From: Aliiroseovarius sp.
Lineage (GTDB): Bacteria; Pseudomonadota; Alphaproteobacteria; Rhodobacterales; Rhodobacteraceae
Length of the DNA: 64,000 bases
Direction of reading: 5' to 3'
Assembly: GCF_030148435.1 (NCBI RefSeq)
Contig: NZ_JASBTN010000079.1
Coordinates: 62,001-126,000 of the forward strand
Made by a program: the position numbers and the translations under genes. Positions 1 through 64,000 of the stretch are shown one piece after another. Within the stretch, counting starts at the first letter, position 1. Each line of letters begins with the position of its first letter. The notes below the pieces were generated by a model, which had not been told where the DNA came from, did no database searches, and worked only from the letters and a program-made list of their open reading frames with translations.

Positions 1-561
1 GTCATCGCGCCCGGCATATTCCGCAGGCACCGCGTGTGCGCCAAGGAAGGTGGTCACGATCCGCACCGGCCGCACATCGGTGATCCGGCGCGCGGTGCGC
101 AGCATCTTCAACTCGGTGTCCCGGTCCAGACCGTAGCCCGACTTGACCTCGATGGTGGTTGTGCCTTCCGCGATCAGGCTATCGGCCAGTTTCACCGCGG
201 AATTCAGCAACACCTCTTGCGAGGCTTCCCGCGTTTTGGTCACGGTCGAGACGATCCCTCCGCCCGCCCGCGCGATCTCTTCATAAGAGGCCCCTTTCAG
301 GCGCATCTCGAATTCCCGCGCGCGGTTGCCACCGTGCACGATATGTGTGTGACAGTCGATCAGGGAGGGTGTGACCAGCCGGCCTTCCAAAGACCGCGCA
401 GGCAATCCGGCAAACCGGGACGGGCAATCCGACGCCCTCCCGGCCCATGAAATCCTGTCACCTTCGATCACAATGCAGGCGTCATGGATCAATCCATACT
501 CCGTCGCGTCGGCGGCCATGGTCGCCACGGAGATGTCGGAAAGGCGGAAGGGCGGGGGCAT
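1..561 (-). CDS. hutI: Imidazolonepropionase, N-terminal part (runs off the left window edge)
   Basis: Reverse-strand frame from CAT at 559-561 translates MPPPFRLSDISVATMAADATEYGLI...DCHTHIVHGGNRAREFEMRLKGASYEEIARAGGGIVSTVTKTREAS, a HutI signature; divergent from hutF. Confidence 0.9.
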   Translation of the reverse strand, partial: MPPPFRLSDISVATMAADATEYGLIHDACIVIEGDRISWAGRASDCPSRFAGLPARSLEGRLVTPSLIDCHTHIVHGGNRAREFEMRLKGASYEEIARAGGGIVSTVTKTREASQEVLLNSAVKLADSLIAEGTTTIEVKSGYGLDRDTELKMLRTARRITDVRPVRIVTTFLGAHAVPAEYAGRDD

Positions 562-570
562 CGTTTGTCC

Positions 571-612
571 TTGAATATGTAGCTACATAAAGCTAATATG
601 ATGCTACATAAT
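571..612. promoter_or_regulatory. Candidate HutC operator(s) in the hutI/hutF divergent promoter
   Basis: Perfect 14-bp palindrome TATGTAGCTACATA at 576-589, with a second half-site GCTACATA at 603-610; located between divergent hut genes next to a GntR/HutC gene. Confidence 0.6.
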
Positions 613-628
613 AAGTCAATGGACTCCT

Positions 629-1996
629 GTGATGCAAAAAATAGCCGCGAAACAGGCTCTTACCGAGGCCGGTTGGCAGGACAATGTCGAGATCGGTGTC
701 GAGAAGGGCCGAATCTCTTACATCAAAGAGGCGGCAGGCCCTGCCGATGAGAGGGTTTCATTGGTTCTGCCAGCCCCTCTTAACCTGCACAGCCATGCCT
801 TTCAGCGCGCCATGTCGGGTCTGACCGAAGCGCGGGGCCCGGATGGAAGCGACAGTTTCTGGAGCTGGCGGCGCCTGATGTACAGATTTCTGGATCAGCT
901 CACCCCGGATCAGGTCCAGGCGATCGCCGCCCAGGTGTTCCTTGAGATGCTGGAAGCCGGATATGCCAGCGTTGCCGAGTTTCATTACCTTCATCATGAT
1001 CGCGAAGGGAACCCCTACACAAACCTCGGCGAAATGTCCGGGCGGATCGTAGAGGCCGCAAAGGATGTGGGCATTGGCCTGACCCTGCTGCCGGTTCTGT
1101 ACCAGTACGGCGGCTGTGATGCGCGACCGCTGAATGGCGGGCAGCGGCGGTTCGGCAACGACCCGGATCGGTTTCAGCGCCTGCATGAAGCTGCGGCGCG
1201 TACAGTCGCCTCCGGGCCTGCCGATTTTGATATCGGTGTGGCCCCCCATTCCCTGCGGGCGGTTGACGCCGAGGGGCTCGCCCGGTCGATCGCCTTGGGT
1301 GGCAATGGCCCAATTCACATGCATCTCGCGGAACAGGTTGCCGAGGTTGACGAGGTCATTGGCCACATGGGGGCCCGCCCCACCGAATGGCTGCTCGCCA
1401 ATCAGGATGTCGATGCGCGGTGGTGCCTGATCCACGCGACCCAGATGACCGAAGCGGAAACCCGTGGTCTGGCAAAGACAGGCGCGGTGGCGGGTCTGTG
1501 TCCGATCACGGAATCCAGCCTCGGCGACGGGATTTTCAACGGCACCCAATATCTGGCGGACGGGGGGCGCATCGGGTTCGGATCGGATTCAAACGTGCAT
1601 ATTGCCCTGTTCGACGAACTCAGGACGCTGGAGTACTCGCAACGCCTGCGGGACCGCAGCCGGGCCGCACTGGCAAACCGGGACCATTCGACAGGCCGTG
1701 TGCTGTTTGACGCGGCAAATGCGGGGGGGGCGCAGGCCGGAGGACGGGAATGCGGTGTGCTTGCTCCCGGGATGCTGGCGGACATGGTCGGGCTTGATCT
1801 GGACAATGAATGGGGCGTCGGGCGCCGTGGGGACATGGCGCTGGATACGCTGATCTTCGGCGGGCATGGCCACGATTGCATCACGGATATCTGGAGCGCG
1901 GGGCGCCACGTCGTAAAAGGCGGTCGCCACGTCGCGCGGGACCGGATAACAATGGAGTTCGTCAAGGCGATGGGAGAGCTGGAGCAGGTGATATGA
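629..1996 (+). CDS. hutF: Formimidoylglutamate deiminase
   Basis: Amidohydrolase family protein (LPAPLNLHSHAFQRAMSGL, EFHYLHHDREG, GFGSDSNVHIALFDELRTLEYSQRLRDR); hut context. Confidence 0.9.
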   Translation: MMQKIAAKQALTEAGWQDNVEIGVEKGRISYIKEAAGPADERVSLVLPAPLNLHSHAFQRAMSGLTEARGPDGSDSFWSWRRLMYRFLDQLTPDQVQAIAAQVFLEMLEAGYASVAEFHYLHHDREGNPYTNLGEMSGRIVEAAKDVGIGLTLLPVLYQYGGCDARPLNGGQRRFGNDPDRFQRLHEAAARTVASGPADFDIGVAPHSLRAVDAEGLARSIALGGNGPIHMHLAEQVAEVDEVIGHMGARPTEWLLANQDVDARWCLIHATQMTEAETRGLAKTGAVAGLCPITESSLGDGIFNGTQYLADGGRIGFGSDSNVHIALFDELRTLEYSQRLRDRSRAALANRDHSTGRVLFDAANAGGAQAGGRECGVLAPGMLADMVGLDLDNEWGVGRRGDMALDTLIFGGHGHDCITDIWSAGRHVVKGGRHVARDRITMEFVKAMGELEQVI

Positions 1997-2691
1997 GCGC
2001 AGACCGGCTGTCTTGGAAAGATGTCAGGGATCGGATCCGCGATCAAATTCTCCAGCGCGCCTATGCGCCGGGTGACAAGCTGCCTCGCGATGCCGATATC
2101 GCGCAAGAGTTCGGGTGCGCCCGTTCGACCGTGCAACGGGCCATGCAGGATTTGTCTGACTCGGGCCTGATTGAACGCAAGCGCAAGGGGGGCACGCATG
2201 TCAGGGCCGACCCGGTGACGCGGGCGACACTCGACATTCCCATCACCCGGCTTGAAGTGGAGGAAACCGGCAGCGTCTACGGATATCAGCTGATTGACCG
2301 GCAGGTGCTGCCCGTTCCCCGGGAGATCGCCGCGAAGCTTGAACAGGTCGAAGCCAAGTCCATGCTGCGTGTTCAGGCGCTGCATCTTGCGGACCACAAA
2401 CCGCATATCCTCGAAGATCGCTGGGTCAGTATCGAAACCGCACCGGAAATCCTCGATGTGGATCTTTCACGGGAAAGCGCCAATGAATGGTTGGTGCGCA
2501 ACAAACCCTATACCCGGTTCGACCTGCGCATCTATGCCATCGCTGCCGACGCGCAAACGGCCAGGATGCTGGCCGCTGAACCCGGCGACGCATTGCTGGT
2601 CATCGACCGCACCACATGGGTCGGGGCGGACCCGATCACGACGGTTCGGTCGATCACCATTCCCGGCTACCAATTGCTGACCAAGAGCTGA
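1993..2691 (+). CDS. hutC: GntR-family histidine utilisation repressor
   Basis: N-terminal GntR wHTH (ILQRAYAPGDKLPRDADIAQEFGCARSTVQRAMQDLSDSGLIERKRKGGTHV) plus UTRA domain; ATGA overlap with hutF. Confidence 0.9.
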   Translation: MSADRLSWKDVRDRIRDQILQRAYAPGDKLPRDADIAQEFGCARSTVQRAMQDLSDSGLIERKRKGGTHVRADPVTRATLDIPITRLEVEETGSVYGYQLIDRQVLPVPREIAAKLEQVEAKSMLRVQALHLADHKPHILEDRWVSIETAPEILDVDLSRESANEWLVRNKPYTRFDLRIYAIAADAQTARMLAAEPGDALLVIDRTTWVGADPITTVRSITIPGYQLLTKS

Positions 2692-2793
2692 CCCTCAGTT
2701 TTGCACGGGAATGGGAGCAGGGGGCCCGTTTCGAAACGGCATTGCCCCGTGACCCGGATCCTTCAGAGGCATCGCCTCACGTTTGTTTGAACT

Positions 2794-2807
2794 TTGATCG
2801 AAATCAA
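2794..2807. promoter_or_regulatory. FNR/FnrL-type box upstream of the YHS-ABC operon
   Basis: TTGATCGAAATCAA = TTGAT-N4-ATCAA, an exact match to the FNR consensus. Confidence 0.6.
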
Positions 2808-2855
2808 TGATCGAGCAGGGGTGTCGGACGAGGCTCGGTTTGTTGGTAAGGGAAA

Positions 2856-3101
2856 GTGCATTCAGTGCGTCCGCGAGATGCGTCATGTCCGATCTGCTCA
2901 ACGGTGCTGGCAGCATTGTCAGCATCGGTCTTCCTGTCCGCTGCGCGTGAGGTCCATGGCGGTGGTGCGAGGATCGGGGCGATCACCGGGCCACGGCCCC
3001 GGGTCTTTGGCTTCGGGGGGCACGGAATGATCAATTTGTTTCGACTTTTGCAGAGCAGGCAGGCAAGCTCCGGATACGGTTCCAAGGCGTCATTCACATG
3101 A
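2856..3101 (+). CDS. Possible small leader ORF (81 aa, GTG start) coupled to the ABC permease
   Basis: TGA stop at 3099-3101 overlaps the ATG at 3098; purine-rich AAGGGA just upstream of GTG 2856; no recognisable family. Confidence 0.25.
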   Translation: MHSVRPRDASCPICSTVLAALSASVFLSAAREVHGGGARIGAITGPRPRVFGFGGHGMINLFRLLQSRQASSGYGSKASFT

Positions 3102-4243
3102 AGGTCTCGGCCATGCTCAATCTAGCCTGGAAAAACAGCATCCTGCGCCCTGGCCGCATGGTTCTGATCATCCTGTCCGTTGCCGCGGTGCTGGCCGAAA
3201 TCCTGGTGTTGGAGGGGTTTCTGGCCGGCTCATATACACAGTTGCGGCAAACGGTGCTGCGCCGCGGTGGCGATGTCATGGTGGCCCAGTCGGGCGTCAC
3301 GAACTTCCTCGCAACGCGTTCGATCCTGCCCCAGCAGGCCCGTGCCGCCGTCGAGGCCATCCCGGGCGTTGCCGGGACACATCCCCTGGCCGCGATCGGC
3401 CTGATTTACGAGGCCGGGGAACGGCGCTCGCCCATCATCGTCATGGTCTATGACGATGCGGGCGGTCCCTTTGCAATGGCCGCCGGCAAGCCGCCGGCCG
3501 AAGATGGCAGCATCGCAGTCGACCATGCATTGGCCGAAAAGTTCGGCTTGAGCACCGGCGACACGCTGACGCTGTCCGACTTCGAGTTTTCGATTTCCGG
3601 CATCACGCGCGGTGAATCGGCGCTGTTCACGCCATTCGCCTTCATGAATTTCGATACGCTGATCGATTTCTATTTCGAATCCGACGTGGCCTCGGACATT
3701 GCCGCATTCCCTCTGCTGAGCTTTCTTTCCGTTGACGCCGCACCGGGGACCGATCCCGCGGACCTTGCCGCGCGCATTACCGGTGAAGTCGCCGACGCGC
3801 AGGCGATGCTGCCGCGCGACCTGGCCCTGAACGACGAAGAAATGGGCCGCGAACTGTTGGGGCCGGTCCTGAACCTGCTTTTGGGTCTCAGCTACGGGAT
3901 CGGCGCCATGGCGATCGGAATGTTCACCTTTGCGGCCGTGCGAAGCCGTCGCAGGTCGCTTGGGGTGATGCGCGCGCTTGGCTTCACGGCGCGGCACATC
4001 GCAACCGGCGTGGTTGCGGAAGCCGTGGTGACAGCCGTCGCTGCGATCCCCCTGGGGATCCTCATGGCCGTCGGCCTCGCCGCGCTGATCGAACGGGTCG
4101 CTCCGGTTTACCTGCTGGAAGTGCTGGAGCCGCGGGCGCTTTTGCAAACGGCTTTCGTCGCGGTGGCACTCGCTGTTCTCGGAGCTCTGGCGCCGCTTCG
4201 CATGCTGATGCGGCTCGACCCGGCTACGGCATTCAGGGAGTGA
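3098..4243 (+). CDS. ABC transporter permease, FtsX/MacB/LolCE-like
   Basis: N-terminal TM, periplasmic domain, C-terminal FtsX-type TM segments (AAVRSRRRSLGVMRALGFTARHI). Confidence 0.85.
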   Translation: MKVSAMLNLAWKNSILRPGRMVLIILSVAAVLAEILVLEGFLAGSYTQLRQTVLRRGGDVMVAQSGVTNFLATRSILPQQARAAVEAIPGVAGTHPLAAIGLIYEAGERRSPIIVMVYDDAGGPFAMAAGKPPAEDGSIAVDHALAEKFGLSTGDTLTLSDFEFSISGITRGESALFTPFAFMNFDTLIDFYFESDVASDIAAFPLLSFLSVDAAPGTDPADLAARITGEVADAQAMLPRDLALNDEEMGRELLGPVLNLLLGLSYGIGAMAIGMFTFAAVRSRRRSLGVMRALGFTARHIATGVVAEAVVTAVAAIPLGILMAVGLAALIERVAPVYLLEVLEPRALLQTAFVAVALAVLGALAPLRMLMRLDPATAFRE

Positions 4244-4247
4244 AGCG

Positions 4248-5357
4248 ATGTTGAACTGGACCTTTCGCGAACTGATTTCCGCCCCGCAACAGCTTCTTGC
4301 CAGCGTCGCCGCGGTGGCTGGCGCCTTCGCGCTGGTCCTGTTCTTCGAAGGCGTCTTTGCCGGGGAATCCGACCAGATCGTTGCCCTGATCGAACGCACC
4401 GAAGGCGATGTCTGGGTCATGCAGAAAGGCGTCGGCAACATGCACATGGCGACGTCATTCGTTTCCGACTGGAAGATTGACGCCGTGGCGGATGTGGATG
4501 GCGTCGAAAAGGTCACGCCGATCCTGTATCTGAACTCGGCGATCGAGGCGGGCGGGCGCAACTGGTTCTCCTTCGTCGTGGGTCTGGAACCGGGCGACGG
4601 ACGCGCGGGCCCGTGGCGGCACGCGGGGGGCGCGCAACTGCCCGGGGCAGGCACGGCCATCGTGCCGGACATCTTTGCCTCGGACGCGGGTCTGTCGATT
4701 GGCGACACGGTCCGGATCGCCGGTCGCGATTTCGCCGTGGCCGGTTTCTCGGGCGACACGTTCTCGATGGCAAATTCCATCACCTTTGTCACCATCGACG
4801 ATCTTGCCGATACGATGTCGTCGATCGGCACCGTCAGCTACATGCTGGTCGATGCCGCGCCGGGGGTGGACCCGGCCATCCTGGCGAACCGGATCATGGG
4901 CGAGGTCGAGAAGGTCAACGCCTTGACACGTGCGGAATTCGCGGCACGTGACTATTCGATCGCCGTGCAGATGGGTTTGGAAATCGTCTGGATGATGACC
5001 CTCATCGGCGGGGCGCTGGCGATGCTGCTGACCGGTTTCATCGTCCATTCCCACATCTCCGAGCGCGAACGCGAACTGGCGGTCATGAAGGCGCTCGGGG
5101 TCCGCAACTCCGCGATCTACGGCTCCACGATGCTGCAGGCACTGGCCATTGGCGCCCTGGCCTTCCTGCTGGCGGTCGCCCTGATGCTCTTGGCCATACC
5201 GCTCACGCAGTGGCTGATGCCCAAGGTCAGCCTGGCCATGACCGGCGAGGCGCTGATCCGAACCGGATCGACCGCCTTGGTCGTCTCGCTGGTCGCCTCC
5301 GTCATCCCCGTCCGCCGGGTGCTGTCGGTCGATCCCGTAACCGCGTTTCAGCAATGA
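4248..5357 (+). CDS. ABC transporter permease, FtsX/MacB/LolCE-like
   Basis: FtsX domain (HISERERELAVMKALGVRNSAIYGSTMLQALAIG), adjacent to a paralogous permease. Confidence 0.85.
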   Translation: MLNWTFRELISAPQQLLASVAAVAGAFALVLFFEGVFAGESDQIVALIERTEGDVWVMQKGVGNMHMATSFVSDWKIDAVADVDGVEKVTPILYLNSAIEAGGRNWFSFVVGLEPGDGRAGPWRHAGGAQLPGAGTAIVPDIFASDAGLSIGDTVRIAGRDFAVAGFSGDTFSMANSITFVTIDDLADTMSSIGTVSYMLVDAAPGVDPAILANRIMGEVEKVNALTRAEFAARDYSIAVQMGLEIVWMMTLIGGALAMLLTGFIVHSHISERERELAVMKALGVRNSAIYGSTMLQALAIGALAFLLAVALMLLAIPLTQWLMPKVSLAMTGEALIRTGSTALVVSLVASVIPVRRVLSVDPVTAFQQ

Positions 5358-5367
5358 GGAAGCAGCC

Positions 5368-6249
5368 ATGACAACACCGATCCTGAGCGCCCGGGACATC
5401 GTCAAGACCTTCGGCGAAGGGCACACGTTGGTGCGCGCCGTCGACGGTGTGTCGGTGGAGCTTCAGCCGGGCGAACTGGTGACGATCACCGGACCGTCCG
5501 GATCCGGGAAGACGACGCTGGTCTCGATCCTGGGCGCATTGCTGCGGCCCAGCTCGGGCGAGGTCCGTATCGATGGCGCGGATCTGTCCGCCCTGAGTGA
5601 CGCCGAGTTGTCGCGTCTCCGGGCGCGGTCAATCGGATTCGTGTTCCAGTCTTTCAACTTGCTCGAGGCGCTGAGCGTTCGCGACAACGTGCTGTTTCCC
5701 GCGACTCTCGCGCCGGGTGGCACGCGGGCTGCCGAGGCGCGGGCCGACGCCCTGCTTGAGAAACTCGGCCTGACCGGGCGCCGGTCCGCGCTGCCGCGCA
5801 CCCTGTCGGGTGGCGAAAAGCAGCGCGTGGCGATTGCGCGCGCGCTCATCAACGAACCCAAGCTGATCATCGCCGACGAACCCACCGGAAATCTGGACAG
5901 CAAAAGCGGGCAGCAGGTGGTCATGATCCTCCATGATGTGGCACGCGATCAGGGCAAGTCGGTCCTGATCGTCACCCATGACCAGCGGGTCGAGGAAGTG
6001 GCCGACCGTGTGCTCTGGCTCGAAGACGGCACGCTGCGCGATCGCAAGGCAGAGGTGCGCGACTGGGTGCGCGACCCTGTCTGCAACATGGCGCTCGACG
6101 CCTGGACATCGACCATTTTCGCCGATCATGGCGGGACGCGCTTCCACTTCTGTTCGGACCGCTGTCGCGAACGGTTCCTCGCAAAGCCCGATAAATACAC
6201 CGGGCATGAATCGGGCACTGTCATCCCTCTTGAAAGGAGGCCGAAATGA
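5368..6249 (+). CDS. ABC transporter ATP-binding protein (LolD/MacB-like) with C-terminal YHS domain
   Basis: Walker A GPSGSGKTT, signature LSGGEKQRVAIARAL, Walker B LIIADEPTGNLD; C-terminus VRDPVCNMALD...GTRFHFCSDRCRERFLAKPDKYTGHE is YHS-like. Confidence 0.9.
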   Translation: MTTPILSARDIVKTFGEGHTLVRAVDGVSVELQPGELVTITGPSGSGKTTLVSILGALLRPSSGEVRIDGADLSALSDAELSRLRARSIGFVFQSFNLLEALSVRDNVLFPATLAPGGTRAAEARADALLEKLGLTGRRSALPRTLSGGEKQRVAIARALINEPKLIIADEPTGNLDSKSGQQVVMILHDVARDQGKSVLIVTHDQRVEEVADRVLWLEDGTLRDRKAEVRDWVRDPVCNMALDAWTSTIFADHGGTRFHFCSDRCRERFLAKPDKYTGHESGTVIPLERRPK

Positions 6250-7037
6250 AACCCTTTCTCCCGCTTCTCCTGGCCAGCCTTCTGGTGGTGCCGGTGTCGG
6301 TTTTCGCCGGCTCCGACGGCGCGGCGCGCGGCCTTGCCATAGCTCAGGAATCCGAACGCCGCGATACCGGCTGGCGCGACAGCACCGTGGACGTCACCAT
6401 GATCCTGCAGGATCGTCGCGGCCAGACCCGCGAACGGATGCTGCGCCTGTCGATGCTGGAAAAACCCGGCAACGCCGGGGACAAGACCCTGACCATCTTT
6501 GATTCACCGCCCGACATGGCCGGCACGCTGTTCCTCAGCCACGCCGTTGTCGGAAATGACGACAACCTCTGGCTCTACCTGCCGTCCCTGAAACGGGTCA
6601 AACGCATCTCGTCCTCCAACAAGACCGGCGCGTTCTTCGGCAGCGAATTCGCCTACGAGGACATCTCGGCCCCGGAAATCGGCAAGTTCACCTACAATTA
6701 TGTCGGTGACAAACCCTGCGGGCGGCTGACCTGTTTCGTCGTGGAACGGTTCCCCACCTACCGCAACTCCGGCTACAGCAAACTGGTAACATGGTTCGAT
6801 ACCGCCGAATACCGACCGCAGCGGATCGACTATGTCGACCGCTCCGGCAGGGCCCTCAAGGTGCTGACCTTTTCGGGATACAAGCGCTACGCCGGTCGGT
6901 ACTGGCGGCCACAGACATTGACCATGCAGAACAACAAGACCGGCAGGACGACGATCCTGCGCTATGGAAACTACGCTTTCGGACGCGGCCTGTCGGATGC
7001 CTATTTCAGCCAGGGCAACCTGAGGAACATCCAATGA
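6246..7037 (+). CDS. Outer membrane lipoprotein-sorting protein (LolA-like)
   Basis: Signal peptide; LSMLEKPGNAGDKTLTIFDSPPDMAGTLFL..LWLYLPSLKRVKRISSSNKTGAFFGSEFAYEDIS is typical of the LolA-like family; operon context. Confidence 0.85.
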   Translation: MKPFLPLLLASLLVVPVSVFAGSDGAARGLAIAQESERRDTGWRDSTVDVTMILQDRRGQTRERMLRLSMLEKPGNAGDKTLTIFDSPPDMAGTLFLSHAVVGNDDNLWLYLPSLKRVKRISSSNKTGAFFGSEFAYEDISAPEIGKFTYNYVGDKPCGRLTCFVVERFPTYRNSGYSKLVTWFDTAEYRPQRIDYVDRSGRALKVLTFSGYKRYAGRYWRPQTLTMQNNKTGRTTILRYGNYAFGRGLSDAYFSQGNLRNIQ

Positions 7038-8209
7038 CAAGAGGAACATGGTTCGCCTTGATCGCGGCGTTCGTGGCGGGACAGGCGGGGGCGCAGACAT
7101 CCCTGAGCGGTTCGATCGCAGGCGAATTGCGCTATTTCCCTCAAAGCCCCGCTTTCGCCGGGCAGTCCGACGAACCTCTTCAGTTCTCCACCAGCTTCGA
7201 AGCCCGGATTTCCCACGACCTGGAAAACGGCAACAATCGGATCGTCGTCTCGCCGTTCCTGCGCTTTGGCGGCGACGGCCGCGATCATGTCGACCTGCGC
7301 GAGGCCTTCTGGCTGCACCAGCGCGACGGGTGGAGCCTGACGGTCGGCATCGACAAGGTGTTCTGGGGTGTCACCGAAAGCCGCCACCTGGTCAATATCA
7401 TCAACCAGGACGACGCGCTTGAGGACATCGACGGCGAAGACAAGCTGGGCCAGCCCATGGTCAGCCTGTCATTCTACGGCGACTTCGGCGCCTTGAGTGT
7501 CTATGTGCTCCCATGGTTCCGCGAGCGCGAGTTTCTGGATTTCGGCGACCGGCTCGCAGGTCCGCTGCCGATCGGCCCCGCAACCTACGATTCCCCGGAC
7601 GCGCGATCCCACGTCGACTATGCGCTGCGCTGGTCGCACTCGGTCGGGAGCGTCGATGTCGGTCTGTCCTACTTCAACGGAACCAGCCGCGAACCTCGGA
7701 TGATCGCCACCGGCCCCACCCTGGTTCCGCACTACGACCAGATCAGCCAGGCCGGTCTTGACCTGCAACTCACCACCGGCGACTGGCTCTGGAAACTGGA
7801 GGCGATCCGGCGCAACGGGCATGGGCCCGGTTTCTGGGCCGCCACGGGCGGGTTCGAATGGACGACCCCCGGCTTTGCCGGAACTGGTGCCGACCTCGGG
7901 CTGATTGCCGAATACAGCCACGATGGCCGCGACCCGACCCTGGCGCCGGCCACTCTCTATGACGACGACCTGTTTCTCGGCGCGCGGCTTGCGCTGAATG
8001 ATATCAGCGACACCAACCTCCTCGCCGGCGCCCTCCTGGACCGGGACACCGACGCGCGCGTGTTCCTGATCGAAGGCCAACGGCGGCTGGGCGACGACTG
8101 GCTTCTGTCGCTCGAAGGACGTTTCTTCGACGGCGCGACCGGGTCGGACCCGATCCTGGCCATCCAGAACGACGACTTCCTTTCGATAAGTCTGAAACGG
8201 TCATTCTAG
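7034..8209 (+). CDS. Predicted outer-membrane beta-barrel protein
   Basis: Signal peptide [21 protein letters not shown]; alternating aromatic strands; C-terminal ...[12 protein letters not shown] ending in Phe; overlaps the preceding gene. Confidence 0.7.
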
Positions 8210-8448
8210 GACTTCGGGCCCTCGGCCGACGTGTCGCGCGACAAGGGGCAGCACGGATAGCCGTCGCGTCCAACACCAAGAGCCGTCAAAAGTGTGTCGT
8301 CTTCAAGCAGCCCGTCCGCGTGCATCGCAAAAGCGGACTGAATTTGTAGCGGAAAACTGCGTGCGGACTGTGTACGATTTGTGTACAGATGCAGTTCGAC
8401 TGCATGTTGTGGTCGATGCGCTGATTTTTGGGGAAAGATACAATATAT

Positions 8449-8522
8449 TGGAGGCGAGTACCGGAATCGAACCGGTGTACACGGATTTGCAATCCGCTGC
8501 GTCACCACTCCGCCAACTCGCC
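8449..8522 (-). tRNA. tRNA-Cys (anticodon GCA)
   Basis: Reverse complement GGCGAGTTGGCGGAGTGGTGACGCAGCGGATTGCAAATCCGTGTACACCGGTTCGATTCCGGTACTCGCCTCCA folds as a cloverleaf with encoded CCA. Confidence 0.95.
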
Positions 8523-8693
8523 GCCGAAGGGTGCAGGCGGTTTAGCCCATGGGCGGGGCGGGTGCAAGCCCTGATCGGCGCCGGGTTTGCCGGGATTATT
8601 AGTGGCAATCTTGCCGCAGGGCGGGGGGCGGATATTGCCGCTCCTCTCGATCTGTGGCAAGACGGGCTCGCTATAGCCACGGATGGATCGACC

Positions 8694-9347
8694 ATGACTG
8701 ATTTCGCCGCCCGCCGTACCATGATGGTGGACACGCAGGTGCGTCCCTCGGATGTGACCAAATACCCGATCATCGACGCCATGCTGTCGGTCCCGCGCGA
8801 GGCCTTCGTGCCGGATGACAAGCGCGATGTCGCTTATGCCGGGCGCAATGTCGATCTGGGCGCCGGCCGCGTCGAGATGGAGCCGCGCACGCTGGCCAAG
8901 ATGCTCGATGCGCTGGATGTGCAGAATGACGAACTGGTGCTGAACGTCGGCTGCGGCCTGGGCTACGGTGCCGCGGTGCTGGCGCGCATCGCCGATTTCG
9001 TCGTCGCGGTTGAGGAAAACGAGGCGATGGCCGCGGAAGCCGAAGCCGCCCTGGCCGAAAACGGGATCGACAACGTGGCCGTGATGGCCGGCGCCCTGAC
9101 CGAGGGCAACGCCAAGAACGGTCCCTATGACGTGGTGCTTCTCGGCGGCGCGGTCGAGATCATACCCGAGGCGCTGCTGGACCAGCTGAAGGACGGCGGG
9201 CGCATCGCGGCAATTTTTGCCGACGGAATGCTGGGCATCGTGCGTATCGGTTACAAGATCAACGGTGAGATCGCCTGGCGTTTCTCGTTCAACGCGGGCG
9301 CCCCGGTTCTGCCCGGATTTGAAGCCCATGAGGCCTTTGCTTTGTAA
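8694..9347 (+). CDS. Protein-L-isoaspartate O-methyltransferase family protein
   Basis: [40 protein letters not shown]...[18 protein letters not shown]; upstream part of the long ORF crosses the tRNA and is not coding. Confidence 0.88.
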
Positions 9348-9401
9348 ACAGGCATCCCTATATAGGGAAAATCGCATATAACAACCAGAGGGATAGCTGA
9401 A

Positions 9402-10811
9402 ATGCTGGCAGGGCTGAAACGCAACTTCGTGAAAGGCGCTGCCACGGCCGCCCTTGTTCTGATGCCTATGAGCGCGCTGGCGGAAACGCTGACCGACGCG
9501 ATGGTGTCGGCCTACAAGCATTCGGGGCTTCTGGAGCAGAACCGCGCGCTGCTGCGCGCCGCGGACGAGGATGTGGCGGTGGCCGTCGCGGGCCTGCGCC
9601 CGACGCTGAAATACATCGCGACGGCGACCTATTCCGACCCGACCAACGTCGTTGCCTCCGATGACACCCTGTCCGGCTCGATTACCCTGTCCTCCTCGCT
9701 GCTGCTCTATGATTTCGGCGCCAGCAAGCTGCGCATCGACATTGCCAAAGAGACCGTGCTGGCCACCCGCGATGCGCTGACAATGGTCGAACAGCAAATC
9801 CTGTTGCAGGCAATCGCGGCCTTCATGGACGTGCGCAAGGCGGCAGAATCGATCGCGCTGCAATCGAACAACGTGCGCCTGCTGACACAGGAGCTGCGCG
9901 CCGCCAATGACCGGTTCGACGTGGGCGAAGTGACCCAGACCGATGTGGCCCAAGCCCAGGCACGCCTGGCCGCCGCCCGGGCCGCCGAAGGGGCCGCCCG
10001 GGGCCAGATGGCAATCGCGCGCGAAGCCTACAAGGCGGCAACCGGCCGTTATCCGGGCAACCTGGCGACCCCGCCCCGTGCGCCGAAAACAGCCTCGACG
10101 CTGGAAGAGGCCAAGGCGATTGCCCGGCGCACCCATCCCGACATGCTGCGCGCCCAACGTCAGGTGACGATCGCGGAGCTTGGTGTGCAACTGGCGCTGG
10201 CCTCGATGAAACCTTCGGTCACGGCCTCGGCCAACCTGACCGGCGTGATCGGTTCTGCCTCGCCGATCGGATCGCGCGAGGACTTCCTGAGCAGAGGCGC
10301 GTCGGTGTCCGTCAGCGGTCCGATCTACCAGGGCGGCAAGCTCTCGGCGCTCTATCGCCAGGCGCTGGCCCAGGCCGAGTCGCAGCGCGCCAACCTGCAT
10401 GTGGTGCGCCAGACCGTGGACCAGACTGTCGGCAATGCCTGGGCGCAGCTGGCCATTGCCACCGCCCAGATCGAAGCCACCGACCGCCAAATCCGCGCCA
10501 GCCGCGTGGCCCTGCGCGGCGCGCGGGAAGAAGCAAGCCTGGGCGCGCGCACCACGCTGGATGTGCTGAATGCCGAACAGGAACTGCTGGATGCCGAAGA
10601 CGCCCGCATCAATGCCGGGGTGGACCAGTACCTTGCGGTCTACCAACTGCTCAACTCCATGGGCCTGCTGACCGCCGACCATCTGCGCCTGGGTGTCGTG
10701 ACCTACGACCCCGAGGCCTATTTCAACACTGTTTCGACCGCGCCGGTGCGCCAGGTCAGCCCGCAGGGCGAAAAGCTGGATGCGGTGTTGAAGGCTTTGG
10801 GCAAGCAGTAA
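9402..10811 (+). CDS. tolC: TolC family outer membrane efflux protein
   Basis: Two OEP repeats (ETLTDAMVSAYKHSGLLEQNRALLRAADEDVAVAVAGLRPTL; TTLDVLNAEQELLDAEDARINAGVDQYLAVYQLLNSMG). Confidence 0.9.
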   Translation: MLAGLKRNFVKGAATAALVLMPMSALAETLTDAMVSAYKHSGLLEQNRALLRAADEDVAVAVAGLRPTLKYIATATYSDPTNVVASDDTLSGSITLSSSLLLYDFGASKLRIDIAKETVLATRDALTMVEQQILLQAIAAFMDVRKAAESIALQSNNVRLLTQELRAANDRFDVGEVTQTDVAQAQARLAAARAAEGAARGQMAIAREAYKAATGRYPGNLATPPRAPKTASTLEEAKAIARRTHPDMLRAQRQVTIAELGVQLALASMKPSVTASANLTGVIGSASPIGSREDFLSRGASVSVSGPIYQGGKLSALYRQALAQAESQRANLHVVRQTVDQTVGNAWAQLAIATAQIEATDRQIRASRVALRGAREEASLGARTTLDVLNAEQELLDAEDARINAGVDQYLAVYQLLNSMGLLTADHLRLGVVTYDPEAYFNTVSTAPVRQVSPQGEKLDAVLKALGKQ

Positions 10812-10830
10812 AATCCTTGGCCTACGCGTC

Positions 10831-10862
10831 AAGGCCCGGACCCGCTCCGGGCCTTTCCTTTG
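10831..10862 (+). terminator. Rho-independent terminator after tolC
   Basis: GGCCCGGAcccgcTCCGGGCC followed by TTTCCTTTG. Confidence 0.7.
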
Positions 10863-10978
10863 CCCTCTCGGCGGTCAAGTGACTGAAATAGCAAAAATTC
10901 GTGCCATCTGTTGTTCGAATCTCCACCGCCCGCTAAACTGACACCGAGGCGTAACGTAACAAGAAACAGGGGCAGGGC

Positions 10979-12013
10979 ATGTCCGAAGCCGTGACCAATG
11001 CCGAGATTGAGGATGTCCTGTCCTCGATCCGCCGGTTGGTATCCGAAAGTGCGATGCCGGATCCGCAGGCCGCCGCGCCTGCACCCGAGCCGCCTGCACC
11101 CGAGCCGCGGGCGGAACCGCGTGACGAGGGACCGACCGTTGAACGACTGGTCCTGACCCCTGCATTCCGCGTGCATGAGGTTGCCGGGTCTGCCACCGAT
11201 ACAGACACCGATACCGACAACGATACTGGCCCTTCGACCGATCTTCAGACCGGTGCGAACCCCGTGTTGCTGTCCGATCCGGTGTGCGATCTCGTCACCC
11301 CGGAGGATCCGGAGGATCCGGAGGAAGCCGAGGATCCCGAGGTCGAAGAGGCCGCGCCGTCTGCGCCGTCCTGGTCCGGGGCCGAAGATCCCGCCGGGCG
11401 TTCCGAAGCCGATCCGATGGAAGCCGAAGCCGACACAAGCCTCGAAAGCCGTATTGCCGAGCTGGAAGCGGCGATCGGCGACGCCCCCGGCGACTGGGAA
11501 CCCGATGGCAGCGAAGTGGAGCCAGAGGAGCCGCAGACCGTCGTTTTCGTACACGCCGCCTGGAGCGCGCGGGAAGAAGACGGACGGGAAGAAGACGAAG
11601 TCGAGGAAGCCGGGTTCGTCGAGGTCGACGAGCCGCCGGTCGACGAGGCCGAGGTCATTTCGCTCTCCCCCGCACCCGAGAGGCCGGCAGAAACCGATCC
11701 GGTTGCCGACGATCCTGTGGCCGACGACCCTGTGGCCGACCCGATTGAGGATACCACGTTCGAGGACACCCTGATCGAAAACGGTCCGGTGGAGAACGCG
11801 CCTGGAGCTGAGCTTGGAGCAGAGGATGCCGAGGCCCTGTTCGACGAAACATTCGACGAGGCGGTGATCGACGAAGACGTGCTGCGCGAGATGGTGCAGA
11901 AACTTGTCCGTGAAGAGCTTCAGGGCACGGTGGGTGAACGCATTACCCGCAATGTGCGCCGTCTGGTGCGCCGCGAAATCCAGCGCGCATTGACCCTGCG
12001 CGAGTTCGAATAG
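10979..12013 (+). CDS. PopZ-like/DUF2497-like protein with long acidic linker
   Basis: N-terminal AEIEDVLSSIRRLVSES helix, about 250-aa acidic/Pro linker, C-terminal VIDEDVLREMVQKLVREELQGTVGERITRNVRRLVRREIQRAL. Confidence 0.6.
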   Translation: MSEAVTNAEIEDVLSSIRRLVSESAMPDPQAAAPAPEPPAPEPRAEPRDEGPTVERLVLTPAFRVHEVAGSATDTDTDTDNDTGPSTDLQTGANPVLLSDPVCDLVTPEDPEDPEEAEDPEVEEAAPSAPSWSGAEDPAGRSEADPMEAEADTSLESRIAELEAAIGDAPGDWEPDGSEVEPEEPQTVVFVHAAWSAREEDGREEDEVEEAGFVEVDEPPVDEAEVISLSPAPERPAETDPVADDPVADDPVADPIEDTTFEDTLIENGPVENAPGAELGAEDAEALFDETFDEAVIDEDVLREMVQKLVREELQGTVGERITRNVRRLVRREIQRALTLREFE

Positions 12014-12038
12014 GCCAGGCTTCGGCCTGCCAGACCAC

Positions 12039-12068
12039 GCCCGCGCCCGTCGCGGGCGTTTTCGTTTA
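12039..12068 (+). terminator. Rho-independent terminator
   Basis: CGCCCGCGcccgtCGCGGGCG followed by TTTTCGTTT. Confidence 0.7.
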
Positions 12069-12153
12069 TACCGGGGGCGGCCGGTCGGCCGATTACCGTT
12101 GCTGACCCTCAGCGCGCGGCAGGGCGCGCGGCCTGCAAATCGGTCCGCTTTGC

Positions 12154-13599
12154 CTATGTCGCGAGCGACAGCAGCCGGTCGATGTCCAGATGGGCCTCCA
12201 TATGGGCGGCCAGCGCGTCCAGTGTATCCTCGACCTGCTGATCGTGGCTGGCCCCGGCGTGTTCGGCCCCCAGCCCGGCCAGATAACCCGCCCGGAAGCG
12301 GTCTGCGCTGAACAGGCCATGCAGATAGGTGCCCTGCACAAGCCCATCTGCGCTGACAGCCCCCTCGGGCCGGTCGCCGACCGTAAGCCAGTTGCGCGCG
12401 CAATCCGGGCCCTGGGTGCGGCCGAGGTGGATCTCATAGCCCCTCACCGCATCGCCGGTTGGAACCCAGGTCGCCTCGGTCAGGGATAGGGTCTTGGCCG
12501 GTTCCAGCGTGGTGGTCACATCCAGCAGGCCAAGCCCACGGGTCGTGCCCGGCGCACCCTCCACACCCTCGGGATCGGCAATCTCGTGCCCCAGCATCTG
12601 ATAGCCGCCGCAGATGCCCAGCACCCGGCCCCGCCGCCGCAGATGTGCCTTGAGATCAATGTCCCAGCCCTGCTGGCGGAAAAAGGCGAGGTCGGTGATG
12701 GTGGATTTCGACCCGGGGATCAGCACCAGCGCCGCATCGGCGGGCAGGGGGCGGCCCGGCGGCACAAGCTCGACCGTGACCTCGGGTTCGGCGGCCAGCG
12801 GGTCCAGATCGTCGAAATTGGAAATCCGCGCCAGTTGCGGCACCGCCACCTTGACCGCGCCGCCCGCGCGCGAGGCGATGTCCAGCACATCCTCGGCGGG
12901 CAGGCGCCAGCTGTCCCTGAACCAGGGCAGAACGCCCAGGGGCGCCCAGCCGGTGCGCCGGGCGATCTCGGCGTCGCCTGCCTCGAACAGGCGGGGATCG
13001 CCGCGGAACTTGTTGACCAGATAGCCCTTGATGCGCCCGGCGTCCTCGGGCGTCAGAACCGCCTGGGTGCCCACAAGCTGCGCGATCACGCCGCCCCGGT
13101 CGATGTCACCGGCCAGCACCACGGGCACGCCTGCCGCTTCGGCAAATCCCATGTTGGCAATGTCGCCGGGGCGCAGGTTGGTCTCGGCCGGGCTGCCCGC
13201 GCCTTCGACCAGAACCAGATCGGCGCCAGCTTTCAGCCGCTCGAAACTTTCCAGAACCTTCGGCAGCAGCCGCGCCTTCAGCTGCCCGTAGCCCATCGCG
13301 CCGGTGGTGCTGTAGCGCTGCCCCTGAACCACGACCTGGGCGCCGGTCTCGCTTTCCGGTTTCAACAGCACGGGGTTCATGTCGCTATGCGGCTCCAGCC
13401 TGCAAGCCATCGCCTGCAAGGCCTGGGCGCGGCCGATTTCACCGCCATCTGCGGTCACGGCGGCATTGTTCGACATGTTCTGCGGCTTGAACGGTGCGAC
13501 CTTCAGTCCGCGGTTCACGCAGGCCCGTGCCAGCCCCGCCACCAGCATCGACTTGCCGACATTCGAGCCGGTGCCCTGAATCATGAGTGCTTTCGTCAT
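12154..13599 (-). CDS. cobQ: Cobyric acid synthase
   Basis: [49 protein letters not shown]...GAT domain [12 protein letters not shown]...; upstream residues of the ORF judged non-coding. Confidence 0.95.
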
Positions 13600-13741
13600 G
13601 CCCGTCTTGTCCGGCGGATCGGTGCCGCGTGCAAGTCCGTTTGCGACGCCCCGGAACCGTTGCGTCACGCCCCGGTCACAGAGCCGGGGTTTGGTGCATG
13701 TGATCGAGCTGACGGGCCGTGCGGCTTTCCACCCCGGGCCA

Positions 13742-13775
13742 AGAAAAAAACGCGCCCGGGAGGGGCGCGTTCTTT
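13742..13775 (-). terminator. Rho-independent terminator of the downstream minus-strand gene
   Basis: Reverse strand AACGCGCCCctcccGGGCGCGTT followed by a T-run. Confidence 0.65.
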
Positions 13776-13811
13776 TGCTCCGTCACCGCCGGCGGGCGGT
13801 GCGGGTATATC

Positions 13812-14123
13812 TTACGCGGCTTCGGCCTGGGCCCGGCGTTCGCTTTCCTCGCGGCTCAGTGCCACCGAGGTGCGCACACCTTTCGAGACGAAGTCCATCA
13901 GCCCCGAAACCACGCGTTCGTTCGGGTCGATGCCGGCACAGCTCAGCACCTCGCGGCCGTCACGCGAGCGCGCCCAGCGGGCGATCTGCTCGGGACCATT
14001 GCCGTATTTCTTGTCATCGGCGATCGCATCGTCCAGGGCGGCCAGCACCACGGCGGCAAACAATTTGCGCGCGCGGTTGCCCTGTTCGTTGTTGAATGCG
14101 GTGCCGTCCACAGAGTCCAACAT
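13812..14123 (-). CDS. Conserved small alphaproteobacterial protein (resembles the DUF6280 family)
   Basis: Complete ORF MLDSVDGTAFNNEQGNRARKLFAAVVLAALDDAIADDKKYGNGPEQIARWARSRDGREVLSCAGIDPNERV; own terminator. Confidence 0.65.
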   Translation of the reverse strand: MLDSVDGTAFNNEQGNRARKLFAAVVLAALDDAIADDKKYGNGPEQIARWARSRDGREVLSCAGIDPNERVVSGLMDFVSKGVRTSVALSREESERRAQAEAA

Positions 14124-14340
14124 TCGGCTTCCTTTGGTTCTTATTGCTCTTGCGCTTTACGGCGTGCGGGCCAATATGGCTTTTTCCGCGTGATTCGGTA
14201 TCCCTCCTGACGCATGGCTGTCATGCATTTGCAGCATGGCTGGGCGCGGTTTTGCACAGCATTTGGTCAACTTGTCAGGCGAGGCCTCACAAGATATAGG
14301 GACGACCGATACTGGTTCAACCTTTCAGGGTGGTAAAGAC

Positions 14341-14904
14341 ATGCCCAAGATCAACGGCAACGAAATTCGTCCCGGCAACGTGCTGGAACACAACGACGGC
14401 CTCTGGGCCGCAGTCAAGGTCGATCACGTGAAGCCCGGCAAGGGCGGCGCCTTCGCGCAGGTCGAACTGAAGAACCTGCGCAACGGCTCCAAGCTGAACG
14501 AACGCTTCCGCTCGGCGGACAAGGTCGAGCGCGTGCGTCTGGAGCAGAAGGACCAGCAGTTCCTCTACGAAGATGACGGCATGCTGATCTTCATGGACAC
14601 CGAGACCTACGAGCAGAACCAGATCCCGGCCGATCTGCTGGGCGAACGCCGCCCCTTTCTGCAGGACGGCATGACCATCGTGGTCGAGTTCTACGAGGCC
14701 GAGGCGCTGAACGCCTCCCTGCCGCAGAAAGTGACCTGCACCGTCGAAGAGACCGAGCCGGTCGTCAAGGGACAGACCGCCGCCAACAGCTTCAAACCGG
14801 CGATCCTGGACAATGGCGTCAAGGTCATGGTGCCGCCCTTCGTCGGTCAGGGCGAGGCGATCATCGTGAACACCGAAACGATGGAATATGCCGAACGCGC
14901 CTGA
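14341..14904 (+). CDS. efp: Elongation factor P
   Basis: [65 protein letters not shown]. Confidence 0.97.
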
Positions 14905-14922
14905 CGGTTGGACAATCGAGCA

Positions 14923-14955
14923 GGCAAGGCGCGCCCTCCGGGGCGCGTTTTTTGT
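14923..14955 (+). terminator. Rho-independent terminator of efp
   Basis: GGCGCGCCctccGGGGCGCG followed by TTTTTTG. Confidence 0.75.
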
Positions 14956-15084
14956 TGCCGGGAATGATGGCGCTCATCGCGCGTCAGGGCAGGGGGTGGC
15001 CCCGGCGCTTTTCGTGCGGAAAAGGAAAGCGCGCCCCGAGGGGCGCGCTCAGCCGTGAGTGGACTTGGTCTTTCCTGTATCCGG

Positions 15085-15387
15085 TCAGGCGATCAGCCTT
15101 GCCGTGCAGGCCAGCGCGCAATTGGTGGCCCGTTCGAAATCGCCGTTGCAGCCGTGCGGGCAGCTGCGCGTGCAGGGGCTGCTTTCGGTCGCCTGGCCGG
15201 TTTCCGGATCCAGAACGTCGAAAGCCGGCGTGCCGTCGGGCCGCATCGCGATCCGAGCCACCGCGTCCCCGGTGTCCGGATGCAGCACGGTCGCCCGGTC
15301 GGGCCCCTCAACGCGGGCCCGCCATTCCACCCCGGAACGCGGATCCATGCGGGAGATAAACCCGCCTGTCGTTCTACTATTGGTCAT
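15085..15387 (-). CDS. Small protein with Cys-rich C-terminus, unknown function
   Basis: 100-aa ORF ending SSPCTRSCPHGCNGDFERATNCALACTARLIA; FNR-like palindrome upstream. Confidence 0.55.
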   Translation of the reverse strand: MTNSRTTGGFISRMDPRSGVEWRARVEGPDRATVLHPDTGDAVARIAMRPDGTPAFDVLDPETGQATESSPCTRSCPHGCNGDFERATNCALACTARLIA

Positions 15388-15451
15388 ATCGCCCCCCCCC
15401 TCTGGTCAGCGCCATCAGGCGCACTTTATGGCGAATCTGTCGCAGGAGCGC

Positions 15452-15467
15452 TTTGATCCGGATCAAA
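15452..15467. promoter_or_regulatory. FNR/FnrL-type box (perfect palindrome)
   Basis: TTTGATCCGGATCAAA contains TTGAT-N4-ATCAA; 65 bp upstream of the ATG of the minus-strand small ORF at 15387. Confidence 0.6.
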
Positions 15468-15473
15468 GACGGC

Positions 15474-16268
15474 TCAAGTGCCCAAAGCATCAAGCCGCGC
15501 GGACAGCATGCCGTGATAGCCCGCCCCGAACAGGGACACATGCACCAGAGCGGGCCAGAGCTGGTACACCGCGCGCCGGGTCGCCCAATCCCCTTCGGGT
15601 CGCCCGTAGACCTCCCGGAAGGCCGGATGCGGGCTGCCGAACAGCTCCAGCATCGCCAGGTCCACCTCCGGGTCGCCATGGTAACTGGCCGGGTCGATCA
15701 GATGGGCGGAGCCGGCGCCGAAAAGCACATTGCCGGTCCACAGGTCGCCATGCAGCAGGGCGGGACGGGGTCGCGCGGGGATCAGTTCGGGCAGGCGCCC
15801 GGCCGCCACCTCGACACGCCGGGCAAGCGGTGCGGGCAGGGCGCGGGCCAGGGGCAGCACCTGCCGTTCGGCCCAGAAAACTGCCCAATCCTCCATCCAG
15901 CCATTCGGGATCGCCACCGGCCCGAAGGCATAGTCGTCATCCCAGCCGTAGCCTCGCGCCTCTTGCCCGTGCAATGTGCCAAGCCCCAGACCCAGGGCGC
16001 GCCAGCCCTCCGGTGTCGGCCGGGTTTCCGGCAGGTAGTCCAGCAGCAACACGTTGCCGCCGACACCCAGCACCCCGGGCACCGGCGCACCGGCGTCGCC
16101 CATGATGCCCAGCATGACAGCTTCCCGGTCCACCATCGGTCCGCGCTTTGCGACCAGCCGCGCCCCGTCCGCAAGCGTGACCAGCGTGACCTCGGACAGG
16201 TCGCCGCCATGGAGCGGGCGGGTGGCCGCTACCTGCGACCCGGTGATCCTTGCGATCAGGGCGTCCAC
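15474..16268 (-). CDS. Fructosamine kinase/aminoglycoside phosphotransferase family protein
   Basis: RPALLHGDLWTGNVLFGAGSAHLIDPASYHGDPEVDLAMLELFG kinase motifs. Confidence 0.9.
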   Translation of the reverse strand: MDALIARITGSQVAATRPLHGGDLSEVTLVTLADGARLVAKRGPMVDREAVMLGIMGDAGAPVPGVLGVGGNVLLLDYLPETRPTPEGWRALGLGLGTLHGQEARGYGWDDDYAFGPVAIPNGWMEDWAVFWAERQVLPLARALPAPLARRVEVAAGRLPELIPARPRPALLHGDLWTGNVLFGAGSAHLIDPASYHGDPEVDLAMLELFGSPHPAFREVYGRPEGDWATRRAVYQLWPALVHVSLFGAGYHGMLSARLDALGT

Positions 16269-16269
16269 C

Positions 16270-16998
16270 TCACTTTACCCATGTCACCGTGGCATCGCCT
16301 GCCTGCATCTCGCCATCGGCCCGGTCGAAGCGCAGATAGGCGATCGCCCTGTCGCCCGACCGGGAATGCAACATGCCCACCGGCCTGCCGTCCCGGGTGA
16401 TCGCCGTTCCCGGCGCGGCGGAGCCATCGACCGTCACCGTCGCCAGCCCCTTCCTGAGCTCGGTCTTGTGTTTCATCCGCGCGGTGACTTCCTGGCCGAC
16501 ATAGCAGCCCTTGCGGAAGTCCACGCCATGGAGCCGCTCGAAGCCGCATTCCAGGATATAGCTGTCCGGCCCCAGCTCGATGCCGGTTTCAGGGATGCAA
16601 TGGGTTACGCGGATCGCGTCGAAATCCGCGCCGTCGCCCGCCGCCCCCGCATAGCTGCGCCACCCCAGCGCCGGGTGGCGCGGATCGGCGAAACCGCCCT
16701 CCGGCACCGGGCCGGTGCCCCGGGTCACGGCCAGATCGGAGGCCGCAATCTGCACATCCGCCCTGAGCTTGTACATGTTCAGCCGCTGCAAGAGACCCGG
16801 CGCGAGCTCGCTCGCCACGTCGATGCCGATGGCGTCCCCCAGGCGCAGGAGGAAGAAATCGGCCAGGTACTTGCCCTGCGGTGTCAGAAGCGCGGCATAG
16901 ACCAGCCCGTCCTCCAGCCCGTTCACGTCATTGGTCACAAGACCCTGCAGGAAATCTTTGCGGTCACTGCCGGTCACGGTCAGAACGGTACGGGTCAT
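16270..16998 (-). CDS. YgfZ/GcvT-domain folate-binding protein
   Basis: GSDRKDFLQGLVTNDVNGLEDGLVYAALLTPQGKYLADFFL and KGCYVGQEVTARMKHKTELRKGL. Confidence 0.92.
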   Translation of the reverse strand: MTRTVLTVTGSDRKDFLQGLVTNDVNGLEDGLVYAALLTPQGKYLADFFLLRLGDAIGIDVASELAPGLLQRLNMYKLRADVQIAASDLAVTRGTGPVPEGGFADPRHPALGWRSYAGAAGDGADFDAIRVTHCIPETGIELGPDSYILECGFERLHGVDFRKGCYVGQEVTARMKHKTELRKGLATVTVDGSAAPGTAITRDGRPVGMLHSRSGDRAIAYLRFDRADGEMQAGDATVTWVK

Positions 16999-17054
16999 CT
17001 GCTTCTCCTGTCGCCATGAAGACAGTATAGGGGATCGAACACCGGAGAGACCAC

Positions 17055-17747
17055 ATGCGCGCGCCCTTGTCCATTGTCATTCCCACCCTGAACGCGGCCG
17101 ACGAACTGCCCGGCGCGCTCGCCTGCCTGATGCCGGGAGTCGAAGCCGGGCTGGTGCGCGAGCTGGTGGTGTCGGATGGCGGGTCCACAGATGGCACCGT
17201 GGCGCTTGCCGACGAGGTCGGCGCCGAGCTCGTCACAGGTCTCCCGGGGCGCGGCGGGCAGATCGCGCGCGGCGTCGCGGCGGCACAGGGCCACTGGATC
17301 ATGGTCCTGCATGCCGACACCCAACTGGGCGACGGCTGGGTCGAGGCGGTGGAACGGCTGATGGCTCGCGCCGCCGGAGGCGCACCGCGCGCCGGTTACT
17401 TCCGCCTCAGCTTCCGCGCCAGGGGGCTGATGCCGCGCATCACCTCCGGCTGGGCCAACCTGCGCGCGCGCCGGTTCGGCCTGCCCTATGGCGATCAGGG
17501 GCTTGTCCTGCCGCGCCGCCTTTACGACGCGGTCGGCGGCATGCCCGATCTGCCCCTGATGGAGGATGTGGCAATGGCGCGGCGCCTGCGGGGGCACCTG
17601 GTTGCGCTCGACGCGTCCGCCGCGACCAGCGCCGCGCGATACGAGCGGGACGGGTGGGTGCGGCGCGGCACACGCAACCTCTGGACGCTCACGCGGTATC
17701 TGGCGGGCGCGGACCCCGAGGTGCTGGCAAGGGGCTATCGGTGGTAG
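17055..17747 (+). CDS. Glycosyltransferase family 2, TIGR04283-like
   Basis: LSIVIPTLNAADELPGALACL...LVVSDGGSTDGTVALADEVGAELVTGLPGRGGQIARGVAAAQGHWIMVLHADT. Confidence 0.85.
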   Translation: MRAPLSIVIPTLNAADELPGALACLMPGVEAGLVRELVVSDGGSTDGTVALADEVGAELVTGLPGRGGQIARGVAAAQGHWIMVLHADTQLGDGWVEAVERLMARAAGGAPRAGYFRLSFRARGLMPRITSGWANLRARRFGLPYGDQGLVLPRRLYDAVGGMPDLPLMEDVAMARRLRGHLVALDASAATSAARYERDGWVRRGTRNLWTLTRYLAGADPEVLARGYRW

Positions 17748-17796
17748 CGGGTTTCAAGTCGCGCGGCCAAACTCCGCCGCCTGTCCCGCGCCGCGA

Positions 17797-19548
17797 TCAC
17801 GGATCCTGAAACTGCAACCGGTAAAGCGCCGCATAAAGCCCGTCGCGGTCGATCAGTTCCTCATGGGTGCCCTGGTCGACCACGCGCCCGTGGTCCATGA
17901 CGACGATGCTGTCGGCCTCGCGGATGGTGGACAGGCGATGGGCGATCACCAGGGTGGTGCGGCCCTGGCTGAGCTCCTCCAGCGCGGCCTGCACCAGTTT
18001 CTCGCTTTTGGCGTCCAAAGCGGATGTGGCCTCGTCCAACAGAAGGATCGGCGCGTCGCGCAGGATGGCGCGGGCAATGGCGACGCGCTGGCGCTGACCG
18101 CCTGACAGGTTCGCGCCGCGCGGACCGGCGGGCGCGTCCAGCCCACCCTCGATCCGCGGCAGGAAATCGGCGACATGGGCGGCCTCCAGCGCGTGTTTCA
18201 ACTGGGCGTCCGAGACATCGCCACGCCCCATCAGCACATTGTCGCGCAGGCTTTCGTCGAACAGCAGCGCATCCTGAGAGACCACGGAAAACAGCCCGCG
18301 CAGCGCGTCCAGCGGCAGTTCGGTGACGGGCACGCCGCCCACGCTGACCTCGCCGCTGTCGGCATCCACCAGACGGGTGAGCAGGTTGAAAACGGTGCTT
18401 TTCCCCGCGCCGGACGCGCCGACCAGTGCCGTGGTCTGCCCCGCCCTGGCGGTAAAGCTCGCGCCCCGCAGCACCGGCGTGTCACCATAAGAGAAACGCG
18501 CGTCCCCCAGCACCACGTCGGCGGCATCGGTGGGCATCGGCAGGGCCTTTGGTTTGGCCGGGGGCAGGATGGTCGGGCGTTCGTCGAAGATGGTGCGCAG
18601 CCGCATCAGGCTGGTGCGTGCCGCCTGCCAGGCGCCGGAGATGCGGCCCACCTTGCGCATCGGGTCGAACATCATCGCCATGGCGGTAAAGAAGGACATG
18701 AACTCGCCCACGGTCTTGTCGCCGCCCGCCACCTGGGTGCCGCCGTAATAGACCACGGCGAAAAATCCGAACCCGGCGATGGTATCGACCAGACCGGAAA
18801 TGCCGCGCTGGTTCGAAAAGGCGCGGATATGGGCGCGGGTGAACCCGGCGACCTCGTTTTGAATCCGGTCGGCGTCGCGCGCCTCGGTGCCCGAGAGCTT
18901 GATCGAATTGATGCCGTGAAAGCTCTCGTCCAGCCGGGTTGAAATCCGTGCAGCCGCGTTGCGGGCCTCGGTGGTGTAGCGGCGGATATACCGTTGCAGC
19001 AGCGTGATCGGCCCCAGAAACAGCGGCACCGCGATGATCGCGATCAGCGTCCAGAGCCAGTCGATATACAGCGCCACCCCAAGCAGCGCGAACAGGGACA
19101 CGAAATCGCGCACCGCCGAGGACAGGGTGCTTTCCCACAGGAAGGACACCGCCTGGGTGTCGCCGCGCACCCGTTCGATCAGCGTGCCCGGTGGCGTGTC
19201 GCGGAAAAAGGCGCTGTCCAGCGTCAGCATGTGGCGCACGAGGTCCGATTGCAGGTTGGCCGAGCTTCTCTGCCCGACCTTGACCATCAGGACGCCGTGA
19301 CCGAACCCGGTCGACGCGCGCAGCAGGAACAGGCCCAGGACGGAAAACGAGACAAACAGCAGGTCCGCCCGGGTGCCGCCCAGGAAAACATCGTCGAACA
19401 TCGGCTCCACGATACGCGCGAGCACCGCCAGCGACAGGCCTTCGACCACCATCATCACCATGGAGGCAACCAGCAGCCATTTGAACGGGCGCATGTAGCC
19501 GCGCCAGAGCCAGCGCAGCATGTTGGAGGTCGGTTCGGGTGTGCTCAT
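17797..19548 (-). CDS. ABC exporter (MsbA-like, fused TMD-NBD)
   Basis: ABC_membrane plus NBD: ALVGASGAGKSTVFNLLTRL, ANLSGGQRQRVAIARAIL, ILLLDEATSALD. Confidence 0.92.
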   Translation of the reverse strand: MSTPEPTSNMLRWLWRGYMRPFKWLLVASMVMMVVEGLSLAVLARIVEPMFDDVFLGGTRADLLFVSFSVLGLFLLRASTGFGHGVLMVKVGQRSSANLQSDLVRHMLTLDSAFFRDTPPGTLIERVRGDTQAVSFLWESTLSSAVRDFVSLFALLGVALYIDWLWTLIAIIAVPLFLGPITLLQRYIRRYTTEARNAAARISTRLDESFHGINSIKLSGTEARDADRIQNEVAGFTRAHIRAFSNQRGISGLVDTIAGFGFFAVVYYGGTQVAGGDKTVGEFMSFFTAMAMMFDPMRKVGRISGAWQAARTSLMRLRTIFDERPTILPPAKPKALPMPTDAADVVLGDARFSYGDTPVLRGASFTARAGQTTALVGASGAGKSTVFNLLTRLVDADSGEVSVGGVPVTELPLDALRGLFSVVSQDALLFDESLRDNVLMGRGDVSDAQLKHALEAAHVADFLPRIEGGLDAPAGPRGANLSGGQRQRVAIARAILRDAPILLLDEATSALDAKSEKLVQAALEELSQGRTTLVIAHRLSTIREADSIVVMDHGRVVDQGTHEELIDRDGLYAALYRLQFQDP

Positions 19549-19860
19549 CGGCGCGGGATCCTGTCTCGGTCCTGGGAAGGGCGCCCGGGATGGGCTCCCC
19601 CGGTTTACTTACTGCGCGCGGGGGCGGCAAGAGCAGGGGGCAGGCACGACCCGGCGCCGGGGTCAGGCGGGCGTTGACCTTGCCCCGGGACCGTCCTCGC
19701 CTTGGCCATGGCTGGGCAGAGATGACTGCGGCGCAGGGGGGGGTGCAGGGCCAAGGCGCGCGGCGGACCGGCCTCCTTGCCAGCGCCGTGGGGCGGGCGA
19801 CGGTTTTCCCGATCTGTCGGGGCGCCCGCGCTGCAAGCGGGGCCAAGACGTCGAACCGCG

Positions 19861-20037
19861 TTATTGCCGTCGCTTGCGGCGCGGGAGGAACACATTGACC
19901 AGCGCGCCGACCAGAAGGGCGGATGCAAAACCCGCCACCGCCCAGATCACCGCGAGCCACAGAAACAGGTTCACCCCCAGCGAGACCAGCGCGGGGATGG
20001 TGTAATCGGGTGCGGCGCCTGTCGGTCGGTTCTGCAT
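19861..20037 (-). CDS. Small membrane protein
   Basis: MQNRPTGAAPDYTIPALVSLGVNLFLWLAVIWAVAGFASALLVGALVNVFLPRRKRRQ; two predicted TM segments. Confidence 0.5.
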   Translation of the reverse strand: MQNRPTGAAPDYTIPALVSLGVNLFLWLAVIWAVAGFASALLVGALVNVFLPRRKRRQ

Positions 20038-20105
20038 GGGAACACTGTGCCACAAAGCGGCGGCCTGCGGGTTCAAATGGCGGTGAAGGCGCGGTGAGAG
20101 CGCGG

Positions 20106-21227
20106 TCAGCCCCGTGCCCGGGCGGCCTCCAGCGCCTCCGGCAGGGCGGCTTCGAACAGGTCCAGTTCACACCCGCGCCCGGCCGAGATGCGAATGCAGC
20201 GGTCCTGTGGCGCGACGAAGGGCATGCGCACGAAGACGTCCCGCGCGACCAGCTCGTCCAGCACCGCGCGAGCAAACACCCCGTCCGCGCCGCAATCCAC
20301 CGCAACGAAATTGGTCGCCGAGGGCAGGGCGCTCAGCCCGTTCGCCGCGGCAATCGCGCCGATCCGGTCGCGCGCGCCAGCCACCTGCGTCACCACGTGG
20401 CGAAGCCAGCCCTGATCCGCAAGCGCCGCCAAAGCCCCGGCCTGGCTGATCCGGCACATGCCGAAATGGTTGCGCACCTTGTTGAAGGCCATGATCAGCT
20501 CGGGATGGGCAATCGCGTAGCCCACCCGTGCCCCCGCGAGCCCATGGGCCTTGGAGAAGGTGCGCAAGCGGATCACACGCCGGTCGGTGACATCCAGCGG
20601 CGGGGCGGTGCCCTCGGGGGCAAACTCCACATAGGCTTCGTCCAGCACCATCAGGCAGCCTTCGGGCAGGGCCTCGATCATCGCCTGCAGCCGGTCCGCC
20701 CCGTGCCAGGTGCCCATCGGATTGTCCGGATTTGCGAGGTAGACCAGCTTGGCCCCGGTGCCCTCTGCCCGGGCGACCAGCGCGTCGGGATCCTCGTGAT
20801 CGCCCGCATAGGGCACGGTCTCCAGCCGCCCGCCGAACCCGGCCACGTGGTAGTTGAAGGTCGGATATGCCCCGGCCGAGGTCACAACCACGTCGCCCGG
20901 CCCCACCATCAGCCGCACCAGGTAGCCCAGCAGCCCGTCGATCCCTTCGCCCACCATGATTGCATCTGGCGGTACGCCGTGGTGCGTGGCCAAGGCCTGG
21001 CGCAGATCGTGGCTTTCCGGGTCGCCATACATCCAGGCGTCGGCGGCGGCCTCGCGCATCGCTTCGATGGCGGCGGGGGAGGGGCCGAAGATGTTCTCGT
21101 TCGCCCCCAACCGCGCGGCAAAGCTCCGTCCGCGCGCGCGTTCCTGGGCTTCCGGCCCGACAAAGGGCACTGCGGCGGGCAGGGAGGTGGCAAGCGGGGT
21201 GAGGCGGGGGGCGTGGTTCCTGGTCAT
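20106..21227 (-). CDS. Pyridoxal-phosphate-dependent aminotransferase, class I/II (HisC-like)
   Basis: LGANENIFGPSPAAIEAMREAAADAWMYGDPE...VLDEAYVEF...RTFSKAHGLAGARVGYAIA. Confidence 0.88.
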   Translation of the reverse strand: MTRNHAPRLTPLATSLPAAVPFVGPEAQERARGRSFAARLGANENIFGPSPAAIEAMREAAADAWMYGDPESHDLRQALATHHGVPPDAIMVGEGIDGLLGYLVRLMVGPGDVVVTSAGAYPTFNYHVAGFGGRLETVPYAGDHEDPDALVARAEGTGAKLVYLANPDNPMGTWHGADRLQAMIEALPEGCLMVLDEAYVEFAPEGTAPPLDVTDRRVIRLRTFSKAHGLAGARVGYAIAHPELIMAFNKVRNHFGMCRISQAGALAALADQGWLRHVVTQVAGARDRIGAIAAANGLSALPSATNFVAVDCGADGVFARAVLDELVARDVFVRMPFVAPQDRCIRISAGRGCELDLFEAALPEALEAARARG

Positions 21228-21484
21228 GGCCGCAGTATGCCGAAGAGCGGGGCGGGGGCAAGGGATTGCGCGGCGTTCCGCAACGGGTCTGCACTGGGCA
21301 TCGGGCGCGGGATGTCGGGCGCGGGACGCCGGGCGCACCCTTGGCCCGACGACTGTTTCAACCAGGGGCTGCAATTCGACCTCCAGGCTGTGCACCTTGC
21401 CGGCAAACGGGGGCAAATGTCGCATCCATCCGGCAGATGTCGCCCCTGTCCCTTGACCCGACTCGGCCCCGGGGCTAGAGCGGG

Positions 21485-21690
21485 GGCGCTTCGGTCCGGG
21501 CCTCGTGCCTGGTGCAAAAGGGAACGCGGTGCGCCTGTCTGGTCAACCCGCGACTGCCCCCGCAACTGTAAGCGGCGAGGCGCGTCGGACATGCCACTGT
21601 CCCCCGTAAGGGTGGGATGGGAAGGCCCGATGCGCTGCTTGAGCCGCGAGTCAGGAAACCTGCCGAGGTGATCACCCTGTATCCGGCGCG
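21485..21690 (+). promoter_or_regulatory. Cobalamin (AdoCbl) riboswitch
   Basis: GCCTGGTGCAAAAGGGAACGCGGTGCG, CCGCGACTGCCCCCGCAACTGTAAGCGG, CCACTG...GGGAAGGCCC and GAGCCGCGAGTCAGGAAACCTGCC B12-box; upstream of a TonB receptor. Confidence 0.95.
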
Positions 21691-21821
21691 GGGCGCGTCG
21701 GGGCAACGGACCTTCCGTCGTGGTGGCACATTCACCGCCCGGAAGGTGTGCCTTCCGGTCAGACCAAAGACCCGCTATCCCCGGCCCGTTGGCCGGGAAT
21801 GCCATGGAAGGCAGACAAACC

Positions 21822-23666
21822 ATGACCCGACGCGTGCTACTTGCATCCGCCGCCACCACCGCCATTGCGGTCCTGACCACCACCCCCGCCCTGTCCCAGG
21901 AGATCTTCGATCTGGGCACGATCACCGTCTCGGCCAATGCCGAAGCGACCGAGCTGGCCCGCTCCGGCACCACCGTCGAAGTGATCGGCGGCGACGAGCT
22001 GTCGACCCAGAGCACCGGGCAGATCGCCAACTACTTTACCCGCCTGCCGGGCGTGGTGACAGTGAACAACGGCGGCCTGGGCACCAACACCACCTTCCGC
22101 ATCCGCGGCCTGGGCGGCGCCTATGTTCCGGTGCTGATCGATGGCATCGACATGTCCGACCCGGCCTCGACCGGCAACGGGTTTTCCTGGGGCGGGCTGA
22201 CCGGCGCGGGCATTGGCCGTGTCGAGATCCTGAAGGGCGCGCAATCGGCCCGCTACGGCCAGGGCGCCATCGGTGGTGTCGTGAACATCGACACCTGGCG
22301 CCCGGAGGTCGATGGCGCCTCGGGTCAGGCCAGCGTGGAATACGGCAGCTACAACACCCGCGCCGCCAGCGCCTCGGCGGGTTTCCGTGACGCGCGCACC
22401 GAACTGGCCTTTACCGCCTCGCGCATCCTGACCGACGGGTTCTCGACCCTGGCCGCGAACACCGAGGACGACGCCTATCGCGCCACGCGCCTCAGCTTCT
22501 CTGCCACTCATCAGGCCACCGACAACCTGCTGATCGGTGCCGCGATCCTGACCGAAGACAGCTTCGTCGAATATGACGAGACCTTCGACGGCGACCCGAC
22601 CAATGACAACACCGCCACCACCGCGCGGGCCGGGCGCCTGTCCGCCGAGTTCTCGACCGGCGCCGTGGACCACGATGTGTCGTTCTCGAAGCTCGACACC
22701 GAACGGCGCGACACCGGCTGGTACAGCTTCTTCAAAGGGGAACGCGAGAAAGTCGAATACAGGGGCAATGTCGCTCTCGGCATGACCGACCTGAGCTTCG
22801 GCATCGATCACCTGGCCGAAAGCGCCACCACCGTGGATGGGCTCGCGACAACCACCACCACGACCGCGAACACCACCGGTCTCTTCGCCGAGGCCGCCTT
22901 TGCGCCCACCGATGCGCTGGATGTGGTCGTGTCGCTGCGCCATGATGACAACTCGCGGTTCGGCGGCATGTTCTCGAAACGCGTCGCCGCCGCCTGGCGT
23001 CCGGCCGAGGACTGGATCATCCGCGCCCAGGCCGGTACCGGCTTCCGCGCGCCGTCGCTGACCCAGCTCGACACGTTCTACGGTCCCGGCGATTTCGACC
23101 CCGAAGAAAGCCTGAACCTCGAACTCGGCGCGGAAAGGCGCCTCGGCGGCGAAGATTTCGTCAAGGCCACGCTGTTCTACAACGAGATCGACAACCAGAT
23201 CTATTTCGATGGCGCCTCGACCAGCTGCACATCGACCTTCGGCTGCTTCGAAACCCAGAGCTTTACCGCCAAGGGGATCGAACTGTCGGGCCAGGTCGCC
23301 CTGTCCGACACGGTCGATCTGACCGGCGCCTATACCTGGACCGACGCCAAGGCCGCCGACGGCACCGAGCTGGGCCGCCATGCCGAGCACGTCCTTGCGG
23401 TGGGGCTGGACGTTCAGGCCACCGATGACCTGTCGCTGGGCGTCACCGCGCAGCGTTTTGGCGGCGTAAACCCGTCGCCCTTCGACGCGGGTTTCCCGCT
23501 GGTGGACGACTACACGCTGGTGGGCCTGAACGCGTCGTATGATCTGGGCAACGACATGGCCATTACCCTGCGCGTCGAAAACCTGCTGGACGAGCAATAC
23601 CAGACTTCGGGCGGCTACAACACGGCGGGCCGTTCGGCCTACCTGGGTCTGAGTGCGTCGTTCTGA
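21822..23666 (+). CDS. btuB: TonB-dependent vitamin B12 receptor
   Basis: Signal peptide, TonB box/plug (EIFDLGTITVSANAEATELARSGTTVEVIGGDEL..IANYFTRLPGVVTVNNGG), C-terminal YLGLSASF; riboswitch upstream. Confidence 0.92.
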   Translation: MTRRVLLASAATTAIAVLTTTPALSQEIFDLGTITVSANAEATELARSGTTVEVIGGDELSTQSTGQIANYFTRLPGVVTVNNGGLGTNTTFRIRGLGGAYVPVLIDGIDMSDPASTGNGFSWGGLTGAGIGRVEILKGAQSARYGQGAIGGVVNIDTWRPEVDGASGQASVEYGSYNTRAASASAGFRDARTELAFTASRILTDGFSTLAANTEDDAYRATRLSFSATHQATDNLLIGAAILTEDSFVEYDETFDGDPTNDNTATTARAGRLSAEFSTGAVDHDVSFSKLDTERRDTGWYSFFKGEREKVEYRGNVALGMTDLSFGIDHLAESATTVDGLATTTTTTANTTGLFAEAAFAPTDALDVVVSLRHDDNSRFGGMFSKRVAAAWRPAEDWIIRAQAGTGFRAPSLTQLDTFYGPGDFDPEESLNLELGAERRLGGEDFVKATLFYNEIDNQIYFDGASTSCTSTFGCFETQSFTAKGIELSGQVALSDTVDLTGAYTWTDAKAADGTELGRHAEHVLAVGLDVQATDDLSLGVTAQRFGGVNPSPFDAGFPLVDDYTLVGLNASYDLGNDMAITLRVENLLDEQYQTSGGYNTAGRSAYLGLSASF

Positions 23667-24528
23667 TCGCATAAGACGCAGGGTCGCCCTGGCGCTTGCC
23701 GGGGCGGTCCTTGCGAGCTTCGCAGTTGCGGAGGCCGAACCGCCGCGTCGTGTCGTGTCGATGAACCTCTGCACGGATCAGTTGGCCATGCTTCTGGCAT
23801 CCCCCGGCCAGCTGATTTCGGTCTCCGACGTGGCCTCGGACCCTCAGGTCTCGGCGATGATCGACGAGGCCCGCGCCTATCCGCAGAATTTCGGCCGCGC
23901 GGAAGAGATCTACCTGATGAAACCCGACCTGGTGCTGGTCGGTGAATATTCCCGCACCCAGGCCGCCGAGATGCTGGAACGCCTTGGCGTGCCGGTGCTG
24001 CGCCTGCCCTTTGCCCGCTCGATGGAGGATGTGGCCGAGGGCATCCGCCTCCTCGGGCAGGCCCTTGGGCGCGCGGCGGAGGCCGAGGCGATGGCGGCCG
24101 ATTTCGAGGCCCGGCTGGCGACTCTGCGCGCCGAGGTCCGCTCGAACCCCCGTGCCGCGCTCTATAGCGCCAATGGCTATACCACCGGACGGCTGTCGCT
24201 GTCGGGCCAGATCCTGCTGGCCGCCGGGTTCTCCAACGTGGCCGACGAGGCAGGCATTCCGATCGGGGGCAACCTGCCGATGGAGCGCCTTGTCATGGCC
24301 GAACCCGACCTGTTGATCACCGCCGCGCCCTATCCCGGCGCCTCGCGCTCCGAGGACGTGCTGCGCCACCCTGCCGTGCAGGCGATGCGCGCGGCGCAGA
24401 CCTCGAAGATGATTTCGTCGAACGACTGGGTCTGCGGCACGCCCTACGTGCTGCGCGCCATCGAAACACTGGCCGGCGAACGCCGCGCGCTGGACGCACA
24501 GGACAGGGCCGGGGAGGCCGGGCAATGA
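23653..24528 (+). CDS. btuF: Periplasmic cobalamin-binding protein
   Basis: PPRRVVSMNLCTDQLAMLLASPGQLISVSDVASDPQVSAM, BtuF/FhuD-like; overlaps the btuB end with a GTG start. Confidence 0.85.
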   Translation: MRRSDRIRRRVALALAGAVLASFAVAEAEPPRRVVSMNLCTDQLAMLLASPGQLISVSDVASDPQVSAMIDEARAYPQNFGRAEEIYLMKPDLVLVGEYSRTQAAEMLERLGVPVLRLPFARSMEDVAEGIRLLGQALGRAAEAEAMAADFEARLATLRAEVRSNPRAALYSANGYTTGRLSLSGQILLAAGFSNVADEAGIPIGGNLPMERLVMAEPDLLITAAPYPGASRSEDVLRHPAVQAMRAAQTSKMISSNDWVCGTPYVLRAIETLAGERRALDAQDRAGEAGQ

Positions 24529-25520
24529 GGCTGCTGTTCATCATCCTGATCCTGCTGGTCGCCGGGCTTTTCGTGGCGGGTCTGACCGTCGGCCCGGCAG
24601 ACACCGGGTTCACCGAGGCGCTGGCTGCGCTGGTGAATGGTGGTGACGGCCCGCTGCCCCTGGTGATGCGCGAAATCCGCCTGCCGCGCGCGCTTCTGGC
24701 GGTCATGGTCGGGGCGGGGCTGGGCCTCTCCGGCGCCGCGCTGCAGGGCTACCTGCGCAACCCGCTGGCCGAACCCGGGCTGATCGGTGTGTCGAACGCT
24801 GCCGCGCTGGGGGCCGTGGTGGTGATCCATGCCGGGCTGGTGGCCTCCGGCACGCTGGCCTTGCCCTTCGCCGCGCTGGGCGGGGCGCTGATCGGTGTTT
24901 TCCTGGTGCTGGCGCTGGCCGGCGCGCAGGGCGGATCACTGACGCTGATCCTTGCGGGCATCGCCATCTCGGCCCTGGCCGGCGCGCTCACCTCGCTGGT
25001 GCTGAACCTGTCACCCAACCCCTTCGCCGCCTCCGAGATCGTCTTCTGGATGATGGGCAGCCTCGCCGACCGGTCGATCGTCCACGTCGGCCTGCTGCTG
25101 CCCTTCGTGCTGGTCGGCGGCGCGATGATCCTGTCGCTGGCGCGCGGGTTGGACGCGCTGACCCTGGGTGAGGACGCAGCCGAGACGATGGGCTATTCAC
25201 TGACCCGCCTGCGCCTGGTGCTGGTGATCGGCGTCGCGGCCATCGTCGGCGGGGCCACCGCCGTTGCGGGCGCCATCGGCTTTGTCGGCCTTGTCGTGCC
25301 GCACATCCTGCGCCCCTTTGTCGGCGCGCAGCCCTCGCGGCTCTTGTGGGCCTCGGCGCTGGGCGGGGCGGTGATGCTGCAGATGGCCGACATCCTCGTG
25401 CGTGTCATCCTGCCCGAACGCGACCTGAAACTGGGTGTGGTCACGGCCATCGTCGGCGCGCCCCTGTTTCTGCACCTGATCGTGAAAACACGCCGGGAAA
25501 GCGGAGGCGGGCTGGCATGA
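24525..25520 (+). CDS. btuC: FecCD-type cobalamin ABC permease
   Basis: RLPRALLAVMVGAGLGLSGAALQGYLRNPLAEPGLIGVSNAAALGAV. Confidence 0.92.
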   Translation: MRLLFIILILLVAGLFVAGLTVGPADTGFTEALAALVNGGDGPLPLVMREIRLPRALLAVMVGAGLGLSGAALQGYLRNPLAEPGLIGVSNAAALGAVVVIHAGLVASGTLALPFAALGGALIGVFLVLALAGAQGGSLTLILAGIAISALAGALTSLVLNLSPNPFAASEIVFWMMGSLADRSIVHVGLLLPFVLVGGAMILSLARGLDALTLGEDAAETMGYSLTRLRLVLVIGVAAIVGGATAVAGAIGFVGLVVPHILRPFVGAQPSRLLWASALGGAVMLQMADILVRVILPERDLKLGVVTAIVGAPLFLHLIVKTRRESGGGLA

Positions 25521-26266
25521 GCGTTCTGACCCTCGACAGGCTTTCCGTCACCCTGCGCACGCGCAGCATCTTTTCCAATGTCTCGCTGCGGGTGGCCCCG
25601 GGCGAATTCGTCGGCCTGATCGGTCCGAACGGCGCGGGCAAGACCACGCTGATGCGCGCCGCCCTGGGGCTGATCCCCAGCACCGGGCGCTCCTCGCTGG
25701 CCGCGCTCACCGCCCGCGACCGCGCCAGGGCGGTGGCCTGGATGCCGCAATCGCGCGAGATTGCCTGGCCGATCCCGGTGGAACGGCTCGTCGCTCTGGG
25801 CGCCGAAGCCGCCGGGCATTCCCCAACCGGGCGCGCGGGCCAGACGGCCATCGAGGCCGCCATGTCCCGCATGGGGCTCACGTCCTACAAGGGGCGCGCC
25901 GCCTCGCGCCTGTCCGGTGGCGAACAGGCCCGGGCCCTCATTGCCCGCGCGCTGGCGCAGGACACGCCGCTTCTGATGGCGGACGAACCCATTGCCGGGC
26001 TTGATCCGGCGCACCAGATTTCGACCATGGAGGTCTTCGCCGCGCTGGCTGCCGAGGGCCGCGCCGCGCTGGTGTCGCTACATGACCTCGGGCTTGCCGC
26101 CCGGCACTGCACACGCCTCGTCCTGCTGGCCGAAGGTGGCATCCTTGCCGATGGCACCCCTGCCGAGGTTCTGACCCCCGAAAACATGGCCCGCGCCTTC
26201 GGCGTTTCGGTCTGGCACCGTCAGACCGGGGACGGGCCGATCTTCCAACCGCTGGAGGTGCTCTGA
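25517..26266 (+). CDS. btuD: Cobalamin ABC transporter ATP-binding protein
   Basis: GLIGPNGAGKTTLMRAALGLI, RLSGGEQARALIARALAQ, LLMADEPIAGLD; ATGA overlap. Confidence 0.9.
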   Translation: MSVLTLDRLSVTLRTRSIFSNVSLRVAPGEFVGLIGPNGAGKTTLMRAALGLIPSTGRSSLAALTARDRARAVAWMPQSREIAWPIPVERLVALGAEAAGHSPTGRAGQTAIEAAMSRMGLTSYKGRAASRLSGGEQARALIARALAQDTPLLMADEPIAGLDPAHQISTMEVFAALAAEGRAALVSLHDLGLAARHCTRLVLLAEGGILADGTPAEVLTPENMARAFGVSVWHRQTGDGPIFQPLEVL

Positions 26267-26934
26267 TGCTCACACTGGATGCCCCCTGGCTGGACTGGGA
26301 TCTGGGCGCGGAGATGCCGGTGATCTCATGGGCGCTGAATCGCCCTGGCATTACCACCGCCCGCCACATCATCTGGCGCGAGGTGAAGAATGCCGACCTG
26401 CCGCCCGGCATGGACGTCGTGGCCTGGCTGAAGGGCGAGCTTGCCAGCCGCAACCGTGCAGAGGCCGTTGCCTTTCTGACCTCGCGCAATGTCTCCGTGC
26501 ACCACGTGGCCGAGGCGACCGAAGGCCGGACTACCGCGCAGGCGGTTGCCACCGTGGGCCTGTCCAATGCCGAACGCGTCGGTGCGCGGGTGGATTATTC
26601 CCGCCGCGACTGGGGCACGATCAACGTGGCCCTGCGCCTGGATGCGGGCCTCACTCAGGCTGCCCTGATCGAGGCGCTTTCCATCGCCACACAGGCCCGC
26701 ACCGCCGCCGTGATGGATGCCGATTTCCGCCTGCCCACCGGCGTGGCCACCGGGACCGGCACCGATTGCATCGCCGTGGCCGCCCCGGCGGGCGACACCG
26801 GGTTTGCCGGTCTGCACACCGACGCGGGCGCTGCCATCGGCCGCGCCGTGTATACTGCCGTTGCCGAGGGCACCGCGCGCTGGCTCGCGAAATCCTTCCG
26901 CGGCAATCATGACATCGAGGAGGCAGCGCAATGA
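26266..26934 (+). CDS. cbiZ: Adenosylcobinamide amidohydrolase
   Basis: VLTSRNV-type CbiZ sequence (VAFLTSRNVSVHHVAEA, VGLSNAERVGAR, GTINVALRLDAGLTQAALIEALSIATQARTAAVMDAD..TGTGTDCIAVA). Confidence 0.9.
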   Translation: MLTLDAPWLDWDLGAEMPVISWALNRPGITTARHIIWREVKNADLPPGMDVVAWLKGELASRNRAEAVAFLTSRNVSVHHVAEATEGRTTAQAVATVGLSNAERVGARVDYSRRDWGTINVALRLDAGLTQAALIEALSIATQARTAAVMDADFRLPTGVATGTGTDCIAVAAPAGDTGFAGLHTDAGAAIGRAVYTAVAEGTARWLAKSFRGNHDIEEAAQ

Positions 26935-27569
26935 GCCCGATCGCCATCATCGAATTCCTCTCGCGCGGTGGCCCCGCGCTCTGGGCCATCGCCGCGCTGT
27001 CGGTGCTGACCGTGGCGCTGATCCTCTGGCGCATGTTGCAATTCTGGTCGCTGGGCGTTTGGCGCGGGCAGGGGGCCGAGGCCGCCGTGAGCCTCTGGTG
27101 CGACCGGGATGTAAGCGCGGGTCACGCCGCCCTGCCAGCCCGGCCGGGCATTCGCGCCCGCCTGGCACGGGTCGCGATGGAGGCCCTTCTGAACCCGCGT
27201 TTCGACGCCGAGGCCGCTGAACGCGAAGTCACCCGTGTCGCCAAGAACGAGCTGGCCGAGCTGCGCCAGGGCCTGCGCCCGCTGGAACTGATCGCCACCA
27301 TCGCCCCGCTGATCGGCCTGCTGGGCACGGTTCTGGGCATGATCGAGGCGTTTCAGGCGCTGCAGGACAGTGGCGCGGGCGCCGATCCCTCGGTGCTTGC
27401 GGGGGGCATCTGGGAGGCGCTTCTGACCACCGCCGCCGGCATGGCTGTCGCCATCCCCGCCGCCATGGCGCTGAGCTGGTTCGAAAGCGTGGTCGAACGG
27501 GTGCAGATCGACATGGAGGACATCGCCACCCGCCTGTTCACCCATGCCCCGGTGGACCGCGCCGCCTGA
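26931..27569 (+). CDS. exbB: MotA/TolQ/ExbB proton channel protein
   Basis: LRPLELIATIAPLIGLLGTVLGMIEAFQAL..GGIWEALLTTAAGMAVAIPAAMALSWF. Confidence 0.92.
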   Translation: MSPIAIIEFLSRGGPALWAIAALSVLTVALILWRMLQFWSLGVWRGQGAEAAVSLWCDRDVSAGHAALPARPGIRARLARVAMEALLNPRFDAEAAEREVTRVAKNELAELRQGLRPLELIATIAPLIGLLGTVLGMIEAFQALQDSGAGADPSVLAGGIWEALLTTAAGMAVAIPAAMALSWFESVVERVQIDMEDIATRLFTHAPVDRAA

Positions 27570-27946
27570 TGTTCGCCTTCGCCGCCTCCAGGCCCAGAAG
27601 ACGGCCCAGCCTGACCCCGATGATCGACATCGTGTTCCTGTTGCTGGTGTTTTTCATGCTGGCCTCGCAATTCGGCCAGGACCGGGCGCTGCCCCTGTCG
27701 CTGGGCGCGGGGGGCGGCAGCTATGAGGGCCCGCCGCGGCTGGTCTCGATCGGCCCCGACGGTCCCGCCCTGAACGGTGCCCCGATGGAGGCCGACGCCT
27801 TGGCCGAAGCACTGGCGCCGCTGATGGCTGCGCCCACGGACACGGTGGTGCTGCGTCCCGTGCCGGGCAGCGACCTGCAGGCCATCGCCGACGTGGCGAC
27901 AGCGCTCAACGCCGCCGGGATCAACCGGCTGGTGGTGGTGGAGTAG
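27569..27946 (+). CDS. exbD: ExbD/TolR biopolymer transport protein
   Basis: RRRPSLTPMIDIVFLLLVFFMLASQF. Confidence 0.9.
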   Translation: MFAFAASRPRRRPSLTPMIDIVFLLLVFFMLASQFGQDRALPLSLGAGGGSYEGPPRLVSIGPDGPALNGAPMEADALAEALAPLMAAPTDTVVLRPVPGSDLQAIADVATALNAAGINRLVVVE

Positions 27947-27950
27947 GCCG

Positions 27951-28331
27951 ATGGATTTCGCAACCGCCCCCAAACGCCGCCCCGCCGAGGCCATTCTGCC
28001 GATGATCAACGTGGTTTTCCTGCTGCTGATCTTCTTCCTCATGACCGCGCAGATCGCCCCGCGAGCCCCCTTTTCCGTCACCCCGCCCGACGCGCCGTCC
28101 GAAGGGGCGCCGGAGGGTGACGGCATCCTCTTTGCCGGGGCGGATGGAGCCCTGTTCTACAACGGTTTGCAGGGTGACGCCCTCTGGGCCGGCCTCTCGG
28201 ACCGGGCCGCCGATGCCCCGTTGATCCTGCGCGCGGACAGCGCCCTGCAGGGGCCGGAATTTGCCGCGCTGCTGAGCCGCCTCGGCGCGATGGGCATTGC
28301 CTCGGTCGAGCTTGTGGTGGGGGGAAGATGA
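27951..28331 (+). CDS. exbD: Second ExbD/TolR biopolymer transport protein
   Basis: RRPAEAILPMINVVFLLLIFFLMTAQI. Confidence 0.88.
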   Translation: MDFATAPKRRPAEAILPMINVVFLLLIFFLMTAQIAPRAPFSVTPPDAPSEGAPEGDGILFAGADGALFYNGLQGDALWAGLSDRAADAPLILRADSALQGPEFAALLSRLGAMGIASVELVVGGR

Positions 28332-29248
28332 GCAAGATCGTGCAATTCTCCGGCCTGATCGGCGTTTCCGCCGCGCTGCATGTTGCGGCCTTCTGGGGGG
28401 CGGGCTCCGATGGCGGCGCCCCTTCCGGTGCGGGGGGGCAAAATGCCGTGACCCTGGCCGCCGCTCCCGCCGAACTGGTGCAGGCGGTGGCGCAATGGGA
28501 CCGCGCGGCGGAGGTTGTCGAAGCGGTAAGTCAGGCGCTGCCCCCGGCGGTGGAGGACGCGCCGCCCGTGACCGAGGCATCGGCGGCCGCACTCGCACAG
28601 CCCCCGGCACCGCAGCCGGTGCCGCCCGCCCAGCAGGCGGCGCTGCCGATCCCGACGGCCCCCGCCAGACCCGCGCAACCGGAGGCCGCCGCCCCCCCGC
28701 CGCCGCAGCCCGCGCCGGAGGTGCCGCAGCTCCGCCCGACCCGGCGCCCCGAAGCCCCCGCACCCCGCACCACGCCGCCGGTCGAACTGGCCCGGCCTGC
28801 CCCGGCGCCCGTCCCGCAGACCACCGCGGAACCGCCCGCCCGCCCGGCTGCGAAACCTGCTCCCGCATCTGCCCCGCAACCCGCCGCCCGCGCGGCGGGC
28901 AATGGCGAGGACGCCCAAGCAGGCGGGGCGGCGCAATCCGGCGCCGAGGCCCCCTCGGCCGCGCGGATCAACAAGCTGATGGCGCGCTGGGGTGGCGGCA
29001 TCCGCAAACGGGTCGAGCGGCGCAAACGCTACCCCTCCGGCACCCGCGCCGCCGGGCAGGTGGACCTGAGCCTGTCCGTCACCACCCGGGGCCAGCTTGC
29101 CGGGGTGCGCATTACCCGCAGCTCCGGCGATGCCGCACTGGACCGCGCGGCCCTGAAGGCGGTTCAGGGCGCGCGCCTTCCCGCCGCGCCCAAAGGCATG
29201 CCGGCGGGGACACATGCCTTTACGCTGACGCTGGCTTTCTCACGCTAA
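28328..29248 (+). CDS. tonB: TonB-family energy transducer
   Basis: N-terminal TM, Pro/Ala-rich linker, C-terminal TonB domain (VTTRGQLAGVRITRSSGDAALDRAALKAVQGARLPAAPKGM). Confidence 0.9.
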   Translation: MSKIVQFSGLIGVSAALHVAAFWGAGSDGGAPSGAGGQNAVTLAAAPAELVQAVAQWDRAAEVVEAVSQALPPAVEDAPPVTEASAAALAQPPAPQPVPPAQQAALPIPTAPARPAQPEAAAPPPPQPAPEVPQLRPTRRPEAPAPRTTPPVELARPAPAPVPQTTAEPPARPAAKPAPASAPQPAARAAGNGEDAQAGGAAQSGAEAPSAARINKLMARWGGGIRKRVERRKRYPSGTRAAGQVDLSLSVTTRGQLAGVRITRSSGDAALDRAALKAVQGARLPAAPKGMPAGTHAFTLTLAFSR

Positions 29249-29276
29249 GGCTTTGGGCCCGACACGCTGCACCGTC

Positions 29277-29663
29277 TCAGAACATCCCGTTGTCATGTGC
29301 GCTTTCCGTCGGGATCACCTGCAACACGTCCCAGTGTTCGACCACCTTGCCGTTCGCATCGAAGCGGAAAATGTCGATACCCGCGTAGTCGTCGCTGCCC
29401 GGCCATGTCTGGTGGCAATGGAGCACGACCAGATCGCCCTCCGCCACGCTGCGCACAAAGCGGACCTGCTTGCCGGGGTATTCCGCCGCCATCCGTTCGA
29501 AATAGGCGATGAAGGCCGCCTTGCCGTCCCCCACATGCGGGTTGTGCTGGATATAGACATCCCCGGCATATTGTTCGATCGCGCCGCTCGGATCGCACTG
29601 GTTGAACATGAGGTCGTAGAAGGCCATGGCATTGGCCTTGTTGGTTTCGGTCTGGTGGGTCAT
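29277..29663 (-). CDS. SnoaL-like/NTF2-like protein
   Basis: NAMAFYDLMFNQCDPSGAIEQYAGDVYIQHNPHVGDGKAAFIAYFERMAAEYPGKQVRFVRSVAEGDLVVLHCHQ. Confidence 0.85.
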   Translation of the reverse strand: MTHQTETNKANAMAFYDLMFNQCDPSGAIEQYAGDVYIQHNPHVGDGKAAFIAYFERMAAEYPGKQVRFVRSVAEGDLVVLHCHQTWPGSDDYAGIDIFRFDANGKVVEHWDVLQVIPTESAHDNGMF

Positions 29664-29727
29664 GGGTGCCTTTCTTGTCCTGCGTGGAGGTTTCGCGAAG
29701 CCAAGGGCAAATCGCGGGTCTGAAAGA

Positions 29728-29766
29728 AAACCGGCCGCAACGGGGATTGCGGCCGGCCGGAATATC
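29728..29766 (-). terminator. Rho-independent terminator of cysK
   Basis: Reverse strand CCGGCCGCAAtccccgTTGCGGCCGG followed by TTTTCTTTC. Confidence 0.7.
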
Positions 29767-29780
29767 GTTTCCCGACCCCC

Positions 29781-30851
29781 TCAGCCCATCTGCGCGGTGG
29801 GCGTGGATTTGGAAATCGCGAGTTCCTCGTCATCCATGCCTTCCGGGATGCCCTCGAACAGCGGGGTCGACAGATAACGCTCGCCGGTATCGGGCAGCAT
29901 GACAAGGATGTTTGATCCTTCGGGCGCATCCCTGGCAACCTCCATCGCCGCGGCAAAGGTGGCCCCGGCCGAGATGCCGACGAATATGCCTTCCTCGGCT
30001 GCCAGGCGTCGCGACCAGGCGATGCCGTCCGGGCCGGGGATCTTCAGCAGGCTGTCATAGCCGCCCTTGTCGATCGCCTCCTGCAGCACGAAAGGAATGA
30101 AGTCTGGCGTCCAGCCCTGGATCGGGTGCGGCTCGAACTCCGGGTGGCTTTCGGTCGGCTGGTTGGAGTCGTTACGCGCATTGGTATAGCCCGAGGACAC
30201 GATCGCCGCATTGGCCGGTTCGGCCAGGATGATCCTGGTCTCCGGGCTGTCCCTGCGCAGCACCCGGCTGACGCCCGAAACCGTGCCGCCGGTGCCATAA
30301 CCTGTCACCCAGTAGTCCAGCCGGGTATCGGCGAAATCGGCCATGATCTCGCGCGCGGTGGTGCTTTCGTGAATGTTCGCATTGTCCGGCGTTTCGAACT
30401 GGCTGGCCAGAAACCAGCCGTTGGTTTCAGCTAGTTCCTTGGCCTTGTCGTACATGCCGGTGCCCTTCAGCTCCTTCGGGGTCAGCACGACCTTGGCGCC
30501 AAGGAAACGCATCAGGCGGCGGCGTTCGACCGAGAAGCTTTCGGCCATGGTGACAACCAGAGGATAGCCCTTGGCGGCGCAGACCATGGCAAGCCCGATG
30601 CCGGTGTTGCCCGAGGTCGCCTCGATCACGGTCTGACCCGGTTTCAGCCGGCCGTCACGCTCGGCCGCTTCGATGATGTTCAGCGCCAGCCGGTCCTTGA
30701 CCGACCCGGCCGGGTTGAAGGCTTCGGACTTGACGAAGACGTTCACGTGCTCCGGCGCAATGCGGTTCAGGCGGATCGTCGGGGTATTGCCCACGGTGTC
30801 GAGGATGCTGTCGAAACGGCGGCCGTGGCCGGTGGTGGTGCGGATGCTCAT
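29781..30851 (-). CDS. cysK: Cysteine synthase A
   Basis: TVGNTPTIRLNRIAPEHVNVFVKSEAFNPAGSVKDRLALNIIEAAERDG...EATSGNTGIGLAMVCAAKGY. Confidence 0.93.
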   Translation of the reverse strand: MSIRTTTGHGRRFDSILDTVGNTPTIRLNRIAPEHVNVFVKSEAFNPAGSVKDRLALNIIEAAERDGRLKPGQTVIEATSGNTGIGLAMVCAAKGYPLVVTMAESFSVERRRLMRFLGAKVVLTPKELKGTGMYDKAKELAETNGWFLASQFETPDNANIHESTTAREIMADFADTRLDYWVTGYGTGGTVSGVSRVLRRDSPETRIILAEPANAAIVSSGYTNARNDSNQPTESHPEFEPHPIQGWTPDFIPFVLQEAIDKGGYDSLLKIPGPDGIAWSRRLAAEEGIFVGISAGATFAAAMEVARDAPEGSNILVMLPDTGERYLSTPLFEGIPEGMDDEELAISKSTPTAQMG

Positions 30852-30962
30852 GGCTGTCCCCTTTTTCCCTGTTGGCGCGGTGTCAGGGCGTCAGCCTAGC
30901 CCAGCTTGCCGGGAAGGAACAGGGGGGGGGAGCGCCGCCCGGTGCGGGCGGCGCCGTGTCCT

Positions 30963-33900
30963 TCAGGTGCGGAACACCCGGTAGATCGCCGGGATCACCA
31001 GCACGGTCAGCAGCGTCGAACTGAGCAGCCCGAACAGAAGCGAAATCGCCAGACCCTGGAAGATCGGGTCGGCCAGGATCACCACCGCGCCGATCATTGC
31101 CGCAATGGCGGTCAGCAGGATCGGCTTGAAGCGGATGGCACCGGCCTCGATCAGGATTTCCAGCTTGTCCTTGGCCGGATCCGCATGGCGGATGAAATCG
31201 ACCAGCAGGATCGAGTTCCTGACAATGATCCCCGCCAGCGCGATGAAACCGATCATCGAGGTGGCCGAGAAGGGCGCAGAAAACAGCCAGTGCCCGGCCA
31301 TGATCCCGAGGAAGGTCAGCGGGATCGGTGTCAGGATCACCAGCGGCAGCTTGAAGCTGCCGAACTGCGCCACCACCAGGATGTAGATGGCCAGAAGCGC
31401 CACACCGAAGGCCGCGCCCATGTCGCGGAACGTGACCCAGGTCACTTCCCATTCGCCGTCCCAGAGCAGCGTGACCCCGGCTTCGCTTTCCGGCTGACCA
31501 TTGAGGGAAATCACGGGTTTGGTGCCTTCTGCCCAGTCCATCCTGTCGATCTCCTCCTGCACGGCGAGCATGCCGTAGAGCGGCGCCTCATAGGCGCCGG
31601 CCAGCTCTGCCATCACCATTTCGGCGGCGCGGCCGTTGTGGCGGAAAATCGGGTAGGAGGCGCGCTCTTCGCTGATCTCGATCACGTCGCCCAGCTCCAC
31701 CACGCCGCGTGCGCCGGGCAGGGTGTTGGCGGGGATCGGGGTCGACAGGAAACGTTCGTCCATCACCCGGTCGGCCTTGTCGAGTTCGACCGTGATCGGG
31801 ATCGGATACCGCCCGCCCCCACGATGGGAATAGCCCACCGTCGAACCGCCGTTCAGGATGGCCATCGTGTTGAACACGTCCTGTTCCTGCACACCGTGAA
31901 ACTCCAGCTTGTCGGTCGAGATCGTCGCGCGCAGCCGGCGCGGGGCGACGCCATAGCTGTCGTCCACATCCACCACGAAGGGCACCGCCTCGAAGGCTTT
32001 GCGGATCTGCGCGGCGGCTTCACGCCGGGTCTCGGGGTCCGGGCCATAGACCTCGGCCAGCAGGGTGGCGATGACCGGCGGGCCGGGGGGCGGCTCGACC
32101 GTTTTGAGCACCGTGCCCATGGGCACGTCGATCTGGCTGATCCGCTCGCGGATTTCCAGCGCGATGTCGTGGCTTTCGCGCTCACGGTGGTCCTTGGCGG
32201 TCAGGTTGATCTGCACATCGCCCAGCTCCGGCGTCTGGCGCAGGTAGTAATGGCGCACCAGCCCGTTGAAGTTGAAGGGCGCCGCCGCGCCCGCATGGGT
32301 CTGCACGGACACGACCTCCGGCAGCTCCAGCACCGCCGCCGCCACGTCCTGCGCCACGCGGTCGGTCATCTCGACCGAGGCGCCCTCCGGCAGGTCGAGG
32401 ATCACGGCCAGCTCGGACTTGTTGTCAAACGGCAGCAGTTTCACCGTCACGTCGCGGGTATAGAGCGCGCCCAGTGAGCCGAAGCTCAGCACGACGGTGA
32501 CAAGCAGGAAGGTCAGCGCGGTGGTTTTCGAGCGCAGCACGGGCCGGGCCACGGCTGCGTACATGCGCCCCAGCCGTCCGCCCTGTCCCCCGTCGTGCCC
32601 GCCGCCCTCATGCCCATGCGCGTCCGCCTTGCCCGCGATTTTCACCATCAGCCAGGGAGTGATCATGACAGCCACGAAGAAGGAAAAGATCATCGCGGCC
32701 GAGGCATTGGCCGGGATCGGCGACATGTAGGGGCCCATCAGCCCCGACACGAACAGCATCGGCAAAAGCGCCGCGACCACGGTCAGCGTGGCGACGATGG
32801 TCGGGTTGCCCACCTCGGCCACCGCGCGGATCGCCTTGGTGACGCGGTCGGCCTTGTCCTTCATCGACCAGTGGCGGTCGATGTTCTCGATCACCACGAT
32901 GGCGTCATCGACCAGGATCCCGATCGAGAAGATCAGCGCGAACAGCGACACCCGGTTGAGCGTGTAGCCCATGACCCAGGCGGCAAACAGCGTCAGCAGG
33001 ATGGTGACAGGGATCACCACGGCCACGACGATGCTTTCGCGCCAGCCGATGGCAAACAGCACCAGCCCGACGATCGACACGGTGGCAAGACCGAGGTGGA
33101 ACAGCAGTTCGTTGGCCTTTTCGTCGGCGGTCTCGCCATAGTCGCGGGTCACTTCGACCTGCATCGTATCGGGGATCAGGCTGCCCTCCAACGCCTCGAC
33201 GCGGTGCAGGATTTCCTCGGCCACGACGACCGCGTTGGCGCCCGCGCGTTTGGCGATTGCCAGCGTCACCGCCGGAGTGCGGTGGATATTGCCCTCGGCG
33301 TCGCGGGTCACGTTCGACACGATCTTGTCGGAGGTATCCGGCACGAAAGAGACATCCGCCACGTCGCGCACATAGACCGGGCGCCCGTCGCGGGTGGTGA
33401 TCAGCAGGTTGGCGATCTCTGCCGGTGCGGTCAGGCTTTCGCCCGCGATCAGGGCAATCTGTTCGCCGCCATCACGGATGTATCCGGTTGAAAAGGCGCG
33501 GTTTGCCGCGCCGACCTTGCCGGCGAGCTGTTGCAGGGTCACGCCGTGCAGCGCCAGGCGTTCCGGGTCGGGGGCGATGCGGATCGCCTCGGGGCTTTCG
33601 CCGACCAGATAGGTCAGGCCGACATCGCCGATCTTGGCGACCTCCACCTGCAACTCGCGGGCAACGCGGGTCAGGTCATTGGCCGACAGGCTGTCCTCGC
33701 CGGGCTTCGGCGTCAGGGTCAGCGCGACGATGGCCACGTCGTCAATGCCGCGTCCGACGATCAGCGGCTCGCCGATCCCGACCGGAATGCGGTCCATGTT
33801 GGCGCGGATCTTCTCATGGGCGCGCAGCATGGCGGCATCCATCGAGGTGCCGACCAGATAGCGCGCCGTGACCATGGCATAGTCGTCCCGCGTGGAGGAA

Positions 33901-34178
33901 TAGACATGGTCGATCCCGTTGATGCCCTGCACGATGGTTTCCATCGGTTCCGTCACCAGCTTGACGGCATCCTCGGCGCGCAGGCCCGGGGCCTGGATAT
34001 GAATATCCACCATCGGGACCGAGATCTGCGGCTCTTCCTCGCGCGGCAGCGACACCAGCGCGACCAGGCCGACGGCAAGTGCTGCCAGGATCATCAGCGG
34101 CGTCAGGGCCGACTGGATGAAGGCTTTCGTCAGCCCCCCGGCAATCCCGAGCGGCGTGTTGTGGCTCTGATCACTCAT
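30963..34178 (-). CDS. RND-family efflux transporter permease (AcrB/HAE1-like)
   Basis: Over 1070 aa; GIDHVYSSTRDDYAMVTARY, IGILVDDAIVVIENIDRH, FIALAGIIVRNSILLVDFI. Confidence 0.95.
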   Translation of the reverse strand: MSDQSHNTPLGIAGGLTKAFIQSALTPLMILAALAVGLVALVSLPREEEPQISVPMVDIHIQAPGLRAEDAVKLVTEPMETIVQGINGIDHVYSSTRDDYAMVTARYLVGTSMDAAMLRAHEKIRANMDRIPVGIGEPLIVGRGIDDVAIVALTLTPKPGEDSLSANDLTRVARELQVEVAKIGDVGLTYLVGESPEAIRIAPDPERLALHGVTLQQLAGKVGAANRAFSTGYIRDGGEQIALIAGESLTAPAEIANLLITTRDGRPVYVRDVADVSFVPDTSDKIVSNVTRDAEGNIHRTPAVTLAIAKRAGANAVVVAEEILHRVEALEGSLIPDTMQVEVTRDYGETADEKANELLFHLGLATVSIVGLVLFAIGWRESIVVAVVIPVTILLTLFAAWVMGYTLNRVSLFALIFSIGILVDDAIVVIENIDRHWSMKDKADRVTKAIRAVAEVGNPTIVATLTVVAALLPMLFVSGLMGPYMSPIPANASAAMIFSFFVAVMITPWLMVKIAGKADAHGHEGGGHDGGQGGRLGRMYAAVARPVLRSKTTALTFLLVTVVLSFGSLGALYTRDVTVKLLPFDNKSELAVILDLPEGASVEMTDRVAQDVAAAVLELPEVVSVQTHAGAAAPFNFNGLVRHYYLRQTPELGDVQINLTAKDHRERESHDIALEIRERISQIDVPMGTVLKTVEPPPGPPVIATLLAEVYGPDPETRREAAAQIRKAFEAVPFVVDVDDSYGVAPRRLRATISTDKLEFHGVQEQDVFNTMAILNGGSTVGYSHRGGGRYPIPITVELDKADRVMDERFLSTPIPANTLPGARGVVELGDVIEISEERASYPIFRHNGRAAEMVMAELAGAYEAPLYGMLAVQEEIDRMDWAEGTKPVISLNGQPESEAGVTLLWDGEWEVTWVTFRDMGAAFGVALLAIYILVVAQFGSFKLPLVILTPIPLTFLGIMAGHWLFSAPFSATSMIGFIALAGIIVRNSILLVDFIRHADPAKDKLEILIEAGAIRFKPILLTAIAAMIGAVVILADPIFQGLAISLLFGLLSSTLLTVLVIPAIYRVFRT

Positions 34179-35214
34179 GGTCTGACGCCCCTGCGTTCGT
34201 GGCAGGCTGGTAGTCCTGCACGATCGTGTCACCGGGTTTGAGGCCCGAGACCACCTCGATCAGGGCCTCGCCCTCGATGTCCTGCGGCTCGCCCAGCACC
34301 ACGGCGCGTTCGGTGACGCGGCCGTCTTCCTCGACGGCGACGAAATCCAGCCCCATGCGGGTCAGCACCGCGTCTTCATGCACCAGCAGCGCCGCGTGTT
34401 CGCCCACGGGCAGGCGCACCAGCACACGTGCCCCGGTGAAGGCCTCGGACAGCCCTTCCACCTCGACATCGGCAGTGACACGGCCATGCTGAATCTGCGG
34501 ATAGAGCTTGGCCAGCCGCCCCGTGCGCGTCGCACCGTTCTCGCCGATCAGGATTTCCGCGCCCTCGCGCAGGAACCCCGCGTGGCGTTCCGGCACCGCG
34601 AGGCGCAGGAAGAAGCCGCCACCGCCGATCATGGCCACCGGTTCACCGGGCATGATTACCGCGCCGGTTGTGACCGGCACGTCCAGCACCACACCGGAGA
34701 GCGGCGCCAGCACGGTGCCGTCGGCGGCCTGCTGTTCGATCACGGACCGTTCCGCGCGGGTCGCTTCGATCTGGTTGGTCAGCACATCCACCTGGGTGCG
34801 CAGCGCGTCCAGCCGCTGCACGGTCGAGACGCCCCGTTCCACCAGGTCCTCGCCCCGTTTCAGCTCGGCCTGGGCGTTTTCCAGCTGCGCCTGAAGCGCG
34901 GCCAACTGTGCGTCCACCGCGTTCAGCTGCAGGGTCAGCTTGCGATCCGAGATGGTGCCGATCGGCTGCCCCATCTCGACCCGATCCCCTTCCGAGATGC
35001 TCACCACGTCCAGCGTGCCCCCCAGTCGGGCCCGGGCGGGCACAAGGTCGCGCGTCTCGATCTGGCCGAACACGGCCTTCCATTCGGTCACAGTGACCTC
35101 GTGCAGTGGATGGGTCTCGTCAGCCTGGGCACTCACGGCACTGACAGCGGTCAGTGCGGGGATCAGCGCGGCCAGAAGCGCGGCGTTCAGCGTGGCGGGC
35201 AGGGGGAGTCTCAT
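34171..35214 (-). CDS. RND efflux periplasmic adaptor (membrane fusion protein)
   Basis: LGGTLDVVSISEGDRVEMGQPIGTISDRKLTLQLNAVDAQLAALQAQLENAQAELKRGEDLVERG; overlaps the RND permease. Confidence 0.92.
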   Translation of the reverse strand: MRLPLPATLNAALLAALIPALTAVSAVSAQADETHPLHEVTVTEWKAVFGQIETRDLVPARARLGGTLDVVSISEGDRVEMGQPIGTISDRKLTLQLNAVDAQLAALQAQLENAQAELKRGEDLVERGVSTVQRLDALRTQVDVLTNQIEATRAERSVIEQQAADGTVLAPLSGVVLDVPVTTGAVIMPGEPVAMIGGGGFFLRLAVPERHAGFLREGAEILIGENGATRTGRLAKLYPQIQHGRVTADVEVEGLSEAFTGARVLVRLPVGEHAALLVHEDAVLTRMGLDFVAVEEDGRVTERAVVLGEPQDIEGEALIEVVSGLKPGDTIVQDYQPATNAGASDHE

Positions 35215-35447
35215 GGTGTTTCTCCGGGGATTCTCTGCGGTTCATATTCGTATATCTCACTTTCCAGATATATTTCAAGACCTGTTAAAACATGGCAGCG
35301 ATTTTTACGGGCGGGTCAGCAGAAAAGGGCGGCCTGCAGTCACAAGGCCTTTACCCTCAGGCGAACCATACCCCTGCCCAGATTGACAGGTTAAGGGGCG
35401 GCTGACACAATTTCTCTTATGTTTTTTGACAGTTACGAGGTGCCAAA

Positions 35448-36986
35448 ATGACTTATGAGATCTTGAAACTTCGTTTGCCCACATCGCTTGTTGCCCTCTG
35501 AGCTTCGGTGGCCGTTGCTGTGACGGCCACAACGCCGGGCCCGGCGCGCGCGGACAAGGGCGGGCTCATTGCCGGGGCCATCGTAGCCGGCGCGATCATC
35601 TGTGCCTCCAACCCCAAGGCCTGCGGCGGCAGGGATCGTGGCAACCGCGAGGCCGCAGCTGGCGGCGGCGGCGGGGATGCGATCGCGATGAACCGGGATC
35701 AGCGGATGATGGTCCAGAGCGGGCTGCAGAACCTGGGCTTCTACACCGGGGCGATCGATGGGGCGATCGGCGCGGGCTCGCGCAATTCGATCCGCAACTA
35801 CCAGACCGCCGTGGGGGCTCCGGCGACCGGTGCCCTGACCGGGGTGCAGATCAATGACCTGGTGGCGCTCTCGCCGCGTTACGTGCGCTACCCGGTGAAT
35901 GACACCAACCTGTTCATGGCCGACATTGCCCCGGACCTGGACCGCGATGGCGTGGCCCGGCTACAGGCGGCGCTGAACCGGGCGGGCTATAACGCGGGGC
36001 CGGTGGATGGCGTAATGGGCGGGCGCACCGGCAACGCCATTCGCCTTTACAAGGCTGACAACGGGCTGCCGGGCAATCCGCTGCCCACGCGCCGCCTGCT
36101 GGCACATCTGCACGGGGGCGAAGCCCCGCTGCCCGCCGGGGTCGAAATGGCCGCGATGCAGCCCGAGGGCTTTGACACCCAGGGCTACCTGGCCGGGATG
36201 AACAGCTCCGGCGAAGCCGGGCTGGCCACCAGTCTGGGCGGCGGCAAGGCGGCTCAGGGCAAGGAAAGTGGTGGCGCGCCGGTCGTCGTGGCCGGGGCCA
36301 CCACCAATGCGCCCGCCCCCCCGCCGTACCGATGGCGATGGACCTCGAATTCGACATTCTCGGGGCCAGGCTGGGCGCGGACAATGCCACGCTGGACCAG
36401 GTGCTGAAGGTCGAACTGGGGGCAGAGCTCCTGTCCGGTGAGGCCGGCGCCGATCTGTTCGGCGGCAATACGATCCTGGCCGCGGCGCGCCAGTGGATGC
36501 AGCCCAACTGGCACGAAGCCCCGGCCGAGCAGATCATTGCCCTGTCCGACCCGGCCCGTCCCGAGCTGGGCGCGCTGGCGCTGATCCGCCTCGTCCGGCT
36601 GCCGGCCTCGGTGGACCAGGCGCTGTTCGATCAGCATATCCTGCCCGAGATGTTGGCCTATTACGGCGAGACCGGCCGCGTGGGCGACAGCCTGAGCTGG
36701 ATCGGCAACGCAATGGCCCGCACGGCAGCGGCGGAGGATGCGGCGGTGCTGGACGCCTGTGGCAACCTCGAAGTGGCGTCGGTGCCCGAGGTGGGAACCG
36801 CCATTGACGGTCTGTGGAGCCGGGGGGGGCGGGGTTGCTCTGGACACCGCAAGCCTCGGCAGCGTGTCCAAACCCTGTGGCACCGTGGTCCGGGTCTCGT
36901 TCCAGCCCGGTCTGCTGACCATCGGGCTGTGGAACTCGGATGTTCTGGCCGGTCCCGCCGCGGTTCCGGTGATCAAGTTCTGAGCC
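35448..36986 (+). pseudogene. Disrupted peptidoglycan-binding domain protein
   Basis: ATG 35448 with in-frame TGA at codon 18 inside the signal peptide; peptidoglycan-binding repeats in 35508-36330; coding continues in other frames from about 36330 (MAMDLEFDILGARLGADNATLDQVLKVE...) and again after a G8 run at about 36833 (GGVALDTASLGSVSKPCGTVVRVSFQPGLLTIGLWNSDVLAGPAAVPVIKF*). Confidence 0.65.
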
Positions 36987-37163
36987 CGGCGCAGCGTCGC
37001 GAACCCGACAGGTTGCGTCCCCCGGGTCGCGCCGTGTTCCCGGCCGGTCGGCCCTGGGCGACCGGGTGACGAATTGCCTTTGATGGCGCTTGGCTCGCCG
37101 CGCCGGAGGCGCTGTTCGACGCCGTATCCGGCCTTGGCCCCGACGATCTGGTGGCGGCGCAGC

Positions 37164-38111
37164 TCAGCTCGAAAAACTCTTTTCAACCCGGTCCAGCGTT
37201 TCCATCGCGTGGATCACGTCGGTGACGCAGCCGTTCGGCTTGCGGCCTTCCCGGATGGCCGAGACGAACTCGCGGTCGATCAGCTCGATCCCATTGTTTG
37301 ACACGGCCACGTCCGACAGGTCGATCTGGTTGTCATACCCGTCATAGAGATCGTCATAGCGGGCCACATAGGTGCCCTGATCGCAGATATACCGGAAATA
37401 GGTGCCCAACGGCCCGTCATTGTTGAAGGACAGCGACAGGGTGCAGATCGCGCCGGAGGGCACTTTCATGCCGATCGTCATGTCCATCGCGATGCCCAGG
37501 TCGGGATGGGCCGGGCCTTGCAGCCCGAAAACCTCGCTGGCCGTCTCGCCGGTCTGGTACTGGAACAGGTCGACCGTGTGGCAGGCGTGGTGCCACAGCA
37601 GGTGATCGGTCCAGCTGCGCGGCTCGCCCTTGGCATTGGTGTTGCTGCGGCGGAAGAAATAGGTCTGCACGTCCATCTGCTGGATGGTCAGTTCGCCCGC
37701 GTCGATCCTGTTCTTGATCCACTGGTGCGAGGGGTTGAAGCGGCGCACCTGGCCGGCCATGCAGGTCAGACCGGTTTCCTGCGCCTTGTCCACAACGCGC
37801 TGGCTGTCCTCAAGGCTGTCGGCCATCGGAATCTCGATCAGCACGTGTTTTCCGGCCTCCATGCAGGCAATCGCCTGGTCGGCATGCATCTGCGTGGGGG
37901 TGGACAGGATCACCGCGTCCACGTCGTCGCGCGCGATGCATTCCCCCAGCGTGGTGCCCGCGTGGCCCACACCGCGTTCGGCGGCGAAAGCCTCGATCTT
38001 GTCCCTGGTCGGGCCCATGACCGAGGTGACAGTAACCCCCTCGATTTGCGCCAGCGCGTCCATGTGTTTCATCCCGAAGGCGCCATAGGCGCCGGCAACG
38101 CAGATCCTCAT
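37164..38111 (-). CDS. ligC: 4-carboxy-2-hydroxymuconate-6-semialdehyde dehydrogenase (Gfo/Idh/MocA family)
   Basis: QVRRFNPSHQWIKNRIDAGELTIQQMDVQTYFFRRSNTNAKGEPRSWTDHLLWHHACHTVDLF closely matches remembered sphingomonad LigC; pathway context. Confidence 0.9.
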   Translation of the reverse strand: MRICVAGAYGAFGMKHMDALAQIEGVTVTSVMGPTRDKIEAFAAERGVGHAGTTLGECIARDDVDAVILSTPTQMHADQAIACMEAGKHVLIEIPMADSLEDSQRVVDKAQETGLTCMAGQVRRFNPSHQWIKNRIDAGELTIQQMDVQTYFFRRSNTNAKGEPRSWTDHLLWHHACHTVDLFQYQTGETASEVFGLQGPAHPDLGIAMDMTIGMKVPSGAICTLSLSFNNDGPLGTYFRYICDQGTYVARYDDLYDGYDNQIDLSDVAVSNNGIELIDREFVSAIREGRKPNGCVTDVIHAMETLDRVEKSFSS

Positions 38112-38998
38112 TGGGTTTTCCTTTCCTCAAGTGCGGCCAGGACCGCATCGGCCCGGGTGCAGAAATCCTTGTCTGCGGAGGGCAGCCCCAGCGCGCCCAC
38201 CGCCTCCTGCCAGGCCGTGGTGGCCCGGCTCATGCCATTGTCCAGTCCCAGCGCGGCCACGGTCGCGGCCACTTCGCGCATCTCGGCCGCGCGGCGGGTG
38301 CCATGGGTTGTGACACGTTCCAGGTTGTACGCCGCCTTCGCCGCCCAGTCCCAGCCCGGGTGCGAGGCATCGAGCGAGGCGATCACCTGAGCCTCCACCC
38401 CGGCCTTGCGCGCCGCCAGAAGGCTTTCGAGGCAGAGCGCCTCGATCCCCTTCACCATGACCGAGCGCAGCATCTTCACCGCGCTGGCCTGGCCGACTTC
38501 GTCGCCCACGATGGCCGGCTGCATGCCGAGCGACAGACAGAGCGCCTTTGCCGCTTCCGCATGCGGTCCGGCCAGCAACACCGGCACCCGGTGCAGGCGC
38601 GGATGCACCGGTGCCATGATGGCCATGTCCACATAGCGCCCGCCTGCGGCCCCGATCACCTCGGCCGCCGCCCGTTTCGTCTCCGGCGCGCAGGAATTGC
38701 CGTCCAGATACAGCGTGCCGTCGGTAATGTGGCGGGCCTGCGTGGCCGCCGCAGCACCCGCCTGATCCGCCGTGACCAGCGACACGAGGTTCAGACCTCC
38801 GAGCCCCTCGGGCCCATCACAGCCCGCAACCTGTGCGCCCGCGTAATCGGCGCGTTTGCCCGCAGCGTCGGGGCCCTTGGTCTTGATGTCGAAAGCGTGG
38901 ATCTCCAGCCCCGGCGCGTTCCGGCGCCAGCCCCGTGCAAAGGCCTGGCTCGCTTCGCCGAAGCCGATCAATCCAATCCGGGCGGGTGCATCTGTCAT
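38108..38998 (-). CDS. 6-phosphogluconate-dehydrogenase-like NAD(P)-binding oxidoreductase (DUF1932-type)
   Basis: RIGLIGFGEASQAFARGWRRNAPGLEIHAFDIK Rossmann motif; ATG overlap with ligC. Confidence 0.85.
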   Translation of the reverse strand: MTDAPARIGLIGFGEASQAFARGWRRNAPGLEIHAFDIKTKGPDAAGKRADYAGAQVAGCDGPEGLGGLNLVSLVTADQAGAAAATQARHITDGTLYLDGNSCAPETKRAAAEVIGAAGGRYVDMAIMAPVHPRLHRVPVLLAGPHAEAAKALCLSLGMQPAIVGDEVGQASAVKMLRSVMVKGIEALCLESLLAARKAGVEAQVIASLDASHPGWDWAAKAAYNLERVTTHGTRRAAEMREVAATVAALGLDNGMSRATTAWQEAVGALGLPSADKDFCTRADAVLAALEERKTQ

Positions 38999-39035
38999 GT
39001 CCCCTTCCTAAGGGCGGGCGCGGGGAGGGGGAAAT

Positions 39036-40292
39036 TCATTGCCCTTCGGCGGTATTCGTTTTCTCTATAGCACCCGTGGCGGCCTCGCGGATCAGATCGA
39101 GGAACCGGGCCTGGGTTGGCGTCGGTTTCCAGCCCTGCCGGGTGGTCAGCCCGATCGGCCGTGTGCTGTCCGGTAGGGGGATGTCCAGCGGCACCATCTG
39201 GCCTTGATGACGCTCCACCCCGATCTGGTTCAGCGAGATGATTGTCACGTAATCGCCTCGCGCCAGCAGACCACGCACCATGACCATCGAGGAGGACACG
39301 ACCCGGACCGGTGTCTCGGGCAGCTCGTCGATCTTCAACACCTGATGCAGGTAGCTTCCTGCGGGCGTGGTGATCGGTGGCGCGATCCAGGGGTATCCCA
39401 GCGTGTCCTCCAGACGCACACCCTGTCGGTTCGCCAACGGGTGGCCCGGTCCGACCACCAGCGCCAGCGGATCGTCGAACAACGCCTCCTGCACCACGTC
39501 CTCGGTGGGCGCCGGATCGCGCAGCGCGCCGATCAGCAGGTCCAGGTCGCCGTGACGCAATCCTTTCAGAAGCTCGCCATAGGGCCCGTCCACATTGCGA
39601 AGCTGCACCCCCGCGCGCTCCTGCAACAGCCGGTGCATGGCATCCGGCAGGATCGCCGCGCGTGACAGCGGCATCGAGCCCACCGCGATCCGCGTGCTGT
39701 CGCGCCCCTTCAGCGCGGCAAGCTCGGCTTCGCCCTGCCGCAGCTCCGCCCCTGCCAGTTTCACCGCCCGCGCCAGCACCTCGCCCGGTTCGGTCAGTTC
39801 GATCCCGCCCCGGCGCGGCGCGAACAGCGAGATGCCCGCGAGTTTCTCCAGGTCGCGGGCGGCGCGGTGTATCGAGGGCTGGCTGATCCCCGCCGCCCGG
39901 GCGGCCAGGCTGATACTGCCCGCATCCCCCACCGCCACCAGCGCGCGCAGCTGCGCCGCCGTCACACGGGCATGGAAACCGGGATCGGGCCGCGCGCCCT
40001 CCAGCGCGCCTTTCCGCCCGGCCAGGCGCACCGCCTGTTCGGCGCCCTCCTCCAGAAGGGCGAACAGCGCCCTGATCCGCGCCGCGAAAAGCGCGCCGGT
40101 ATCGGTCAGGAACATGCCTTCGGGGCGGCGGTCGAACAGCACCGTGTCCAGGCTGCGCTCCATCCCGGCGATGGCCTGGGTCACGGCGGGCTGAGACAGG
40201 TGCACCGCTTCGGCCCCCGCGCTGATCCCGCGCAGCCGCGCGGTTTCCCTGAAGGCTTTCAGGTGGCGTATGTTTGGCAAATCCACTGTCAT
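39036..40292 (-). CDS. LysR-family transcriptional regulator of the protocatechuate 4,5-cleavage cluster
   Basis: LysR wHTH (NIRHLKAFRETARLRGISAGAEAVHLSQPAVTQAIAGMERSLDTVLFDRRPEG); divergent from the catabolic operon. Confidence 0.88.
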   Translation of the reverse strand: MTVDLPNIRHLKAFRETARLRGISAGAEAVHLSQPAVTQAIAGMERSLDTVLFDRRPEGMFLTDTGALFAARIRALFALLEEGAEQAVRLAGRKGALEGARPDPGFHARVTAAQLRALVAVGDAGSISLAARAAGISQPSIHRAARDLEKLAGISLFAPRRGGIELTEPGEVLARAVKLAGAELRQGEAELAALKGRDSTRIAVGSMPLSRAAILPDAMHRLLQERAGVQLRNVDGPYGELLKGLRHGDLDLLIGALRDPAPTEDVVQEALFDDPLALVVGPGHPLANRQGVRLEDTLGYPWIAPPITTPAGSYLHQVLKIDELPETPVRVVSSSMVMVRGLLARGDYVTIISLNQIGVERHQGQMVPLDIPLPDSTRPIGLTTRQGWKPTPTQARFLDLIREAATGAIEKTNTAEGQ

Positions 40293-40431
40293 GTCAGCGC
40301 CTTGTGATCCCGGAGGGGCAATCTGCCCAGCCTCTTATAGGCATAACTTATACCATCCCACGGGGATTGAAATGGCCCTGCGCGGGGGGCGGGCCTATGG
40401 TCGGGACAACGAGTTGAAGAGGCCACGCACC

Positions 40432-41169
40432 ATGACCGACAAGAAAACCGCCCTCGTCATTTCCGCTCATGCCGCCGATTTCGTCTGGCGCGCCGGCGGT
40501 GCCATCGCGCTGCATCAGGAGCTGGGCTATGACGTCACCGTCGCCTGCCTGAGTTTCGGCGAGCGCGGTGAAAGCGCCAAGCTGTGGAAGCAGGACGGCA
40601 TGACGATCGAACGCGTCAAGGAGGCCCGCCGCGAGGAGGCCCAGGCCGCCGCCGATGCGCTGGGCGTGCGTGACATCCGCTTCCTCGACCTCGGTGACTA
40701 CCCGCTGCGTCTGGACCGCGAGGCGCAGGACCGGGTGGTCGACATCATCCGCGAGGTGCAGCCGAAATGGATGATGAGCCACTCGAAATGGGACCCCTAC
40801 AATACCGACCACATGAACACGACGCAGTTCGCGCTGGAATGCCGCATGATCGCCCAGGCATGGGGTCACAATCCGGGGCAAAAGGTTTTGGGCGCGCCGC
40901 AGATGTACCTGTTCGAGCCGCACCAGACCGAGCAGATGGGCTGGAAGCCCGACACTTTCCTCGACATCACGCCCGTCTGGGAGAAGAAGAAGGCGGCGAT
41001 CCACTGCATGCAGGGGCAGGAGCACCTGTGGGAGTTCTACACCAATGTGGCACGCAACCGCGCCAACCACTTCCGCCGCAACTCCGGCGGCATGGCCGGC
41101 GGGCGCAAGGCGGAATATGCGGAAGGGTTTGAAAGCATCTTCCCTCAGACCGTGGATGAGCTGGCATGA
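40432..41169 (+). CDS. galB: 4-oxalomesaconate hydratase, PIG-L family (GalB type)
   Basis: PIG-L fold motif [42 protein letters not shown]; neighbours encode the pathway's other steps. Confidence 0.85.
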
Positions 41170-41858
41170 GCGTGCAACCGGGAACCACCGGCCTTGTGGT
41201 CCAGAACATAGAACGCGCCGATCCGGCTGTCATCGACGGGCTGGCCGCGCTGGGCGTCGCCACCGTGCACGAAGCACAGGGCCGCAAGGGGCTCTTGGCC
41301 GATTACATGCGCCCGATCTATGCGGGCGCCCGGGTGGCCGGGTCCGCCGTGACCATCCTCGCGCCACCCTGCGACAACTGGATGATCCATGTGGCGATCG
41401 AACAGCTTCAGCCCGGGGATATCATGGTACTGGGCACGACGTCGCCCTCGAAGGCGGGCTATTTCGGCGACCTGCTGGCCACCTCGGCCAAGGCGCGTGG
41501 CTGCCGCGGGCTGGTGATCGACGCGGGCGTGCGCGACGTGGCCGACCTGGCCGGAATGGATTTCCCCGTCTGGTCCAGGGCGGTCTTTGCCCAGGGCACG
41601 ATCAAGGAGACGCTGGGGTCGGTGAACGTGCCGGTGGTCTGCGCCGATGCATTGGTGAATCCGGGTGACATCATTGTGGCCGATGATGACGGCGTCTGCG
41701 TGGTGCGCCGCGCAGAGGCCGCCGACGTGCTGGAGAAGGGCCGGGCCCGCGAGGCGAACGAGGCCGCGAAACGCGCCCGTTTCGAAGCAGGGGAACTGGG
41801 GCTCGACATATATGACATGCGCGGGCGCCTGGAGGCGAAGGGGCTGAAATATGTCTGA
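41166..41858 (+). CDS. ligK: 4-carboxy-4-hydroxy-2-oxoadipate aldolase/oxaloacetate decarboxylase
   Basis: RraA-like family: [64 protein letters not shown]. Confidence 0.9.
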
Positions 41859-41912
41859 GGCCTGGAGGCAAAGGGTTTCGAATTGGGCGAGCGCCCGATC
41901 CGACCAACCGGG

Positions 41913-41988
41913 GCCTGTGCCCCCGGACCCCGAAGAACTGGGGGCGCTGCCCCCGGACCCCCGGGATATTTGGGGAAAGATGAAAGGG
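41913..41988. repeat. REP-like intergenic GC-rich repeat
   Basis: GGGGGCGCTGCCCCCGGACCCCCGGGATATTTGGGGAAAGATGAAAG, preceded by a related CCCCCGGACCCCGAAG unit; resembles dispersed intergenic repeats common in Rhodobacteraceae. Confidence 0.55.
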
Positions 41989-41995
41989 GGCGGGC

Positions 41996-43045
41996 GTGTC
42001 TGACGGCGTGCGCTGTATGTGGATGCGGGGCGGGACCTCGAAGGGCGGGTATTTCCTGGCCGAGGACCTGCCTGCCGATGTCCGGGCTCGAGATGCTTTC
42101 CTCATGCGCATTATGGGAAGCCCGGATATGCGTCAGATCGACGGCATGGGCGGGGCGGATCCGCTGAGTTCGAAAGTGGCGGTGGTGAAACGGTCCGAAC
42201 GGGTGGGCGTGGACGTGGAGTTCCTGTTCCTGCAGGTTTTCGTCGACCGGCCCCTCGTGACCGACGCCCAGAACTGCGGCAATATCCTGGCAGGCGTCGG
42301 CCCCTTCGCGATCGAGCGCGGGCTGGTGTCGGCGCGGGATGGGGAAACGCCGGTGGTGATCTACATGGAGAACACCGGCCAGGTGGCCGAGGCCATGGTG
42401 CAGACGCCGGGCGGCGTCGTGCGCTATGATGGCGCGGCGGCGATTGACGGGGTGCCGGGGCGCGCGGCGCCGGTGCCGATTGCCTTTCGCGACACGGCGG
42501 GGTCGTCCTGCGGGGCGCTTCTGCCCACCGGCAATGTGCTTGATGTGGTCGAGGGCGTCGAGGTGACAATGATCGACAACGGCATGCCTTGCGTGCTGCT
42601 GCGCGCGGCTGACATGGGGATCACCGGGGCGGAAGACCCGGCCGCGCTGGAGGCGGATGAGACCCTGCGCGCGCGGCTGGAGGAGATCCGCCTGGCCTGC
42701 GGCCACCTGATGAACCTGGGGGATGTCTCCGACATGTCCGTGCCGAAAATGACAATGATTTCAGCGCCCGGACAGGGGACGATTGCCACGCGCACCTTCA
42801 TTCCGCACCGCTGCCACAAGGCGATCGGCGTGTTGGGCGCGGTCTCGGTCGCCACGGCCTGCCTGGTGCCTGGCAGCGTGGCCGAGGGGCTGGCGCAGGT
42901 GGGCGAGGGGAGGGGAGGCGCCCTGTCGGTCGAACATCCGACCGGTGAAATGACCGTGGTCGCCACGGTGGAGGCGGGCGAAGTCACCCGCGCCGCAATC
43001 CTGCGCACCGCGCGCAAACTAATGGATGGAGAGGTCTTCGCATGA
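41996..43045 (+). CDS. galD: 4-oxalomesaconate tautomerase (PrpF family)
   Basis: GVRCMWMRGGTSKGGYFLAEDLPADVRARDAFLMRIMGSPDMRQIDGMGGADPLSSKVAVV. Confidence 0.9.
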   Translation: MSDGVRCMWMRGGTSKGGYFLAEDLPADVRARDAFLMRIMGSPDMRQIDGMGGADPLSSKVAVVKRSERVGVDVEFLFLQVFVDRPLVTDAQNCGNILAGVGPFAIERGLVSARDGETPVVIYMENTGQVAEAMVQTPGGVVRYDGAAAIDGVPGRAAPVPIAFRDTAGSSCGALLPTGNVLDVVEGVEVTMIDNGMPCVLLRAADMGITGAEDPAALEADETLRARLEEIRLACGHLMNLGDVSDMSVPKMTMISAPGQGTIATRTFIPHRCHKAIGVLGAVSVATACLVPGSVAEGLAQVGEGRGGALSVEHPTGEMTVVATVEAGEVTRAAILRTARKLMDGEVFA

Positions 43046-43929
43046 GTGAGACACAGGTCATGGATCCGGACTGGCTGGCGTTCCACCCGAACCCCAAAGC
43101 GCCGGGTTTCAAGCTGCCGAAAGGGGCGGTCGACGCCCATTGCCACGTGTTTGGCCCGACGCCCGAGTTTCCCTTCGCGCCGGAACGCAAATACACGCCC
43201 TGCAATGCCGGCAAGGAGCAGCTCTTTGCCCTGCGCGACCATCTGGGCTTTGCCCGCAACGTGATCGTGCAGGCGACCTGCCATGGCCGCGACAACCGCG
43301 CCATGATGGATGCCTGCCGCGCTGCCGCAGGGCTGGCGCGCGGCATTGCCAGCGTGGGCCCCGATGTCACGGATGCAGAGCTGGCCGAGATGCACGAGGC
43401 CGGTGTGCGCGGTGTGCGGTTCAACTTCGTGCGTCGCCTGGTCGACGCCACGCCGAAAGCGGTGTTTCGGGGAATTGCCGACCGCATCGCCAAGCTCGGC
43501 TGGCACATCGTGGTCTATTTCGAAGCCGCCGACCTGGACGGGCTGGTGCCCTTCCTGGAAAGCCTTCCCACCGTGATCGTGGTTGACCACATGGGACGCC
43601 CGGATGTCACAAAAGGAACATCTCACCCGGATTTTCAGCGTTTTTTGCAGCTAATGCAGGAGAATTCGAATATCTGGTCGAAAGTCACCTGTCCCGAACG
43701 CCTGACCGCCGATGGCCCGCCTTACGACGACGTGGTGCCCTTCGCCGCCGAGGTGGTGACGCGCTTCCCGGACCGTGTACTCTGGGGTACGGACTGGCCG
43801 CACCCGAACATGAAATCGCACATGCCCGATGACGGGGCGCTGGTGGATTTCATTCCGAGAATAGCACCTGACCCTGAGCATCAGCAGAAGCTTCTGGTCG
43901 ACAATCCGATGCGCCTTTACTGGGCGTAA
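43042..43929 (+). CDS. ligI: 2-pyrone-4,6-dicarboxylate hydrolase
   Basis: PKGAVDAHCHVFGPTPEFPFAPERKYTPCNAGKEQLFALRDHLGFARNVIVQATCHGRDNRAMMDA. Confidence 0.92.
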   Translation: MSETQVMDPDWLAFHPNPKAPGFKLPKGAVDAHCHVFGPTPEFPFAPERKYTPCNAGKEQLFALRDHLGFARNVIVQATCHGRDNRAMMDACRAAAGLARGIASVGPDVTDAELAEMHEAGVRGVRFNFVRRLVDATPKAVFRGIADRIAKLGWHIVVYFEAADLDGLVPFLESLPTVIVVDHMGRPDVTKGTSHPDFQRFLQLMQENSNIWSKVTCPERLTADGPPYDDVVPFAAEVVTRFPDRVLWGTDWPHPNMKSHMPDDGALVDFIPRIAPDPEHQQKLLVDNPMRLYWA

Positions 43930-43985
43930 GCGCCTGCGCGCGCCGGTGAGGGCCGGAGCGCAGGCAAGATACGAGGAGGAAACCG

Positions 43986-44345
43986 ATGCACGACATGCCC
44001 GGTCACGACTACCATATCGACATTCCCGGAACGACCATCTTTGACGGCAGACAGGCGATGAAGGGCTATGCGCTGAACAAGATGTGCTATTCCTTCAACA
44101 AGGCGGTGAACCGCGATGCCTTCAAGGAGGATCCCGAAGCCTACATGGAGAAATTTGGGCTGAACGACGCGCAGAAAGACGCGATCCGGTCCACCAATAT
44201 CCTGGCCATGATCGAAGAGGGCGGCAACATCTACTACCTGGCGAAACTGGCCGGCATCTTCAAGCTGTCGGTGCAGGATGTGGGCGGGATGCAGACCGGC
44301 ATGACGACCGAGGAATTCAAGGAATACCTGCTCAGCCAGGCGTAA
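43986..44345 (+). CDS. ligA: Protocatechuate 4,5-dioxygenase alpha subunit
   Basis: IPGTTIFDGRQAMKGYALNKMCYSFNKAVNRDAFKEDPEAYMEKFGL. Confidence 0.93.
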   Translation: MHDMPGHDYHIDIPGTTIFDGRQAMKGYALNKMCYSFNKAVNRDAFKEDPEAYMEKFGLNDAQKDAIRSTNILAMIEEGGNIYYLAKLAGIFKLSVQDVGGMQTGMTTEEFKEYLLSQA

Positions 44346-44357
44346 GGAGAATGACCA

Positions 44358-45203
44358 ATGGCCAAGATTCTCGGTGGTATCACCACGTCGCACATCCCCG
44401 CCGTGGGCAACGCGATTCAGAACGAGCTCTATGACGACCCCTATTGGAAACCGTTTTTCGACGGCTATCCGAAGGTCCATGAGTGGGTGAAGAACAACAA
44501 GCCCGACTATGTGATCAATATCTACAACGACCACGGGCTGGGGTTCTTCCTGGACCAGATGCCGACCTTTGCGATCGGTGCGGCCCATGAATACAGGAAC
44601 GAGGACGAAGGCTGGGGCCTGCCCGAACTGCCGCCCTTTCCCGGCGCGCCCGAGCTGAGCTGGCACATCATCGAAAGCATGGTGGCGGATGAGTTCGACA
44701 TTACCTCCTGCCAGGAACTGCCGGTCGATCACGGTTTCGTCGTGCCGATGCAGCTGTTCTGGCCCGGCGCGCCGAACAATCCGGACATGCCGCGCGCGGT
44801 TCCGGTCTCGGCCAATACCGTGCAGCACCCGATCCCGACCCTGAAACGGGCGCTGGATTTTGGCAAGGCACTGGGCCGCGCGATCGAGAGCTTCCCCGAG
44901 GAGGCCAAGGTCGTGGTTCTGGGCACCGGAGGGCTGTCGCACCAGTTGGAGGGCAAACGCGCCGGTTTCATCAACCGCGAGTTCGACGAATATTGCCTGA
45001 ACAACATCGCCCACAATCCCGAAGAGCTGACCAAGATCTCCCGGATGGAGCTGGTCGAGAAGGCCGGGGCCCAGGGCACCGAGTTCCTGATGTGGATGAT
45101 GATGCGTGGCGCGCTGGGGGACAATGTCACCGAGCTGACCCGCAACTACCATATCCCAATCTCGAACACCGGCGCCGGGACGCTGCTGCTGGAATGTGCC
45201 TGA
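44358..45203 (+). CDS. ligB: Protocatechuate 4,5-dioxygenase beta subunit
   Basis: MAKILGGITTSHIPAVGNAIQNELYDDPYWKPFFDGYPKVHEWVKNNKPDYVINIYNDHGLGFF. Confidence 0.95.
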   Translation: MAKILGGITTSHIPAVGNAIQNELYDDPYWKPFFDGYPKVHEWVKNNKPDYVINIYNDHGLGFFLDQMPTFAIGAAHEYRNEDEGWGLPELPPFPGAPELSWHIIESMVADEFDITSCQELPVDHGFVVPMQLFWPGAPNNPDMPRAVPVSANTVQHPIPTLKRALDFGKALGRAIESFPEEAKVVVLGTGGLSHQLEGKRAGFINREFDEYCLNNIAHNPEELTKISRMELVEKAGAQGTEFLMWMMMRGALGDNVTELTRNYHIPISNTGAGTLLLECA

Positions 45204-45209
45204 GCGGGG

Positions 45210-45289
45210 ATTAACGGCGTTCAACCTGCCCTGTTCGGCGCGTTAAACAGTTTAAACAAGGGCGGTAGGGCGCGTTAAACTCTTTAACC
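45210..45289. repeat. Three imperfect GTTAAAC-N2-TTTAAC dyads at 32-bp spacing
   Basis: ATTAACGGCGTTCAAC (45210), GTTAAACAGTTTAAAC (45242), GTTAAACTCTTTAACC (45274). Confidence 0.6.
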
Positions 45290-46168
45290 TTTCGCCTCCA
45301 GCGCCCGGCGGAAGTCGCGCGGGCTCTGTCCCGTGGCCCGTGCAAAGACCCGGCTGAAATAGGCCGGGTCATTGTATCCCATCTGGTAGGCGACCTCTTG
45401 AATCGACAGGTTCGAAAAGGCCAAGTTCCGGCGAGCCTCGCGGATGACCCGTTCCTCGATCGCCGCCGAGGCCGGCCGCCCGGTCGCCACCCGCATCACC
45501 CGGCTCAGATGGGTGGGGGTGACGGCCAGATCGCGGGCATAGTCCGCCACGCGCCAATGATCCCTGTAGTGGGTCTCGATCAGGGCTTCGAAACGGCGTT
45601 GCAGGCGGGTGTCCGGACGCAGGCCGCCGGACTCTGCCCCGGCCATCTCCCGGGCGACCAATCCCAGCAGCAGGGTCGACAGGCTGCGCAGGATATGTGC
45701 CCGTGCAAAACCACGGGTCGGGTATTCGGCAAAGATGCGACGGGTCAATATCCTGATATCATTTGTTGATTTCAGAATGTCCGGGCGCGACAGCACCGGG
45801 CGCAACCCCTCGCCATCACGCAGGACCTGATCCAGCAGTTCCGACGCCAGCGTGACCACCCAGCCCTGCGTTCCGGGTTCGAACCGGAACCCGTGCACGG
45901 CACCGCGGGGCATGTTTACCAGGCTTCCTGCCGACAGGGCGCGCGGTGCCTCATCGATCAGCAGCGTGCCGCTCCCCCGCTCCAGCAGCAGAACCTGGTG
46001 CAGCCGGGCGTGGCGATGGGGTCTGAACTCCCAGTCATGCACGACCGAACGTGCTTCGATCGTTTCGCAATGTACCACGTCCGGCAGGTCGGCATCCTCG
46101 CCGAAAAGGTTGAATGTCTCGATCTGATCCATGTTCGATATGTACCAGAAGTGGCCGGAAGTATCCAT
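45284..46168 (-). CDS. pobR: AraC-family regulator of 4-hydroxybenzoate hydroxylase
   Basis: AraC HTH (NLSIQEVAYQMGYNDPAYFSRVFARATGQSPRDFRRALEAKG) with cupin N-terminus; divergent from pobA. Confidence 0.85.
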   Translation of the reverse strand: MDTSGHFWYISNMDQIETFNLFGEDADLPDVVHCETIEARSVVHDWEFRPHRHARLHQVLLLERGSGTLLIDEAPRALSAGSLVNMPRGAVHGFRFEPGTQGWVVTLASELLDQVLRDGEGLRPVLSRPDILKSTNDIRILTRRIFAEYPTRGFARAHILRSLSTLLLGLVAREMAGAESGGLRPDTRLQRRFEALIETHYRDHWRVADYARDLAVTPTHLSRVMRVATGRPASAAIEERVIREARRNLAFSNLSIQEVAYQMGYNDPAYFSRVFARATGQSPRDFRRALEAKG

Positions 46169-46220
46169 TCAAATCCGTGTTGGAAAGGCGCAGGATGGGA
46201 TCAAAGAGGAGAACAGCGCC

Positions 46221-47393
46221 ATGAAAACGAAAGTCGGTATCATCGGAGGCGGCCCGTCCGGCCTCATGCTCAGTCAACTGCTTGATTTAAAAGGGATTGA
46301 TAACGTCGTCCTGGAAAAACACACCCGCGACTACGTGTTGGGGCGCATCCGTGCCGGCGTGTTGGAGCACGGTTTCGCAGAGCTCATGCGCGAGGCCCGC
46401 TGCGGCGACCGCATGGACGCCGAAGGCGAGATTCACGAGGGCTTCTATATTGCTGAAAACAATGAGAAAAAACGCGTCGATCTGGCCGGGCACACCGGCG
46501 GGAACTCGGTTGTCGTCTACGGTCAGACCGAGCTGACCCGCGACCTCTATGACGCGCGCGCCAAGATGAACGGCAAGGTCATTCACGAGGCGCTGGACGT
46601 CAAACCCCATGATATCAATACGCAAAACCCCTATCTGACCTACCGGCAGGGGGATGAAACCTTCCGCATCGACTGTGATTTCATCATCGGCGCAGACGGA
46701 TTCCACGGGGTCAGCCGCAAGTCGATCCCCAAGGATGTGCTCAAGGAATATGAAAAGGTCTATCCCTTTGGTTGGCTTGGAGTTTTGTCGCGCACCAAGC
46801 CGGTCTCGCCCGAGCTGATCTATGCCAAATCCGATCGCGGTTTCGCGCTCTGTTCGCTGCGTAGCCAGGTGCTCAGCCGCTATTACATCCAGGTGCCGCT
46901 GACCGACAGCACCGACGACTGGTCCGACGAGGCCTTCTGGGAGGAGCTGAGGGCACGCCTGCCCGACGATGTCGCCGATCGGCTGGAAACCGGCCCTTCG
47001 ATCGAGAAATCCATTGCCCCACTCAGAAGTTTTGTCGCGGAACCAATGCGTTACGGTAACATGTTCCTGGCAGGGGATGCCGCCCATATCGTGCCGCCCA
47101 CCGGCGCGCGGGGGCTGAATTCGGCGGCCAGCGACATCTACTACCTCTATCACGGGCTGGTGGATCACTACCTGAACGGGGATGACAGCGGGCTCGAAAG
47201 CTACAGCGAAAAGGCCCTGGCGCGGGTCTGGAAGGCGCAGCGATTCAGCTGGTGGATGACCTCGCTGCTGCACAGGTTCCCGGATGCGATCCCTTACGAT
47301 GACAAGCTGCAACAGACTGATCTGGAGTATCTTTTCAGCTCCGAGGCGGCAATGACATCGCTGGCGGAAAACTATGTGGGCCTGCCCTTCTGA
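46221..47393 (+). CDS. pobA: 4-hydroxybenzoate 3-monooxygenase
   Basis: KVGIIGGGPSGLMLSQLLDLKGIDNVVLEKHTRDYVLGRIRAGVLEHG...FLAGDAAHIVPPTGARGLNSAASD. Confidence 0.96.
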   Translation: MKTKVGIIGGGPSGLMLSQLLDLKGIDNVVLEKHTRDYVLGRIRAGVLEHGFAELMREARCGDRMDAEGEIHEGFYIAENNEKKRVDLAGHTGGNSVVVYGQTELTRDLYDARAKMNGKVIHEALDVKPHDINTQNPYLTYRQGDETFRIDCDFIIGADGFHGVSRKSIPKDVLKEYEKVYPFGWLGVLSRTKPVSPELIYAKSDRGFALCSLRSQVLSRYYIQVPLTDSTDDWSDEAFWEELRARLPDDVADRLETGPSIEKSIAPLRSFVAEPMRYGNMFLAGDAAHIVPPTGARGLNSAASDIYYLYHGLVDHYLNGDDSGLESYSEKALARVWKAQRFSWWMTSLLHRFPDAIPYDDKLQQTDLEYLFSSEAAMTSLAENYVGLPF

Positions 47394-47471
47394 GAACTTG
47401 ACCCATGTCATGGCGGGCCCACTGCGGCCCCGTCAATATGCGTTCAAGAGAGACGCAAAAGGGGAAGACCC

Positions 47472-47879
47472 ATGTACAAGAATATCCTGGTCGCCGTCGC
47501 CCTGGACCATGACCGCGATTCGAACGAGGCTCTGAACATCGCCAAGGCGTTGGGCGAGGCGGATGCGAAGATCACTGCCCTTCATGTGATGGAAGAGGTG
47601 CCGTCCTACGTCGCGCAATACCTGCCCGAAGGCCAGTTGGAGAGCAACGTGCACGAGCTGGAGGCCCGGCTGAAATCCGAACTCTCCGGCCGCAACGGAA
47701 TCGAGGTTGCCGTGGTCGCGGGCCATGCAGGCCACACCATTGTCGACTGGGCCGCCCATCACGACATCGACTGTATAGTTATCGCGTCGCACCGCCCCGG
47801 CCTGCAGGATTATTTCCTGGGCTCGACTGCGGCCAGGGTCGTGCGCCACGCCCCATGCGCCGTGCATGTGCACCGCTAA
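47472..47879 (+). CDS. Universal stress protein
   Basis: MYKNILVAVALDHDRDSNEALNIAKALGEADAKITALHVMEEVPSY...IVIASHRPGLQDYFLGSTAARVVRHAPCAVHV. Confidence 0.92.
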   Translation: MYKNILVAVALDHDRDSNEALNIAKALGEADAKITALHVMEEVPSYVAQYLPEGQLESNVHELEARLKSELSGRNGIEVAVVAGHAGHTIVDWAAHHDIDCIVIASHRPGLQDYFLGSTAARVVRHAPCAVHVHR

Positions 47880-47898
47880 CGAACTGGGACGGTGAAGA

Positions 47899-47930
47899 AA
47901 AGGCGGGCTCTTGAGGCCCGCCTTTCGCGT
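47899..47930 (+). terminator. Rho-independent terminator
   Basis: AGGCGGGCtcttgaggcCCGCCTTTC inverted repeat after usp. Confidence 0.6.
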
Positions 47931-47968
47931 TCCTACATGGGGGGGAGACCAGAGGAGGAACGCGCAAG

Positions 47969-48334
47969 ATGAAATGTCCGATCGACCAGACCGAACTGCT
48001 GATGACCGAGCGTCATGGGGTCGAGATCGACTACTGCCCGAAATGCCGCGGCGTATGGCTGGACCGGGGCGAACTGGACAAGATCATCGAAATGGCGACG
48101 CCGGAAGTGGCGCTGGCGAACCCGGATCCGGCTCCCGCGCCGGCCCCGCGCGCATCCGGTCATCCCGAACGCCGACACGAAGAGCCCCGGTATGGGGAGC
48201 GCCGGGATGATCGCCGCGGCGACCGCCATGGCGACCACCGCGACGACCGGCGCGACACCTACAAATCCGCCAAACGGTACAGGAAGAAGCGGCGCAAATC
48301 CTTTCTGGAGGACATGTTCGACTTCTTCGATTGA
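47969..48334 (+). CDS. zf-TFIIB (YjlD-type) zinc-ribbon protein
   Basis: MKCPIDQTELLMTERHGVEIDYCPKCRGVWLDRGELDKIIEMA; basic charged tail. Confidence 0.88.
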   Translation: MKCPIDQTELLMTERHGVEIDYCPKCRGVWLDRGELDKIIEMATPEVALANPDPAPAPAPRASGHPERRHEEPRYGERRDDRRGDRHGDHRDDRRDTYKSAKRYRKKRRKSFLEDMFDFFD

Positions 48335-48418
48335 CGGTTTGATCGATGGCCCCTCTGGCCTTTTGCCCGCAGGGTGCTAGGCTGATCCTGCGCGAGCCAA
48401 ATGCCAGCGGAGGAACAC

Positions 48419-48742
48419 ATGCCCGTCATCAAGAAAGACGCTGATCTTCAGACCGTCATCACCACCTATGAAGTGACCCCCGGCACCTGTGCCGATCTGT
48501 GCGAGGAAATCCGCGTCGCCTGCAACGAGTTCATCTCGAAACAGGACGGGTTTATCGGCGCCGCCCTGCATGTGAATGACGCGCAGACACGCATCGCCTC
48601 CTACACGCAATGGCGTACGCGGGACGATTTCATGCGTGTCCTCCGGTCCGAGGAAATGCGGGTTTATCATCGCAAATTCAATACCTTGTCCAAGAATTTT
48701 GCCCCAGTTCTCTATGACGTGGTGATGGTTTCTGACGGATGA
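48419..48742 (+). CDS. Antibiotic biosynthesis monooxygenase (ABM)-like protein
   Basis: Dimeric ferredoxin-like fold pattern: CEEIRVACNEFISKQDGFIGAALHVNDAQTRIASYTQWRTRDDFMRVLRSEE. Confidence 0.65.
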   Translation: MPVIKKDADLQTVITTYEVTPGTCADLCEEIRVACNEFISKQDGFIGAALHVNDAQTRIASYTQWRTRDDFMRVLRSEEMRVYHRKFNTLSKNFAPVLYDVVMVSDG

Positions 48743-49554
48743 GCGACCTGCCGGTCATCGGCGCGCAGCTTTCGGTGCTGGACCTCGCCCGGCACCGGGA
48801 TTGGCTTTTCGCCAAGGATCGCGACCTGGAGCTGCCCGAATTCTGCATGGGCGACATTCTGGCCCAGCCTGCACCCTTCATCGAGATGGCACAGAAGACG
48901 CTGGAGGGCTGGCACGGGCGGTTGGGCATCCACGGGCCTTTCGCCGGGTTCGAGCTTGACGTGAAGGACCGGGAAATCCGTCCCGTGGTGCAGCGCCGGA
49001 TCGACCAGGCCCTGGACGTTTGCGAGGCTCTGGGGGCGGTGCAGATGGTGCTTCATTCGCCCTATGACCGTTGGGACGAATGCAACCTCGACAACACGCT
49101 GGCCGGGCGCGACAAGCGGGTCTCGGCGATCCTCGACACGCTGGAACCGGCGCTGACCCGGGCGCGGGACATCGGCGTACAGATCGTGCTGGAAAACATC
49201 AAGGATACGGACCCAGCCGACCGCATGGCGGTGGTCGCCGCCGCCGATACCGCCGCGCTGGCCCTGTCGGTGGACACGGGGCACGCGCATTGGGCGCATT
49301 GGGTGGACGGCGCGCCCCCGGCGGATCGTTTCATCTCGGCGGCCGGCAGCAGGCTGGGCCATGTGCACCTTCAGGACACCGATGGCTGGGCCGACCGGCA
49401 CTGGGCGCTGGGCGAGGGCAACATCGTCTGGCCGGCCGTGTTCAAGGCCCTGGCGGGCTGTGACGCGCGGCCCCATCTGATCGTCGAGATCAATGAATTC
49501 GACAGGGTCGAGGACAGTGTCGCCCACCTGGAGGCGCTGGGACTGGCGCAGTAG
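48739..49554 (+). CDS. Sugar phosphate isomerase/epimerase (xylose isomerase-like TIM barrel)
   Basis: VQIVLENIKDTDPADRMAVV, LALSVDTGHAHWAHW, HVHLQDTDGWADRHWALGEGNIVW; overlaps the upstream gene. Confidence 0.88.
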   Translation: MSDLPVIGAQLSVLDLARHRDWLFAKDRDLELPEFCMGDILAQPAPFIEMAQKTLEGWHGRLGIHGPFAGFELDVKDREIRPVVQRRIDQALDVCEALGAVQMVLHSPYDRWDECNLDNTLAGRDKRVSAILDTLEPALTRARDIGVQIVLENIKDTDPADRMAVVAAADTAALALSVDTGHAHWAHWVDGAPPADRFISAAGSRLGHVHLQDTDGWADRHWALGEGNIVWPAVFKALAGCDARPHLIVEINEFDRVEDSVAHLEALGLAQ

Positions 49555-49637
49555 GCCCGTGGTCCGCGCGCCTCTGCGTCGGATGGGTTTAGCGACCGAA
49601 AACTGCCAGGATGGCCGCAGCGATTGAGGAGGAAATA

Positions 49638-50030
49638 ATGCATTATTTCAAAGGCATGGCAATCTCGACTGCGCTTCTGGCGGTCATTCCCACCGCCGGT
49701 CTCGCACAGGAGTTGATCGGGTCTTACGTGGCCCATATCGGGCGCGAGGATCTGTACAATTCCAGCGGCGCGCGTCTGTCTGAGCCCTGGCAGATCATTC
49801 GCCAGGATCGGGCAAACTTTCACCGTTTCGGCATCCGGCACGCAGGCGACGAGTGGGACAGTTTCTTCGGGGATATCGACAACCGCGCAGCGATGGAGCG
49901 CATGATCATGAACGGTTCCATCAACCCGGTGGCCGCGCGGGATATCGTCTCGGGCGGGGCGACGGTGGTGGTCGAGGTCTGGGGATATGGGGACACCGGC
50001 AACTCGGTGCGGGTGGATGTCTATCGCTGA
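49638..50030 (+). CDS. Predicted secreted protein of unknown function
   Basis: Signal peptide MHYFKGMAISTALLAVIPTAGLAQ, complete short ORF with AGGAGG ribosome-binding site. Confidence 0.7.
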   Translation: MHYFKGMAISTALLAVIPTAGLAQELIGSYVAHIGREDLYNSSGARLSEPWQIIRQDRANFHRFGIRHAGDEWDSFFGDIDNRAAMERMIMNGSINPVAARDIVSGGATVVVEVWGYGDTGNSVRVDVYR

Positions 50031-50497
50031 GGGCGGATCAGGTACCAGGCCAGCGCCACCAGCTCGCGTAGGGACATTTTCAGCAGGCGCCAGGGGCTGC
50101 GGCCCTTGAGGCCCGGATGTGCGCCGGTCGCCCGCATTCCCAGCCGCCGCGCCACCAGATGTGCACGGGGCAGGTGGTAGAGGTCGGTGACGATCACCAC
50201 CGGGCCAGTCGGGTCAGGCAGCATGGGCTGCGAAAAGGCGAGGTTCCGCGACGTGGTGGTCGAGCGGTCCTCCAGCTGGATGGCCTGCTCTGGTACGCCC
50301 AGATTGATGCAAATGTCCCGGATTGCCGCAGCCTCTGCGGGCGGATGCACACCCATGCCCCCGGAGGCAATGATCCCGCTCACCCGGCCATCAAGATAGA
50401 GCCGCGCCCCATGTTCCGCCCGCAGCCTGAGCGTGGGCGAGGGCACGCCACCCGGCCAGACCGCGGCGCCGAGGATGATGGCGGTGGGTTTGCTCAT
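50021..50497 (-). CDS. YdcF/ElyC-family (DUF218) protein
   Basis: AIILGAAVWPGGVPSPTLRLRAEHGARLYLDGRVSGIIASGGMG..AQLEDRSTTTSRNLAFSQ. Confidence 0.88.
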   Translation of the reverse strand: MSKPTAIILGAAVWPGGVPSPTLRLRAEHGARLYLDGRVSGIIASGGMGVHPPAEAAAIRDICINLGVPEQAIQLEDRSTTTSRNLAFSQPMLPDPTGPVVIVTDLYHLPRAHLVARRLGMRATGAHPGLKGRSPWRLLKMSLRELVALAWYLIRPQR

Positions 50498-50782
50498 GTC
50501 GGCAAGGTAGGGGGTGCGGCTGGCGAGGGCAATCCGCTGCGGCGGTCCGCGAAGCCGCGCGGTGGAAAGTGATACCGGACGGGCCGAAGGCCCGGACAGC
50601 GCCCGCCCCGCCCCGACAAGCGGGTGCTTCTCGCCCACCCGCGTGGCGGCACTGTCCTTTTTGGAGCGTAAACCTGCAAGCGGTCAATCTGCGGAATTTG
50701 AAAAAGTTACGAGCTGTTTACGAATATCGACAATTGGCATGTGAGGGGGCATCCAATTCCGTCGAAAGTGATTCCCAGTCAG

Positions 50783-52942
<2,160 letters not shown>

Positions 52943-53042
52943 GACTGATTCCTTCCGGGCCTCCCTAAGATGGTCGCATTCTGGTCGCGCGCAAGGGCCT
53001 GCCGCGTGGTCATCATGGCCTGTCCTGTCAGCGGCTGTCAGC

Positions 53043-53870
53043 ATGGCGCGCATGAAGGTCTGGGATTGGCCCGGTACGGGCGAGAAAGCGTGGTTTTACG
53101 GGGGGAACGGCTTCCCCCTGGGCTTTTATGAACCGCTGATGCGGCGGCTGGCGCGGCGGGTATCCCTGTCCGGTCTGCACAACCGCGCCTGTTGGTCGGA
53201 GGCGGGGGCGCCCGGGCGCGGGGATGGCTGGCGGCGCTACGGCGCAGACCTGGCCCATGCGATCCGGGCGCGGGGGGCGGGCGTGATCGGGATCGGCCAT
53301 TCGATGGGCGCCTGTTCCATGGTGCTTGCGCAGCGGGCCGATCCTTCGCTGTTTCGCGCGCTGGTGCTGGTGGAGCCTGCCGTTGTCTCTCCCCGTGCCG
53401 TGAGAGTGGCGAAAAGGATGCCGAAATGGGCCGGGCGTTTCGTGAAACCCGTGCGCGCGGCGCGGGACCGCAGGGATCATTGGCCGGATGGGGCGCAATA
53501 TCTGGCCGAGCTGCAATCCCACCCCGCCTATCGCCGTTTCGACGCGGAGGCTTGGGCGGCGGTCGCGGCCCATGGGACGGTTGCAAACGGGCAGGGGGTG
53601 CAGCTGGCCTTTCCCAAGGCCTGGGAGGCGCATAATTTCTTTCATGCCGAGGCGGTGCTGGCCGATGTTGAAACGCTCGACATCCCGGTGGCGGTGATCC
53701 GCGGGCGGCCGAGCTATTTCTTCCCGGAGCCGATGTGGCATGAACTCGCCCGGGTGCGGCCGGACTTTGTTACGCTGGAAGACCCCGCTTTCGGCCATCT
53801 TTTGCCGATCGAGGCGCCCGGATCGGCATATGATCTCATCTCTCAGGCGCTTTCCCGCCTGTCCGCTTGA
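53043..53870 (+). CDS. Alpha/beta hydrolase
   Basis: Nucleophile elbow [19 protein letters not shown]-terminal Asp/His region. Confidence 0.85.
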
Positions 53871-53927
53871 CCCTCTCGCGGGGCCTCCTGCAACTGGGGA
53901 AAACCGCGAAAAAAGAGGGAGAGCAGA

Positions 53928-54389
53928 ATGGTCACGATCCGACGCGCAGAGATGAAGGACGCCCCGGCAATTGCCCGGCTGGTGGAGGCACTGTTGACGG
54001 AATTGAGCGGCGATGGGCTCGCCCCCGTGGCCCCCGTGGCCCCCGTGGCCCCCGTGGCGCGACAGCTTCTGGCCGGGCAGCAGGTGATCGGGCTGTTGGC
54101 CGAATCCGACCGGCGTGCAGTGGGCGTGATGATGCTGAACCGCTGCGCGGCGATCTACGCGGGCGGCGGCTTTGGCGAGATTTCCGAGCTTTACGTCGAT
54201 CCCGCCTTTCGGTCACGCGGTGTGGCGGCCGAGCTGTTGGGTTTTGCGCGCGAAGTGGCCCGGCGCGAGGGCTGGACCCGGCTGGAAGCCGGCGCACCCG
54301 CGCAACCCGCCTGGGCACGCTCGCTGGCCTTTTTCGAACGCGAAGGTTTTGCCGAGGTCGGACCGCGTCTGCGCTGGGTGGCGGCATAG
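53928..54389 (+). CDS. GNAT family N-acetyltransferase with internal (A-P-V)n repeat
   Basis: VTIRRAEMKDAPAIARLVEALL...GEISELYVDPAFRSRGVAAELLGFAREVARREGWTRLE. Confidence 0.88.
   Translation: MVTIRRAEMKDAPAIARLVEALLTELSGDGLAPVAPVAPVAPVARQLLAGQQVIGLLAESDRRAVGVMMLNRCAAIYAGGGFGEISELYVDPAFRSRGVAAELLGFAREVARREGWTRLEAGAPAQPAWARSLAFFEREGFAEVGPRLRWVAA
54021..54056 (+). repeat. 9-bp tandem repeat GCCCCCGTG x4
   Basis: gcccccgtg repeated four times, in frame, encoding (A)PVAPVAPVAPVA. Confidence 0.95.
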
Positions 54390-54578
54390 GCCCTCCCCAT
54401 TTCTGGGGAGGTGCGCGGACCCTGACGGCGCGGTAAAAAACCGACACGACTGGCACGTGGTTGACCGATTGGGGTCTCCGCGCTCTTTCCGCGCCAATTC
54501 CTTGAAAAGATTAACAAATCGTTACCACTTAAAGGTGATTTATTTTCAATAAAACACAACCAAAAGTGTATTTTCCTG

Positions 54579-54607
54579 TTGCACGATTATTCTCCTCGCG
54601 CTAGCGT
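54579..54607 (+). promoter_or_regulatory. Candidate sigma70 promoter for the structured RNA
   Basis: TTGCAC-N17-TAGCGT; AT-rich upstream stretch. Confidence 0.35.
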
Positions 54608-54612
54608 CAAGG

Positions 54613-54886
54613 GGCAAGCAGCAAGACAGGCTGTCGGCCCTGACGAAACACCCACCCCACCCCTCGCTCCCTCGTCAGGTGCCGGCAGCCCACCTTTCCT
54701 GAGACGAGTTGTCTTGCACGAGACCAAGGGCGTTTCGGCTTGTTGTTGAGACACGGCAATCAGGCGAAGTGCACGGAACTGGTTGAAGTTGTAGGCGTTT
54801 CGAAATCAAGTTGTATCCCAACTTAATCTCGAAACGCTTCGGTAAATGGTACTACGCCCCGGGCATGTCCCGGGGCTTGTTTTTTA
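54613..54886 (+). ncRNA. Candidate structured non-coding RNA
   Basis: Nested stems 54621-54628/54710-54717 and 54630-54646/54672-54689 with a C-rich loop, a 19-bp hairpin 54795-54837 with 17/19 pairing, and terminal hairpin plus T-run 54856-54886; no convincing ORF. Confidence 0.45.
54856..54886 (+). terminator. Rho-independent terminator
   Basis: GCCCCGGGcatgtCCCGGGGC followed by TTGTTTTTTAT. Confidence 0.8.
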
Positions 54887-54966
54887 TGGTGCCCGGGGTG
54901 TCTCGGGGCTTGCGCTGGGGGCCAAGGTTTCGGATAACATGCCCAGCCCTATCAAGGAGTCGATCC

Positions 54967-55278
54967 ATGCGCGCCCGTATCTATCAACCCGCCCGCAACG
55001 CCATGTCCTCGGGCATGGGCAAGACGCGGGTCTGGCTGTTGGAATTTGCCAATGACGAGGCGCGCGAGATTGATCCGCTGATGGGCTGGACCGGCTCGGG
55101 TGACACGCAAAGCCAGGTGCGCCTGCGCTTTGACAGCAAGGAGGCCGCACTGGCCTATGCCGAGGCCAAGGGGATCGAAGCCACGGTGACTGAGCCCCAC
55201 AAGCGCGTGGCGAACATCCGTCAGGGCGGCTATGGCGAGAATTTCGCCACCAACCGCCGCGGTCCCTGGACCCACTGA
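54967..55278 (+). CDS. ETC complex I subunit conserved region protein (NDUFS4-like)
   Basis: [69 protein letters not shown]. Confidence 0.92.
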
Positions 55279-55384
55279 AGCCACAGGGCCGGGGGCGGGC
55301 GATCCGCTTTGCCGGTCCGTCTGCCGATGCGCGCCCGGTTTTCCGGATGCTTTCTGCCTGTGACATTTCGCCCCGGGAGCGGTC

Positions 55385-56143
55385 TCAGCCGTTCAGGAAC
55401 ATGCGCGCGGCGGCTTCGAATTCACGCGGCTTCTCGGCATGCAGCCAATGGCCGGTGCCAGGAATCTTGGCCTGTCTGGCATTCGGGAACAGCCGTTTGA
55501 TCAGCGGACGGTGTTCTGCCAGCACGTAATCCGAATTCGCCCCGGCCAGGAACAGGGCAGGGCCGTCGAACCGGCCACTCACAGCCGGGAAGCCGGTGAT
55601 CTTTTCCATGTCGCGTTCCAGCACTTCGAGGTTCAGCATCCAGCGCTGCCCCTTCACGTCCAGCGACTGCAGCAGGAAGGCGCGCACGTCGGGTTCCGGG
55701 ATGGCGGCCTCCAGCGCCGCGTTGGCCTGGCTGCGCGTGGGGGTCAGTGTCAGGTCCAGCGCGCGCATGGCGTGGATCAGGTGCACCTGAGTGTGACTGT
55801 AGGCGACCGGCGCGATGTCCGCCACCAGCAAGCGGCGCACCCGGTCCGGGCTGTCCAGCGACAGCACCATCGCGGCCTTGCCGCCCATCGAATGGCCGAT
55901 CACATCCGCCTCGCCACCGATCGCATCCACCACCTCGCCCAGGTCGGCGCCCAGGTCGTGGTAATCGTGGCTTTCTTCCCAGCGGCTGGCGCCGTGGTTG
56001 CGCATGTCCACCGTGACCACCCGGCGGTCGTCTGCCAGACGGCGGGCGATCACGCCCCAATTGCGGCCGGACCCGTAAAGGCCGTGCACGATCAGGATGG
56101 GCGGGCGGGTGGCGTCGTCGCCGAAGGTCTGCATCTCCAACAT
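55385..56143 (-). CDS. Alpha/beta fold hydrolase (YbfF-like esterase)
   Basis: PPILIVHGLYGSGRNWGVIARRLADDRRVVTVDMRNHGASRW...DVIGHSMGGKAAM. Confidence 0.9.
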   Translation of the reverse strand: MLEMQTFGDDATRPPILIVHGLYGSGRNWGVIARRLADDRRVVTVDMRNHGASRWEESHDYHDLGADLGEVVDAIGGEADVIGHSMGGKAAMVLSLDSPDRVRRLLVADIAPVAYSHTQVHLIHAMRALDLTLTPTRSQANAALEAAIPEPDVRAFLLQSLDVKGQRWMLNLEVLERDMEKITGFPAVSGRFDGPALFLAGANSDYVLAEHRPLIKRLFPNARQAKIPGTGHWLHAEKPREFEAAARMFLNG

Positions 56144-56219
56144 GGTCCCGACATAGCGCAGGGCGGTTGAGGCGGAAAGCCCTCTCCGCTAGGGTCGCGC
56201 CGCAACGAGAGGACACGAG

Positions 56220-56582
56220 ATGGATCTGGACCCCCGGGTGGAAATCCTGACCCGGTTGATGGAGGAACGCCTGGGTCTTGGCGGGGAGGGGTTCGCGGCC
56301 AAGCTGGCCCGGGCCGGACGCCGCCTGCCGCGTCGTATCCGCCGTGACGGGGCGCTGATTGTCGACGCGCTGTCCCTGCAAGCCCACCCGAAACTGTCGC
56401 GCCAGCTCGACGCGGCGCGGCTGGATCGCTCGCTGACCCATGTCGAACGCCACCTGCGCGGCATCGACCCGTGGGACCGGCGCAAGGGGATTGTTCTGAA
56501 CTGGCTCGCCGGGATTGCCTTCAGCCTGCTGGTGGTGGCCGCCCTGTTTGTTGCCGCGCTGCGCTGGCGTGGGCTGATCTGA
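56220..56582 (+). CDS. Small protein with C-terminal TM helix
   Basis: MDLDPRVEILTRLMEERLGLGGEGFAAKLARAGRRLPRRIRRDGALIVDAL...IVLNWLAGIAFSLLVVAALFVAAL. Confidence 0.6.
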   Translation: MDLDPRVEILTRLMEERLGLGGEGFAAKLARAGRRLPRRIRRDGALIVDALSLQAHPKLSRQLDAARLDRSLTHVERHLRGIDPWDRRKGIVLNWLAGIAFSLLVVAALFVAALRWRGLI

Positions 56583-56675
56583 GCCTTCGCAACCGGTCCG
56601 GCCACGGCGTCGGGGCGGTTTGCCTTCCGGCGCGCCGGCGCTAGGATGAACGCGGTTCATGAACAGGAGGTCCGG

Positions 56676-57257
56676 ATGAGCGAAAAGACCAAGGCACGGC
56701 GCGCGGCCCTGGGTCAGGCCCTGGTGGACGCGGCCGAGCGCGGCGTGGTCGCCGGTGGTCTGGCCTCGGTCAAGGCGCGGGATCTGGCGGCGGAGGCAGG
56801 CTGTTCCCTGGGCGCGATCTACAATGTCTACCCCGACCTTCCGACCCTGTTCATGGAGGTGAACGCGCGGACCTTCGCGGAGCTGGACGCGGCCCTTTCC
56901 GCCAGCCAGGACGGGCAGGCAACCCCGCGCGAGGCGCTGGTCGCCATGGCGCTGGCCTACCTGGACTATGCGGAGGCCCATACCAACCGCTGGCGCGCTT
57001 TGTTTGACCTGGAATTGCCGGACGATCCCGCCCTATCGGACTGGTACCTGACCCGGCTGCGCGGGCTCTTTTCCCATATCGGGCGGGCGCTTGCGCAGCT
57101 CTGGCCCGACCGTGACAGGGCCGAGATCGAGATGATGACCCGCACCTTGTTTTCCTCGGTGCACGGAATCGTGCTTCTGGGGTTGGAACGGCGGTTTTCC
57201 AATATTCCGCCCGAAGAGGTCGGGCGCATGATCCGTGGTTTGCTGGCGGAAATCTGA
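56676..57257 (+). CDS. TetR/AcrR-family transcriptional regulator
   Basis: GQALVDAAERGVVAGGLASVKARDLAAEAGCSLGAIYNVYPDLPTLFMEVNART; start may be 56646. Confidence 0.88.
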   Translation: MSEKTKARRAALGQALVDAAERGVVAGGLASVKARDLAAEAGCSLGAIYNVYPDLPTLFMEVNARTFAELDAALSASQDGQATPREALVAMALAYLDYAEAHTNRWRALFDLELPDDPALSDWYLTRLRGLFSHIGRALAQLWPDRDRAEIEMMTRTLFSSVHGIVLLGLERRFSNIPPEEVGRMIRGLLAEI

Positions 57258-57392
57258 GGTTGGAGCGTTCTGACCGGCGTTCGGGAAAGCTCCTCCGTCC
57301 GGGCCGAAAAACGAGAAGCTGCTTGAGGAGTTCACCGCCAAGCCGAGGCCTGGAGGCTCCGGGGAGGGCAGGCAGGCGGGCAGGCCTGCAGG

Positions 57393-57427
57393 CAAAGAAA
57401 AAGGGCCCCGCTGGGGGCCCTTTTGTC
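57393..57427 (-). terminator. Terminator downstream of glyA (bidirectional-looking)
   Basis: AAAAAGGGCCCCgctgGGGGCCCTTTT. Confidence 0.75.
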
Positions 57428-57442
57428 TGTTCGGCAATCCGC

Positions 57443-58735
57443 TTACAGGTTCGGATACATCGGGAAGCGGGCGCAAAGCGCGGCGACCTTGCCACGCACG
57501 GCCTCCTCCACCGCCCCGTTGCCATCCGCGCCATTGGCGGCCAGACCGTCCACGACCTCGATGATCAGATCCCCGATCTCGCGGAATTCTGCCTCGCCAA
57601 AGCCACGGGTGGTGCCGGCGGGGGTGCCCAGACGGATGCCCGAGGTCACGGTCGGTTTTTCCGGGTCAAACGGAATGCCGTTCTTGTTGGTGGTGATATG
57701 CGCGCGGCCCAGGGCGGCGTCCACGATGTTGCCGGTCACGCCTTTCGGACGCAGGTCCACCAGCATCAGGTGGGTGTCGGTGCCGCCGGACACGATATCC
57801 AACCCGCCCTTGACCAGCTGGTCGGCCAGAGCCACGGCATTTGCGCGCACGGCTTTCTGGTAGTCTTTGAACTCCGGCTTCAGCGCCTCGCCGAAGGCCG
57901 CGGCCTTGCCGGCGATGACATGCATAAGCGGACCGCCCTGGATGCCCGGGAAAATGGCCGAGTTGACCTTCTTGGCGATTGCCTCGTCATTGGTCAGGAT
58001 CATGCCACCACGCGGGCCGCGCAGGGTCTTGTGGGTGGTGGTGGTGGCAACATGGGCATGTGGGAAGGGCGAGGGGTGTTCGTCGGCCGCGATCAGACCG
58101 GCGATATGGGCCATGTCGACCATCAGGTAGGCGCCAACCGAATCGGCAATCTCGCGGAACCGGGCGAAGTCGATGACGCGCGGGATGGCCGAACCACCGG
58201 CGATGATCAGCTTGGGCTGGTGCTCGGTCGCCAGCGCCTGGATCTGGTCATAGTCGATCAGGCTGTCTTCCCTGCGCACGCCGTAATGCACCGCGTTGAA
58301 CCACTTGCCCGACTGGTTCGGACGGGCGCCGTGGGTCAGGTGGCCACCGGCCGACAGGTCCATGCCAAGGATGGTGTCGCCGGGCTGGATCAGCGCCTGG
58401 AACACACCCTGGTTGGCCTGGCTGCCCGAGTTCGGCTGAACATTGGCAAATTCGCAGCCGAACAGCTGTTTGGCACGGTCGATCGCCAGGTTCTCGGCCA
58501 CGTCAACGTACTGGCAGCCACCATAGTAGCGACGGCCCGGGTAGCCCTCGGCGTATTTGTTGGTCAAGACCGAGCCCTGCGCCTCCATCACGGCGGCGGA
58601 AACGATGTTCTCGGACGCGATCAGCTCGATCTCGTCGCGCTGGCGGCCAAGCTCATCGGTCATGGCGCCGAACAGCTCGGGGTCACGGGTCGACAGGGAT
58701 TCGGTGAAGAAACCGGGGTCGCGGGTGGTGGTCAT
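57443..58735 (-). CDS. glyA: Serine hydroxymethyltransferase
   Basis: [61 protein letters not shown]. Confidence 0.97.
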
Positions 58736-58780
58736 GTGCGTTTTCCTTGGGTAAGGCGACTGGATTGCTGATTTCCTATC

Positions 58781-58897
58781 GGAAACATATCGGGGCGCAA
58801 AGAGCGGAATGCGACCAACTGCCGGAAAGACGCGGCATCTCTGGCGCTTCGCGGAAACATGTGGTTGTTTCGGAAACAGGGGGCAAGACAGGAAACA
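58781..58897. repeat. GGAAACA direct repeats in the glyA/nadK intergenic region
   Basis: GGAAACA at 58781, 58853, 58872, 58891; the last three are exactly 19 bp apart. Confidence 0.7.
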
Positions 58898-58901
58898 GCC
58901 T

Positions 58902-59663
58902 ATGAGTCGCAATATCGCATTCGTGGCCTCGAACACGGACGTGTCCCGCGAGGCACGCGCCGAGCTGGTCTCGCGCTACGGCGACGTGGCGCCGGACAGG
59001 GCCGATATCATTGTCGCGCTCGGGGGCGACGGTTTCATGTTGCAGACCCTGCACGAGACCCAATCCCTGCCCGCGCCGGTCTATGGCATGAACTGCGGCA
59101 CCGTCGGCTTCCTGATGAACAAATACAGCCCGGACGGGTTGATCGACCGGCTGTTTGCCGCCGAGGAAGAGGTGATCAACCCGCTGTCGATGCGCGCCGA
59201 GTGCCGGGATGGCTCGGTGCATGAGGCATTGGCGATCAACGAGGTCTCCCTGCTGCGCGCAGGCCCCCAGGCGGCCAAGCTGCGCATCAGCGTGGATGGC
59301 AAGGTGCGGCTGGAGGAGCTCGTCTGCGATGGCGCGCTGCTGTGCACGCCCGCCGGTTCGACCGCCTACAACTATTCCGCTCACGGGCCGATTCTGCCGA
59401 TCGGCTCGGACGTGCTGGCGCTGACCGCCATGTCCGCCTTTCGCCCGCGCCGCTGGCGTGGCGCGCTGCTGCCCAAGACCGCCGTGGTGCGCTTTGATGT
59501 GCTGCAGGGCGAAAAACGCCCGGTCATGGCGGATGCGGACAGCCGGTCGGTGCGCGACGTGACTTCGGTCGAGATCCGCTCGGAAGAGGCGATCAGGCAC
59601 CGCATCCTGTTCGATCCCGGCCACGGGCTGGAAGAGCGGCTGATTCGCGAACAGTTCGTCTGA
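58902..59663 (+). CDS. nadK: NAD kinase
   Basis: [75 protein letters not shown]. Confidence 0.95.
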
Positions 59664-59718
59664 GCAGGCAGGGCACAGGCCACAAGGGATAAGTTAGGGT
59701 GGGTCGGCTTCCGGCTTT

Positions 59719-61275
59719 TCAGCCCTTGTCGCGGTCCTCCCGCAGCCAGGCCTCGCGCTTGCGATAGATCGTCGAGGGCGAGACATCCAGCGCCCGGGCC
59801 GCACGCGGGATCGACCCGCCGTGGGTGTGAATCACCGCCTCGATCACATCGCGTTCGATTTCGGCCAGGGTGCGGCCGTGGATCGGCACGTGGGAACCGG
59901 CCTGGCCCGCCTGGTCGGCGAAGCCACGGGTGTCGGCGCTCAGTTCCTCGGGCAACATATGCGCTTCGACCGTCGCGGCGTCATGGTTCAGCACCACGTT
60001 CCAGATCACGTTCAGAAGCTGGCGCACATTGCCCGGCCACTTGTGGCGCAACAAGATGCCCTGTGCCTCCGGGCTGAAACCGGCAAAGCCACGCCCCTCG
60101 CGGGCGGAGAGATGCTTCAGCCGTGCCTGGGCAATCTCCAGCACGTCCCTGTCGCGGGTGCGCAGCGGGGGCATGGTCAGCGTTGCCACATGCAGCCGAT
60201 AGAAGAGGTCGACGCGCAGCCGGCCCTCCTCCATCTCGACAAAGGGGTCGCGTGCGGTGGAACAGATCACCCGGATGGCCGTGCGGTGGGGCTGACCGGG
60301 ATCCGACGCCGCGCAGCGTTGCAGGACGCGCAGGAATTGCGCCTGCACCGGAGGGGAGAGGTTGCAGATCTCGTCCAGGTACAGCGTTCCGTCGCGGGCG
60401 AGATGAAGCAGCGGTTCGGCGCCCGGTGTGCCGGGCTGCCCAGCCAGGCCCAGCAGGTCGCGTTCGATCGTCTCCGTGCGCAGGGCGGCGCAGTCCACCG
60501 GAACGAAGCTTGCCTGTCGGCGCGCCGAGCGCGCATGGATATCGCGCGCGAGGGCTTCTTTTCCGGCGCCATGTTCGCCCTGGATGAACACCGTCGCGTC
60601 AGAGCGCGCCACGGCCTCCACCTTGTCCAGCACCGCCGACATGCTGGGGGAGCCGCCGATCAGACAGATTGCATCCATATCCGTATCGCGCGACACGACC
60701 CCCAGCGGGGCGACCGGCGGTTCGGTCATCGTCGACGGGCCGGGCGGTGGCGCAACGGTTGCCGACAGGGTGGCGGGGGTCGGCGCCTTCGGGGGCGACG
60801 CTACCGCGACGCTCCCGCTGCGCGCGCCGGCGGGTGGGCGGCACTGGCGCAATGCGCTTTCAACCGTCTTGCTGAGCCGGACGCGGCTGAAAGGGGTGAA
60901 CAGGCAGTCGAAGGCGCCGTTGCGCATGGCTTCGGCGGCATCGTTGATCTCGTCATTATTGGCAACCACCACGATCGTGGTCTCCGGCACGCGGGTCAGC
61001 CAGTCCTTCACATCCGCAAGCGTCGAGGCGCCGTCGAGCCGCAGCGGCAGGAAGGCGAGCTGCGGCAGCTGCGTGTCGAAAATGGCCCGTGCATCCTCCA
61101 GCGAGGCGGCCCGCAGGATCCGCAGGCCATGGTTCAGGAACGGATCGTCGGGAAACAACCAGGCCTGTTCCCGGGTGCCCACGGCCAGAACCTTGATTGC
61201 GCCATCCACGCCGCCTCCCCGCGGCGCAGGCTCGGGACTATGGCTCGGCTCACTGTTCAACTGCATGACCTTCAT
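59719..61275 (-). CDS. Bacterial enhancer-binding protein (AAA+/Fis type) lacking GAFTGA
   Basis: Receiver-like N-terminus; Walker A-like GEHGAGKE, GTLYLDEICNLSPPVQAQFLRVLQ, KWPGNVRQLLNVIWN, C-terminal Fis HTH SIPRAARALDVSPSTIYRKREAW. Confidence 0.88.
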   Translation of the reverse strand: MKVMQLNSEPSHSPEPAPRGGGVDGAIKVLAVGTREQAWLFPDDPFLNHGLRILRAASLEDARAIFDTQLPQLAFLPLRLDGASTLADVKDWLTRVPETTIVVVANNDEINDAAEAMRNGAFDCLFTPFSRVRLSKTVESALRQCRPPAGARSGSVAVASPPKAPTPATLSATVAPPPGPSTMTEPPVAPLGVVSRDTDMDAICLIGGSPSMSAVLDKVEAVARSDATVFIQGEHGAGKEALARDIHARSARRQASFVPVDCAALRTETIERDLLGLAGQPGTPGAEPLLHLARDGTLYLDEICNLSPPVQAQFLRVLQRCAASDPGQPHRTAIRVICSTARDPFVEMEEGRLRVDLFYRLHVATLTMPPLRTRDRDVLEIAQARLKHLSAREGRGFAGFSPEAQGILLRHKWPGNVRQLLNVIWNVVLNHDAATVEAHMLPEELSADTRGFADQAGQAGSHVPIHGRTLAEIERDVIEAVIHTHGGSIPRAARALDVSPSTIYRKREAWLREDRDKG

Positions 61276-61349
61276 TTTGGCAACCTACGGCGGACAGTTT
61301 CACCCGGATCGGTTGAGCATTCTTTAAATATCACGTCCAACGAATAAAA

Positions 61350-61385
61350 AAACCACCCTCGGGCAGGCCCAGGGGTGGTTTTTCA
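61350..61385 (-). terminator. Rho-independent terminator downstream of prpE
   Basis: Reverse strand AACCACCCCtgggcctgcccgaGGGTGGTT followed by TTTTTATT. Confidence 0.75.
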
Positions 61386-61404
61386 CCGATTGTGGCGGTG
61401 GATC

Positions 61405-63297
61405 TTATGCTTTCGAGTAGCCCATGTCGCTCAACGCTTCGCGAATCTCGTCCAGAATCGCGGGGTCATCGATGGTCGCGGGCATCTTGTATTCCTTGCC
61501 ATCTGCGATCGACACCATGGTCGCGCGCAGAATTTTGCCGGACCGCGTCTTGGGCAGGCGATCCACCACCGCGCAGAGCTTGAAGGCCGCCACGGGGCCG
61601 ATCTTTTCGCGCACCAGCTTGACGCATTCTGCGGTGACTTCGGCATCCGGGCGGTCGGCGCCGGCGTTCAGGCAGACAAGCCCCAGCGGCAACTGGCCCT
61701 TCAGCTGGTCGGTCACGCCGATCACCGCGCATTCGGCCACGTCGGGATGCGAGGCCAGCACCTCTTCCATCGCGCCGGTGGACAGGCGGTGGCCTGCCAC
61801 GTTGATCACGTCATCGGTGCGCGCCATGATATAGACATAGCCGTCCTCGTCCTTGTAGCCCGCGTCGCCGGTCTCATAGTAGCCGGGGAAAGTGTTGAGG
61901 TAGCTCTTCTTGAACCGGTCCTCGGCGTTCCACAGGGTTGGCAGCGTGCCCGGCGGCAGCGGCAGCTTGATCGCGATGGCGCCCAGTTCTCCGGCGGGCA
62001 TCGGGTGGCCGCCTTCGTCCAGGATGTCGACCTGGAAGCCCGGCATCGGCACCGAGGGCGAGCCCAGCTTGACCGGCAGCTCCTCGATCCCCAGCGGGTT
62101 GGCGGCGATGGCAAAGCCGGTCTCGGTCTGCCACCAGTGGTCGATCACCGGCACCTTCAACTGGTCCTGCGCCCAGACGATCGTGTCGGGGTCGGCGCGT
62201 TCACCGGCCAGGTAAACCTGTTTCAGGCAGGACAGATCGTATTTCTTCACGAACTCGCCCTTCGGGTCTTCACGTTTCACGGCGCGGAAGGCGGTGGGGG
62301 CGGTGAAGAAGCTTTTCACATTATGCTCGGAAATCACCCGCCAGAACGTGCCCGCATCCGGCGTGCCGATTGGCTTGCCTTCAAAGACGATGGTGGTGTT
62401 GCCGGCGATCAGCGGCCCGTAGGTGATATAGGAGTGGCCCACGACCCAGCCCACGTCCGAGGCGGCCCAGAAGACTTCGCCGGGATCGACGTTGTAGAGG
62501 TTCTTCATGGTCCAGTTCAGGGCGACCAGGTGGCCGCCGGTGTGGCGGATCACGCCCTTGGGCTGGCCGGTGGTGCCGGAGGTATAGAGGATATAGGCCG
62601 GGTGGTTGCCTTCGACCGGCACGCAATCGGCCGGCGCAACGCCTTGCTGGGCCTCGTTCCAGTCGAAGTCGCGACCGGGGATCAGCTCGGCCGGGTGCTC
62701 TTCACGCTGCAGGATCAGAGTGAAGTCAGGCTTGTGCGCGGACAGCTCGATGGCACCGTCCAGCAGCGGCTTGTAGGGCACGATCCGGCCGGGCTCCAAC
62801 CCGCAGGAGGCGGCGATGATCGCCTTGGGCTGGGCGTCGTCGATGCGCACGGCCAGCTCGTTCGAGGCAAAGCCGCCAAAGACCACCGAATGCACCGCGC
62901 CGATGCGGGTCACGGCGAGCATGGCGACGAGCGCCTCGGCGACCATCGGCATGTAGATGATGACGCGGTCGCCTTTGGTCACACCCTTGGCCACCAGCGC
63001 ACCGGCCAGCGAGGCCACGCGATCTTTCAGCTGGGCATAGGTGATCTTCTCCTGACGGCCGGTGATCGGGCTGTCGTAGATCACGGCGACCTGGTCGGCC
63101 CGGCCGCCTTCGACGTGACGGTCCACAGCGTTCCAGCAGGTGTTGACCATGCCGTCTGAAAACCATTCGTACAGGGGGGCGTTCTCGTCAAACAGCGCTT
63201 TCGACGGGGCCTTGTCCCAGTCGATCGCCTGGGCGGCCTCCATCCAGAAGGCTTCCGGGTTCGCCTGCCAGGCTTCGTAGACGTCTTTGTATCCCAT
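61405..63297 (-). CDS. prpE: Propionyl-CoA synthetase
   Basis: ACS-family: YILYTSGTTGQPKGVIRHTGGHLVALNWTMKNLYNVDPGEVFWAASDVGWVVGHSYITYGPLIAGNTTIVFEGKP; MGYKDVYEAW start. Confidence 0.93.
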   Translation of the reverse strand: MGYKDVYEAWQANPEAFWMEAAQAIDWDKAPSKALFDENAPLYEWFSDGMVNTCWNAVDRHVEGGRADQVAVIYDSPITGRQEKITYAQLKDRVASLAGALVAKGVTKGDRVIIYMPMVAEALVAMLAVTRIGAVHSVVFGGFASNELAVRIDDAQPKAIIAASCGLEPGRIVPYKPLLDGAIELSAHKPDFTLILQREEHPAELIPGRDFDWNEAQQGVAPADCVPVEGNHPAYILYTSGTTGQPKGVIRHTGGHLVALNWTMKNLYNVDPGEVFWAASDVGWVVGHSYITYGPLIAGNTTIVFEGKPIGTPDAGTFWRVISEHNVKSFFTAPTAFRAVKREDPKGEFVKKYDLSCLKQVYLAGERADPDTIVWAQDQLKVPVIDHWWQTETGFAIAANPLGIEELPVKLGSPSVPMPGFQVDILDEGGHPMPAGELGAIAIKLPLPPGTLPTLWNAEDRFKKSYLNTFPGYYETGDAGYKDEDGYVYIMARTDDVINVAGHRLSTGAMEEVLASHPDVAECAVIGVTDQLKGQLPLGLVCLNAGADRPDAEVTAECVKLVREKIGPVAAFKLCAVVDRLPKTRSGKILRATMVSIADGKEYKMPATIDDPAILDEIREALSDMGYSKA

Positions 63298-63395
63298 GCG
63301 GTGTATCCTCCTCAGAACGCTTGAAACGGGTGTAGCGGGGGCAGGGAGGCCGGGGCAAGACCCGTGAGGCCCTGGGCGGCAATTCGGCGCAATAA

Positions 63396-63520
63396 TTTTG
63401 CAAGGTTTCGCTGATAGCGCCTGCAAATTTTTGCAAAGCCCTTGGGGATATGTGCTGAAATTTTGAAACTTGTCGTTTTTGCAAAACTGCAAATCATGCT
63501 TGCAAAATTTTCCCGCAAAG
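63396..63520. promoter_or_regulatory. Cluster of TTTGCAAA-type boxes upstream of prpE
   Basis: Exact TTTGCAAA at 63430-63437 and 63478-63485; near-matches TTTTGCAA (63397), CCTGCAAA (63420), ACTGCAAA (63486), CTTGCAAA (63499), CCCGCAAA (63512). Confidence 0.6.
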
Positions 63521-63596
63521 ATTCGGCGCGGGGTGGGCGGGACATGTCGGGGAGGCGGGGGGGCGCCAGGTGCAGGCGGGCCGCCCCCTGAAGCGA

Positions 63597-64000
63597 TCAG
63601 CCGTAATGCGCCACCGGGGTTCCTGCGACCGCGGACATGTTCAGAAGCCCGCGCGCGGTGATCGACGGGGTGACGATATGGGCGCGGTTGCCCATGCCCA
63701 TCAGGATCGGCCCGACCTCGAGCCCCAGCCCCTTGGTCTTGAGGATGTTGCGTACGGCGCTGGCCGCATCGGCATTGGGGAAAACCAGCACATTGGCCGA
63801 CCCGTTGAACCGCGTATCGGGGAAGATGTGGCGGCGGGTGGCCTCGTCCAGGGCGGCGTCCACATGCATTTCGCCCTCATAGGTGAAATCGCACGGGGTG
63901 GCATCCAGGATGTCCAGCGCGCCACGGGCCCGCACGCCGGTGTCGCAGCCGTGGTTGCCGAATTGCGAATAGGAGCAGATGGCGACCTTCGGGTCGACCC
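63597..64000 (-). CDS. maeB: NADP-dependent malic enzyme, C-terminal phosphotransacetylase-like part (truncated at window edge)
   Basis: EGEMHVDAALDEATRRHIFPDTRFNGSANVLVFPNADAASAVRNILKTKGLGLEVGPILMGMGNRAHIVTPSITARGLLNMSAVAG. Confidence 0.85.
   Translation of the reverse strand, partial: VDPKVAICSYSQFGNHGCDTGVRARGALDILDATPCDFTYEGEMHVDAALDEATRRHIFPDTRFNGSANVLVFPNADAASAVRNILKTKGLGLEVGPILMGMGNRAHIVTPSITARGLLNMSAVAGTPVAHYG

Follow-up and report, generated by a model that had tools for sequence, protein, structure and literature searches.

The 64,000-nt stretch of Aliiroseovarius DNA analyzed here (the window) carries a candidate small RNA (sRNA) gene that appears to represent a new family within a known class, the trans-acting sRNAs with a C-rich loop. 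The conserved unit is a predicted RNA of ~80–95 nt starting at position 54614, made up of a fixed 5' tag, a stem of 16–18 bp and a nearly G-free, C-rich loop of ~25 nt. It lies in a gap flanked on the 5' side by a GNAT gene (53928–54389) and on the 3' side by an NDUFS4-like gene encoding an ETC complex I subunit (54967–55278, + strand). The first-pass annotation had described this gap as free of convincing ORFs, which holds, and the only plus-strand ORF that begins in the gap and continues extends the NDUFS4 ORF upstream in the same frame. The stems, loop, hairpin, terminator and promoter that it named are all present where it placed them. What is conserved across the family is narrower: the promoter and 5' tag, together with the main stem and its loop (54579 to about 54699).

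The main hairpin occupies 54629–54690 (+). Its stem pairs 54629–54646 with 54672–54690 over 18 bp with a single bulged T, and encloses an exposed 25-nt C-rich loop, AACACCCACCCCACCCCTCGCTCCC (54647–54671, +), the presumed interaction region. The 86-nt core folds with z = −6.0, and 0 of 200 shuffles folded equally well. Eight homologues were aligned for a first covariance model, 100 matches were confirmed and realigned, and 88 sequences were used for covariation. Compensatory changes on both sides occur in all 12 modelled stem pairs (RNAalifold plus a pair count, 88 sequences). Paired cells make up 96.8%; shuffling lowers the share to 80.5%, and sliding the 3' partner by 1–3 columns leaves no more than 56%. 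Doubly changed cells number 188, where shuffles give 54.4 ± 6.5 and a slid partner gives 43 or fewer. A covariance model leans to the structure it was built on, yet a shift of the partner by a single base is enough to destroy the signal, so we take the stem to be a genuine, conserved RNA helix. The earlier suggestion that sequence changes keep pairing potential is thus confirmed. GC-rich intergenic regions often hold hairpins, so chance inverted repeats lacking an RNA function were considered; the covariation at 12 of 12 pairs refutes this reading, single-copy synteny and promoter conservation (below) also speak against it, and we give it a negligible probability.

The loop is conserved by sequence, whereas the sequence of the stem varies. 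Its consensus is CACCCACCCCACCCCTCGCTCCC; across 76 members it averages 24.7 nt, with 66% C and 3.6% G, and CACCC is found in it at 98 of 100 loci. The C-rich loop of the first-pass annotation thus stands as a conserved, exposed feature of the sRNA. Loop lengths differ by numbers that are not multiples of three, so a peptide encoded here is disfavoured. Some genera have a second loop form near CACCACACACCCCACCCACACTCCCC, in which the TCGC core is broken (L040, L054, L066, L071, L075, L087 and others); this type may mark a clade with shifted targets.

Pairing around the main hairpin is more variable. The window has an optional outer stem, a perfect 8-bp repeat pairing 54621–54628 with 54710–54717 (54621–54717, +). 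At 26 loci, more than the 5.8 expected by chance, a CTTGC on the 3' side is available to pair with the 5' tag; this pairing is not universal in the family. In the divergent members L271, L284 and L289, a full closing stem of 9–10 bp is seen, GCAAGCAG.../...CTGCTTGC.

Promoter boxes conserved over 100 loci precede the RNA. In the window they are a −35 box TTGCAC (54579–54584, +) and a −10 box TAGCGT (54602–54607, +; family consensus TAnnnT), and the spacer is 17 nt both here and in the family consensus TTGC-N17-TAnnnT. Base frequencies in the −35 region are T 0.88, T 0.70, G 0.66 and C 0.52 at positions −35 to −32; in the −10 region they are T 0.61 at −12, A 0.84 at −11 and 0.85 for the last T at −7. 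Besides these boxes, the only conserved block near the RNA on its upstream side is a T-rich stretch just above −35. The promoter is probably of the housekeeping type. We set the start at 54614, 7 nt past the −10 box, because the TTGC and TAnnnT boxes stand at a fixed distance upstream of the conserved 5' tag GCAAGCAGC (54614–54622, +); the annotated start near 54613 from TTGCAC-N17-TAGCGT agrees with this to within one nucleotide. The tag is exact at 72 of 100 loci, and its columns are 96% identical in the 88 sequences. Transcription itself is predicted from these sequence features, as is the position of the 3' end. A pyrimidine-rich tail at 54691–54699 (+) may be the 3' end of a short form. 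Across the family, the pyrimidine share from +2 to +12 past the stem is 71%, compared with 57% farther downstream, with a clear U run absent, and no intrinsic terminator recurs consistently past the stem across the family members compared. With pyrimidines abundant downstream and U runs inconsistent, we grade the 3' end as uncertain.

The first-pass annotation had drawn one sRNA of ~270 nt that ran through a further hairpin to an intrinsic terminator. A DNA search of 61 genomes shows that this region is composite. Positions 54597–54690 have one matching place each in other Rhodobacteraceae genera, whereas 54729–54840 (+) have several matching places in the genome of the window and in one other genus (G009). 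The latter segment looks like a MITE or palindromic repeat, a class assignment made from its sequence. Its copies in the same genome include C6, C15 and C38, its ends are TAAAGCGTTTCG...CGAAACGCTTTA, and it occurs in long and short, internally deleted forms of ~110 bp and ~50 bp (L296, L297 and L298 in the same genome; L299–L306 in G009). The further hairpin, with 19-nt arms (54795–54813/54819–54837), sits inside this repeat; we therefore reject it as a part of the sRNA and regard it as belonging to a downstream insertion. A 24-mer of the hairpin is unique in the genome even when 3 mismatches are allowed, so the repeat copies have diverged and are found by BLAST only. The relatives compared lack the repeat after the sRNA hairpin.

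The terminator is real in the window (54856–54883, +; stem 54856–54876 with 8 G–C pairs, then a T run) and fails as a part of the family, since it has no counterpart past the sRNA hairpin in the relatives compared. At 54854–54901 the G+C-rich sequence of its stem is nearly repeated past the T run, so that two alternative stems could form. The ~270-nt length accordingly gives way to ~80–95 nt for the conserved RNA. Because the inserted repeat and the terminator follow the sRNA here, a longer form of ~270 nt is possible in the genome of the window, where a transcript may well reach this strong terminator; the 274-nt stretch also folds better than all shuffles (z = −4.6). As an account of the sRNA itself, a single 270-nt RNA including the hairpin and terminator is nevertheless improbable, given that 54729–54840 is an interspersed repeat with copies elsewhere and missing from this place in relatives.

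The ~80–95-nt RNA is widespread in Rhodobacteraceae. The 8-sequence covariance model matched 126 of 299 genomes of this family, and the 88-sequence model matched 157 of 398, with one copy each. The latter figure is at least what the family holds, since scoring was confined to the best first-look candidates, and inspection by eye of 24 model-negative or weakly matching genomes revealed a recognisable divergent copy in 5. Among the divergent members that the model missed or matched only weakly (L271, L284, L289, L292 and L279), most retain the 5' tag and loop. Named carriers include Rhodobacter capsulatus, Thioclava, Shimia, Celeribacter, Maritimibacter, Salipiger and Aliiroseovarius. Among 241 genomes drawn from the class, four outside the family matched (G487, G540, G621 and G648; E 0.003–0.01). 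None has NDUFS4 near the match, and we judge all four to be chance. Retention by many genera suggests a widespread regulatory RNA.

The locus is also conserved, and synteny was not an input, as the covariance model carries no neighbour information. The NDUFS4-like gene lies downstream and co-directional at 100 of 100 loci examined, at a median distance of 176 nt, and uvrB lies upstream on the opposite strand at 91 of 100 (50783–53053, −, in the window). The GNAT gene between uvrB and the sRNA is peculiar to the genome of the window among the 100 loci compared. An independent exact-pattern scan of named genomes found 107 of 117 sRNA loci adjoining NDUFS4.

This position, directly upstream and on the same strand, is what a cis-acting NDUFS4 leader (riboswitch-like or an attenuator) would occupy. 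Several observations place the RNA outside the 5' UTR of NDUFS4 and make such a leader very improbable, a shade more so than the 270-nt RNA. NDUFS4 has a separate promoter between the RNA and its start codon, in the window TTGCGC-N17-GATAAC (54910–54938, +). The corresponding pattern (TTG, a 16–18-nt spacer after the −35 hexamer and an ATAA-type −10) occurs ~56 nt before the start codon at 53 of 100 loci, compared with 1.0 expected, and NDUFS4 and its promoter are also present where no sRNA is seen. One or two whole genes intervene between sRNA and NDUFS4 at L047, L186, L187, L252 and L253, and at L185 and L212 NDUFS4 was not found within the available downstream DNA. In the window, the terminator at 54856 separates the two. 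Since NDUFS4 has its own promoter and the sRNA persists with genes in between or without NDUFS4 nearby, we reject the leader and take the RNA to be an independent sRNA. With its own promoter and a conserved structure apart from the neighbouring mRNA, the sRNA is predicted to be a separate transcription unit.

Comparison with Rfam 15 upholds the earlier view of this sRNA as undescribed. At gathering thresholds no family matched the sRNA region in the window, and with permissive filters the best match to the region scored 16.8 bits, against a cut-off of 49.5; a scan of 20 further sRNA loci returned tRNAs only. A text search for the loop sequence in six spellings found it printed in none of the papers covered, and the sRNA may be an unnamed entry in the supplements of published sRNA tables. 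The published passages on Ruegeria pomeroyi that were compared do not give positions for trans sRNAs. Paracoccus denitrificans intergenic 134 and 60 were set apart, because they match sequences in Streptomyces or sphingomonads and the present sRNA does not.

Four known alphaproteobacterial systems share the C-rich single strand. GsrN, the Caulobacter general-stress sRNA, likewise pairs with mRNA through an exposed C-rich loop. It depends on an EcfG-type sigma factor, whereas the Rhodobacteraceae sRNA has TTGC-N17-TAnnnT. CcsR1-4, from the same bacterial family, have a C-rich motif like this sRNA, in their case resembling an anti-Shine-Dalgarno sequence. They are four tandem homologous copies cotranscribed with ccaF1 in Rhodobacter sphaeroides (PMC8307010), whereas our sRNA is single copy, with one long hairpin at the uvrB/NDUFS4 locus. 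The alphaR8 sRNAs of Caulobacter (SisA-D) have a single-stranded C-rich 10-mer, UUUCCUCCCU, of anti-Shine-Dalgarno character, which is placed on a linear single-stranded segment behind a weak hairpin and is accompanied by a Rho-independent terminator (PMC12559287); in the Rhodobacteraceae sRNA the C-rich motif is instead the loop of a long stem. The fourth is PmaR of Agrobacterium tumefaciens (formerly C10), a spoon-like RNA in which one long stem carries a large, single-stranded loop that is rich in C and includes CCCA. Structure probing showed this loop to be open, and changing CCCA to UUUU abolished target regulation (PMC6234868). The Rhodobacteraceae sRNA has the same long stem and large C-rich loop, and both are single intergenic genes in an alphaproteobacterium. 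PmaR has been reported only in Agrobacterium and one Rhizobium strain, its gene sitting between two hypothetical ORFs (PMC6234868), and lacks the family-wide uvrB/NDUFS4 synteny. The likeness described here is one of architecture, and our covariance model gives only chance-level matches in other alphaproteobacterial families.

On balance, we consider it probable that this is a single-copy, independently transcribed, trans-acting sRNA of ~80–95 nt that pairs with mRNAs through its C-rich loop. A housekeeping-type promoter would start the RNA at GCAAGCAGC, and the long stem, free in sequence as long as it pairs, would present the ~25-nt, nearly G-free loop, which would stay single-stranded. The loop could then pair with target mRNAs where these are G-rich, for example at Shine-Dalgarno regions (CUCCC with GGGAG), and alter the translation or stability of those mRNAs. 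Both the base-pairing action and the mRNA targets are inferred from this architecture and from the analogies above. The first-pass proposal that the loop targets ribosome-binding sites remains plausible, although we found no enrichment of long complementary sites: across 30 genomes, 13-mer sites number ~150 when the sRNA's own are excluded and 192 for the reversed control, which is no excess. Long perfect sites in large numbers are thereby ruled out, whereas short seeds are not, and any pairing must rely on such seeds or involve few targets. A model in which only the loop acts does not explain why the 5' tag is near-invariant.

The lack of enriched target sites would also be expected if the RNA bound a protein instead. 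Under this less likely but credible alternative, the G-free C-rich loop binds a C-loving protein (Rho, Hfq, or a cold-shock or DUF1127-type protein), and the RNA either acts as a decoy that sequesters the bound protein or directs Rho-dependent termination before NDUFS4. Rho sites would be expected to look like this, with a C-rich, G-poor loop and then a C-rich tail in which no clear U run is seen. Nevertheless, a loop of 25 nt is rather small to be a complete Rho site, and the retained sequence (TCGCTCCC / CACTCCC) is more specific than mere C-richness requires. A related version, to which we give slightly less weight still, holds that a single-copy protein- or Rho-binding RNA, not a classical mRNA-pairing sRNA, contacts protein at two sites, the near-invariant tag GCAAGCAGC at its 5' end and the G-free C-rich loop. 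If true, the RNA would regulate a global RNA-binding factor throughout the family.

Rhodobacteraceae (Rhodobacter, roseobacters and relatives), which are major aquatic cyclers of carbon and sulfur, thereby gain a predicted family-wide structured sRNA. It is accessible in tractable members such as Rhodobacter capsulatus, and its alignment, start site and loop are defined sufficiently for functional testing. Spoon RNAs of the PmaR type with a C-rich loop also occur far from Agrobacterium, through either deep descent or convergence.

Two further features of the window lie outside the sRNA. The GNAT gene contains a tandem 9-bp in-frame repeat at 54020–54057 (Pro-Val-Ala units), in which length changes could leave the frame intact. 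A cobalamin riboswitch is present at 21475–21681 (+; Rfam RF00174, 112 bits).
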